DNA of 45,997 nt from Acidobacteriota bacterium (GTDB lineage Bacteria; Acidobacteriota; UBA6911; RPQK01; JACQSY01). The notes under the pieces are model-generated. The model had not been told where the DNA came from. It saw nothing but the letters and a program-made list of their open reading frames with translations, and ran no database searches. The position numbers and the translations under genes are program-made. Location: the NCBI GenBank assembly GCA_016211085.1, contig JACQSY010000116.1, forward strand, positions 1 through 45,997, in the 5' to 3' direction. Below are positions 1 to 45,997 of the stretch, in pieces; positions within the stretch are counted from its first letter, which is position 1, and the number at the start of each line of letters is the position of its first letter.

Positions 1-72
1 AGTAACACCACCGCGAAGCGGTTTAGTTCAACTGTCGTTTGAGCCTTTGGACAACCCTTTTGTCCCAAAAGT

Positions 73-119
73 GATGTTACCTATGTATCCGGAATAAGAT
101 GTAACCCATGTGTCCGGAA
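73..119. repeat. Tandem 22-bp direct repeat resembling an insertion-sequence end
   Basis: Two copies of a 22-base unit (73-94 and 98-119) follow each other with a 25-base period and differ at about four positions; both contain a TGTaACCcATGTgTCCGG-like core. Repeated units of this kind are typical of the ends of IS21- or IS481-type elements, which carry several transposase-binding repeats. No transposase is visible in the window, so this is either the edge of an element lying to the left or a remnant. It sits 16 bases from the encoded CCA end of a tRNA gene. Confidence 0.45.
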
Positions 120-135
120 TGGACCCTGAAAAGAG

Positions 136-212
<77 letters not shown>

Positions 213-360
213 ACCTTTGAATTCCCCACCTTATCATCTTCACCCGGAGACAGGCTACTCGTTTGCGCGTTTGCTGGGATTATAAAGCTTCATGGTCCCA
301 AGTCCCATGCCGCCTTTGGGTTGGGTCGGTGCCCTTTTCCTTTAAAGGTTTGTTAGAGAA

Positions 361-437
361 TGGGGTGGGCGATGGGATTCGAACCCACGGCCACAGGGGC
401 CACAACCCTGTGCTCTGCCAGCTGAGCTACGCCCACC
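361..437 (-). tRNA. tRNA-His (anticodon GTG)
   Basis: Read on the minus strand this is a complete cloverleaf with acceptor stem GTGGGCG/CGCCCAC and anticodon loop TTGTGGC (anticodon GTG). An extra G at position -1 (base 437) faces discriminator C73, the identity signature of bacterial tRNA-His. CCA is encoded at 361-363. The first 11 bases of the gene are also the last 11 bases of the upstream protein gene on the same strand. Confidence 0.97.
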
Positions 438-1398
438 AGGAGGGAGCTATTCTATTACTAGTCGGGTGATGAATGCCACCACGGGGTTCCGGATCCGCTG
501 TTGTACGATCTCTCAGAAGAAACTCATGACCTGACAGCGAAAAGGCGATGCCGTTTTGCTGAAGACGGAACTTCACTGAAGTCTCAGGAATCTCGCCGGT
601 AACCTCAACTCGATCTCCAGCCTTGCGTACGACTTGTTCGGGAGAAAGGATGCGCGCCAGGCCGGTTCGGGGTTCCACCAGGACAGGGCGAGACAAAGTG
701 GGTGTGAGTATTAAAAAGGCCGGCGGATTCTGGGATTGGTAAACTGCTTCACTCGCTTGTCTTTGGCCGTCCACCACCAACACATAATCGTAGGTCCTCG
801 AAAAACCGGTCTCGACCTGAGACGCCGCAATCTCCTGAGCGGCTTGGACGAAGCGGAGGTCGGGGTTGACCCATGCAAAACCTGCAATCACGGCTGCCGA
901 CAAAGATGCTACAAAGGTGCGCCATGCCAGCAAATTTCCATGCGGCCGTGGCCGGGCATAAAATGCAAGCAGAAGAGGGGGCACCAGTATAAGGAGGTCC
1001 TGCCAGAAAGCTTCCCCCGGAGTGCGCTTCCATAGCTCTCCAAAGCAGCCGCAATCTGCGGTGGGATCGCGCAGCCCTAACTGCACCAGATAAAAATTTC
1101 GAGCGGTCAAGAATACAAAGAAGGCGACCAGCGCTGAAGCAGGGATGAGCACCGCCGGCCGCCGCAGGCCCAGCACGAGCAGTAATCCCAACGCCGTCTC
1201 CAGTGCGAGTGCGATCAACACTCCTACAGAGGCTGGGAAGAGAAAGTCGAGCCCTTCTCGCTGGATTTGTTCGGCGAAAGCCCCGGGCGAAACAGCTTTG
1301 GCAATGGCGGCTGTCAAGAGGATTGCGCCGAGGAAGACACCGCCGGACGTTCCTGCAATCCGCTTCCAGCGCTCAGGCCGCTCTGTTTTGAGTGTCAC
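427..1398 (-). CDS. MauE/DoxX-type redox-associated membrane protein with a C-terminal soluble extension
   Basis: The 323-residue product has an N-terminal half with four predicted membrane helices (about residues 18-37, 53-78, 82-103 and 133-147) and a DCGCFG motif near residue 115. Both features are typical of the MauE/DoxX-like family, whose members handle disulfide or thiol redox chemistry in the membrane. A further helix near residue 160-177 is followed by about 140 residues of soluble sequence that I do not recognise. The GTG start at 1398 has only a weak ribosome-binding site, so the start is uncertain. It follows nadC by 34 bases and may be the last protein gene of the nadA-nadC transcript. 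Its stop codon lies inside the tRNA-His gene. The substrate or partner is unknown. Confidence 0.7.
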   Translation of the reverse strand: MTLKTERPERWKRIAGTSGGVFLGAILLTAAIAKAVSPGAFAEQIQREGLDFLFPASVGVLIALALETALGLLLVLGLRRPAVLIPASALVAFFVFLTARNFYLVQLGLRDPTADCGCFGELWKRTPGEAFWQDLLILVPPLLLAFYARPRPHGNLLAWRTFVASLSAAVIAGFAWVNPDLRFVQAAQEIAASQVETGFSRTYDYVLVVDGQRQASEAVYQSQNPPAFLILTPTLSRPVLVEPRTGLARILSPEQVVRKAGDRVEVTGEIPETSVKFRLQQNGIAFSLSGHEFLLRDRTTADPEPRGGIHHPTSNRIAPSWWA

Positions 1399-1432
1399 AG
1401 CCAGAATTGTACGGACAAAACCCGGCCACAGG

Positions 1433-2344
1433 CTACTGCTGCGCCGGTCCTAAGGTTTCGAGCTCAAGGCTGAGGTCTGCGGCGGCGGCTGAATGGGTGA
1501 GCGCTCCCACGGAAATGATATCGACACCGGACTCAGCATAGCACCGCACGTTTTCGAGAGTGATGCCGCCTGAGGCTTCAATGAAGCAATGCATTCCGCA
1601 GGCATGTGAACGTATCAAACGGACCGCCTCAGCGGTTTGCTCGGGGGTCATGTTATCCAGCAGCACAGCTTCCACGCCGAAATCAAGCGCCACGCGCAGC
1701 TGAGAAAGGTTATCCACTTCAACTTGAATGGGAAGGGGTCCTGCGGCGCGAACCCTCTTTAAAGCGCTCTCAATTCCCCCTGCAATGGCGATGTGGTTGT
1801 CTTTGATCAGGATGCCGTCGTCCAGACGGAGCCGGTGGTTGGCGCCGCCTCCCATTCTTACCGCATATTTTTCGAGCTGCCTCAAGCCGGGAGTGGTCTT
1901 ACGCGTGTCTACTATCTGTGCTGCGGTTCCCGAGACCGCCTCTACATAGCGGCGGGTCAAGGTGGCAATACCGCACAGGCGCTGCAGAAGGTTCAAGGCC
2001 AGTCGTTCTCCGGTGAGGATCGGCGCAGCCCGGCCGGTCATGGAAAGCAGGCTCTGGCCCCTTGAGAGCTGATGGCCATCAGCGGCTTGCAAAACACAGT
2101 GCAAAGAAGGATCGAGCTCGAGAAAGACCCGGCGAGCCACTTCAGCTCCTGCCAGTACGCACGCTTCGCGAGCAACGATGTGTCCCTTGGCCATGGCCGA
2201 AGACGGCAGGGAACAAGCTGTGGTCAGGTCTTCCCTCCCGATGTCCTCCTGGAGAAACCTCTGTATTTCAGCTTTAATGAAGCCGGGATCGAGTTCCTGA
2301 CCGGTTGAGTGAAGCAGGCAGGGATGGGGGTTGGATGCGCTCAA
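1433..2344 (-). CDS. nadC: Nicotinate-nucleotide pyrophosphorylase (carboxylating), quinolinate phosphoribosyltransferase
   Basis: This cytoplasmic enzyme converts quinolinate and PRPP into nicotinate mononucleotide in de novo NAD synthesis. The 303-residue protein has the normal family length and clear motifs: the N-terminal EDIGREDLTT stretch, LNLLQRLCGIAT, VDTRKTTPGLR and GGGANHRLRLDDGILIKDNH, which line the active site, and C-terminal EASGGI and SVGALTHS for phosphate binding. The TTG start at 2344 is supported by a strong GGAGG placed 5 bases upstream and by the N-terminal position relative to the family. It lies 25 bases downstream of nadA on the same strand, so the two are almost certainly co-transcribed. 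Confidence 0.95.
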   Translation of the reverse strand: MSASNPHPCLLHSTGQELDPGFIKAEIQRFLQEDIGREDLTTACSLPSSAMAKGHIVAREACVLAGAEVARRVFLELDPSLHCVLQAADGHQLSRGQSLLSMTGRAAPILTGERLALNLLQRLCGIATLTRRYVEAVSGTAAQIVDTRKTTPGLRQLEKYAVRMGGGANHRLRLDDGILIKDNHIAIAGGIESALKRVRAAGPLPIQVEVDNLSQLRVALDFGVEAVLLDNMTPEQTAEAVRLIRSHACGMHCFIEASGGITLENVRCYAESGVDIISVGALTHSAAAADLSLELETLGPAQQ

Positions 2345-2369
2345 GAATTCCTCCGGTTCCGCAGCAGAA

Positions 2370-3362
2370 TCACGCGCTCATTGCCAGCATACGCTGCAGC
2401 GGGGCCATGGCGGCATTGCGCAGATCTTCGGGGAGCGTGATCTCAGGGGTGCGGTCACGCATGCAGAGATATACTTTTTCAAGGGTATTCAAGCGCATGT
2501 AGGGGCATTCATTACATGAACAGCCGTCGTCGCCGGGCAATGGGATGAAGCACTTTTCCGGGCAGGCTTTTTGCATCTGGTGGATGATGCCCGGCTCGGT
2601 GGCAATAATAAACTTGGACGCGGAGTTCTTCTTGGCAAATTCCAGCAGGGATGAGGTGGAACCAACGTGGTGAGCGCGCCGCAAGATCCGGTCCTCGCAT
2701 TCGGGGTGCGCCAGCAGCAACGCGTCGGGGTGCTTAACTTGAAGCCGTATCAGCTCGCGTTCTGAAAAGGTGATGTGCACGACGCAGGAACCAGGCCACA
2801 AAACCAGATCGCGTCCCGTTTTCTTGATCAGGTATTTCCCCAGATGCTGGTCGGGTGCAAAAAGAATCGGACGGTCTTTAGGGATTTGGCGGATCAGCTT
2901 CTCCGCGTTGCTGGAGGTGCAAATGAGGTCGCTCAAAGCTTTTACCTCAGCGCTGCAATTGATGTACGTCAGAACCAAGTGGCCTGGATGCTTCTCAATA
3001 AACTTCTTGAACTGAAGAGGCGGGCACGAATCGGCCAGAGAGCATCCGGCGTTAAGGTCCGGCAAAAGAACCTGTTTTTCAGGATTCAAAATCTTGGCCA
3101 CTTCGGCCATGAAGTGAACTCCGCAGAAAACGATGACCTCGGCATCCGTTTTCGCGGCCTGCTGGGCCAGTGCCAGGCTGTCCCCGATAACGTCGGAGAT
3201 ATCCTGAATATCTGGTTCCTGGTAATAGTGACCGAGAATGACTGCATTTAACTTCTTCTTGAACTTCTCGATCTCGTCAAAAAGATCCAGGGTGGGATCT
3301 ATGGAGTCACGTTCTCGGCTAAAGACGCCCGCTGGAGCCGTTGCGACATTCTTTGAGACCAC
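2370..3362 (-). CDS. nadA: Quinolinate synthase A
   Basis: NadA condenses iminoaspartate with dihydroxyacetone phosphate to quinolinate, using a [4Fe-4S] cluster. The 330-residue protein shows the family signatures [67 protein letters not shown] and CSCNECPYM, giving the three conserved cluster cysteines. The GTG start at 3362 has an AGGGA ribosome-binding site about 7 bases upstream. No L-aspartate oxidase (nadB) gene is in the window. An extended -10 promoter lies about 65 bases upstream, and nadC follows directly. Confidence 0.95.
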
Positions 3363-3428
3363 TGCTTTCCCTCACTAACGGAAGAATCGGCAAGCGCTCT
3401 CCTGCCGAAAACCTTTCCAAAACAAAAA

Positions 3429-3437
3429 AGTATAACA
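3429..3437 (-). promoter_or_regulatory. Extended -10 promoter element for nadA
   Basis: On the minus strand the sequence TGTTATACT gives a TGn extension directly before TATACT (5 of 6 matches to TATAAT). No -35 element stands out at the usual distance, which is normal for extended -10 promoters. Transcription would start near 3421 and leave a leader of about 60 bases before the nadA GTG. A perfect 5-bp stem with a GCGA tetraloop lies just upstream at 3453-3466 (plus-strand sense). Confidence 0.5.
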
Positions 3438-3551
3438 CGGTTAGAGAAGGCGGCGGCGCGAGCCGCGAGGGTGGAAGGTGTGGAAGGTGCCAGAGGGGGT
3501 GTGACGAAAACGTTCTTTTTCAAGCCGCGCCGCAGCGGAATTGTGAACTTC

Positions 3552-4076
3552 TTACTTGGCGTCTTTGGCAACAAAGTCCAGCGCCACTGAATTGATGCAG
3601 TAGCGCAAGCCGGTGGGAGGCGGGCCGTCGTTGAAAACGTGACCGAGGTGCGACTGGCAGCGGCTACAAAGGACTTCGGTGCGGAACGTCCCCCAGGAAA
3701 AATCCTTTTCGGTGTTGACGCGCGCCTCGGCAATAGGACGCCAGAAGCTGGGCCATCCAGTGCCAGAGTCGTACTTGTGTTCCGAGCTGAACAATTCCTG
3801 ACCGCAGGCGGCGCAGCGGTACGTGCCTGGAGTCTTGGTCTTCCAGTATTGTCCCGTGAAGGCGGGCTCTGTCCCTTTTTCTCGAAGGACGTGATACTGC
3901 TGGGGAGTGAGCAGCTGGCGCCACTCCTCCTCTGATTTGACGACTTTTTCTGTAGCCATCGTGGATTTCCCCCCTGTATGGCGCTGGCGCTGTGATTCGG
4001 CAGCCGCCGAGCTGTTGGAGCAACCCGGGATTGAGAAACAGAGGAAAGCGACCGACAGGAAAACCTTGGTGATCAT
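3552..4076 (-). CDS. msrB: Peptide-methionine (R)-S-oxide reductase, predicted lipoprotein
   Basis: MsrB repairs the R form of methionine sulfoxide in oxidised proteins. From the ATG at 4076 the product has 174 residues. A signal peptide ends in a lipobox-like SIPGC, so it is probably anchored to a membrane on the periplasmic side. The MsrB domain follows, with zinc-binding CAAC and CSRC pairs, [29 protein letters not shown] including the catalytic Cys, and the ALDF end. A start 15 codons further up (4121) is possible but would place charged residues before the signal peptide. It stands alone, divergent from the nitrate-respiration cluster. Envelope export suits protection against oxidative or nitrosative stress (inference). 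Confidence 0.93.
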
Positions 4077-4121
4077 GACTGCCCCGCTTTTTAGTTTAGC
4101 GGAGGCCGCGTGAAAATGCAC

Positions 4122-4351
4122 GTTTCAGTTCTGGCGGGGATGGTAACGGGCGAACCTGGTCAGTTGACCCGTAGGCTCCTCATGAACTTTTCCAGGTTAG
4201 GGGGTCAAATAAGCCGGGCCCTGCCGAGGGACTTGGTGAGATCGCAAAGGGCTGCGTAAAAACCCCCACCCTTAATTTGCTACACCACGAAGAATCAAAG
4301 GTTTAGGGTCTGGAACGTCTGTTGCACTTCTGGATGTACAGGTCAAGAATA
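4122..4351. promoter_or_regulatory. Divergent control region between msrB and the nar/act cluster
   Basis: This 230-base region separates msrB from the Rrf2 regulator gene. It holds a compact palindrome GGTCAgtTGACC (4158-4169) and two interleaved 7-bp inverted repeats: AACCTGG 4153-4159 with CCAGGTT 4192-4198, and TTGACCC 4164-4170 with GGGTCAA 4202-4208. These could be operator half-sites or, in RNA, a pseudoknot. I see no convincing sigma-70 -35/-10 pair for the plus-strand genes. Confidence 0.4.
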
Positions 4352-4813
4352 ATGCTGAGTGCTACGTCGGAACATGTATTACGAGCGCTGATTTTGCTGG
4401 CGCAGTTGCCGGAAGAGCAAATGATTCTGGGCAGAGAGCTGGCGCACCTGGCAGAGGTTCCCAGCCACTACCTCTCCAAGATCCTCCTGACCCTTCGCAA
4501 CGCGGGAATCATTGAGACGAGCCGGGGTTCTCGAGGCGGATACCGTTTGTGCAGGCGCCCGGAAGATATCCACTTAATTGAAGTGATCGAACTGTTTGAC
4601 CCGCGCGCAAAACGGACCTGCTTATTGGGACACAAAAGATCTTGTGGCGACATCCAAGCATGCTCGGCACACGAAAGCTGGAGAGCTGTTCGTGACGCTT
4701 ATTTTTCCTTCTTAACCAACACCACCTTGGCTGACATCGCGCATAAATCCGACGGGAGCAGGCGCAGTGTTCAGCCCCTCATGGGGAACGATTACGATGG
4801 GAGAACACTTTAA
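4352..4813 (+). CDS. Rrf2-family transcriptional regulator with three clustered cysteines (NsrR/IscR-like)
   Basis: The 153-residue protein starts at the ATG at 4352, where the family typically begins (MLSATSEHVLRAL). It has the Rrf2 winged helix-turn-helix (HYLSKILLTLRNAGIIETSRGSRGGY) and then cysteines at about 90, 98 and 104 (C-x7-C-x5-C). That is the place where IscR and NsrR bind an iron-sulfur cluster that senses NO or redox state. An upstream TTG (4322) or ATG (4334) start is less likely. The gene overlaps the next one by 17 bases and so is transcribed with the nitrate-respiration genes. The likely role is a cluster-sensing regulator of this operon. Whether it senses NO, oxygen or iron-sulfur status cannot be decided from sequence. 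Confidence 0.9.
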   Translation: MLSATSEHVLRALILLAQLPEEQMILGRELAHLAEVPSHYLSKILLTLRNAGIIETSRGSRGGYRLCRRPEDIHLIEVIELFDPRAKRTCLLGHKRSCGDIQACSAHESWRAVRDAYFSFLTNTTLADIAHKSDGSRRSVQPLMGNDYDGRTL

Positions 4814-5651
4814 TACAGGACATAGCTTTATCGTTCTTTCTCTAGCGTTGTTATTTCAGAGCCTGGTGTATGGGCAGGAGCCAGCCCAAATCTTCAAGGA
4901 GAAATGCGCCTCCTGCCACAGCATTGGCGCAGGCCGGTTGGTGGGTCCGGACCTGAAGGATGTGGCGTCGCGCCAGAAGCGTGAATGGCTGGTGGAATTC
5001 ATTGTTGATCCGAAAAAGAAAATCTCCGGCGGTGATCCCTATGCCCAGAAGCTGGTAAGCGAGTCACGTGGTGTGATCATGCCAAGTCTTAACATCGAGA
5101 GTAAAACGGCCGAGAAACTTCTGGACTACATTGGCGAGCAATCCCGTTCGGGAAGCCCACAGGGGGGCGTGGGTTCGGCGGTGATGAAACCTTTCAGCGG
5201 TTCGGATGTAGAGCGGGGAAGACTGCTTTTTATTGGAGCCATTACTCTTGCTAATGGCGCATCGGCGTGTGTCTCCTGTCACGGCGCTGCCCAAGCTCCC
5301 TTACTGGGCGGCGGTCAGTTGGGACCCGACCTGACTCGTGTCTTTGAGCGGCTGGGAGGGAGACAAGGGCTTTCCGCCTGGCTGACCGCTCCCGCCACAC
5401 CCACCATGAGTTCTGTTTTCAAAAACAGGGGTTTGACTGAAGAAGAGATCAATTCATTGGTGGCTTACCTTGAAGACCGCGCCAAGACCGGCCGAGAGGA
5501 AGATCCCTCCGTAGCCACCCTGAATTTTTTCTTGCTGGGTCTGGGCGGAACGGTGACGGCGCTGGTCTTATTTGAGACGGCCTGGCGAAAACGTTTTCGT
5601 GGAGTACGCCGAGCCCTGGTTTTATCAGCAAAGAAGAATGGTGAGGAATGA
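4797..5651 (+). CDS. Dihaem c-type cytochrome with C-terminal membrane anchor, NarC-like
   Basis: The 284-residue protein has a signal peptide (about residues 1-26, ending VYG), a first haem site CASCH near residue 38, a second haem site CVSCH near residue 163, and a membrane helix near residue 248-268. Two cytochrome c domains are thus held on the periplasmic face. The ATG at 4797 lies within the end of the regulator gene and has GGGGAA 8 bases upstream. The gene overlaps narG by an ATGA. A dihaem cytochrome as the first gene of a nar operon recalls narC of Thermus, which is needed for nitrate respiration there. The function here is inferred from that position. It could pass electrons between alternative complex III and periplasmic partners. 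Confidence 0.88.
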
Positions 5652-8600
5652 AACCGAAAAACGAAATCCCATGGATCAAGGATGAGACCAAGCCTCAGCT
5701 TAGAAGCTGGGAAGAGTTTTATCGCAATCGATGGCAGTTCGACAAAATCGTACGAAGCACGCATGGCGTCAACTGTACGGGAGGATGCACGTGGCAGATC
5801 CACGTGAAAGACGGAATCGTCACGTGGGAAATGCAGGGTCTGGATTACCCGCGACTCGAAGCGGGACTGCCTCCCTACGAACCTCGAGGTTGCCAGAGGG
5901 GAATCTCTTATTCCTGGTATCTTTACAGCCCTCTGCGGGTGAAGTACCCCTACGCTCGGGGCGCCTTGCTTGATCTGTGGCGAGGCGCGCGGGCGGAGCA
6001 TGACGATCCGGTGGAAGCGTGGCGGTCGCTGGCTGAAAATCCGGAAGCCCGTCATCGCTGGCAGCGAGCGCGCGGCAAAGGTGGGTTCCGGCGCACCGAC
6101 TGGGACACGGTTCTCGAACTGATCGCAGCCTCGTGTGTTTACTCAATCAAGAAATACGGCCCGGACCGCATCGCCGGCTTTTCTCCCATTCCCGCAATGT
6201 CGATGGTGAGCTATGCATCGGGTGCGCGCATGCTTCAACTGATGGGCGGCGTCTCCCTCTCTTTTTATGACTGGTACTGCGATCTACCTTCAGCATCGCC
6301 GGAAATCTGGGGAGAGCAAACCGACGTTCACGAGTCAGCCGACTGGTATAACGCCAAGCTGCTGGCGGTCATGGGTGCGAACTTGAACATGACCCGAACG
6401 CCCGACTGCCACTTTGCGGCTGAGGCGCGTCACAACGGCAGCAAGATGTGGGTTTTTGCACCCGACTTCAACCAGGTCGCCAAGTATGCCGATCAGTGGG
6501 TTTCCATCAACGCGGGTCAGGACGGGGCTTGGTGGATGGCTGTCAACCACGTTCTCTTAAAGGAATTCCACCATGAGAAGCAGGTCCCCTATTTTGTCGA
6601 TTACCTGAAGAAATACACCGACGCGCCTTTGCTGGTGGAGTTGGAGGAAAAGCCGGACGGCGTCTATCATGCCGGCCAGCTTTTGCGGGCTGACCGGCTC
6701 TCTCCTTACCAGAACATTGAGAACGGCAATTGGAAATTCCTGATGTGGGACACGGCAAGCGGGCGTCCCAAGATGCCTCAAGGCAGCGTCGGCTTTCGCT
6801 GGGGCAAGGAAAAAGGAAAGTGGAACCTTGTGCTCAAAGATGGTCTGGACGGAAGCGACATTGCTCCTCAGCTCACTTTTCTCGGTGAATCGGATGAAGT
6901 CGTTGAAGTTCAGCTCGATGACTTTGGTCAGGCTGAACTGCTGCGTCGGGGCGTCCCTGTCAAGCGGCTGCTGACTGGGGACGGGTCTTCGATCCTGGTG
7001 ACGACCGCTTATGACCTGTTGATGGCTCAGTACGGCGTGCCACGGGGTCTGCCGGGCCAATACCCCAGCAGTTATGACGAGGATCTTCCCTTTACGCCGG
7101 CCTGGTCGGAGAAGTACACCGGAATGGGGCGGGAACTGCTGATCACGTTCGCGCGGGAATGGGCCAATACAGCTCAGCTCACCCAGGGCAAGTGCCTGGT
7201 CATCATTGGCGCGGGTATCAACCACTGGTATCACGCCAACCTGATGTACCGCGCCGCCATTCACGCGCTGATGTTTTGCGGGTGCGTGGGTGTCAATGGC
7301 GGCGGTCTGGCCCACTACGTGGGGCAGGAGAAACTTGCACCAGGTGAATCCTGGTCAGCCATTGCTTTGGCCAAGGACTGGGTTCCCTCGGTGCGGCTGC
7401 AGAATGCTCCCAGTTGGCATTATGTGCATACGGACCAGTGGCGCTATGAACGCTCTTTTACCGACTATCACACCGTCCCGCAAAACGGCGGCAACCCTCT
7501 TACGCAAGGGCACACCATGGACATGCAGGTGCGGGCTGTCCGTAACGGATGGCTGCCTTTTTATCCGCAATTCAACAAGAGTTCCATTGAGCTGGTTCGG
7601 GAGTTGGAAGCTGCCGGTGCCAACAGTGAGGCCGAGATCATCCGCCACACCCTGGATCGGCTGAAGTCTCGCAAACTGAAGTTTGCGGTGGAAGATCCGG
7701 ATGCGCCTGAAAACTGGCCCCGGGTGTGGTTTATCTGGCGCGGAAACGCTTTGATGTCGAGCGCAAAAGGGCACGAATACTTCCTGAAGCATTATCTGGG
7801 CACTCACACCAACACGGTTGCCGAGGACATGGCCCGTGACTCGGTTCGTGAAGTGCAATGGCACGAACATGCGCCGGTCGGGAAAATGGACCTGGTGGTG
7901 GACCTCAATTTTCGAATGGACACCTCAGCCTTGTATTCAGACATTGTGCTGCCTGCCGCCACCTGGTACGAGAAGGCAGATTTGAATTCCACGGACCTGC
8001 ATAGCTTCATCCACCCGCTTTCCGCGGCGGTGCCCCCTTGCTGGGAGTCAAAAAGCGACTGGCAAATCTTCAAGTCCATCGCCAAGAAGTTTTCAGAGTT
8101 GGCTCACCAACATTTTCCTCAGCCGGTTCGAGACCTGGTGGCTTCGCCGCTGGCTCACGACACGCCTGCGGAGATTGCACAACCTGCGGTGAAGGAATGG
8201 ATTGATGGAGAGATCGAGGCAGTCCCTGGAAAAACGGCTCCTGGTTTGAAGGTGGTCACACGGGACTATCGCAACCTTTATAACCAGTTCATCTCTTTCG
8301 GGCCGCTGGCGCGGCAGAGCGGGTTGTCCGCCCACGGTACGCAATACGCAATTGAAAAGGAATATGACCAATACTTGATTGACCGGCCCGCGGTTTCCTG
8401 GGGCGGCAGCCGCTACCCCTCGTTGGCTCAAGACGAGGAGGTGTGCGATCTCATCCTCCAATTCGCCACCGTGACCAATGGTGAGCTGGCTTACCGCTCT
8501 TACAAGAACATGGAAGAGAAAGTGGGACTTCCGCTGATTCATCTGGCGGAAAGGACGCGGGGGATCAATGTGACCTACAAAGAACTGCAATCGCGGCCGC

Positions 8601-9289
8601 AGCGCTTTGTGAACAGCCCCATGTGGTCAGGCTTGATCGAGAATGGGCGCGCTTATTCGCCATTTACTTACAATGTGGAAGCCCTGGTTCCATGGCGTAC
8701 CTTGACGGGGCGCCAGCATTTTTATCTGGATCACCCGATTTACCTGGCGTTTGGGGAACATCTGCCTACTTACAAGCCGAAACCGCTTCCTTCTCAGTAC
8801 GCCGATATACGGTTCACGCGTGAAGTGGGCCGGTCGCAGATGCTGAACTACCTGACGCCACACGGGAAGTGGCACATTCACTCGACCTATGGGGATAACC
8901 ATCGCATGACCACTCTCTCGCGGGGTGTGGAGCCCTTATGGATCAACCATCGCGACGCTAATGAAATTGGAATTGACGACAACGATTGGGTGGAGGTTTA
9001 CAACGACCACGGAGTCGTGGTGACGCGCGCGGCCGTAAGCGCGCGTATTCCTCCGGGGATCTGCATCCAGTATCATTCGCCCGAACGCACCTACTCTGTT
9101 CCCAAGTCTCCGCTCAGGGGAGACCGGAGAGCGGGAGGGCACAACAGTCTCACTCGCACGCGTTTGAAACCCAACCTGATGGCGGGAGGTTACGGCCAGT
9201 TTACCTATCACTTCAACTACTGGGGGCCCATTGGGTGCAATCGAGACACCCACGTATTGGTTCGCAAGCTCCCCAAGCTGATCTGGTGA
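5648..9289 (+). CDS. narG: Respiratory nitrate reductase alpha subunit (molybdenum catalytic subunit)
   Basis: NarG reduces nitrate to nitrite at a Mo-bis-MGD centre. The 1213-residue protein is near normal family length. The FS0 cluster ligands are visible as His39, Cys43, Cys47 and Cys82, offset by ten from E. coli His49/Cys53/Cys57/Cys92. The Mo ligand Asp is at residue 212 in [12 protein letters not shown] (E. coli Asp222). There is no twin-arginine signal at the N terminus, so the active site should face the cytoplasm, in agreement with the NarK-type transporters downstream. The ATG overlaps the cytochrome stop codon. The C-terminal part also matches the family ([22 protein letters not shown]). 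Confidence 0.97.
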
Positions 9290-9303
9290 TCAAGGAGAAA
9301 ATC

Positions 9304-10794
9304 GTGGAAGTACGCAGCCAAATTTCAATGGTGTTTCACCTGGACAAGTGCATCGGGTGCCATACCTGCAGCATCGCCTGCAAGAACATCTGGACCGACC
9401 GTAAGGGCACCGAGTACATGTGGTGGACTAACGTGGAGACCAAGCCGGGCACCGGATTCCCGACCTGCTGGGAGGACCAGGAGAAGTTCCAAGGCGGCTG
9501 GAAGGCCGAGAACGGCAAACTGGAACTCCGCTCCACCAGCAAAAGAAAAGCGGTCACCAATATGTTCCACCATCCCAACATGCCCACCATGGACGACTAC
9601 TATGAGCCATGGACTTACAAGTACGAGGATCTGTTCAACGCACCAGAGGGTACTGACCAGCCGACGGCCCGGCCGATTTCCATGGTAAGCGGTGAGTACA
9701 TCAACATCGAAGCAGGTCCGAACTGGGATGACGATCTGGGAGGGTCTCCAGTATATGCTGAAAACGACCCCAACCTGGCGGGGCTCACCCCGGAGCAACG
9801 GGCGCAGCTCTCAGCTGTAGAGCGGCTGGTGTTCTTTTATTTTCCCCGCATCTGCAATCACTGCTTGAATCCGGCCTGTGTTGCGGCGTGTCCTTCCGGC
9901 GCTCTGCACAAGAGAGGAGAAGACGGCATCGTTCTGGTGGACCAGAAACGCTGCCGGGGATGGCGCGCCTGTATTGCGGCATGTCCTTACAAGAAGGTGT
10001 ACTACAACTGGTTCACAGGCAAGTCCGAGAAGTGCATTCTTTGCTTTCCCAGAATCGAGAGCGGGCAGGCTCCGGCGTGCTTTCATTCCTGCGTGGGAAG
10101 GATTCGTTACCTTGGGGTTCTCCTGTACGATGCGGACCGTCTCGAGGAAATCGCCAAGAAACCCACGGATGAGCTGGTAGAAGCCCATCGTTCATTGATC
10201 CTTGATCCCTCGGATCCGCAGGTGATTTCCGCCGCCCGTTCCTGTGGGATTCACGACAGTGTAATCGAGGTGGCACAAGAGTCCCCCATCTACAAGTTTG
10301 TTGTGGACTGGAAAATTGCATTGCCGCCTCACATCGAGTACCGGACCCTCCCCATGCTTTTTTATGTACCGCCTCTATCGCCGGTGATGGCGAACCAGGA
10401 AGGTGACACCATAAATCACGTTTCCAGCGACCTCTTTCACGATATTGACGATTCTCGAGTTCCCATGAGGTTTCTGGCCAACCTTTTTGGCGCCGGCCAT
10501 GAGCGGCACGTTCGCTATGCGCTGCGAAAACAAAAGGCGGTTCGCTGGTACCGGCGGGCGCTGACTGTAGGGGACGTCAGCATGGAGACAGCGGAAAGGA
10601 TGTTGCATGAGGCGGGTTGCAGCGTGGAAGAAGCGGAAGCAATTTACCAGCTCACTTCGCTGTGCACTTTTGATGATCGCTTCGTGATTCCTCCGGCCCA
10701 TCGCGAAGAAGCCATCGCCATGTTGGAGGATCCTCTGGAGCACAAACAGGCGGTGGGGTTTGGATTCATCTCCAACCCGCGGAGAGGGGCGTGA
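9304..10794 (+). CDS. narH: Respiratory nitrate reductase beta subunit (iron-sulfur subunit)
   Basis: NarH carries electrons from NarI haems to NarG through three [4Fe-4S] clusters and one [3Fe-4S] cluster. The product has 496 residues. Cysteine groups are seen in order: DKCIGCHTCSIAC near the N terminus, CNHCLNPACVAACPSG, CRGWRACIAACPY (a Trp replaces one Cys, as in E. coli NarH, giving the [3Fe-4S] site), and CILCFPRIESG with CFHSCVGRIRYLG. The reading frame is open further upstream inside narG, but the GTG at 9304 is chosen. It has AAGGAG 6 bases upstream and gives an N terminus (VEVRSQISMVFHLDKC) that matches E. coli NarH. The stop codon overlaps the narJ start. Confidence 0.97.
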   Translation: MEVRSQISMVFHLDKCIGCHTCSIACKNIWTDRKGTEYMWWTNVETKPGTGFPTCWEDQEKFQGGWKAENGKLELRSTSKRKAVTNMFHHPNMPTMDDYYEPWTYKYEDLFNAPEGTDQPTARPISMVSGEYINIEAGPNWDDDLGGSPVYAENDPNLAGLTPEQRAQLSAVERLVFFYFPRICNHCLNPACVAACPSGALHKRGEDGIVLVDQKRCRGWRACIAACPYKKVYYNWFTGKSEKCILCFPRIESGQAPACFHSCVGRIRYLGVLLYDADRLEEIAKKPTDELVEAHRSLILDPSDPQVISAARSCGIHDSVIEVAQESPIYKFVVDWKIALPPHIEYRTLPMLFYVPPLSPVMANQEGDTINHVSSDLFHDIDDSRVPMRFLANLFGAGHERHVRYALRKQKAVRWYRRALTVGDVSMETAERMLHEAGCSVEEAEAIYQLTSLCTFDDRFVIPPAHREEAIAMLEDPLEHKQAVGFGFISNPRRGA

Positions 10795-11342
10795 TGAACA
10801 ACGCGGCATACTTCGACCAGCTGGCGGCGCTTTTTTCCTATCCGACAGCAACCTACCTCCAGCACGCTGAGCAGACGGCCCGCCTGTTTTCTCCGTTGAA
10901 GGGGGAGATCGTCACTTTACTGGAAGAATTCAACCGCCAGGTTCAATCGCTTTCCCTGGAGAAAATTCAGGAACTGTTCACGGCGACCTTTGATTTGAAC
11001 CCCGTTGCTTCTCTTGAAATCGGCTGGCATCTGCACGGAGAGAATTACGAAAGAGGTCGTTTTATGGTGGAGATGCGTGAGCAGCTGCGTCGGCTGGGAG
11101 TCGAAGAAAAAACCGAGCTCCCTGACCACTTGACACATGTGCTCCCAATGGCCGGGCGCATGCCCTATCGAGAAGTGCCGCTGTTCCTGGATTCCTCGGT
11201 CCTGCCTGGACTGGCCAAGATTCAAGCTGCGTTAAAGGAAAAAGATAACCTTTTTGAGCCTCTCTTGCGTGCGACAGAAGTGTTCCTCAACCACTACAGC
11301 AAGACCTCAAAAGAATTACACAACATAACGGAGTGCGTATGA
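10794..11342 (+). CDS. narJ: Nitrate reductase assembly chaperone (delta subunit)
   Basis: NarJ is the dedicated TorD-family chaperone that holds apo-NarG until the molybdenum cofactor is inserted. The 182-residue all-helical protein has the family LAALFSYPT start, the region LEIGWHLHGENYERGRFM and DHLTHVLPM. The ATG at 10794 overlaps the last base of the narH stop and has GGAGAGGGG at about 5 bases. A GTG one codon earlier (10791) is less likely. The gene ends in an ATGA overlap with narI. Confidence 0.93.
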   Translation: MNNAAYFDQLAALFSYPTATYLQHAEQTARLFSPLKGEIVTLLEEFNRQVQSLSLEKIQELFTATFDLNPVASLEIGWHLHGENYERGRFMVEMREQLRRLGVEEKTELPDHLTHVLPMAGRMPYREVPLFLDSSVLPGLAKIQAALKEKDNLFEPLLRATEVFLNHYSKTSKELHNITECV

Positions 11343-12025
11343 CTTACCTGGATATGCTCTTGTTCGCCGTGCTGCCCTATGCGGCCTTTCTGGTTTTCTT
11401 CGTGATGACGATTCACCGTTACCGGGCGGAAACCTTTACTTATTCAAGCTTGTCTTCACAATTCCTGGAGAACCGGGAACATTTCTGGGGTGTGGTTCCG
11501 CTCCACTACGGCATCATCACGGTGATTGCCGGTCACCTGATCGCGTTCCTGTTTCCTGGCGAGATTCTGCTGTGGAACAGCAAACCCCTGCGGCTGGCGA
11601 TCCTGGAAGTGACAGCGCTGATCTCGGGGTTGTTGGCACTGCTGGGCCTGTTGGGATCACTGGGGAGGCGTTTGAAAGGTCCCAAGCTGCGCCGGGTCAC
11701 CAGTATTAACGATTCGGTACTCTATGCGCTGCTTGTTTTTCAGGTCGCCAGCGGCATCTACATTGCACTGTTCCATCGATGGGGCTCTTCATGGTTTGCG
11801 GCCACGGCCGCACCGTACCTGTGGTCGCTGTTGCAGTTTCGTCCTGATATCAGTTTTCTCGGAGGTTTGCCCACCATCGTGAAGCTTCACATTGTGAATG
11901 CTTATCTGTTGATCGGATTTTTCCCATTTACGCGACTGGTTCATATTCTGGTCGTGCCCAATCCGTATCTGTGGCGCAAGCCGCAAGTGGTGCGCTGGTC
12001 TTACGGAGCTCGAAGCAGGACATAA
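11339..12025 (+). CDS. narI: Respiratory nitrate reductase gamma subunit (dihaem b quinol oxidase)
   Basis: NarI anchors NarGH in the membrane and oxidises quinol, feeding electrons inward through two b-type haems. The 228-residue protein has five membrane helices. Candidate haem ligands are His56, His66, His184 and His202 (E. coli His56, His66, His187, His205). The ATG at 11339 overlaps the narJ stop and has ACGGAG 5 bases upstream. An in-frame GTG at 11333 is a poorer choice because it would coincide with the ribosome-binding site. About 100 bases without a gene follow before actA. Confidence 0.95.
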   Translation: MTYLDMLLFAVLPYAAFLVFFVMTIHRYRAETFTYSSLSSQFLENREHFWGVVPLHYGIITVIAGHLIAFLFPGEILLWNSKPLRLAILEVTALISGLLALLGLLGSLGRRLKGPKLRRVTSINDSVLYALLVFQVASGIYIALFHRWGSSWFAATAAPYLWSLLQFRPDISFLGGLPTIVKLHIVNAYLLIGFFPFTRLVHILVVPNPYLWRKPQVVRWSYGARSRT

Positions 12026-12127
12026 CTTCCAAGATTGTTAGGAGTCGAAAGGATCGCCGAAACTGGATAACCGGTTTATGTGCCCGAGGAGTGTTAGGAA
12101 GCGCGCGGAGCCGTCCAGGAGAAAGTC

Positions 12128-12769
12128 ATGAGTTCACGAATTACGACGGTATTTTTAATCATCGCCGTACTCTTCAGCTTTTTGGTCATTATTTCGAAGC
12201 TCGCACTGTTCAGGCTTCCTGGAGACAACAGAGGCTACGAGCCGGAGCAGCCCATTGCATTCTCGCATCGGTTGCACGCAGGCGAATTGGAAATGTCGTG
12301 CCAGTACTGTCACTCAGAGGCGACAAGCAGCCGTCACGCAGGCATTCCGGCAGCCTCCACCTGCATGAATTGCCACTCAGTCATAACAGCTTCACTTGGC
12401 GCCGTACGAGCGGAAGAGGAGGCAGCTGCTAAAGAAAAACGTGCGGTCAGACCTGTAGTTTCCCAGGAATTGAGCAAGCTTTACCAGGCGCTCGGTCTTG
12501 ATGAGCAGATGAAGCGCGCAGGGACCCCCAGGACGGTGAACTGGATCAAGATCCATGACGTCCCCGACTTTGTGTACTTCGATCATCGGGCTCATGTGAA
12601 CGCGGAGGTGAAGTGCCAAAGCTGTCATGGGCCAGTGGAGACCATGGAACGTGTCCGCCAGATTGAAAATCTGTCGATGGGATGGTGCATTAACTGCCAT
12701 CGGGATCCTCAGGCTCAGGGAATCAAAGGCAGGAATCCTTCTCTTGATTGTGCAACCTGTCATTACTAG
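12128..12769 (+). CDS. actA: Alternative complex III pentahaem cytochrome c subunit ActA
   Basis: ActA is the multihaem periplasmic subunit of alternative complex III, a quinol:cytochrome c (or HiPIP) oxidoreductase unrelated to the bc1 complex. The 213-residue protein has one N-terminal membrane helix (about residues 6-27) and five haem-binding sites: CQYCH, CMNCH, CQSCH, CINCH and CATCH, the last at the very C terminus. That number matches characterised ActA proteins. AGGAG lies about 7 bases before the ATG. It opens a six-gene act block directly downstream of narI. Confidence 0.95.
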   Translation: MSSRITTVFLIIAVLFSFLVIISKLALFRLPGDNRGYEPEQPIAFSHRLHAGELEMSCQYCHSEATSSRHAGIPAASTCMNCHSVITASLGAVRAEEEAAAKEKRAVRPVVSQELSKLYQALGLDEQMKRAGTPRTVNWIKIHDVPDFVYFDHRAHVNAEVKCQSCHGPVETMERVRQIENLSMGWCINCHRDPQAQGIKGRNPSLDCATCHY

Positions 12770-12783
12770 GAGAGCGGCTGAGA

Positions 12784-15700
12784 ATGTCGACGCAAATACA
12801 TAAACAATACTGGAAAGCTCTTGAAGAGCGCAACGGCGCGGTTCCAGAAGATCTTCATCCGCATCACCCACACGAGGAAAAAGAAATCCCCGTCGGGCGT
12901 CGCGATTTTTTGAAGCTGGCCGGCTTCACGGTTGGAGGGACCCTGCTGGCAGGCTGCCAAAGAGCCCCGGTTGAAAAAGCGATTCCTTTTCTTATTCAGC
13001 CTGAGGAAATCCATCCCGGCCGGTCCTTTTATTACGCCTCCACCTGTGGAGCCTGCAGCGCCGCTTGCGGAATTCTGATCAAGAACCGCGATGGACGTCC
13101 CATCAAATTGGAAGGAAATCCCGAGCACCCGCTTTCCCGAGGCGGCCTCTGTGCGGTAGGTCAGGCTGCAGTGCTCGAGCTATACGATTCGCTGCGCTTG
13201 AAAAAGCCGAAGATTTCAGGCAAGGACGTGAGCTGGGTAGAGGTGGACGAAGCAATCAAGCTGCGTCTGGACCAGCTGCGCCGCACTGGAGGACGGTTAA
13301 GGCTGTTGACCGGCACGCTGCATGGCCGCACTGCTGCGGTGGTGATTGAGAAATTTCTGGGTACTTTCCCAAATGCCCAACATATTGTTTACGACCCACT
13401 TTCCTCGTCAGCCATTTCGCAGGCCTACGAACAGACGCATGGGCAACGCTTGGTCCCCCGATTTCATTTGGACCGGGCACTGACGATCGCCAGCTTTGAT
13501 GCCGACTTTCTCGGTACCTGGATTTCTCCTTTGGAGTTTACCGGATCATGGCGGGCGGCGCGCCGGCCCGACGCAGAGCATCCCCTGGTGCCTTACCATG
13601 CGCAGTTTGAATCCAGGATGTCTGTGACGGGCAGCAAGGCCGACGACCGTTTTCCGGCAGCCCCTGCGGAAATTCGTTACTTGCTCCGTGAGCTCACATC
13701 CTTGTTGGCTGCAAAGGCGAATGTGCCAATTCCTGATCGCTTGAAGCAGCAAGGGGTGCCCGCTTCACTTTCCCACGTTTCGCTTAACAAGGTTGCTGAC
13801 CGCCTCTGGGAAACACGGGGGCACAGCTTGATTGTGGCCGGACTTCAGGATGTTGAAAGCCAGCTCCTGTGCAATTTTGCCAATCACCTGCTGGGAAGCT
13901 ACGGGACCACGATCGATCTCGAGCATCCATCGCGACAAAAGCAGGGGAACGATCGTGCTCTGGCAGGCCTCGTTTCCGAATTAAGGGAAGGCGCGGTGGA
14001 TGCCCTTCTGATCGCCGGCGTTAACCCGGCTTATGAGCTGCCGCTGGAGCCGGAGCTTTTGAGGGGCGTGCCGTTACTCGTCAGTTTTTCCCCGTACTGG
14101 GATGAAACTTCGCAACTCGCTCATTTTGTCTGTCCGGACCATCATTTTCTGGAATCGTGGGGGGATACGGAACCGGTGCATGGAATCGTCAGCCTGATGC
14201 AACCCGCTCTTGAGCCGTTGTTTGAAACCCGGTCCTTGCTGGAGAGCTTGAGCGCCTGGGCAGGGGAACTGAAAAGCGCCTACGAGATCATTCAAGAAAA
14301 CTGGCGCCTCAACTTGTTTCCCCTATCCGGCGCGAAGACCTTCGAAAGCTTTTGGGACCAGACGCTCCACGACGGCTATGCAAAGCTGCAACGTCCCTCG
14401 GTAGGAGCGGAAAACTTCAGGACGGCGGCGTTGGAAGCCGTACGAAGCGAGCCTTTGGTTCCTGGGCATGCCCTGGCGCTGGTGTTGTACCCCAAGGTCG
14501 CGATTACTGATGGGCGACACGCTCACAATCCCTGGCTGCAGGAGCTTCCCGATCCCATCAGCAAAGTGACCTGGGACAACTATGCCTGTCTCTCACCGCA
14601 GCTGGCTCGCGATTTGAAGGTAGAGGAAGGGGAAACCGTCTTAATCCGAAAAGGCAACCGCAGTTTGGAGCTGCCCGTCAACATTCAGCCGGGACAACAT
14701 CGTGGAGTGGTTTCCGTGGCGCTTGGCTATGGGGGGATGATGACGGAACGATTTGCTCACATAGGGCCGAAATGGCTAGAGGCGCTTCCGAGCATCGGGA
14801 GAAATGGACGGGTTGGGCAGAATGTTTCAGAGTGGTTGGGTCTGACCGCCGACGGACTCAGCTATGAACTGGATGAAATCAAGATCGAAAAGACGGGACG
14901 AAAACATCCTATCGCCAGCACGCAGACGCATCACTACTTGACAGTCCCCAAGCACCTGGCGCCTCGCGGCGGTGAGCGGCGGCCCATCATTCAGGAAACC
15001 ACGCTTGCGGCGCTCACCGAAGGAGCGCATGAAGAAACGGCTCACCATGAAAAGCACCCCGAGCTGTGGTCGGAAGACCACATTTATCCGGAGCATCACT
15101 GGGGTCTGGTGATTGACCTGGATGCCTGTACCGGCTGCTCTGCCTGTGTAATCGCCTGCCAGTCTGAAAATAACATCCCTGTGGTGGGGAAGGACGAAGT
15201 GCGCCGGCAGCGGGAGATGCACTGGCTGCGAATTGACCGGTACTACTATGAAGAGGGCGCAAGAGTGGACGTCGCTTATCAGCCCATGATGTGCCAGCAG
15301 TGTGGGCACGCTCCCTGCGAAACAGTGTGCCCTGTTCTGGCCACGGTACATAGCTCAGAAGGCTTAAACCAACAAGTTTACAACCGGTGTGTGGGCACGC
15401 GCTATTGCGCCAATAACTGTCCTTACAAGGTAAGGCGCTTCAATTGGTTTGACTACGCTCACGAGGACCGGCTTCAGAATCTCTCTTTGAACCCGGATGT
15501 CGCCGTCCGCTCTCGCGGCATCATGGAAAAATGCACGTTCTGCGTGCAGAGAATCCAGGAAGCCAAGATTGAAGACCGGCGCCAGAACCGGCCGTTGTTG
15601 GATGGAGAGATCCAGCCGGCGTGCCAGCAGAGCTGCCCTGCTCAGGCCATTGTTTTTGGAGACATGAAAGATCCCAAAAGCCGCATTTCACAGCTGATCA

Positions 15701-15822
15701 AAACCCGAAGGCATTATCGGGTTCTTGAGGAGACCAACGTGCGGCCTTCGGTAGGTTATCTTTCGATCGTCCGTAACCGAGGGGAACATCACGAGGAGAC
15801 GGAAGGGAAATCGCATGCTTGA
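12784..15822 (+). CDS. actB: Alternative complex III subunit ActB: molybdopterin-oxidoreductase-like domain fused to iron-sulfur domain
   Basis: The 1012-residue protein starts at the ATG at 12784 with a twin-arginine signal ([12 protein letters not shown]39-R40) followed by a lipobox-like LLAGC, so the protein faces the periplasm. A molybdopterin-oxidoreductase-like domain occupies roughly residues 80-690. A four-cluster ferredoxin-like domain follows, with [40 protein letters not shown] and CTFCVQR...CQQSCPAQA. The first domain of ActB is generally taken to have lost its molybdenum cofactor. Here, however, it keeps a complete C-x2-C-x3-C-x27-C set (Cys88, 91, 95, 123). The gene overlaps actC by 8 bases. 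Confidence 0.95.
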
Positions 15823-17155
15823 GGCGCGTGAAATTTCAGTCCCGTTAATTGGCGGCCACAAGTCTTTGGCACAGGTGACCAGTGACGTGTGTTCCGCCAT
15901 GGATCGACGCCCCACGCTTTGGTGGTGGCTGGCATTTTCGATTGCCCTGCTGGCGCTCGGCGTCGGCATTGCAGCAACCTCCTACCAGGTGGCCACCGGG
16001 ATTGGCACCTGGGGGTTGAATCGCACCGTAGGGTGGGCTTTCGACATCACCAACTTTGTCTTCTGGATCGGTATTGGTCACGCCGGGACCCTGATTTCGG
16101 CGATTCTTTTTCTATTGCGCCAGCGTTGGCGCACTTCGGTCAATCGTTCGGCCGAGGCCATGACCATTTTTGCCGTCATCTGCGCCGGGATTTTCCCGCT
16201 GATTCACATGGGGCGGCCCTGGTTGGCCTTTTGGATGTTTCCCTACCCAAACTACCGCGGCCCGCTTTGGGTGAATTTCCGCTCTCCGCTGGTCTGGGAC
16301 TTCTTTGCCATATCCACCTATTTCACGATTTCTCTGGTTTTCTGGTACATCGGATTGATCCCAGATTGCGCAACCATCAGGGACCGGTCGCGCGGCTGGC
16401 GGCGCAAAGTTTTTGGAATTCTCAGTCTGGGGTGGGACGGTTCTTACCGGACCTGGCTGCGCTACGAAACTGTTTACCTGCTGTTGGCGGGTCTGGCGAC
16501 TCCGCTGGTCATCTCGGTACACACCATCGTCAGCTGGGATTTTGCCACCTCGATCATTCCCGGATGGCATGCCACCATCTTTCCTCCTTACTTTGTGGCG
16601 GGCGCCATCTTCTCGGGAATGGCCATGGTGCTCACCCTGATGATTCTGGTGCGGAAAACCATGAACCTCCAGGACTACATCACCCACCGCCATGTGGACG
16701 TGATGTGCAAGATGGTGCTTTTTACGAGCGGGATTGTTTCTCTCTCTTACTTTACAGAGTTTTTTACTGCTCTTTACTCCAACAATCCGTACGAACAATT
16801 CACCTTCATCAACCGCGCTTTTGGCCCCTTGGGGTGGAGTTACTGGATCATGACCAGTTGTAATGTGCTGGTTCCGCAATTCCTGTGGTTTAAAGCGGTG
16901 CGGCGCAATCTGGTGGTGGTTTTTCTCATCAGCATCCTGGTTAACGTCGGCATGTGGTTTGAGCGTTTTGTGATTATCGTGACCTCTCTGCATCGCGACT
17001 TTCTTCCCTCCAGCTGGTCCACGTATTCACCAACCACTATTGAGATAGCAACTCTGGTGGGAAGCTTCGGTTTGTTCTTTACTCTCTTCTTACTTTTTTG
17101 CCGAATCCTGCCGGTCATCGCGATTGGCGAGGTGAAGGGCGTGCTGGAGGAATGA
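15815..17155 (+). CDS. actC: Alternative complex III membrane subunit ActC (NrfD/PsrC family)
   Basis: ActC is a quinol-binding membrane subunit. The 446-residue protein has about ten membrane helices, and family features include [65 protein letters not shown] and [12 protein letters not shown]. The conserved His and acidic residues near the periplasmic side are those proposed in this family for quinol binding. The ATG at 15815 overlaps the actB end and has AGGGA upstream. It pairs structurally with ActF in the complex. Confidence 0.95.
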
Positions 17156-17162
17156 AGCAAAC

Positions 17163-17690
17163 ATGAGCAGAATTTTCATAGGCACTTTTGAACATGAGCA
17201 TGACATTGTGGGCGTGACGCGTGAATCGCGCCTGCGAGGTCTCAGGATCGCTGATGTATACGTGCCTTATGCAGTGCACGGTCTGGACGAAGCTATGGGG
17301 CTGAAACCCTCAAAGCTGCCCTGGGTTTGTTTTGCGCTGGGCTTGTTCGGTGCAACCTTCAAAGTGTGGTTTGAATTTTGGACTACGGCCTCGGACTGGC
17401 CCATCAATGTGGGCGGTAAACCTTGGAATTCTCTGCCCGCTTTCGTCCCGGTGACTTTCGAGGTCATGGTACTGTTTGCTGGTGTGAGTACGGTGATTGC
17501 GTTTCTGGCAGGTCAGAGAATGCGCCCGGGAAAGGTCGCCGTGATGCCCAGCAACCGGGTGACTGATGATCACTTTGTGCTGGTCCTGGAACAGCAGGAT
17601 GCATCTTTCGACGAGGTCAAGGTCCGGGAATTGTTTGAAAAATACAACGTCATCGCTGTTGAGGAACGTGGAGGAAAAGAAGAGCGGTGA
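17163..17690 (+). CDS. actD: Alternative complex III membrane subunit ActD (DUF3341 family)
   Basis: The 175-residue protein has a cytoplasmic N-terminal domain and two membrane helices (about residues 56-75 and 97-115). The motif DVYVPYAVHGLDEAMGLKPSKLPW is diagnostic for ActD. The C-terminal domain (residues 130-170) resembles small ferredoxin-like folds without cysteines. It has no known cofactor and is a structural subunit next to ActC. It lies 7 bases after actC and overlaps actE by GTGA. Confidence 0.93.
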   Translation: MSRIFIGTFEHEHDIVGVTRESRLRGLRIADVYVPYAVHGLDEAMGLKPSKLPWVCFALGLFGATFKVWFEFWTTASDWPINVGGKPWNSLPAFVPVTFEVMVLFAGVSTVIAFLAGQRMRPGKVAVMPSNRVTDDHFVLVLEQQDASFDEVKVRELFEKYNVIAVEERGGKEER

Positions 17691-18265
17691 AAACACGAAG
17701 GCTCAATGCGCTGTTACTGGTGGTATTCGGGGCGGGCCTGCTGCTCAACTGGACAATGGCTCCCGACTCCAGACGCCCCAATTATCTTTTTCTTCCCGAC
17801 ATGGCCTATTCACCTGCGTACCAGGCTTATTCCGAGAACCCGGTCTTTGCAGATGGAAAAACATTGAGGAGTCCGGTGCCCGGTACTGTTGCGCGAGGGC
17901 ACCTGCCGGTCCGCTATGCACGGACACCCGAGGATGCTCTGCGGGCCGGTGAGGAAATGAAGAATCCTCTGTCCGCCACTTCCCGGCAGGCGCTGGAGCG
18001 GGGTGCTAAGGGTTACGAGATCTACTGCGCTCCCTGTCACGGGAGCAGTGGCAAAGGCGATGGGAAGGTGGCGCAGAGAGGTTTCCCGCCGCCCCCTTCG
18101 CTGTTTAGTGAAAAAGCGCTCGCCATGCGCGACGGGCAGATATTCCACATCATCAGTTATGGGCAGGGGAACATGCCGCCTTATGCCGCCCAAATGTCTC
18201 AGGAGGATCGATGGCAAGTCGTTCTGTATCTCCGGTCTTTACAGAGATCCGGGAAGTCGCAATAG
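17687..18265 (+). CDS. actE: Alternative complex III monohaem cytochrome c subunit ActE
   Basis: The 192-residue protein has an N-terminal membrane segment (about residues 6-22) and a single haem site CAPCHGSSGKGDG near residue 114, with a likely distal Met in GNMPPYAAQMSQEDRW. ActE receives electrons from ActA and can hand them to soluble acceptors. Many ActE proteins carry a lipid-anchored Cys after the signal. I see none here, so the N-terminal helix probably anchors the protein. The GTG start at 17687 overlaps the actD stop. Confidence 0.93.
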   Translation: MKTRRLNALLLVVFGAGLLLNWTMAPDSRRPNYLFLPDMAYSPAYQAYSENPVFADGKTLRSPVPGTVARGHLPVRYARTPEDALRAGEEMKNPLSATSRQALERGAKGYEIYCAPCHGSSGKGDGKVAQRGFPPPPSLFSEKALAMRDGQIFHIISYGQGNMPPYAAQMSQEDRWQVVLYLRSLQRSGKSQ

Positions 18266-19527
18266 CGGCCAGAGTTGAAGAAAAAGAACCGTCGCTCAGT
18301 CTGGCCCAGGCGCAGAAAAAAATAACTTACTGCCTCTTGATCGGCAGCGCGCTTTTGTTCACGGCTGGGGTTTTGCTCAACCCGGCTCGTGCGGGCCTGA
18401 ATCTGCTGCTGATCAGCTATTACTTGATCGGCACGGGACTGGCCGGAGCTGTCTTTATTGCCATTCAGTACGTTAGCGGAGCGCGCTGGTGCATCAGTCT
18501 TCGCCGCATACCGGAAGCAATGACGGCGGCCATTCCATTGGGAGCCGTCGGACTCGCTCTGCTTTTCGTCTTCAGACCTTTTCGGTACCCCTGGATCGAG
18601 GAGGAGCTTCAAGGCTTTAAGGGGTTCTGGCTGGACTGGCCTTTTTTTCTGGTCCGGGCAGCGCTCTATGTGGCACTCTGGATTCTCTTCTCCTGGAAAA
18701 TCGTTGGCAATTCCCGTCTTCAGGATGGCGATGGCGCGTGGGCTCACACGCGACGCAACGTACGGTTTTCTGCAGGGTTTCTGGTCATTTTTGCCGTCAC
18801 CTTTTTTCTTGCCAGTACGGATTGGATCATGTCGCTGGAACCGGAGTGGTACAGCACCATCTTCGGGATGTATCACTTCTCAGGACTCTTTCTCAGCGGC
18901 TTGGCAACAATTTCTCTCATAGCGGTCTGGTTGAAACAGCGCGGAACGCTGGATCAATACGTAAGTGACGCCCAGCTGCATGATCTGGGTAAGCTGCTTT
19001 TCTCCTTCAGTACTTTTTGGATGTACATCTGGTTCAGCCAATACATGCTGATCTGGTATGCAAACATTCCTGAAGAGACTATTTATTTCATCCACCGGCT
19101 GGAGGGGTCGTGGGGTTCTCTGCTGGTGCTTAATCTGCTCCTCAATTGGGGCATTCCATTTGCGGTGCTGTTGCCGCGGCTGACCAAGCGGACGCCAGCC
19201 TTACTGGGTTTGATCTGCGTCGTGATTCTGGTCGGACGTTGGCTGGATCTCTACTTGATGATTTTTCCCCCTTTTGCTCCGCGGCTTCCCTGGTTTGGTT
19301 TATGGGAAGTGGCCGCGATCGCACTGGCGGCAAGTATCTTCATCGTCGTTTTTGTCCGAGCATTTCAGAAGGCCTCGCCGGTGCCTTTCTGGGATCCGTT
19401 GCTGCCCCAGCCACATGCTCATGAGCAACATCCACGATGGCGTCGCAGCCCGGGACCTGCGCCTTGGCGCACCTGGTTGAGCAGCCGGGAACGAACCTCG
19501 ACCGTGCGTCGGGGGGGCGGCAGGTAA
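18211..19527 (+). CDS. actF: Alternative complex III membrane subunit ActF
   Basis: ActF is the second large membrane subunit, homologous to ActC. The 438-residue protein has about ten helices and family signatures DWIMSLEPEWYSTIFGMYHFSGLF, HDLGKLLFSFSTFWMYIWFSQYMLIWYANIPEE and LPRLTKRTPALL. The ATG at 18211 lies within actE (55-base overlap) and has a strong CAGGAGG 5 bases upstream, so the overlap appears real. The C-terminal 50 residues are rich in Pro and Arg and are not conserved. No oxidase genes follow, although act clusters often precede a caa3 oxidase. Confidence 0.93.
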   Translation: MASRSVSPVFTEIREVAIAARVEEKEPSLSLAQAQKKITYCLLIGSALLFTAGVLLNPARAGLNLLLISYYLIGTGLAGAVFIAIQYVSGARWCISLRRIPEAMTAAIPLGAVGLALLFVFRPFRYPWIEEELQGFKGFWLDWPFFLVRAALYVALWILFSWKIVGNSRLQDGDGAWAHTRRNVRFSAGFLVIFAVTFFLASTDWIMSLEPEWYSTIFGMYHFSGLFLSGLATISLIAVWLKQRGTLDQYVSDAQLHDLGKLLFSFSTFWMYIWFSQYMLIWYANIPEETIYFIHRLEGSWGSLLVLNLLLNWGIPFAVLLPRLTKRTPALLGLICVVILVGRWLDLYLMIFPPFAPRLPWFGLWEVAAIALAASIFIVVFVRAFQKASPVPFWDPLLPQPHAHEQHPRWRRSPGPAPWRTWLSSRERTSTVRRGGGR

Positions 19528-19663
19528 GGCGGAGAAAACGGCGAAGGTGGGCGTGAGGACGGATCAAAAGCAATCAAACGGTTACTTAAAACATGTTGCC
19601 TGGTCGGCTTAAACAGCTCAAACGTCTCCACTCCGGTGCGAGAACTCTCTTTTAGCGAAGCAC

Positions 19664-19670
19664 AAGGAGG
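19664..19670 (+). promoter_or_regulatory. Strong ribosome-binding site that decides the narK1 start
   Basis: AAGGAGG is a near-perfect Shine-Dalgarno sequence. Counting 5 bases downstream leads to an ATC codon at 19676, not to any ATG, GTG or TTG. The next in-frame ATG (19757) has no ribosome-binding site and would remove part of the first membrane helix. Confidence 0.6.
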
Positions 19671-19675
19671 CCATC

Positions 19676-21169
19676 ATCGAAGCCCAACTTACATCCAGAG
19701 CACATCGAGTTCTCTTTTTCAACACACTTGCATTCTCAGTTTGTTTTGCCGCATGGATGTTGAACGGAGTCCTGGTGACCTTTTTGTCCGAGAATCGTGT
19801 TTTTAATTGGGGCCCGGTAGAGATTGGATGGTTGCTGGGCATTCCCGTGTTGACCGGCTCCCTGTTCCGGTTGCCCGCCGGAATGCTGACCGACAAATTC
19901 GGAGGGAAATGGGTGTTTGCGAGCCTGTTGATTCTGACCTCGATTCCCATGTTTCTTCTCTCCTATGCAGACAGCTTTCTGGCCTTTGCCCTTTGCAGTT
20001 TTGGCTTTGGGTTCAGTGGTGTGAGCTTTGCCATTGGAATAGCTTTTACCTCCGTCTGGTACCCCAAGGAGTGGCAGGGGAGAGCGCTGGGCATTTTCGG
20101 TGCGGGCAATGCTGGCGCGGCCGTTACCACGCTGGTAGCTCCCACGCTGCTTAAAATATTCACCAATAGCGCCACCGATATGGACGGATGGCGCACGCTT
20201 CCTGTTGTTTATGCCGCCGCCCTGCTGGTGATGGGCCTCTTGTTCTTGCTTTTTACCGAGAACAAGAAGCCAGTGCGGCAAGTCGCCAGTTTCTCGGCTT
20301 CGCTTCGTCCATTGAAGAACATGAGAGTATGGCGTTTTGGCCTGTATTACTTTCTGGTTTTTGGCATGTTTGTGGCTTTTTCGCAGTGGCTGGTTCCCTA
20401 TTTTGTAAACGTCTACGCTCTTTCCCTGGTCTCGGCGGGAATATTCGCATCCCTTTTTAGCTTTCCTTCCGGAGTGATTCGCGCTTTTGGAGGTTGGATG
20501 TCCGATCATTTCGGCGCCCGAAGGGTTATGTACTGGGTGCTTGGAAGTTCAGTGCTTCTCAGCCTGATGATGAGCGTCCCTCGTATGGAAATCGCCACTC
20601 CGGGCCGGGGCATCCTGGCGCGCCGCAGCGGAACCGTCGTGAAAGTCTCGGAAAGTGTCATTCAGGTGAACGAAGACCAGTATCGTCTGAAGCATCAAAA
20701 GCTCAACACGAGCGAGCTTGAGGATCAGGTTCTGGTGTTTCCTACCAAAGAGGTCTGGCAATATCCGGCTGTAGCAGAGGGACAGAAGGTCTCCCGTAAT
20801 CAGTTGGTGGCCAAAGGCGTGACCCGCATCTATTTCCAGGCCAATGTATGGATTTTCGCCGTGCTGGCGCTCTTCATTGGAGCGGTTTGGGGAATTGGCA
20901 AGGCGGCGGTATACAAACATATTCCGGAATACTTTCCCAACGAGGTGGGCGTAGTGGGCGGCATGGTGGGACTGATCGGAGGCCTGGGCGGGTTTGTCGG
21001 ACCGGTGGTCTTTGGCTACCTGCTGGAATTAACCGGGTTGTGGAGTTCCTCCTGGATGTTGATGCTTTTGCTTTCAGCGGTTTGTCTTTTCTGGATGAAC
21101 GCCGTGGTTCAAAAAATGATGCGTGAAAAAGCTCCAGGGCTGGTATATCAGATGGAAAGGGGGAGCTAA
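19676..21169 (+). CDS. narK1: NarK1-type nitrate/nitrite transporter with an inserted soluble domain, probable ATC start
   Basis: This MFS transporter moves nitrate in or nitrite out of the cytoplasm. Family motifs include GPVEIGWLLGIPVLTGSLFRLPAG, TDKFGGKW, GAGNAG and FGGWMSDHFGARR. The first helix (HRVLFFNTLAFSVCFAAWML) is encoded upstream of the first in-frame ATG (19757), and no ATG, GTG or TTG exists in that open stretch back to a stop at 19610. The ATC at 19676 with AAGGAGG 5 bases upstream is the best start, giving 497 residues; a sequencing error is the alternative. About 86 residues (20585-20842) interrupt the loop between helices 9 and 10. They are rich in short beta strands (GTVVKVSESVIQVNEDQYRL, AEGQKVSRNQLVAKG), look like a barrel-sandwich or lipoyl-like fold, and should face the periplasm. 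The stop codon directly abuts narK2. Confidence 0.85.
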   Translation: MEAQLTSRAHRVLFFNTLAFSVCFAAWMLNGVLVTFLSENRVFNWGPVEIGWLLGIPVLTGSLFRLPAGMLTDKFGGKWVFASLLILTSIPMFLLSYADSFLAFALCSFGFGFSGVSFAIGIAFTSVWYPKEWQGRALGIFGAGNAGAAVTTLVAPTLLKIFTNSATDMDGWRTLPVVYAAALLVMGLLFLLFTENKKPVRQVASFSASLRPLKNMRVWRFGLYYFLVFGMFVAFSQWLVPYFVNVYALSLVSAGIFASLFSFPSGVIRAFGGWMSDHFGARRVMYWVLGSSVLLSLMMSVPRMEIATPGRGILARRSGTVVKVSESVIQVNEDQYRLKHQKLNTSELEDQVLVFPTKEVWQYPAVAEGQKVSRNQLVAKGVTRIYFQANVWIFAVLALFIGAVWGIGKAAVYKHIPEYFPNEVGVVGGMVGLIGGLGGFVGPVVFGYLLELTGLWSSSWMLMLLLSAVCLFWMNAVVQKMMREKAPGLVYQMERGS

Positions 21170-22723
21170 ATGGGTAACATCGCGGAGTGGACTGTAGAAA
21201 ATATGCACTTCTGGGAAAGCAAGGGGAAAACGATTGCCTATCGCAATCTTTGGATCTCCATCCCTTGCTTGCTTCTTTCATTTGCCATCTGGATGATGTG
21301 GAGCATCATCATTGTGCAGATGGAAAACCTGGGTTTTGTTTTTGACCCGGACCCCGGCCGCAACGTGCTTTTGCTTTATACCCTGCCTTCTATCGCCGGA
21401 CTGGCCGGGGCCACTTTGCGGATTCCTCACTCCTTCCTGGTGGCAATCGGAGGCGGCCGCAATGTGGTCTTTCTCTCGACCGTGTTGCTTTTGCTTCCTA
21501 CGGTGGGCGCCGGACTGGCCTTGCAAGATCCCAATACGTCTTACTTGACCTTTGCGATACTTGCCGCCCTCTCCGGCTTCGGCGGAGGCAATTTTGCTTC
21601 TTCGATGTCCAACATCAGTTTTTTCTTCCCCAAGAGAATGCAGGGCACTTCACTTGGGCTGAATGCTGGATTGGGAAATCTCGGCGTCAGCGTGATGCAG
21701 CTCATCCTTCCCTTGGGAATGACGGTCGGTTTTTTTACGAGCATGACAGGGCAGGGAAGAATCGTGAAATCGTCCGGGGCCGTGGCTTACATTCAGAACT
21801 GTGGATGGACCTGGGTTCCGCTGCTGTTGCTGGCTCTGACGGCATCGTGGTTCAGTATGGATAACCTGAAACATGCCACACCGAAACTGCGAGGAAACTG
21901 GGCAGCCATAGGCCGCAGTTTCTATTTGATTTTCCTGGGATTGATGGCGACTACGGCGGGCCTGCTGCTCCTGCTGGTGGTGAAGGCCAGCATATGGATT
22001 GTTCTGCCGGTCACTATTGTGCTGACGCTCATCCTCATGAGGCTTGCGTCTTTCGGCGAAGTCAAGGAAAGTCTGAAACGGCAGTTCTCAATATTCAGCA
22101 GCAAGCACAACTGGGTGATGACGGTCATCTACACCATGACCTTCGGTTCCTTCATTGGCTATTCGGCCGCTTTTCCTAAACTCATTCAGGACGTGTTTGG
22201 GACCTTGCCAAATGGCTCACCCAATCCCAATGCCCCTAATCCTTTTGTCTACGCTTGGCTGGGTCCTCTGGTTGGTTCTTTGGTACGTCCCATCGGAGGG
22301 TGGCTCTCGGACCGAATCGGGAGTGGCTCTCGTGTGACCCAGTGGATTACGTTCGCCATGATAGCGGCGGCGCTGGCGCTGACGTTTTTCGTGACTCAGG
22401 CCCGCACCAGTGAAGCACCGGAACGTTTTTTCCTGCCGTTCCTGATGTTGTTCCTCGTTTTGTTTGTAGCGGCCGGGATAGGCAACGGTTCGACATTTCG
22501 TTCCATACCATACATTTTCCCGCCTGAGAAGGCCGGACCTGTTCTCGGTTGGACCTCCGCGGTAGCTGCCTACGGCTCGTTCATCATCCCCCAGGTTTTT
22601 GGACAGCAGATCCAGCGGGGTCATGCCGAGTACGCCTTGTACGGATTTGCGATTTACTATGTGCTGTGTTTGCTGTTGAACTGGTGGCATTACGAGCGTA
22701 AAGACGCCGAGGTAAAGTGCTGA
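21170..22723 (+). CDS. narK2: NarK2-type nitrate/nitrite transporter
   Basis: The 517-residue MFS protein has twelve or more helices and the nitrate/nitrite porter signatures SGFGGGNFASSMSNISFFFPKRMQGTSLGLNAGLGNLG in the N half, and TFGSFIGYSAAFPKL and GPLVGSLVRPIGGWLSDRIGSG in the C half. The conserved Arg residues of the substrate site fall in helix 2 (ATLRIPHSF) and helix 8. It differs clearly from narK1, as in other bacteria that keep a nitrate/proton symporter together with a nitrate/nitrite antiporter. The ATG follows the narK1 stop with no gap and has GGAAAGGGGGAG upstream. It is the last gene of the respiratory cluster. Confidence 0.94.
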   Translation: MGNIAEWTVENMHFWESKGKTIAYRNLWISIPCLLLSFAIWMMWSIIIVQMENLGFVFDPDPGRNVLLLYTLPSIAGLAGATLRIPHSFLVAIGGGRNVVFLSTVLLLLPTVGAGLALQDPNTSYLTFAILAALSGFGGGNFASSMSNISFFFPKRMQGTSLGLNAGLGNLGVSVMQLILPLGMTVGFFTSMTGQGRIVKSSGAVAYIQNCGWTWVPLLLLALTASWFSMDNLKHATPKLRGNWAAIGRSFYLIFLGLMATTAGLLLLLVVKASIWIVLPVTIVLTLILMRLASFGEVKESLKRQFSIFSSKHNWVMTVIYTMTFGSFIGYSAAFPKLIQDVFGTLPNGSPNPNAPNPFVYAWLGPLVGSLVRPIGGWLSDRIGSGSRVTQWITFAMIAAALALTFFVTQARTSEAPERFFLPFLMLFLVLFVAAGIGNGSTFRSIPYIFPPEKAGPVLGWTSAVAAYGSFIIPQVFGQQIQRGHAEYALYGFAIYYVLCLLLNWWHYERKDAEVKC

Positions 22724-23013
22724 CCGGAGCGTGGCGGCAAGAGCGCTCGTTGCCACCCGCCTCATGTCAGGAGTGGCGTCGCGGGTTCAGCGCTGTCTCT
22801 ATGTAGCTACGATCGGAAGCGCGCACGAAGCGGCAGCGAAAGTAAGCGGTTGTTTTGATCGCAGGAAAAGCGCTCTTTGGCAGTCGCGCCTCTGAAAGGG
22901 CATGCCTGCGACTACGCTACCTTCACTCACTGGGTCGGAGGCGCCAGCGGAGTAAGCGCCAAAGTACAGCAGCGCTCCTGTAGCAGGACACCCGGGCTGC
23001 ACCGTTCGCGAAG
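22724..23013. other. Intergenic stretch with small hairpins, no gene seen
   Basis: No plausible coding sequence is visible. The region starts with an imperfect hairpin (22731-22756, GTGGCGGCAA paired with TTGCCAC around the palindrome GAGCGCTC) just after narK2. It might end that transcript but lacks a T run. Further on are the palindrome GTAGCTAC (22803-22810) and a 5-bp stem TCCTG/CAGGA (22976-22988). Confidence 0.35.
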
Positions 23014-23042
23014 TTGATTTCCCTCTCGGCTAAACCTATGAT
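23014..23042 (+). promoter_or_regulatory. Sigma-70-type promoter for lpxD-ACP
   Basis: TTGATT (23014-23019, 4 of 6 matches to TTGACA) and TATGAT (23037-23042, 5 of 6 matches to TATAAT) are separated by exactly 17 bases. Transcription would start near 23049, just before the GGGAGGG ribosome-binding site (23055-23061) of the gene starting at 23071. Confidence 0.65.
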
Positions 23043-23070
23043 CTCCCTACGACCGGGAGGGTTTTGATTT

Positions 23071-24339
23071 TTGCGACTTCAAGAAATTGCTCAACGTATC
23101 CAGGCCGAGCTTCATGGCTGTGGGGACCTGGAGATTACCGGAGTCTCTTCGATGGAGGAGGCGACTCCGACCGAAATTGCCTTCATTGAGAAATATCACT
23201 TCTTGGAAGCGGGGAAGGAATGTGAAGCAGGCGCCTTTCTGGTGGACGAACGCTTGCGGCTGGAGGATTCGCGCCCTTACCTGAGCACGCGGCAGCCACG
23301 GTTTGCATTTATCCAGTTACTCCAACTTTTTGAAAAGGAAAAACAATTACGTCCGGGAGTGCATCCAACAGTGGTGGTGGGGGAGAGATGCATGATTCAT
23401 CCCACTGCCCGAATAGGGGCTGGCTGTGTCTTGGGAGATCGCGTGTCGGTTGAAGAAGGGGTGTTGATCGGTCCACTCTGCTTTCTCGACAATGACGTCG
23501 TGATTGGTGCGAGATCCATCTTGTACCCGCAAGTGGCAATCGGCGCCAACTGCAGGGTGGGCAAGAACTGCGTTCTGGCCAGTGGGGTGGTCCTGGGAAC
23601 CGATGGTTTTGGCTACTATGACCACGGTCAGAAGCGTTACCGCGTTCCACACCTGGGAAATGTAGTGCTGGCCGATGGAGTTGAGCTCGGCGCCAATACC
23701 ACGGTTGACCGAGCGGTGGTGGGCACGACCCGCATTGGTGCGGAAACCAAGATCGATAATCTCGTACAAATTGGACACAACTGCAGCATAGGTTCCAAGT
23801 GTCTGCTGGTCGCCCAATCGGGTGTGGGGGGGAGTTCGGTTTTGGGCAACGGCGTCACGCTTGCAGGACAATCAGGTGTTTCCGATCATTTAAATATTGG
23901 TGAGGGGGCCATTGTGATCGGAAAGGCTGCAGTGCGTCACTCGGTAAAGCCGCATGAGGTGGTCGGCGGTATACCGGCGCGTCCCATACGTCTCGAAAAC
24001 GAAATTGCAGAAAAAATCGTTGAGCTTCCAAAGCTCCTGCGCAGGCTGGAAACGCTGGAGCAAAAATCGGATGCAGGAACCCCTTCGGAGAAAGTCACCT
24101 ACAGCTCCTGGCGCGATGAAGTGGTCTCCATTCTCTGCAGACAGCTGCGAATCGAACCGAACCGCCTGGGGCCGGAGATGGATTTGAAGGAGGAGTTTGG
24201 CGCTGACTCCCTGACGGTGTTGAGTGTGGTTTCAGAGATTGAATCTCGCTTCCAGATCACTATTCCAGACCAGGATGTGAGGGACCTTCGCACGCTTCGC
24301 GCTATCATGACTTACCTGGAGAAAAGGCTTTCTCACTAG
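23071..24339 (+). CDS. lpxD: UDP-3-O-acylglucosamine N-acyltransferase (LpxD) fused to an acyl carrier protein domain
   Basis: LpxD adds the second 3-hydroxyacyl chain to UDP-3-O-acylglucosamine in lipid A synthesis, taking the chain from acyl-ACP. The 422-residue protein has the N-terminal uridine-binding domain (residues 1-95), a left-handed beta helix of hexapeptide repeats (about 98-300), the catalytic His236 in DNLVQIGHN, and VVGGIPARPIR. After a short helix (310-332) and linker, residues 345-422 form an ACP domain with the phosphopantetheine motif GADSL (Ser380). A normal LpxD ends near residue 340. The TTG start has GGGAGGG 9 bases upstream and a good promoter. None of the usual lpxA, fabZ or bamA neighbours is present. 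The fused ACP suggests a dedicated acyl donor (inference). Confidence 0.92.
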   Translation: MRLQEIAQRIQAELHGCGDLEITGVSSMEEATPTEIAFIEKYHFLEAGKECEAGAFLVDERLRLEDSRPYLSTRQPRFAFIQLLQLFEKEKQLRPGVHPTVVVGERCMIHPTARIGAGCVLGDRVSVEEGVLIGPLCFLDNDVVIGARSILYPQVAIGANCRVGKNCVLASGVVLGTDGFGYYDHGQKRYRVPHLGNVVLADGVELGANTTVDRAVVGTTRIGAETKIDNLVQIGHNCSIGSKCLLVAQSGVGGSSVLGNGVTLAGQSGVSDHLNIGEGAIVIGKAAVRHSVKPHEVVGGIPARPIRLENEIAEKIVELPKLLRRLETLEQKSDAGTPSEKVTYSSWRDEVVSILCRQLRIEPNRLGPEMDLKEEFGADSLTVLSVVSEIESRFQITIPDQDVRDLRTLRAIMTYLEKRLSH

Positions 24340-24385
24340 CTGGAGTGTCGACGGACGCTCAGAGGTGCTCCAGAAAGGCGGCGGT

Positions 24386-25621
24386 TTGAAAAGGCGTGTG
24401 GTCGTGACGGGGATGGGTGCTGTTGCCGCGACCGGCATGGGCAAGGAATGCCTTTGGGAGGCGGTCAAGAGCGGCCGTAGTGCGGTACGCCGCATCTCAC
24501 ACTTCGACACGGCCGATTACCGCACTCGAATTGCGGCCTCTGTCGAAGACTCTATTCTGCAGCCTTCTTTTGATATGCGCACGGATCAGCGCCTGTGCGA
24601 TTCCGGATCGCTAATGGCGCTCATCGCCGCTCGCGAAGCCTGCGCTGACGCGAACATCGAGCATTTACCCCCTGCGACTGCGGTCCTGATTGGAAGCGCA
24701 GTTGCGGGAATACGCTCTCTCGATATCCAATTTCAGAATTTCTACACTCGCGGAAAGCGCAGCGTCATTCCTCAGACTGTTCCTCTGACCATGGCCAACA
24801 ATGCGTCGGCGCTGCTCGCGATCGAGTTAAATGTGGCCGGACCCAACTACACCATCTGCACCGCCTGTTCATCGTCCAGCCATGCCATAGGATGGGGTTA
24901 TCAAATGATCGCGTCGGGACAGGTGGACACTTGTCTGGCCGGGGGAGCCGAGTCTCCGCTGTCTCCGGGTCACGTGCAGGCGTGGGACCGGTTGCGCGCT
25001 CTATCGAACGACAACGACTCTCCCGAGAGGGCCTGCCGTCCTTTCAGTCGCAACCGGTCGGGACTGGTTCTGGGCGAGGGTGCTGGAATGCTGTTGCTTG
25101 AAGAATGGGACGCCGCTTTGAAGCGGGGGGCGAAAATCTACGCGGAAGTTGTGGCGTATTCATCCAATTGCGACGCCTATTCATTCCTGCAGCCCAGTGA
25201 GGCCGCCCAGACCAGATGCATGGGAGCTGCTTGGATCGATCGAAACATCCTTCCGGACTACATCTGCGCGCATGCAACCGGCACCGCGGATGGCGATAGG
25301 GTCGAGATTCAGGCCATTAAGAATTGCTTCGGTCCTGCCGCATCGGTTGTCGCCATATCCAGCATCAAAGCCATCATTGGACATACCCTGGGCGCCAGCG
25401 GCGCCCTGGCAGCCATTGCCACCTTGCTTGCCATGCGGGACGAGGTGATTCCACCCACGGCCAACTACGAACAATTTGACCCGGGTTGCGACCTGGATTG
25501 CGTTCCGAATGAGGCTCGAAGCAAGCCGGTACGTCGGGCGCTGGTCAATGCATTTGCTTTTGGCGGATCCAACGCCGTCCTGGGTTTTGCAGCAGTGCCT
25601 GACGTTTCTGTCTTGAGATAA
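24386..25621 (+). CDS. 3-oxoacyl-ACP synthase of the FabF (KAS II) type
   Basis: This enzyme elongates an acyl chain by condensing it with malonyl-ACP. From the TTG at 24386 it has 411 residues. The catalytic triad is complete: Cys161 in ICTACSSSSHA, His296 in CAHATGTADGD and His333 in IKAIIGHTLGASG, with Lys328. The motif HATGT-ADGD replaces the usual HATGT-PxGD. A GTG start at 24365 is possible, but the later TTG gives the standard MKRRVVVTGMG beginning. It lies 46 bases after the LpxD-ACP fusion on the same strand. It may build a special acyl chain on the fused ACP instead of serving general fatty-acid synthesis; this is inference from position. Confidence 0.88.
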   Translation: MKRRVVVTGMGAVAATGMGKECLWEAVKSGRSAVRRISHFDTADYRTRIAASVEDSILQPSFDMRTDQRLCDSGSLMALIAAREACADANIEHLPPATAVLIGSAVAGIRSLDIQFQNFYTRGKRSVIPQTVPLTMANNASALLAIELNVAGPNYTICTACSSSSHAIGWGYQMIASGQVDTCLAGGAESPLSPGHVQAWDRLRALSNDNDSPERACRPFSRNRSGLVLGEGAGMLLLEEWDAALKRGAKIYAEVVAYSSNCDAYSFLQPSEAAQTRCMGAAWIDRNILPDYICAHATGTADGDRVEIQAIKNCFGPAASVVAISSIKAIIGHTLGASGALAAIATLLAMRDEVIPPTANYEQFDPGCDLDCVPNEARSKPVRRALVNAFAFGGSNAVLGFAAVPDVSVLR

Positions 25622-25709
25622 ATAAGCGCAGTTTGTTGCGAGCATGACGGCGCAGCCCTCAGGGCGAGTCGGGATTGGATCTCCGCGTCACTCGTCGTAG
25701 CCCAAGTCT

Positions 25710-27215
25710 TTACATGGGGTCCTCTTCGCTCCTTGACCTCGCTTTGCAAGCTCCACTTGCGAACGTACGCTTATTCATGTCCCGAGACACCAGCAGGAGA
25801 TCGCGCAGCACGGATGCATAATGGGCTGCGGACCCGCATCCGTTCTCCCATTCAATACGCGCCCAGTTGCCCAGAGCCTTTTGCTCCGCCGGATTGTCCA
25901 GTAGTTTCTTTACTGTTTCAAAAAGCTGGTCCCGATTTTCCACTCTCAGCAAAGCGCCGGCAGCTTCGAACTGTTCGACGACCTCCCGGAAGGAATCTAC
26001 ATGGGGACCGACCACGATGGAAGAAGAGCGAGCCGCCGCTTCCAGAAAGTTATGTCCGCCGTGTGGAGAAAAAGTTCCGCCCATGATCGCGATGCTTGCG
26101 GGTGAGTAGACTTGAGGCAGCACGCCCATCTTGTCGAGAATCAGGATCTCCCAGTCGTTTGTCAGAGAGTCTCTGTGGGACCACAGGACAGCTTTTCTTC
26201 CCCTGGTGCGCGCCTGGCGCAGCACATGTGTGGAGCGTCTCACATGGCGGGGAGCCAGGACCATTCGCGTTTTCGGGTGCAGGCAACGGAGACGGTCAAA
26301 GAGTTCCAGCAACCATGCTTCCTCAGGAGCGTGAGTGCTGGCGCCTATAAGAATTGGAAAAGCAGATGGGAGCCAGGGGGGTGGGGGTAATTCCTGGAGG
26401 ATCGCGGCGCTGTCGAATTTAACGTTCCCAGAGACGGTTATTTTTGCCGGGTCCGCGCCGATTGCCTCAAACCGCCGGGCTTCCTCCTGATTCTGCACGC
26501 CAATCCAGTCGGCGCACTCCAGCACCTGTGAGAATAAATTGCGGGCCAAACGGTATCTGAAGACGTCACGCGGGTAAATCCGACCGTTCACAATGCAGAG
26601 CCGTGTTGAGAGTTCGTGACAGGCCCTGAAAAGATTGGGCCACAGCTCAGTTTCAATCACTGCCACCAGGTCAAACTTCCAGGATTGAAGCCAACGCCTG
26701 AGTGCACGCAACTGGTCCCACGGAAGATAGAAAACCCCTTTTACATCTTGACGTTCTTGTTGGATGAGTTCTCCGACTTGTTGGCCCTCCCTGTTACCGG
26801 TGCTGAGAAAAATCTCCAGGTCGGGCAACAAGTTCACAAGAGCAGCGGCAACAGCGCCGGCCGCGCGCATCTCTCCAGCAGAAACCGCGTGAAACAAAAT
26901 CCGGAGTTTCTCCTTTTTTCCCGAAGGTAGATTATGTGCCAGGCGTTCTCTGAGTTCCGCACGCTTTTCGTGGTGCCACAAACATGGCAGTGCTTTGAAG
27001 GGGACCAGCACCGCCCATACGGCTGAAATCGAGAGAAGTTCGTAACAGAGAAAGGACAGGGTTCGGAAATCTTTTTGGTGTGACCGTCTCAAAGGAGGCA
27101 ACACAAGAGCAAGCTCATTAAGTATTGCAGCAAGATAAGATTTTCTCAGGAAGACTCGTGGTGGAGCTTTCCATCGCCGTTGGGGATTTTGGAATAACCT
27201 GGAATGGAACGCCAT
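25710..27215 (-). CDS. waaA: 3-deoxy-D-manno-octulosonic acid (Kdo) transferase
   Basis: WaaA attaches Kdo to the lipid A precursor on the cytoplasmic face of the inner membrane. The core matches the GT30 family: an N-terminal membrane-associated helix (about residues 58-78), HAVSAGEMRAAG with the catalytic Glu, VIETELWPN, VNGRIY, SGNVKFD, PRHVRR and GGHNFLEAAA. The 501-residue reading frame is longer than usual because of about 55 extra N-terminal residues. The ATG at 27215 has GGGAGG 6 bases upstream but lies 70 bases inside the preceding gene. A GTG at 27104 would give a normal length but has no ribosome-binding site. The C-terminal tail is basic and unconserved. Confidence 0.92.
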   Translation of the reverse strand: MAFHSRLFQNPQRRWKAPPRVFLRKSYLAAILNELALVLPPLRRSHQKDFRTLSFLCYELLSISAVWAVLVPFKALPCLWHHEKRAELRERLAHNLPSGKKEKLRILFHAVSAGEMRAAGAVAAALVNLLPDLEIFLSTGNREGQQVGELIQQERQDVKGVFYLPWDQLRALRRWLQSWKFDLVAVIETELWPNLFRACHELSTRLCIVNGRIYPRDVFRYRLARNLFSQVLECADWIGVQNQEEARRFEAIGADPAKITVSGNVKFDSAAILQELPPPPWLPSAFPILIGASTHAPEEAWLLELFDRLRCLHPKTRMVLAPRHVRRSTHVLRQARTRGRKAVLWSHRDSLTNDWEILILDKMGVLPQVYSPASIAIMGGTFSPHGGHNFLEAAARSSSIVVGPHVDSFREVVEQFEAAGALLRVENRDQLFETVKKLLDNPAEQKALGNWARIEWENGCGSAAHYASVLRDLLLVSRDMNKRTFASGACKARSRSEEDPM

Positions 27216-28864
27216 TCCAAGCCTCCCTCTCCATCCAGCGTGACCTCAGCGCCACCCGGATTCTTCTCACGAAAGGCTTTCCACCGCCTCACCGCGTAGT
27301 TCTTGTAATCACCTTTTTCGCCCAGCACAAAATCGCTGTCAACCGCCATTACTTCGGTATAGCGCAACGAATAATGCTTGAGACGAGTGGCAGCAAAAGT
27401 GTCTCCGGGCGCCACCTGTGCCAAGAAGGATTCGGAAAGCTCCCTGTCCCGCAAAAAAATGTTTTCACTCGCTGAGAGCCAGTAATCAAAGTCCATCTTA
27501 TCGATCTCATCCACCATCCTTTGATACACGGAAGAGAGCGCAAGCCCGGAGCGAGCGTTCACCCACCAGTGAAATGTTCGCTGGAGCTTTCGGATAAAAA
27601 GGTCTGTCTCAGTATCGAACTTGAGACAGGAGGCGCAGAAGTAATTCTCCATCGCCTGCATCTTTCTCCAATCAATCAGATTCGCCCGCCGGCAAATGTT
27701 GAAACTTTCAGTGCCCGGGAATGGGAAAAAGATGGCCCAGCGCATCCGGCCTGGGCGCAGGCGAGCTATCAAATCAATGGTCTCTTCCATCATAGAGCGG
27801 GTCTCATTAGGAAGGCCGAACATCAAGAACGCTGAGGTGTGAAGACCGTAGGCATGACAGAGTTCGAAAGCCTCAATTATTTCAGAGTTGCTCATCCGCC
27901 TCTCGAGGACCTTTTTCCGCAGCGTCTCACTGCCGCTTTCCACTCCGAACTTGACGATCATGCAGGGCGCTTCAGCGAGTGCATGGGCAATCTTCTCCGT
28001 GAAAGTTTGCACATGAGCATTGAGTACAAAAGGGATCTGAATATCGGCTTTTGTGTACGCCCTTGTGAATTCGCGGCAGTAATCCTCGTTCAAGGTGAAG
28101 AGATCATCGTCAAAGATGAAAGTTGTAATGGAAGGATGTCGCTCTATGAGTTGCTTGATTTCACCGAGAATGCGGTCGATCGAGTAATGGCGCAAATAGC
28201 TTTTTCTGGCAAACCCGCCTTCCTGCCGATAACGATCGGTGACTTCGTGATTGAAACAGTAAGTGCAGCGATAGGGGCAGCCCCGTGAAGTGAGAATACT
28301 TTGCCATCCATTCTTGCGGTGCAGCATCCAATCCACACCGAAAATCTCGTAATCCTTGGAAGGGAGATCATCCAGAGAGGGATAAGGCCCAAGAGGATTA
28401 TGCTGGTAGGTGCCGTCGGTCCGGCGGATGCAGAAATTGGGAACCTTCCAGTAGAAGGGATCGTTTCGCTCCAGGAGGTCTACTAGGTCGGGGAAGGCCA
28501 CGTCACACTCCCCGACCCCTATGAAATCCCAAAAGCGATCTGCCTTGACCTCTTCGGTGCACATCATGGTATGCACGCCGCCAATGATCAGAGGAAGATC
28601 CGGAAAAGCTTTCTTGATCTCTTGCCCCAGGAACAACGCATAGCGGTACTGCTGTGTCATGACGCTGAAAGCCACCAGATCGGCTCGCCATTGGCGTATC
28701 TGGTCGATAATTTGAGCAAGCTCCGGTACCGGCGAGATGGTCTCATTGAGGTTTAAAAGCGCGGTTTCATGACCGCGCGCCTTCAAGGCGCCAGAAAGGT
28801 CAGCGATACCATGATTAAACCCCTCTTCTGCGTTGAGATTAGGATAAATGAAAAAGACCCGCAT
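27146..28864 (-). CDS. B12-binding-domain radical SAM protein
   Basis: The 572-residue protein has an N-terminal cobalamin-binding-like Rossmann domain (residues 1-130, FIYPNLNAEEGFNHG start, IIGGVHTM and GVGECD). A radical SAM domain follows, with the cluster motif CPYRCTYC (Cys196, 200, 203), the acidic FIFDDDLFTLN stretch and VKFGVESGSE. A C-terminal region of about 180 residues has conserved aromatic residues. Class B enzymes of this layout methylate or rearrange unreactive carbons in lipids, hopanoids, antibiotics and cofactors. The substrate cannot be read from sequence. It overlaps waaA by up to 70 bases, so a role in lipid or LPS modification is a reasonable inference. The ATG at 28864 starts the usual MRVFFIYP sequence. 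Confidence 0.85.
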   Translation of the reverse strand: MRVFFIYPNLNAEEGFNHGIADLSGALKARGHETALLNLNETISPVPELAQIIDQIRQWRADLVAFSVMTQQYRYALFLGQEIKKAFPDLPLIIGGVHTMMCTEEVKADRFWDFIGVGECDVAFPDLVDLLERNDPFYWKVPNFCIRRTDGTYQHNPLGPYPSLDDLPSKDYEIFGVDWMLHRKNGWQSILTSRGCPYRCTYCFNHEVTDRYRQEGGFARKSYLRHYSIDRILGEIKQLIERHPSITTFIFDDDLFTLNEDYCREFTRAYTKADIQIPFVLNAHVQTFTEKIAHALAEAPCMIVKFGVESGSETLRKKVLERRMSNSEIIEAFELCHAYGLHTSAFLMFGLPNETRSMMEETIDLIARLRPGRMRWAIFFPFPGTESFNICRRANLIDWRKMQAMENYFCASCLKFDTETDLFIRKLQRTFHWWVNARSGLALSSVYQRMVDEIDKMDFDYWLSASENIFLRDRELSESFLAQVAPGDTFAATRLKHYSLRYTEVMAVDSDFVLGEKGDYKNYAVRRWKAFREKNPGGAEVTLDGEGGLEWRSIPGYSKIPNGDGKLHHESS

Positions 28865-29113
28865 GAGTCACGTGCTTGTAAGAGCATAGCCGGTGAAGTC
28901 GGAATTTCCAATAAGTTCGGACCTCAGAGAGCTTTCTACCTCGAGGAATCGGCGTTATTCTGTTGAAATTGTTTGAAGCCTTCTCAGCACCCCAGTTCAT
29001 AAATGCAGTAACGTTTGCGGGTGGGGCTTACGAGGTCAGGTCAAGGAGAGAGGAGGCGATGTCGTGTACATCGGCGGCAACGAGCAAAGAAACAAGAGGT
29101 AGGAGTGTTTCGG
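28865..29113. promoter_or_regulatory. Divergent intergenic region with a possible leader peptide
   Basis: This stretch separates the minus-strand radical SAM gene from waaF. It must hold promoters for both directions, but no clear -35/-10 pair is seen. Its last third contains a 26-codon reading frame (29059-29139) that begins 2 bases after a strong GGAGG and ends 26 bases inside waaF. Confidence 0.4.
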
Positions 29114-29139
29114 ATGAGGATCTTGGTACGCGTGCCTAA
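29059..29139 (+). CDS. Possible 26-residue leader peptide overlapping the waaF start
   Basis: An ATG preceded by GAGAGAGGAGGCG (AGGAGG at 29051-29056) opens 26 codons rich in Ser, Thr, Arg and Gly, ending TAA at 29137-29139, after the waaF ATG at 29114. Its ribosome-binding site is stronger than that of waaF. It could couple or attenuate waaF translation, or be chance. The spacing of only 2 bases between GGAGG and ATG argues against efficient use. Confidence 0.2.
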   Translation: MSCTSAATSKETRGRSVSDEDLGTRA

Positions 29140-30289
29140 TTGGATAGGCGATGCGGCGCTTTCGGTCGCAGCCCTGCGCGAGTTAAGGCGTCTCGGTCCA
29201 AACGATCACCTGTGTTTGCTTTGTCGCTCGTGGGTGGCAGGGATGTTCGAGGATCTTGGAGTGGCCGACGAGATTTTGACGATTCCGGACGCCTATTTCG
29301 TGCCTCGTGGGAAACCACGCTTAAAGCTCTCCGCCCTCAAGAAGCTGGCAGATGATTTGCACGAGGGAGGTTTTCAAAGAGCGATCTTGTTTCAAAATGC
29401 GTTTGAAGCGGCCTTGTTGGCACGGGCCGCAGCCATTCCCGAGCGAATAGGATACGCTCGAGATGCCCGGGGGTGGCTTTTGACGGTGCGTGCCAGGCGG
29501 AAAACCAAACGCGCCAGCGGACTGCGCTCGCTGGTAATGCGGAGTGCCACGCGCCTTGGCATTGAAAACAGCATTGCACCATATTGGAAATCGGCTGGGC
29601 TTCGTTACCACGAGGTCTACGACTATTTGGATCTTTTGTATCAGGCAGGGATTTCGCCTGTGAACTATCTCGCAGAGCCCGGCTACGCGCCCAACCTGCA
29701 ACTGCATGTTGGAGACGCAGCACGAAAGCGAGCCGAGGAATATCTCAGGGCCGTGGGGGTCGGCGCCGGGTACCCTCTGGTGTTGATCAATCCGGGTGCC
29801 GCATATGGAGCCGCCAAGCACTGGTTCGCTGAGAGGTTTGCTGAAGTTGCCGATCGTCTGGCTGAGGACAGGAAAGCCACCATTCTGGTCTTTGGTTGGG
29901 ATGACAGTTTGGAAACCGCCGGGAGAGTCACCTCATTCATGCGCCGGCGTGGCATCGTTTTGTCGGGTCCCGCGGACCTGGCACGCACTATGGGTTTGAT
30001 TGCTTCCTGCCATCTGTTGATTACCAGCGACTCCGGCCCCGCCCATCTGGCGGCTGGATTGGGGGCCCCTGCCGTCGTGCTGTTTGGTTCAACGGATTGC
30101 CGAACCACTGCTCCATGGAGTGGCCGGGCCGTCAATATCCAGGAACGCGTTGAATGCAGTCCGTGCCACTTGAGGAACTGCCCGCTCGACATGCGATGCT
30201 GGTCACTGATCTCTGTTGAACGAGTGTTCCGGGAGGCGGTCGCTCTGCTGGACAAGACTTCGCACGGCCCATTCGGAACAGGCACCTGA
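29114..30289 (+). CDS. waaF: ADP-heptose:LPS heptosyltransferase II
   Basis: WaaF adds the second heptose of the inner core, using ADP-L-glycero-D-manno-heptose. The 391-residue GT9 protein starts MRILVRVPNWIGDAALSVAALRELRR and shows LINPGAAYGAAKHW, TSDSGPAHLAAGLGAPAVVLFGSTD and the Cys-rich ECSPCHLRNCPLDMRCW region typical of WaaF. The ATG at 29114 has AGGAG 8 bases upstream. The reading frame stays open for 33 codons further up without family similarity. It opens a long plus-strand LPS-core operon. Confidence 0.92.
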   Translation: MRILVRVPNWIGDAALSVAALRELRRLGPNDHLCLLCRSWVAGMFEDLGVADEILTIPDAYFVPRGKPRLKLSALKKLADDLHEGGFQRAILFQNAFEAALLARAAAIPERIGYARDARGWLLTVRARRKTKRASGLRSLVMRSATRLGIENSIAPYWKSAGLRYHEVYDYLDLLYQAGISPVNYLAEPGYAPNLQLHVGDAARKRAEEYLRAVGVGAGYPLVLINPGAAYGAAKHWFAERFAEVADRLAEDRKATILVFGWDDSLETAGRVTSFMRRRGIVLSGPADLARTMGLIASCHLLITSDSGPAHLAAGLGAPAVVLFGSTDCRTTAPWSGRAVNIQERVECSPCHLRNCPLDMRCWSLISVERVFREAVALLDKTSHGPFGTGT

Positions 30290-30365
30290 TTGCGCAAACT
30301 GCTTCACGCTTAACACCTCCTATGGGTCTGCGAAATTCGGTGCCTGTGGATGAAATTACACTAAG

Positions 30366-31496
30366 ATGAAGCTCTCAGTGCGCGGAGAAAGTTATCGCGT
30401 TTTTCATATCGATACGGAAAACACCTGGCGCGGTGGCGAGAAACAGGTGGAACTCTTGATTCGCGGGCTTCGAAAGAAGGGGGTCGAGTGCCACCTGGCT
30501 GCTGCTCCTGGCGGACCTTTGCTGAAAAAAATGTACGACTGGGTTCCAGTCCTGCCGCTTCGGATGAACAATGATCTGGATTTTGTGGCGGTGGCCCGCG
30601 CGGCCCTCTACTGTCGTGATTGGCGGATCCGACTGATTGACGCACACACCACTCGGGGCCATGCCCTGGGCTTCTGGCTGAAACTCCTTTTCCCAGAGAC
30701 TCTGCTGGTGGTCCACCGCCGGGTTGATTTTCCTCCACCTTCTCACTGGGGCAACCGAGTGCTTTACCTCTCCAGGCGGGTGGACCAATTTGTAGCGATT
30801 TCAAATCACGTGGCTGCCATACTGGAGAAATTCGGAGTCGGGGAATCTCGGATAGCAGTTATCCACAGCGCTGTTGACCCCAGTCCCTTTCAATTTGTGG
30901 ATCGATCCGAGGCTCGTGCCTCTCTGCTACGGCGGCTTTCTGTTTCCTCGGAGGTCCCCCTCATCGGAACCGCTGCACATCTAGCTCCTCACAAAGATCA
31001 CGCAACTTTATTCAAGGCGCTAGCCATTTTGAAAAAGGAATCGGTGGCGTTTCACTGTGTGATTGCTGGAGAAGGGCGACTGAGGCGAAAACTGGAACGG
31101 ATGGCGAATGATCTGGAAATCGCTCGACAATTAACGTTTTTGGGTTTTCACGAGGATATGCCGGCCTTCATGAGGGCTCTTGACGTTTTTACTTTGAGCT
31201 CCCGTACCGAAGGGCTCGGGACCGCGGTGCTGGAGGCAGTCCATGCCGGAGCGTGTGTGGTTGCCACCGGGGCCGGGGGTATTCCCGAGATGGTTACCGA
31301 CGGGCACAGTAGTTTGTTGTGCGAGCCTGGTAATTTTCAAGTGCTGGCGCAAAACCTGAAGCGCGCGCTGGAAAATTGCGAATTGCGCGAACGGATAGCG
31401 GCTAACGCCCGTTGCGGTCTGCAGGCACGATTTTTACCTGAAATAATGGTTTCCAAGACGCTTTCGCTGTATGAGAATTTGCTGGAGAGGTCGTGA
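30366..31496 (+). CDS. GT4-family glycosyltransferase
   Basis: The 376-residue protein has two Rossmann domains (GT-B fold): an N-terminal acceptor domain starting FHIDTENTWRGGEKQVELL, and a C-terminal donor domain with IGTAAHLAPHKDHATLF, VIAGEGRLRRKLE, LGFHEDMPAFMRALDVFTLSSRTEGLGTAVLEA and GGIPEMV. The E-x7-E motif of retaining GT4 enzymes is present (EGLGTAVLE). It is cytoplasmic or membrane-peripheral and probably adds a core sugar. Donor and linkage cannot be assigned. The next gene starts in a GTGA overlap with its stop. Confidence 0.9.
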   Translation: MKLSVRGESYRVFHIDTENTWRGGEKQVELLIRGLRKKGVECHLAAAPGGPLLKKMYDWVPVLPLRMNNDLDFVAVARAALYCRDWRIRLIDAHTTRGHALGFWLKLLFPETLLVVHRRVDFPPPSHWGNRVLYLSRRVDQFVAISNHVAAILEKFGVGESRIAVIHSAVDPSPFQFVDRSEARASLLRRLSVSSEVPLIGTAAHLAPHKDHATLFKALAILKKESVAFHCVIAGEGRLRRKLERMANDLEIARQLTFLGFHEDMPAFMRALDVFTLSSRTEGLGTAVLEAVHAGACVVATGAGGIPEMVTDGHSSLLCEPGNFQVLAQNLKRALENCELRERIAANARCGLQARFLPEIMVSKTLSLYENLLERS

Positions 31497-32320
31497 AGGC
31501 ACCTATACATCGGGAAATGGCTGTCTCAGGCGCGGCTCCTCTGTCGGTCTGTGTGATCACGCACAACGAGGAGGAAAACCTGCCCCGTTGTCTGGAATCA
31601 GTTCGCGAGCTGGCCTCACAAATCGTGGTGGTGGATTCCGGGAGTTCGGACCGCACGGTCCAAATAGCTCGTGAGGCGGGAGCGGAAGTCTATGAACAAC
31701 CGTTTATGGGTTACGTCTTACAGAAGGAGATCGCTCTCCGCAAGGCCACGGCAAAATGGATCCTGTGCGTGGACGCCGACGAATGGATCGACCATGAGCT
31801 GAGATCGGCCATACGCCGGGTGCTCGCGAACGGAGCTTCTGGAGACATTTGCGGCTATTGGGTCAATCGGCGAACGTTTTATCAGGGGCGCTGGATTGAT
31901 TCGAGCGGCTGGTCTGCTGAATGGAAAATTCGCATGGTTAGAAAGGGAAAGGGACGTTGGACCGGCATTGATCCTCACGACCGGCTCGAAGTGGCCGGAG
32001 AAACTGCGCGATTTTCTGGACGGCTCTGCCACTTCCCTTACAAGAATTTTGCCGCCCATCTCAACAAGATCGACCGGTATACAGCCATCAGCGCAGGGAT
32101 CCATGTGGCCAATGGAGGGGGCCCTTCTTTACTGCGAATGTATGCTGAACCTGTTTTGAAGTTTTTCAGGATGTATGTTGCCGGTCTTGGAGTCCGTGAA
32201 GGCTTTCAGGGCGCAGCTTTGGCGGGAATGGGGGCCTTTTACGTGTTTTTAAAGCAGCTCAGGGTTTGGGAAGCCCGCCACACCCGCGGATCCATAAACA
32301 ATCCCCACCAAGAGCCATGA
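31493..32320 (+). CDS. GT2-family glycosyltransferase, LPS core beta-glucosyltransferase-like
   Basis: The 275-residue GT-A protein begins with LSVCVITHNEEENLPRCLESV, followed by VVVDSGSSDRTVQIA and the metal-binding CVDADEW. The C-terminal region (HDRLEVAGETARFSGRLCHFPYKNFAAHLNKIDRYTA) is typical of the WaaE/KdtX group that adds glucose to heptose I of the core. The GTG at 31493 overlaps the preceding stop, with GGAGAGG upstream; an ATG at 31517 is an alternative. It ends in an ATGA overlap with the double kinase. Confidence 0.88.
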   Translation: MKAPIHREMAVSGAAPLSVCVITHNEEENLPRCLESVRELASQIVVVDSGSSDRTVQIAREAGAEVYEQPFMGYVLQKEIALRKATAKWILCVDADEWIDHELRSAIRRVLANGASGDICGYWVNRRTFYQGRWIDSSGWSAEWKIRMVRKGKGRWTGIDPHDRLEVAGETARFSGRLCHFPYKNFAAHLNKIDRYTAISAGIHVANGGGPSLLRMYAEPVLKFFRMYVAGLGVREGFQGAALAGMGAFYVFLKQLRVWEARHTRGSINNPHQEP

Positions 32321-33753
32321 TCCGTCGATTCTATGATGGTGTTTACTGGGAAATGCTGCCCGCTGTTGAGGCGCTGCTGCCCGAGATCCTGAAGGGAGGT
32401 CCGGAGAGCTGTCATCGAACCCCCCGCAAGCTGGTAAGCAGCCACCGTCTGGAACGGCGTCTTTTTTTTGTAAAACGATATTTACATGGTACGTCACTAT
32501 GGCGCCCTGCCAAATTCTTTTTCAAGCCGCCGCGAAGCCGTATGGAATGGAGACGTGCACCGGAACTCATCCAACTGGGCGTACCGGTGGTAGAGCATGT
32601 GGCACACGGAGAGCAGTGGAGCCTGCGCGGGCTTCTCCAATCGATTCTGGTTACCGAGGCGCCGGCGGGCTACCTGCCGGTTTCCGCACAGCCCGATCGT
32701 GAACACCCTGCGCTTCAAGCTGCCGTCGGCCGCCTGCTTTCTGTGATGCATCGCTGTGGCCTGCGCCATGGAGATCTGCATCCAGATAACTTACTTTTTT
32801 CAGTCGAAAAAGCCCACTGCTGTCTGGTGGACCTGGATCGCATCGAGCCAGGCGCCAATCTCGGCACCGAGGAAAGATTAAGAGCGATCGCCTCGATCGC
32901 AAGTTTTATTCCACTGGGACCTGAATTCTATAGATCGTATGGGGAACCCTCGCTGCAGGATAGCCGGCAACTGGCGCAGTTAGTGCATCACAGGCGTAGG
33001 CTGATTGCCATCGAAGAAGTCAAACGTCGGGTCCCGCCGCGCCACCACAGCAATTTTCACCATGTCGAGCTGGGAGGACTGCGGTGGTGGGTGAGAGATG
33101 AGATGTTGACGGATTCGTTGAAAGAGGTGTTACAGGACGCGGATGAAATTCTGCAGGTTCATTCAGTGAAAACAACGCGGAGTGTGACCGTTGCCATGGC
33201 CGGTGAGTTCGTCCTCAAACAATACAAAGCGGGGATGGTGCTCAAGAGGATTCGCCGCAGTCTGAAATCTTCACGGGCGCGGTCTTCGTTTAGAAAGGAG
33301 TGTCATTTGGAAATCCTCGGCATCAAGACTGCTGCTGCGGCCGCCTTCGCAGATGTCAGACGTGCAGGAGTGCTGCAGCACAGCTGTCTGGTAACTTGCC
33401 GCATTCCGGAGGCTGCAGAACTTTCGTTGTGGAACGGAAAGCGAAGGGGCGCCATAAATTCATTGGCACGTTTGCTGGCGCGAGTGCACGACGAGGGCTT
33501 TAGCCATCGTGACCTGAAGGAGCAAAACATAATGTTGGATGCCAAGGGGGAGGCGTATTTAATTGACCTCGATGGACTTTCTTTCAAAGGAGAGGTGACC
33601 AGGCGCCGCGCCGTCGCAGACCTTCGTCGTTTGAGCCTCAGTGCCGTCCGCCTCCCCTTCAGAGTTTCCTTTACGGACCGGCTGCGGTTTCTTTTTATTT
33701 ACTGTAAAGCGCGCGGTTTTTTAGATTGGCGCCGTTGGGTTAACTATTTTTGA
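32317..33753 (+). CDS. Tandem two-domain LPS-type kinase (two KdkA/WaaP-like kinase folds in one chain)
   Basis: The 478-residue protein holds two complete small kinase domains. Domain 1 (about residues 40-220) has an ATP-site Lys in RRLFFVKRY (near 53), the catalytic loop HGDLHPDN (151-158) and the metal-binding DLD (172-174). Domain 2 (about residues 285-470) has VLKQY (near 301), HRDLKEQN (397-404) and DLD (417-419). Both sets of catalytic residues are intact. Single-domain relatives phosphorylate Kdo or core heptose at the inner membrane. Two active sites could phosphorylate two positions of one core, which is inference. The ATG at 32317 overlaps the stop of the GT2 gene. The next gene starts within a few bases of its stop. 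Confidence 0.85.
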   Translation: MIRRFYDGVYWEMLPAVEALLPEILKGGPESCHRTPRKLVSSHRLERRLFFVKRYLHGTSLWRPAKFFFKPPRSRMEWRRAPELIQLGVPVVEHVAHGEQWSLRGLLQSILVTEAPAGYLPVSAQPDREHPALQAAVGRLLSVMHRCGLRHGDLHPDNLLFSVEKAHCCLVDLDRIEPGANLGTEERLRAIASIASFIPLGPEFYRSYGEPSLQDSRQLAQLVHHRRRLIAIEEVKRRVPPRHHSNFHHVELGGLRWWVRDEMLTDSLKEVLQDADEILQVHSVKTTRSVTVAMAGEFVLKQYKAGMVLKRIRRSLKSSRARSSFRKECHLEILGIKTAAAAAFADVRRAGVLQHSCLVTCRIPEAAELSLWNGKRRGAINSLARLLARVHDEGFSHRDLKEQNIMLDAKGEAYLIDLDGLSFKGEVTRRRAVADLRRLSLSAVRLPFRVSFTDRLRFLFIYCKARGFLDWRRWVNYF

Positions 33754-33758
33754 CGATT

Positions 33759-34520
33759 ATGGCAGGCTCCCCGTCGACCCGATCGGAAATCATTCAGGTT
33801 GAGCGATACGGCTATTCTTACATCACCTTTCTCAAAGGAAGCTTTTTCTCGGAAAACCATCTTCTGGCCCGCGGGAAGGAGCGCCTTGTGTTGAAGATTT
33901 CCAGAGTCTGGCTGAACCATGGAGGACTGTTTCGGCGGCTCGAAGAATTCCTTTGCACGCATGAAGTTAAGAACTACCAACTTCTGGAAGGGATTCCAGG
34001 GGTTCCCAGGATGGTAGGACAGATCAGCGCGAGCGCCTTCTTGCATGAGTATATTGAGGGAAGCACGTTAAAGAAGTTGAAGCGAGAGCGTACGAAAAAC
34101 AAGCCGCAAGGCTTCGATTTACCTCCCGATTATTTCAATCAGCTGGAGCGACTGCTCACTCAGCTCCATGCTCGCGGTCTGATTTACGCCGACCTCGCAA
34201 AGCTGGATAACATCCTGGTGACGCCCGCCGGTCGACCTGGACTTATCGATTTTCAAATATCTGTGCGTATACCCACCAGGTTGACTGGAGCCGTGATCAG
34301 ACCGCTGCTCAGGATTCTCTTACGCTCTGACCTGAATCATCTTCTGAAACACAAACGAAAGCTTCAGCCTCTTTTGCTGACGCTGAGTGAACAGGAACGC
34401 TTGAGACGGCCGGGTTGTCTGCTCATTTTTTTTAAGCATTTTTTGCAAAGACCTTTTCGTTTTTTGAAGCGTACGATTTATCCAAAAGGAAGCAGCCGCC
34501 GCTGCAGTTCGCCTGGTTAG
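33759..34520 (+). CDS. Small RIO/LPS-type kinase
   Basis: The 253-residue protein has an ATP-binding region with RLVLKISRVW, a hinge-like LHEYIEGSTLKKL, the catalytic loop YADLAKLDNILV (Asp145, Asn151) and metal-binding LIDFQIS (Asp164). The catalytic His-Arg-Asp is replaced by Tyr-Ala-Asp, as in several small-molecule kinases of the RIO/Bud32/KdkA type, so activity is likely kept. A C-terminal basic tail with aromatic residues may bind the membrane. The start is uncertain: a TTG at 33750 overlaps the previous stop and an ATG lies at 33759; neither has a clear ribosome-binding site. The product probably phosphorylates a core sugar, but this is from context. Confidence 0.8.
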   Translation: MAGSPSTRSEIIQVERYGYSYITFLKGSFFSENHLLARGKERLVLKISRVWLNHGGLFRRLEEFLCTHEVKNYQLLEGIPGVPRMVGQISASAFLHEYIEGSTLKKLKRERTKNKPQGFDLPPDYFNQLERLLTQLHARGLIYADLAKLDNILVTPAGRPGLIDFQISVRIPTRLTGAVIRPLLRILLRSDLNHLLKHKRKLQPLLLTLSEQERLRRPGCLLIFFKHFLQRPFRFLKRTIYPKGSSRRCSSPG

Positions 34521-34524
34521 ATTC

Positions 34525-35220
34525 ATGGAAGATCATCATCCTGTTCCTATATTCTTGTACCATCGCATAACTTCCGGCTGGCGGGCCGCCCGGCCGGGCG
34601 ACACCCTTAGAGATTTCAGGCATCAGTTGGACCTTTTGGACCAATGGGGCTGGTCCAGCATGTCGTTGACGGAACTGGTGGAGTGCACGAGGTGCGGAAA
34701 GACAATCAACACGAGCGTCTATACACTCACCTTCGATGACGGTTATCGTGATTTGTTGGATCATGCGGTTCCGGAATTGGAAAAACGAAAGCTGAAAGCA
34801 CTCTTTTTTGTGTCGTCCGGGTTATCAAACGCCTGCTGGTTGCGGCAGCGAGACCCCATGCCCGAGCTGTTCCGCCCCGATGAACTCCGCGACCTGATCC
34901 GCCGCGGTTTTGAAGTCGGCTGCCACGGCGCAACCCATATTCGCCTGAACGGATTAAGTAGAAGGCAGCTGGTTCAGGAGATTATTGATGCCGGAGAAAT
35001 GTTGGCAAGTGCTTGCAATGGAAAGATCGAACATTTTAGTTACCCCTACGGCGCACACGATGATGCCGTGCGCTCTGCTGTTCGAGAAGCAGGTTATCTC
35101 AGCGCCTGTACGGCCCGGAAGGGATGGGTCGCGGCCGATTCAGATGTTTATCAACTACCAAGATTGAGTCTGGCTAGAGCATTGCGGTGTGGGTTTCCAC
35201 CCTTCCCAAGATCGAGATGA
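34525..35220 (+). CDS. Polysaccharide deacetylase (NodB domain)
   Basis: The 231-residue protein is a carbohydrate esterase family 4-type deacetylase. It has TLTFDDGYRDL (catalytic and metal-binding Asp71-Asp72), metal-binding His134 and His138 in GCHGATHIRL, and FSYPYGAHDDAV. There is no signal peptide, so it acts in the cytoplasm on a lipid-linked or nucleotide-linked sugar, probably removing an N-acetyl group from a core hexosamine. Such deacetylases make core amino sugars in other LPS clusters. It starts 4 bases after the kinase and overlaps the next gene by ATGA. Confidence 0.88.
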   Translation: MEDHHPVPIFLYHRITSGWRAARPGDTLRDFRHQLDLLDQWGWSSMSLTELVECTRCGKTINTSVYTLTFDDGYRDLLDHAVPELEKRKLKALFFVSSGLSNACWLRQRDPMPELFRPDELRDLIRRGFEVGCHGATHIRLNGLSRRQLVQEIIDAGEMLASACNGKIEHFSYPYGAHDDAVRSAVREAGYLSACTARKGWVAADSDVYQLPRLSLARALRCGFPPFPRSR

Positions 35221-36734
35221 GAAGCAAGCGACGACGCATCCTGATTTCAATCGGAACGATTAGCTCCTCCTTTCTCGCAGGAGGAGTTGCGGCAGCGGCC
35301 AATCTGCTTTTTTTAGGAGAATTCAGGCATTCGCTGCGCTGGCAACTCGAACTGGCCGCAGCATCCTGTTTCCTGGCGGCGTTGATTTCGGCAGTGTTGC
35401 TGATTCGCATGCTCAATCCGGCTTTCATGGAGAGAACCTTCCGTCTCTCCTCCTCAGCCTGGCTGATCATGGCAATAGCAGTGTTGTTACTGGTCGTCGC
35501 CTTCCTCCCGATTCCCTCAGCACGATCGCGCACCGGCGGCACGATCTTTTCATCGGGGATCGTGGTGGTTATTTTCAGCGCAATGCTTGCTGCGCCTGAA
35601 ATCACTGCCGGACGTGTCGCAGTTGTGATCCGGAGCAACGGCGCCCGACGAGCGGCTTTCGTGGCATGGTGCCTCGCCTCGACCCTGGTCTTACTTGAAG
35701 CAGGCACTCGTGTGTTGCCAGGTTGGATTAGGCCGAATGGAGTTTTCAGCTCGGACCAACGCCGGCTCAGGCTGGTTCCTTTTCATCCGATTCGCGGTTC
35801 AATCGGAAAGGCGAACTCGGAAGGATATAACGATGTGGAATGGACCCCAGCCAGCAACGTCCTGCGTATTGCAGCTATTGGAGACTCTTTCGTCTATGGC
35901 GTGGTCGGTTATGATGACAATTTGATGACCTTGCTCGAAGGGGAGCTTTCCAAGGAAACCGGCGTCGAGGTCATGAATTTTGGAGTGCCCGGGGCCGGCC
36001 CCACAGATTATCTCGAAATACTGCGGCTGGATGTCCTGAAATACAGGCCGGACGTAGTGCTTTTGAATATTTATGTGGGCAACGACCTCAGGGACGGCCT
36101 GGCCCGCGACCGCTTTTTCGTGGCCGGCTTCCCCGCGGGCGCAAAGGTAGTCACCAATCCGCTTCAGGCCGTCGTAGATCCTGCTCGATGGAACCTCTAT
36201 CACCTTGTCCGAATTTTCTCTCTTTCCTACACCTCGGCAAGGAATGCATCCTTTGGACACTTTGTTGAGGAAAAGGGGACTTATTCGCCGGAATTTTATG
36301 GGCAGTATGCATCACGCCAACTGAAAGCCTTTCTGCGGAAAGAAGGACCGTCGAAAAACGAAATACGTGTGCAACGCTACCTGGATGCTATCGTAAATGT
36401 GAGCCGCCGCGAGGACGCTTTGGCCGTGCTGGCAATATTTCCGACCGAATACCAGGTTGACGCTCGATTCCTGGAGACCGCTCTATCCTACTCTCGCCAC
36501 GAACTTAGTGATCTGGATCTCGAAAGGCCGCAACGCCGGCTTCTGGAGTGGGCTCGCGAGCACCGGGTTCCGGCCATCGATCTTTTGCCCTCCTTTCGCA
36601 GTGCTGCGAAAAACGAGCGCCTTTATGCAAAGAACGATGGTCACTGGAATCGGAAAGGAAATGGGCTGGCTGCACAGGTTCTTGCTCGTGAATTGACGCC
36701 GTTGTTGCAGCGGCGCCCTGTTCAGCATCCTTAA
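35217..36734 (+). CDS. Membrane-anchored SGNH-hydrolase-like protein
   Basis: The 505-residue protein has four to five N-terminal membrane helices (about residues 8-33, 47-66, 80-100, 110-128 and 146-165). An SGNH domain follows: block I AAIGDSFVYG (Ser224), block II NFGVPGAGPTDY, block III NIYVGNDLRDG (Asn289) and a C-terminal NDGHWNRKGN carrying the catalytic His. Proteins of this layout (AlgX/AlgJ- or OafB-like) add or remove O-acyl groups on surface sugars in the periplasm. The ATG at 35217 overlaps the deacetylase stop. An acyl donor partner (MBOAT or acyltransferase-3) is not seen nearby, so direction and substrate remain open. Confidence 0.82.
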   Translation: MRSKRRRILISIGTISSSFLAGGVAAAANLLFLGEFRHSLRWQLELAAASCFLAALISAVLLIRMLNPAFMERTFRLSSSAWLIMAIAVLLLVVAFLPIPSARSRTGGTIFSSGIVVVIFSAMLAAPEITAGRVAVVIRSNGARRAAFVAWCLASTLVLLEAGTRVLPGWIRPNGVFSSDQRRLRLVPFHPIRGSIGKANSEGYNDVEWTPASNVLRIAAIGDSFVYGVVGYDDNLMTLLEGELSKETGVEVMNFGVPGAGPTDYLEILRLDVLKYRPDVVLLNIYVGNDLRDGLARDRFFVAGFPAGAKVVTNPLQAVVDPARWNLYHLVRIFSLSYTSARNASFGHFVEEKGTYSPEFYGQYASRQLKAFLRKEGPSKNEIRVQRYLDAIVNVSRREDALAVLAIFPTEYQVDARFLETALSYSRHELSDLDLERPQRRLLEWAREHRVPAIDLLPSFRSAAKNERLYAKNDGHWNRKGNGLAAQVLARELTPLLQRRPVQHP

Positions 36735-36737
36735 ACT

Positions 36738-37670
36738 ATGCCGCTGGTAAGTGTCATTGTCCCGGCCTTCAATTCTCCCCATCTGCTTCGTGAAACACTG
36801 CATTCGATAATGCAGCAGAGCTTCCGTGATTTTGAGGTGCTGGTAGTGGACGACGGGTCGGCGCCGGAACTGCGCACCGTGGTGATTCCGTGGAAGGGTC
36901 AAGTCCGATATTTCAGGAAGGAGAACGGAGGCCCGGCCAGCGCCCGTAATTTCGGGATCAGCCGTTCGGCGGGGGCTCTTCTCGCCTTTTGTGATCACGA
37001 TGATCTTTGGTTTCCGCACAAGCTTGCCCGCCACTTGGAGATGCATCGCCGAAGTCCCGAAGTGGGGCTTTCTTTTTCACAGGTCATTCCTTTCTCCTCA
37101 CAAGAAGGTCCCAGGCCGGCTCTTCCACCCTTGACCATTCGCAGCTTGGGAAAAAATGCATTCGCCAGTTTCTTGCGCAGGAATCCCATCGTCACTTCTT
37201 CTGCAGTCGTGATCACCCGGGCTGCGGTCGAGAAGGCGGGAGTGTTTGATGAGGATTTGATGCAATCAGACGATACTGAGTATTGGCTGAGGTTGTCGCG
37301 ACACGTTCCCTTTGACTTTATTGGGGAACCTCTGGTGACATACCGTCTCCATGCCGGTAACCTCAGTCGCAATATCGCTGTCTCCGATCGGGAGCACCTG
37401 GCTATTTATGAAAAATTACACCGCTGGCCCGGCCTGGGTCACTCGGCACGAGCGGCGGTACGGGCCCGTTGGACGCGTCATTTACTAAGCTGCGTGAGGC
37501 ACCGCTTGCGCGACGGACAGTGGCATGAGGCGAATTCCTTGATCCGAGAGGCCGTCCGGAAAAAACCGCTTTCCTTGCGCGTGCGACGCTATCAGGCAAT
37601 GACCTGGTGGCGCTGCAAAAAGGCTGGCGAGGCACAACAGAATATTAGTGATAAGCTGCTCTTCCGTTGA
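36738..37670 (+). CDS. GT2-family glycosyltransferase
   Basis: The 310-residue GT-A protein has VSVIVPAFNSPHLLRETLHSI, LVVDDGSAP, ENGGPASARNFGI, the metal-binding CDHDDLW and SDDTEYWLRLS, all standard for inverting GT2 enzymes. The C-terminal 80 residues are basic and helical and may lie on the membrane. It follows the SGNH gene by three bases. Which sugar it adds to the core cannot be told. Confidence 0.9.
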   Translation: MPLVSVIVPAFNSPHLLRETLHSIMQQSFRDFEVLVVDDGSAPELRTVVIPWKGQVRYFRKENGGPASARNFGISRSAGALLAFCDHDDLWFPHKLARHLEMHRRSPEVGLSFSQVIPFSSQEGPRPALPPLTIRSLGKNAFASFLRRNPIVTSSAVVITRAAVEKAGVFDEDLMQSDDTEYWLRLSRHVPFDFIGEPLVTYRLHAGNLSRNIAVSDREHLAIYEKLHRWPGLGHSARAAVRARWTRHLLSCVRHRLRDGQWHEANSLIREAVRKKPLSLRVRRYQAMTWWRCKKAGEAQQNISDKLLFR

Positions 37671-37748
37671 ACAATTGCCTCGAAAGACACCTTCAAAGAC
37701 GCCTTAAAGGAAGGCAGCCGTACGCGGTTCGAGACTTTTCAAAGCAAC

Positions 37749-38726
37749 ATGCGCGTACTCGTAATTGGCAAGTCAAAGCGGCACACCCGAAGGAATGTCC
37801 TGCTGGCCCGAGGTTTTGCAAATCTGGGCCATCGCGTCGTCCGACTGAATTATTCACGTGCACGTTCGCTTGCGGGGAGGCGCCTGGCTGACTTTTACAT
37901 GCAGCTTTGGGTCACTGTCTTTCGACCTGACCTGATCCTGGTGGCCTCAACCGACATTCCTCCCAGAATGCTTTCGCGCTGGAGAAGCTTCTCGCGAGTT
38001 GCAATCTACTACGCTGATTACACTGACCCGCTGTCGGCACGAATCGTGAAGTGTGGCCGAAATGCAGATCTCTTCTTCATCACTAATCGGGGTCAGATCC
38101 CGGCGTTGTATGAGGAAGGTGTTAAGGAGGTGCATTTCGTCACCGGAGGCTGCGATGCAAAAGTCCATCGCCGGGTGTTTCGGGTGCCCGAACGTTTTCA
38201 AAGCGATGTCGCTTTTATCGGTAGGCCATCCCCCACTGAACGAGTTGAATTCTTGCGGGATTTGCAGGCGAAGTTCCAGGTGAAGATCTGGGGACCAGGC
38301 TGGGAAAATTACGGGTTGAAGAGCTGTCAACAACACGTAGACATTCGTGATTACCGGAGAATCTGTGCGGGAGCGCGCATAGTGATCGGCTACGATGCCA
38401 CGGATCAAGTTGAGCTTTATTTCTCCAACCGGACATGGTTGACGCTGGGATGCGGCGGATTTCTGCTGACGCGGTACGTTCCGAGCCTGGAGCGGTTGTT
38501 TGTCCGGCGCAAGCACCTCGACTGGTTTGGCTCGATGAGCGAATGTGCGGAGCGTATTGAATATTATCTTGCCAACCCGCAGGAGCGAGAACAGATTGCA
38601 CAAAACGGCCATGCTCACGCCCATCAGAATTACCGGTTCTCCGACGTGGCCCAGGCAATTCTGGCCGCGGCTTTCCAGAAGCAACGGGAACAGGTTAACC
38701 CGCTCTCCGTCGCACCCATCTTGTGA
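37749..38726 (+). CDS. CgeB-like GT-B glycosyltransferase
   Basis: The 325-residue protein begins MRVLVIGKSKRHTRRNVLLARGFANLGHRVVRLNY and has a second Rossmann half starting SDVAFIGRPSPTERVEFL, then RICAGARIVIGYDATDQVELYFSNRTWLTLGCGGFLLTRYVPSLERLF and CAERIEYYLANPQEREQIAQNGHAHA. This is the DUF3880/CgeB-type glycosyltransferase arrangement. It is the last gene of the plus-strand core operon. Its end overlaps the end of the opposing kinase-like gene by 32 bases. Confidence 0.85.
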   Translation: MRVLVIGKSKRHTRRNVLLARGFANLGHRVVRLNYSRARSLAGRRLADFYMQLWVTVFRPDLILVASTDIPPRMLSRWRSFSRVAIYYADYTDPLSARIVKCGRNADLFFITNRGQIPALYEEGVKEVHFVTGGCDAKVHRRVFRVPERFQSDVAFIGRPSPTERVEFLRDLQAKFQVKIWGPGWENYGLKSCQQHVDIRDYRRICAGARIVIGYDATDQVELYFSNRTWLTLGCGGFLLTRYVPSLERLFVRRKHLDWFGSMSECAERIEYYLANPQEREQIAQNGHAHAHQNYRFSDVAQAILAAAFQKQREQVNPLSVAPIL

Positions 38727-39438
38727 TCCAGAGACGAAGTTGAGGATGGCAAGGAGGGAGTACATGGCTGAAATAAGCGGACAGAAACTCTCGCCGCTGC
38801 GCGCTGGCCAGAGAAAGTCTCAGCAAATTCCGCTCAATCCGAACAAGATCCGTCAGTCTGCTATGCCATGCGGATCTGCGCCGGGCCCTTTGAAAGTCAA
38901 TAAAGCGAATCGACCCTGTGTTCTGATCCACGAGAATATGGTGGGGATGCAGCCCGCGATGAACCAAGCCGGCTGAGTGCACTACGGCCAATGTGCGTCC
39001 GATTCCGTGGGCCAACTGAGATAACAGGGATGGCTCAAAAGAACCCATCCTTGAAAAGCAATGGTGAAGGTCTATGCCATTTTTTACGCCGCTGACCGCA
39101 AGCAAAGCTCTGCGGCCGCAGGTCTTTAGAAAAAGAGGTTCAGGAGAAACCTGGGCCCCATGGAGCATCTTGAGGGCCTCCCATTCTCGTCTCGACCTGC
39201 ATACCAGTCCGAAACCGGCCCAATAACTGTTGAGGTACTCGCGCCATCCGGTGCGAAGTCCGTCCTTGAGAAAGAGGATTTTATTTTGAACTTCAAGCAA
39301 GCTCACATGCGCCGTCCGCGACCGGTGGGTTCTCACACGCAACAGTTTCATCGGGTTCGGACATCCGGGATTTCCCTGAACCAAGCGATCCAGGGCTATG
39401 GGCTCGGTGAAGAACTTCCTCGGTTCGCAAGCTTTCAC
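38695..39438 (-). CDS. WaaP/InaA-like LPS kinase homologue lacking the catalytic Asp
   Basis: The 247-residue protein has a kinase fold: a Lys in ILFLKDGLRTGWREYL, an acidic helix (SRREWEALKMLHG), LLSQLAHGIGRTLAVVHSAGLVHRGLHPHHILV and FIDFQRARRR. The His in place of the usual Asn in the catalytic loop is normal for WaaP-type heptose kinases, and Asp181 of the metal site is kept. The catalytic Asp of HRD, however, is Gly162 here. It may be a pseudokinase or use altered chemistry. The GTG at 39438 overlaps the LpxL-type gene stop (GTGA) and has AAGGA about 8 bases upstream. The frame is open further up without similarity. It is the last gene of the minus-strand operon. Confidence 0.8.
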   Translation of the reverse strand: MKACEPRKFFTEPIALDRLVQGNPGCPNPMKLLRVRTHRSRTAHVSLLEVQNKILFLKDGLRTGWREYLNSYWAGFGLVCRSRREWEALKMLHGAQVSPEPLFLKTCGRRALLAVSGVKNGIDLHHCFSRMGSFEPSLLSQLAHGIGRTLAVVHSAGLVHRGLHPHHILVDQNTGSIRFIDFQRARRRSAWHSRLTDLVRIERNLLRLSLASAQRREFLSAYFSHVLPPCHPQLRLWITRWVRRRAG

Positions 39439-40442
39439 GACGGTGTCCTTCTGAGCGCCAGGCCCGTTTCCCTGACACGGACGTAAGAAGCGTAGAACGG
39501 GTAGCCGTGTGCCTGCTTGGAGGGAAGCCGCTTCCATCGTTTGTAGCACCAATGCCAGAATTCCGGCTTGTCGCGGATTATTCGTTCGCAATAGTCCAGG
39601 CATCGCTGTGTAATCTCACGCACATCGTCCTCAGGCGACTGGCGGCGGCTCCCCTGAATCTCATTGCTGAATGTCAGCCGGAATTTCCCACGGCCAAGCG
39701 GGTGAGCGACTGCATATATGATGGGTGCTCCCGTGCGTACGGCCAGTCTCGCTGCTGCGGAGTCACTGAAAACACTCAGGCCGAAAAATCTTACCCAAAC
39801 CCCTCCGTCACGACGGGGATTGAGGTCGTTGGCAAAAGCAACGCGCTCTCCATTTCGCAGCGCCCTCAACGCGACGCCGGCGGCGCGATGGCGCGGCACT
39901 GTCCTGTTTCCAGAATGTGCACGCAATTCATTAAAGACCCGATCGCAAAAAGCGTCGGAGATCGATTGCACCACGACGGTAAAAGGCTCTCCCAGCAGCC
40001 CGATGGCCAGTCCCACCATTTCCCAGTCGCCATAGTGGAGTGTGAGGCCGATGAGGCCTTTTCCACGCGAGTGCATTTCGCGCAGTCGTTCCAGTCCCTT
40101 CCAATCCACTTCCACCAGCCGCTTGAATTGTGCCGGATCCAACCGGGGTGTCCAAAAGTGAAGCAGCAGAGTGGACGCAAAATTCTGAAGCGACGCGCGC
40201 ACGATTGTCCGTTTTTCCCGCCCGCTCTTTTCAGAGCCAAACGCAGCCTCCACGTTGGCCATGCCGACGCGCCGCCAACCCGGCATCAGAAAATAACCCG
40301 CGCTGCCAGTCCATTGTCCGATGCACCACACCAGCGTGCGAGGTAAGCGAGGAATGATCGCCTTGAGCATCAGTATCCCCAGGCTGGCCAGACCATGACG
40401 GATCCTTATCCAGGCGCGACTATGTTTGTTGCGTGGCGACAT
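39435..40442 (-). CDS. Lipid A acyltransferase of the LpxL/HtrB family
   Basis: These enzymes add secondary acyl chains to Kdo-lipid A from acyl-ACP. The 335-residue protein has an N-terminal membrane segment (about residues 17-40), VGMANVEAAF, the catalytic HYGDWE (His136, Glu141), and the conserved RRDGGVWVRFFG and GAPIIYAVAHPLGRGKFRLTF. The C terminus PEFWHWCYKRWKRLPSK is the classic PEQWLWxHxRWK end. The ATG at 40442 lies 5 bases after the MsbA-type gene stop and lacks a ribosome-binding site, so translation is probably coupled. An ATG at 40370 would cut into the membrane segment. Confidence 0.93.
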   Translation of the reverse strand: MSPRNKHSRAWIRIRHGLASLGILMLKAIIPRLPRTLVWCIGQWTGSAGYFLMPGWRRVGMANVEAAFGSEKSGREKRTIVRASLQNFASTLLLHFWTPRLDPAQFKRLVEVDWKGLERLREMHSRGKGLIGLTLHYGDWEMVGLAIGLLGEPFTVVVQSISDAFCDRVFNELRAHSGNRTVPRHRAAGVALRALRNGERVAFANDLNPRRDGGVWVRFFGLSVFSDSAAARLAVRTGAPIIYAVAHPLGRGKFRLTFSNEIQGSRRQSPEDDVREITQRCLDYCERIIRDKPEFWHWCYKRWKRLPSKQAHGYPFYASYVRVRETGLALRRTPS

Positions 40443-40447
40443 GCATT

Positions 40448-42370
40448 TTAACTTAGTTCAGGCCGGATGACCCGGGGCAGTACCCGGTTTTTCAACTCAT
40501 ATTGCTTCAAGGCAAAGCCTCCAGACCCGGTTAGCTCTGAATAATTACGTGACCCCGGCGAGAGCTGAATACGGACCAATTCAGAGTAAATCGCGCAACG
40601 TCGAATTAACTCCGCGTGAGAACCGATGTCGGCAATTTCCCCTTGGCTGAGTACCAGAATGAAATCGGCGTTGACCACGGTGCTGAGCCGGTGAGCAATG
40701 GCAAACACTGTGCATCGGCCCCGCAAGAACTGAAGTGCTTTCTGAATTTGCTCTTCTGATTCAGTGTCGATTTGATTGGTCGCCTCATCAAGAATCAAGA
40801 TAGAAGGATTACGCAAAATAGCCCGGGCGATGGCAATCCTTTGTTTTTGCCCGCCGGAAATCCCCCACCCGAGCTCCCCCAGTTGCGTCTGGTACCCCTG
40901 TGGAAGGTGTGAGATAAACTCATGTGCCTGTGCCATACGTGCAGCCGACTCGATGGCCTGTAAATCTATCTTTGAGCTTCCGTAGGCAATATTTTCAGCG
41001 ACACTACCCTGGAAAAGCACCGGGTCCTGCGGTACGAAGGCAATGAGGCGGCGCAGAGTCGAGAGCCCGACGTCTCTGATATCGATTCCATCAACAAGTA
41101 TCCGGCCCGAACCGACGTCAAAGATACGAGGCAAAAGACTGACCAACGTGCTCTTGCCTGCTCCATTGGCCCCCACCAGCGCTACAAAACTTCCAAACGA
41201 AACCTCGAAAGAAATATCTCGCAGCGCTGCTCGGTGATGCCCGGGATAAGTAAAACCCACCTGATGGAACTGGATGCTTTTCTTATGGCGCTGGATAAAA
41301 GGAGCTGCGGAGGTATGTGCGTCCTCTTCAACCGGCAGCCGCATGAGGTCAAGAAGCCGCTCCGCTGCAGCACCCGTTTCCTCAATTTTGTTGGCAAGCT
41401 TGGTCAGCGGCTTGATGCTTTGGCCGGCGACTGCCAAAGCCAGCAATGCAGTCATAAAGCTAGAGGGATCGACACCCTGTCGGAAAATCTGCCAGGCCGC
41501 AGCGCAGAAAGAAAGGCTGACAAAGAAAATAGTGACGATCTCAACCAGGGGAGATGAGAGCGATTTTAAACGGTTGAGTGAGTGCTCTTCCCGCAGCAGA
41601 TCCCTATTGACGGTGCCGAACCTTTCCTTCTCCCATGCTTCAGCCTGCTGCAGTTTGACCACCTGCAATCCTCGCAGGGCCTCGTCGGCGCTATGAAGCA
41701 ACCTGGCGTGTTCGTGAAGAACCCGATGCGAGTGCCGGCGTATGGAAGACCCAAAGCGCCGCACCAGCAACATCATTCCTGGCGCACTCACCAGCGCTGT
41801 CAAGGTAATTCGCCAGTCGACCAGGGCGGCAACAGTGACTGCTGCCGCTGCCTGGCAGAGATCCCCCAGCCCCTTTCCCAAAATTGCCGTAAATCCGGAA
41901 CTTAAAACCGCGCAGTCCGAGATGATGCGGCTGATAAGACTGCTTTTGCCGATTTGCGTGATTGAGAGGATTGGAGCGCGCACCAGACGCTTGAAAATGC
42001 GCTCGCGCCACCTTGCCGTAGCTTTGAGGACCGCCGAGGCTGTTGCCAACTCATGACCAAACCGTGCCACGCTTCCCAAAACAGCCAGGAAAAAAATAAA
42101 ACCTATGACGCTCACAAACGCCCAGAACGGATCGGCGGGGACGATTTTGACCACAACTCTGCCGGCCTCAGGGAACCCGAATTGAGCAATCTGGTCCTGA
42201 ATCAGCTCGCCCGTTGATCTTTTTTCTTTCAAAAGCAACTGAAAAACAGAACGGGTCATCCCCAGACCCGCTCCCAACGAGGCGGCTGAAATCAAAGTTG
42301 CGGCGCAGGCCAGTAGCAATTGAGGTTTGAATGAGAGAAGAACGGACGCAGCTTTCCAAAATGGTTTCAC
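40448..42370 (-). CDS. msbA: MsbA-type lipid A export ABC transporter
   Basis: The 640-residue half-transporter joins a six-helix membrane domain (residues 10-330) to an ATPase domain with Walker A GANGAGKST (400-408), the signature ISGGQKQR (usually LSGGQ) and Walker B ILILDEAT near 524-530, followed by the switch His in AIAHRLST. It should flip core-lipid A across the inner membrane. The GTG at 42370 has GGAG 6 bases upstream. The extended loop between helices 1 and 2 (residues 45-80) is longer than in E. coli MsbA. It is placed between waaC and the LpxL-type acyltransferase, which supports the lipid A role. Confidence 0.9.
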   Translation of the reverse strand: MKPFWKAASVLLSFKPQLLLACAATLISAASLGAGLGMTRSVFQLLLKEKRSTGELIQDQIAQFGFPEAGRVVVKIVPADPFWAFVSVIGFIFFLAVLGSVARFGHELATASAVLKATARWRERIFKRLVRAPILSITQIGKSSLISRIISDCAVLSSGFTAILGKGLGDLCQAAAAVTVAALVDWRITLTALVSAPGMMLLVRRFGSSIRRHSHRVLHEHARLLHSADEALRGLQVVKLQQAEAWEKERFGTVNRDLLREEHSLNRLKSLSSPLVEIVTIFFVSLSFCAAAWQIFRQGVDPSSFMTALLALAVAGQSIKPLTKLANKIEETGAAAERLLDLMRLPVEEDAHTSAAPFIQRHKKSIQFHQVGFTYPGHHRAALRDISFEVSFGSFVALVGANGAGKSTLVSLLPRIFDVGSGRILVDGIDIRDVGLSTLRRLIAFVPQDPVLFQGSVAENIAYGSSKIDLQAIESAARMAQAHEFISHLPQGYQTQLGELGWGISGGQKQRIAIARAILRNPSILILDEATNQIDTESEEQIQKALQFLRGRCTVFAIAHRLSTVVNADFILVLSQGEIADIGSHAELIRRCAIYSELVRIQLSPGSRNYSELTGSGGFALKQYELKNRVLPRVIRPELS

Positions 42371-42388
42371 TTGTCACTCCATTCTTTG

Positions 42389-43402
42389 TCAAACCGGATC
42401 GAGGTTCGCAAAGGACAACTTGTCGATCACTTCTTCAGGCCCCAGAGCTTGAAGACAGCGCCTTCGGCATCGCGGCAGCAGGCAAGTATCGCATCCTGCG
42501 GGGCGAAGAATGTGTCCGCGTCCGGGAGGCCAGGGCCCGGTGCGACGGGGATCCGTAGGCCCGTAGAGAGCCAGAAGAGGTGCCCGCGTGGCGGCGGCTA
42601 TGTGCAAGGGCCCCGTGTCGCAGCCTACCACCGCCTCTGATAACTCGAAAAGAGGTTTCAGCTCCCGGAGGCTCAGCGCGCCAAAGAATAAACGCAGCCT
42701 TTCAGGCCTTCTGACTTTGCTGGCGATCCTCTGGGCTAGAGCCGCCTCTCGGGTACAGCCAGCCAAAGCTATTATCTTTCCTCGATCCGTCAGCCAGTCA
42801 GCTAGCGTGGCCCAGCAAGCCTCCGGCCACAGTTTGGAATCCCAACTGGCCGCCGGCAGCAGGGTGTACAAGCCGGAATTGCCGGATCCTATCAGGCCTG
42901 CCACCTTTCGATGATCGGCCTCGCTGCTGTACAGGTTAAGTTTCGGTGCGCTGGGCCTTGCCAGGCCGAGAACGTCCAGGGGCTCCAGGCAAGCCTCAAC
43001 TGCATGGCGCACAGTCCGCCGCCGGTGGGGCAGTTGATGCTCAATGAAAGGAAACATTCCTCGACCGATCTTTTTCCTTGCCCGCGAAAGCAACAGCAGC
43101 AGGTAACTGCGCCCTCTGCCCTGTAAATCAATGGCCAGATCAAAGGTGGTTTTTCGGAGTTCGGAAACGAGAGCGGTCAAACGTCTTGCGACAGGGGACA
43201 CACTTGAATTGCCAAAAGGATCACGAGGGAACAGCAGCAGCTCGTCTACGTCCGGGTGACCTTCCAACAGCGAAGACATGCCGGCGTCAACAGCCCACGT
43301 GATGCGGGCTCCTGTCACGGCTTTGAGTTGCCGCACGGCAGGGGTACTCATGACGATATCTCCCACCGAGGATAGCTTTATAATCAGGATTCTCTGGAGC
43401 AC
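42389..43402 (-). CDS. waaC: ADP-heptose:LPS heptosyltransferase I
   Basis: WaaC adds the first heptose to Kdo2-lipid A. The 337-residue GT9 protein starts QRILIIKLSSVGDIVMSTPAVRQLK and has AIDLQGRGRS, TLLPAASWDSKLWP, VVGCDTGPLHIAAATRAPLLALYGPTDPRRTGPW and a Cys-rich C terminus. It is clearly different from the waaF product. The GTG at 43402 directly abuts AAGGA, which is too close for efficient initiation, so the true start may differ by a few codons. It is the first gene of the minus-strand operon waaC-msbA-lpxL-kinase, divergent from the last gene of the window with only 45 bases between. Confidence 0.9.
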   Translation of the reverse strand: MLQRILIIKLSSVGDIVMSTPAVRQLKAVTGARITWAVDAGMSSLLEGHPDVDELLLFPRDPFGNSSVSPVARRLTALVSELRKTTFDLAIDLQGRGRSYLLLLLSRARKKIGRGMFPFIEHQLPHRRRTVRHAVEACLEPLDVLGLARPSAPKLNLYSSEADHRKVAGLIGSGNSGLYTLLPAASWDSKLWPEACWATLADWLTDRGKIIALAGCTREAALAQRIASKVRRPERLRLFFGALSLRELKPLFELSEAVVGCDTGPLHIAAATRAPLLALYGPTDPRRTGPWPPGRGHILRPAGCDTCLLPRCRRRCLQALGPEEVIDKLSFANLDPV

Positions 43403-43447
43403 TCCTTATACATATGACACAGCATTGAGCCCAAATAGAAGAATTTC

Positions 43448-45646
43448 ATGAGCGAAAGCTGGATACTGTGGACACTTGGAAAGGGCTACGCGGGATCGAT
43501 TCTCAAGACCTGCGAGTGGGTCCGCGCTTCACATGAGCCGGACGAAACGGCGGTCATCTCCAATGATTTCTTTGGCATCAACGTTGCCGCCAGCCCGGAG
43601 CCTGATTCGGCGGATATCATTGTCGCGCGATTAAGAGAGTTGGGACTCCGCCATGTGCGAATGGATTTTGGTTACTGTTCATTCGATTCCTACCCGGAAG
43701 ACCTGTTTGTGAGATTGACAGAAGAAGGCTTTCGTGTGTCGGTTCGACTGGTGCCTCCACCGGAGGAAGCCTGCCGGCTTCACTCAGACTCGCAGCGCCG
43801 TAAAAAATGGGGGTGTTTTGTTGAGAAGGCGGCTGAGCGCTTGCACGATCGTCTTGAGCTGCTGGAAATCGGATCTACTCCCAACCGCTCGCGCTGGTCA
43901 GGGTTTGGCCCGGGAAACTACCTGGAAGCATGGTCGCTGGCCTGCGTGGCTCTGGCTGGATCGAAGATTCCCCTGGGAGGTCCCGGTGTTTCAGATTTTG
44001 AGCCTTTCCACAATGCAGCCCTCTTGAGGGCCATGGCTTCCCTGGGAAGAGTTCCCGACGTCCACACCGACCAGCTTTTTGTAGAGCGTGTAACGGAACC
44101 TGAAGCATACGATCACCGCATTGCAGGGTCTGGAATAGGCCGGCTGCTAAAGTTCAATCTGATCAAGAAGGCGCACGTTTTGTCGGCAATCTCGAGAGAC
44201 TTTGGGATCGGTCGCACTTTTTGTACCCATGTTTGTTGGAGCCGTCGGCGCGTCCAGCGGGTGCAGGAAGATTTTGAATCAAAACAAGCGGACTATCTGG
44301 TTCGCTACTACTTGCTGGCGGCTGCGTCGGGAGCACTGCACAGAGTTTACTGGGGACCCCTTTCAGGACAGCGTGAAGGACTGCTGGATGACGGCACCAC
44401 GCATTATCCCGCTATTCCGCGTGTTGCTTTTCATGAGCAAAGTTTTGGGCAACCTTCTTTATGGAGGTCTCGACCTGCTTTTGCCGCCCTGGCCCATCTG
44501 GTACGCACATTTAGTGGAGCGCGCGTGTCTGGCGCATGCACGGGTGAAAATGCGCGGCTGCTCGAAGTCGTGCTGCGGGACGGTGGAATCATTCATGTGG
44601 GTTGGACCAGGGATAGGGGGGCGTTACCTCTTGCTGAGATTTATAGCCCGGCTCATCTGCAGCATGCTGTGGCACGCTCGCACATTGGAGCGCAGCTCCC
44701 GGCTGAGCACGCCGCCTTAACTGAAACGCCGGTATTCTTGCACTGGCGTGGCGAACTTGCTCCTCCTCTGCCTGGGCTGACTCAAATAGACCAGAAGAAG
44801 TTTTTCATAAGCATCCCTGAGCCTACGGTCGGTCACTGGAGCAACGAAAGCTACGAGGGTGTTGCAGCAGAACATCTTCTGCAGATCCTGGCGGGCTCGA
44901 GCACTACCATTAACCCGGAGCACTTGGAGAGGGTTGTTCCCGCACTGATTTATCGCACGCGCCGCAATCGCGTCTGGAAGATAGGTCCCCCGGGTCACTC
45001 CCCCGCCCTGGTCATCAAGAAATTTCCGTCCGGGCGGAGAAAGAAAAAAAAGCCGTGCCGTAACTGGAATAATGCCTGCGAGCTGATGCGACGTGGAATC
45101 AATACTCCTCGCCCTGTGGGTTTTCTTGAGAGCCGCACTGGGAAAGATCCTGGTTATTTCGTATCAGAGAGTTTTGAGGGCGCCGCTTCCGCGCGCAGCT
45201 GCTTTGAGCGCCTGCGCGAGCCTGAGGGAACGCCGGAGATTCCAAGAGAGTTCCTGTTTGAGGAGATGGCTCTATTTGCCAAGAAGCTGCATGACCGCGG
45301 GGTTTACTACCGGGACCTTTCGGCAGGGAATCTTCTGGTGCGCCGTTCGTCTGTAGGGAGGATTAAATTCTCGTTGGTGGATCCGGGGCGCGCCCGCTTT
45401 TTCCGGAAGCCGCTGCCGCTGAGATTGCGGTTGGCTGATCTGATGCGCCTGGTCCATCCCTTGAGCTGGAAATGCCGTGAGGAGTTGGTGCGGTGTTATT
45501 TTGCCGACGACGGCAGATTCGATCGGCGGGTTTACTTTCTGGCGTTTGTTTATTATGACTGCAAGACGGCCGTGAAGCGTTTCTTGAAACGTGCGGGACA
45601 AAAGCGCAACGGTTATGGACCGCTCCTGAGGCGCATTCGACGCTAG
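43448..45646 (+). CDS. Fusion of a degenerate glycoside-hydrolase-like barrel and an LPS-type kinase
   Basis: The 732-residue protein has two parts. Residues 38-400 resemble a clan-A glycosidase TIM barrel: FFGINVA, LRELGLRHVRMDFGYCSFD, LLEIGSTPNRSRWSGFGPGNYLEAW, HTDQLFVE, RTFCTHVCWSRR and YYLLAAASGALHRVYWG. The acid/base Glu expected in EIGNEPN is replaced (EIGSTPN, 140-146). The nucleophile Glu expected before the VCWS strand is His261. Residues about 495-732 form a kinase with ALVIKKF (Lys524/525), a basic KKKK loop, YYRDLSAGN (Asp623, Asn628) and LVDPGRARFF (Asp645), all intact. A sugar-binding barrel may present core oligosaccharide to the kinase (inference). There is no signal peptide, so it acts in the cytoplasm. 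Confidence 0.8.
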   Translation: MSESWILWTLGKGYAGSILKTCEWVRASHEPDETAVISNDFFGINVAASPEPDSADIIVARLRELGLRHVRMDFGYCSFDSYPEDLFVRLTEEGFRVSVRLVPPPEEACRLHSDSQRRKKWGCFVEKAAERLHDRLELLEIGSTPNRSRWSGFGPGNYLEAWSLACVALAGSKIPLGGPGVSDFEPFHNAALLRAMASLGRVPDVHTDQLFVERVTEPEAYDHRIAGSGIGRLLKFNLIKKAHVLSAISRDFGIGRTFCTHVCWSRRRVQRVQEDFESKQADYLVRYYLLAAASGALHRVYWGPLSGQREGLLDDGTTHYPAIPRVAFHEQSFGQPSLWRSRPAFAALAHLVRTFSGARVSGACTGENARLLEVVLRDGGIIHVGWTRDRGALPLAEIYSPAHLQHAVARSHIGAQLPAEHAALTETPVFLHWRGELAPPLPGLTQIDQKKFFISIPEPTVGHWSNESYEGVAAEHLLQILAGSSTTINPEHLERVVPALIYRTRRNRVWKIGPPGHSPALVIKKFPSGRRKKKKPCRNWNNACELMRRGINTPRPVGFLESRTGKDPGYFVSESFEGAASARSCFERLREPEGTPEIPREFLFEEMALFAKKLHDRGVYYRDLSAGNLLVRRSSVGRIKFSLVDPGRARFFRKPLPLRLRLADLMRLVHPLSWKCREELVRCYFADDGRFDRRVYFLAFVYYDCKTAVKRFLKRAGQKRNGYGPLLRRIRR

Positions 45647-45997
45647 CCCGTGCCGCGCAACTGTGCAAGGAGCAACTCTTTGGGAGTGCGGTCGCACGAG
45701 GCCGCTTTAAAAGCGGGCGACGCGTCGCCCGCGCTGAAAGCGGCGACCCATCGCCGCATCTCTGAAAGCGCGGGTCAAGCACATTCTCAGTTGCCCCCTA
45801 CTTGCTCAGAAGCGACCCCCTTGATCAGTTTGCATCCCTTAGTCCCTGTTTTTTTACGGGTCTCCCCGAACCATCTCTACGCCCTCTCGGGGCATGAAAA
45901 TATTCCGGAACGTGTCGCATTCACTCCCCAGACCTCTTTCGGGTCTATGCGGCGATCGCGCTCACGCCCCGCAACAGAGCTTTTGTCTGCTCGCCGG
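45647..45997. other. Intergenic end of the window with strong palindromes, no gene recognised
   Basis: About 350 bases hold no plausible gene. The left part has the palindromes at 45713-45757. The right part contains a CCCCGA...TCGGGG inverted repeat (about 45866-45895) and an AGACC...GGTCT hairpin near 45930. Short reading frames on the minus strand here have no recognisable family features. Confidence 0.5.
45713..45757. repeat. Perfect 20-bp palindrome followed by a 7-bp stem hairpin
   Basis: GCGGGCGACG/CGTCGCCCGC at 45713-45732 is a perfect 20-base palindrome. Seven bases later GCGGCGA (45740-45746) pairs perfectly with TCGCCGC (45751-45757) around the loop CCCA. The sequence (C)TGAAAGCG recurs just before the second stem and again near 45762, and a variant TTAAAAGCG precedes the first. 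This looks like a modular, REP-type element that could end or protect the transcript of the preceding gene. Confidence 0.6.

Follow-up and report, generated by a model that had tools for sequence, protein, structure and literature searches.

A GH39-type barrel with altered catalytic positions fused to an LPS-type kinase in an Acidobacteriota LPS locus: a rare case of reversed domain order in a pair that seems to be undescribed

Glycoside hydrolases of family GH39, such as 5jvk, XynB and PslG (5bx9), consist of a TIM barrel followed by a C-terminal beta domain. PslG of Pseudomonas aeruginosa is a GH39 enzyme of the inner membrane that is encoded in a surface-polysaccharide biosynthesis locus; it keeps and needs both of its catalytic residues, E165 and E276, and carries no kinase domain (PMC9075953). 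The KL domains of Klotho are GH-A barrels that lack the complete pair of catalytic Glu residues and serve in binding, but these domains are pseudo-GH1 rather than GH39, and they belong to an animal cell-surface co-receptor that has no kinase of its own (PMC10628560). The LPS core kinases WaaP and KdkA form a separate group (Pfam PF06293; WaaP structure 6dfl), and in Pseudomonas WaaP the Lys, the HRD Asp and the DFG Asp are essential (PMC6147952). Here we describe a gene that joins a GH39-type barrel to a kinase of this last group. It lies in an LPS locus of an Acidobacteriota bacterium, on a stretch of 45,997 nucleotides (contig JACQSY010000116.1) that we call the window. Functionally, PslG comes closest to it as a GH39 protein in a surface-polysaccharide pathway, and Klotho as a GH-A barrel that serves in binding.

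The gene (43448-45646, + strand) is a single frame of 732 codons with an ATG start and no internal stop; the open frame as a whole counts 735 codons, as the preceding stop in this frame is only a few codons before the ATG. Its product starts with an N-terminal segment (aa 1-34, 43448-43549) that is modelled as a helix over residues 3-27 and in which we recognised no signal peptide by eye. Then come a barrel with its C-terminal beta domain (about aa 38-435, 43559-44752), a linker (aa 408-463, 44669-44836) with pLDDT under 50, and a kinase domain (about aa 490-722, 44915-45613). An AlphaFold2 model of the barrel, built from a 45-row alignment, reached a mean pLDDT of 89.5 and a pTM of 0.92 and shows strands alternating with helices, as in a TIM barrel, and then a beta domain. 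With this model, the best Foldseek match was the GH39 enzyme 5jvk (E 6e-16), with GH5/GH30 and other GH39 enzymes ranking behind it. The full-length model (pLDDT 78.7, pTM 0.65) shows both domains, joined by the low-confidence linker, without fixing their relative placement, and its top matches were PslG (GH39, 8e-12), WaaP 6dfl (1e-11) and 5jvk, with Klotho lower down.

Sequence comparisons agree with the models. Profile-profile alignment of the barrel with Planctomycete GH39-like enzymes gave a probability of 99.9 (E 4e-33), and the family profile matched the solved GH39 5jvk by sequence (E 3.8e-6). The TIM barrel proposed in the preliminary description is thus confirmed, with an affinity to GH39, and the protein can be placed among the clan GH-A (beta/alpha)8 barrels of GH39 type. 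The barrel had no match in Pfam or NCBIfam, no glycosidase model appeared among the weak Pfam matches of 45 family members, and the whole protein found only weak protein-kinase matches among PDB sequences with phmmer.

Both glycosidase Glu positions are changed, as had been proposed by eye. First, S143-T144 (43874-43879, +) align with the Asn-Glu of the "IWNEPN" motif of the Planctomycete GH39-like enzymes, that is, with the acid/base position after beta-4. Second, H261 (44228-44230, +) aligns with the Glu of their "WVTEICW" motif, the nucleophile position on beta-7, and falls on the column of "VWVTEIGW" in 5jvk. Using a simple pattern, we found a nucleophile-type Glu motif in 12/12 comparison GH39-like proteins and the NE motif in 9/12. 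Judged from these alignments, the loss of both residues makes ordinary retaining hydrolysis by the window protein unlikely.

To place these changes, we collected 83 distinct barrel relatives, mainly from Acidobacteriota and Planctomycetota; a scan of a collection of named genomes had given 46 loci and a search of Planctomycetota nearly twenty clear ones. None of the 83 has the acid/base Glu: position 144 is Ala in 75/78 members of the main clade and never Glu, and position 143 is Ser in all five members of the clade to which the window protein belongs. The nucleophile position behaves differently, with Glu in 78/78 of the main clade, His in the three proteins with the barrel-kinase order and Phe in two Nitrospinota barrels. 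Seven residues are invariant in 83/83, namely N146, R147 (43883-43888, +, directly after the acid/base position), W150, D183, E185 (43994-44002 with F184, +, after beta-5), R214 (44084-44089 together with E213, +, after beta-6; position 213 is Asp or Glu) and K241 (44168-44170, +). R73, D213 and E261 are additionally invariant in the main clade (78/78). The clade of the window protein has its own residues at two further sites: D73 (43664-43666, +, at the end of beta-2) is shared by 5/5 of its members, where the main clade has Arg (78/78), and E310 (44375-44377, +, after beta-8) is likewise shared by 5/5, where 77/78 main-clade members have Tyr or Phe. In the model, five of the seven invariant residues, W150 and K241 being the exceptions, come shortly after beta-strand 4, 5 or 6. 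From the predicted secondary structure, the conserved and clade-specific residues would lie mostly at or just past the ends of beta-strands 2, 4, 5, 6, 7 and 8, on the active-site face. The invariant N146, R147, D183, E185, R214 and K241 form a set of its own that distinguishes this family from GH39.

Because seven residues are invariant throughout and the nucleophile Glu is kept in the main clade, the barrel is, as far as alignments can tell, rebuilt rather than decayed. The preliminary description had called it dead. This holds for the acid/base residue family-wide but is too simple for a family in which 78 members keep their nucleophile, and the invariant acidic D183 and E185, placed by the model on the catalytic face, partly go against it as acidic residues elsewhere in the active site; the TIM barrel itself stands.

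These residues also give substance to the main rival explanation, namely that the barrel has kept an enzymatic activity by rebuilding its active site, which we regard as rather unlikely overall and stronger for the main clade. There, E261 may act as a nucleophile without an acid catalyst on substrates with a good leaving group such as phosphate or a nucleotide, possibly in a transglycosidase or a glycosyl-phosphate enzyme, and E261, D183, E185, D213, R214 and R73 are present in every main-clade member. In the clade of the window protein, D183, E185, D73 and E310 would have taken over, and the joint swaps R73D, Y310E and E261H/F resemble the rewiring of one site. GH families with an altered acid/base residue do exist, plant myrosinases being an example. 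However, both Glu positions are gone in the window protein, His is to our knowledge not a nucleophile in GH-A enzymes, the genomic setting is biosynthetic, and we know of no cytosolic substrate for such a barrel. A bolder form of the idea is that the family constitutes a new kind of enzyme, in which a GH39-derived site around D183, E185 and R214, with E261 in the main clade, would rearrange or extend the LPS inner core together with the kinase, for example as an acid-free transglycosidase acting on an activated sugar. We hold this to be unlikely.

The C-terminal domain belongs to the Kdo/WaaP kinase family (PF06293, 34 bits against a cut-off of 21.3, E 2.5e-8), as had been suggested from its sequence, and WaaP 6dfl is among its top Foldseek matches. 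It scores far below the NCBIfam equivalogs RfaP, the heptose I kinase (18.5 against 170 bits), and KdkA, the Kdo kinase (19 against 142 bits). The Lys and the two Asp residues typical of Kdo/WaaP kinases are all present: K524 (45017-45019, +) in a VIK motif, which by motif corresponds to K51 of WaaP (PMC6147952); D623 in the catalytic loop Y621-R622-D623 (45308-45331, +, a stretch that also contains the retained N628); and D645 (45380-45382, +) in a DFG-like DPG motif. The preliminary claim that the kinase keeps all its catalytic residues is slightly too strong, given that the HRD His is replaced by Tyr (YRD) and that we could not place the alpha-C Glu with certainty. The window protein thus resembles the known LPS core kinases in family score, fold, catalytic residues and LPS-locus setting, and differs from them in its low equivalog scores, its YRD and its fusion to a barrel.

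In the family, association with a kinase is the rule: 53/83 barrels are fused to one, 50 in the order kinase-barrel and 3, including the window protein, in the order barrel-kinase. Another 19 have a separate kinase gene next to them, always upstream on the same strand, with a stop codon no further than about 100 bases from the barrel frame or overlapping with it. The remaining 11 show no kinase, although some of these sit on sequence cut by contig ends; they include L038 and L039 from Nitrospinota (probably membrane-anchored), L078 from Sulfuricurvum, L104-L106 and L108. Counting a barrel with homology to this family and a kinase in the same or a neighbouring gene as a member, the window protein is one. 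In view of both fusion orders and the operons, barrel and kinase must have been fused more than once, and this repeated linkage, in either order or as tight operons, makes it very likely that they share a joint function. The layout is therefore not unique, contrary to the preliminary description, which knew of no protein of this kind. What stands of its novelty is that we found no published account of a fusion between a glycoside hydrolase and an LPS kinase in the open-access literature that we searched. The window protein is a rare, reversed-order version of a barrel-plus-kinase pair that is conserved across several bacterial phyla and apparently undescribed.

The three barrel-kinase proteins, from the window, from L037 (Phycisphaerales) and from L107 (a Planctomycetota genome), group together in the barrel tree (support 93), with the two Nitrospinota barrels as sisters (support 97), and the other 78 members contain all kinase-barrel fusions and operon pairs; the kinase tree also unites the trio (support 98), although long branches blur where it belongs among the other Kdo kinases, and both trees come from short searches without bootstrap. 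The nearest relatives of the window protein are in two Planctomycetota genomes. Within Acidobacteriota, a phylum to which identity with named Thermoanaerobaculia and Aminicenantes protein records also points, 45/396 genomes gave matches, of which 44 were strong and the remaining one was marginal (E 7e-4), and in the class of the window genome a full-length copy was found in this genome only (1/38). No further barrel-kinase member turned up when we searched the L037 class (396 other genomes) and the L107 class (28 genomes). Horizontal transfer of the gene is possible; a search for foreign base composition saw none, the gene (GC 0.56, GC3 0.585) being like its neighbours. The two Nitrospinota barrels (L038, 2199-3707; L039, 3002-4531) have a hydrophobic start that resembles a membrane anchor and no kinase was seen next to them, which suggests from sequence a different cellular place. 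Main-clade barrels, among them those of L040, L041, L042 and L061, are preceded by a conserved W..(S/A)DQP leader, and the clade of the window protein is without it.

The loss of both catalytic Glu might also mean that the barrel is a functionless, decaying remnant of a glycosidase, or that the fusion is an assembly error. We rejected both, and consider them very improbable, on the following grounds: two other, independent genomes (L037 and L107) carry the fusion in this order; conservation is strong, with residues invariant in 83/83 and His261 in 3/3; and the gene shows neither stop codons nor a break in composition (GC 0.56 against 0.55 for the window).

The gene lies in an LPS locus and has several neighbours on the - strand: a GT9-family heptosyltransferase gene (42389-43402), divergently transcribed from the fusion gene, an ABC exporter of MsbA-type layout (40448-42370), a lipid A acyltransferase family gene (39435-40442), a separate Kdo/WaaP kinase (38695-39603) and, further away, a WaaA-family Kdo transferase (25710-27215). 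The LPS genes of the window also include an LpxD-like acyltransferase, more than one heptosyltransferase and several Kdo/WaaP kinase domains. Elsewhere, the barrel-kinase gene of L037 adjoins LptD, and a heptosyltransferase and an O-antigen ligase lie near the barrel gene of L042. In Sulfuricurvum (L078, 7672-10807), the barrel follows, in place of a kinase, a sulfatase-fold protein split over two frames, with heptosyltransferases on the other side; the sulfatase fold includes LPS phosphoethanolamine transferases. The L061 barrel has cell-wall and RNase neighbours instead of LPS genes, namely PBP2, RodA-type and RNase E/G genes.

Taking as a basis the two folds and families, the loss of both Glu, the invariant face, the frequent pairing with a kinase and the LPS-locus setting, all of which are observed, we favour, at a probability of about one half, that the barrel is a charged sugar-binding pocket which presents an LPS-core acceptor to the kinase. 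The invariant charged face argues for a conserved ligand, and thereby for recognition and presentation of such an acceptor. The window protein would then be an LPS-core kinase of the cytoplasm that carries a domain for handling its substrate. Its WaaP-type kinase would transfer a phosphate from ATP to an inner-core sugar, probably Kdo or heptose, and its barrel would have given up glycoside cleavage. Instead, the old active-site face (N146, R147, D183, E185, E213, R214 and K241), joined by D73, H261 and E310 in the clade of the window protein, would hold an anionic core oligosaccharide on its lipid carrier, and the flexible linker would tether the barrel so that the sugar can be presented to the kinase. 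Some points count against acceptor presentation: a pure binding module does not obviously need the nucleophile Glu that all 78 main-clade members keep, several barrels have no kinase, the neighbours in L061 are not LPS genes, and the full-length model does not fix how the two domains sit relative to each other.

As an alternative that we find less probable than a rebuilt enzyme, the barrel could have a structural or regulatory role without touching the sugar, binding either the membrane or a protein such as acyl-ACP, a heptosyltransferase or its own kinase. Acyl-ACP stabilises Pseudomonas WaaP (PMC6147952), the pocket of the beta-Klotho pseudo-glycosidase binds a peptide (PMC10628560), and many relatives have hydrophobic or amphipathic N-terminal segments, all of which would fit a role of this kind. 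However, most of the invariant residues are predicted to lie on the former catalytic face, a pattern that favours a conserved, small and polar ligand over the variable surface of a protein.

Outside Proteobacteria the chemistry of the LPS core is poorly known. The pair, which occurs in Acidobacteriota and Planctomycetota and has outliers with the barrel only in Nitrospinota and Campylobacterota, speaks for a core-modification step that these groups share. The family also offers a clean case of a catalytic pair lost in two steps within a glycosidase fold, the acid/base residue in all members and the nucleophile in one clade only, and thereby a way to ask at what point a glycosidase is no longer an enzyme.

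Further unusual genes lie in the same locus. One ORF (23071-24339, +) combines an LpxD-type N-terminal domain, hexapeptide repeats and a PP-binding acyl-carrier domain, and this LpxD-ACP fusion adjoins a ketoacyl synthase gene. Another (32266-33753, +) holds two tandem Kdo/WaaP kinase domains and is followed by a third, weak kinase-fold ORF (33750-34520, +); with the kinase at 38695-39603 and the fusion gene, the locus counts at least five kinase-fold domains. Finally, the genome holds two WaaA-family (PF04413) genes, on contigs C38 and C103.
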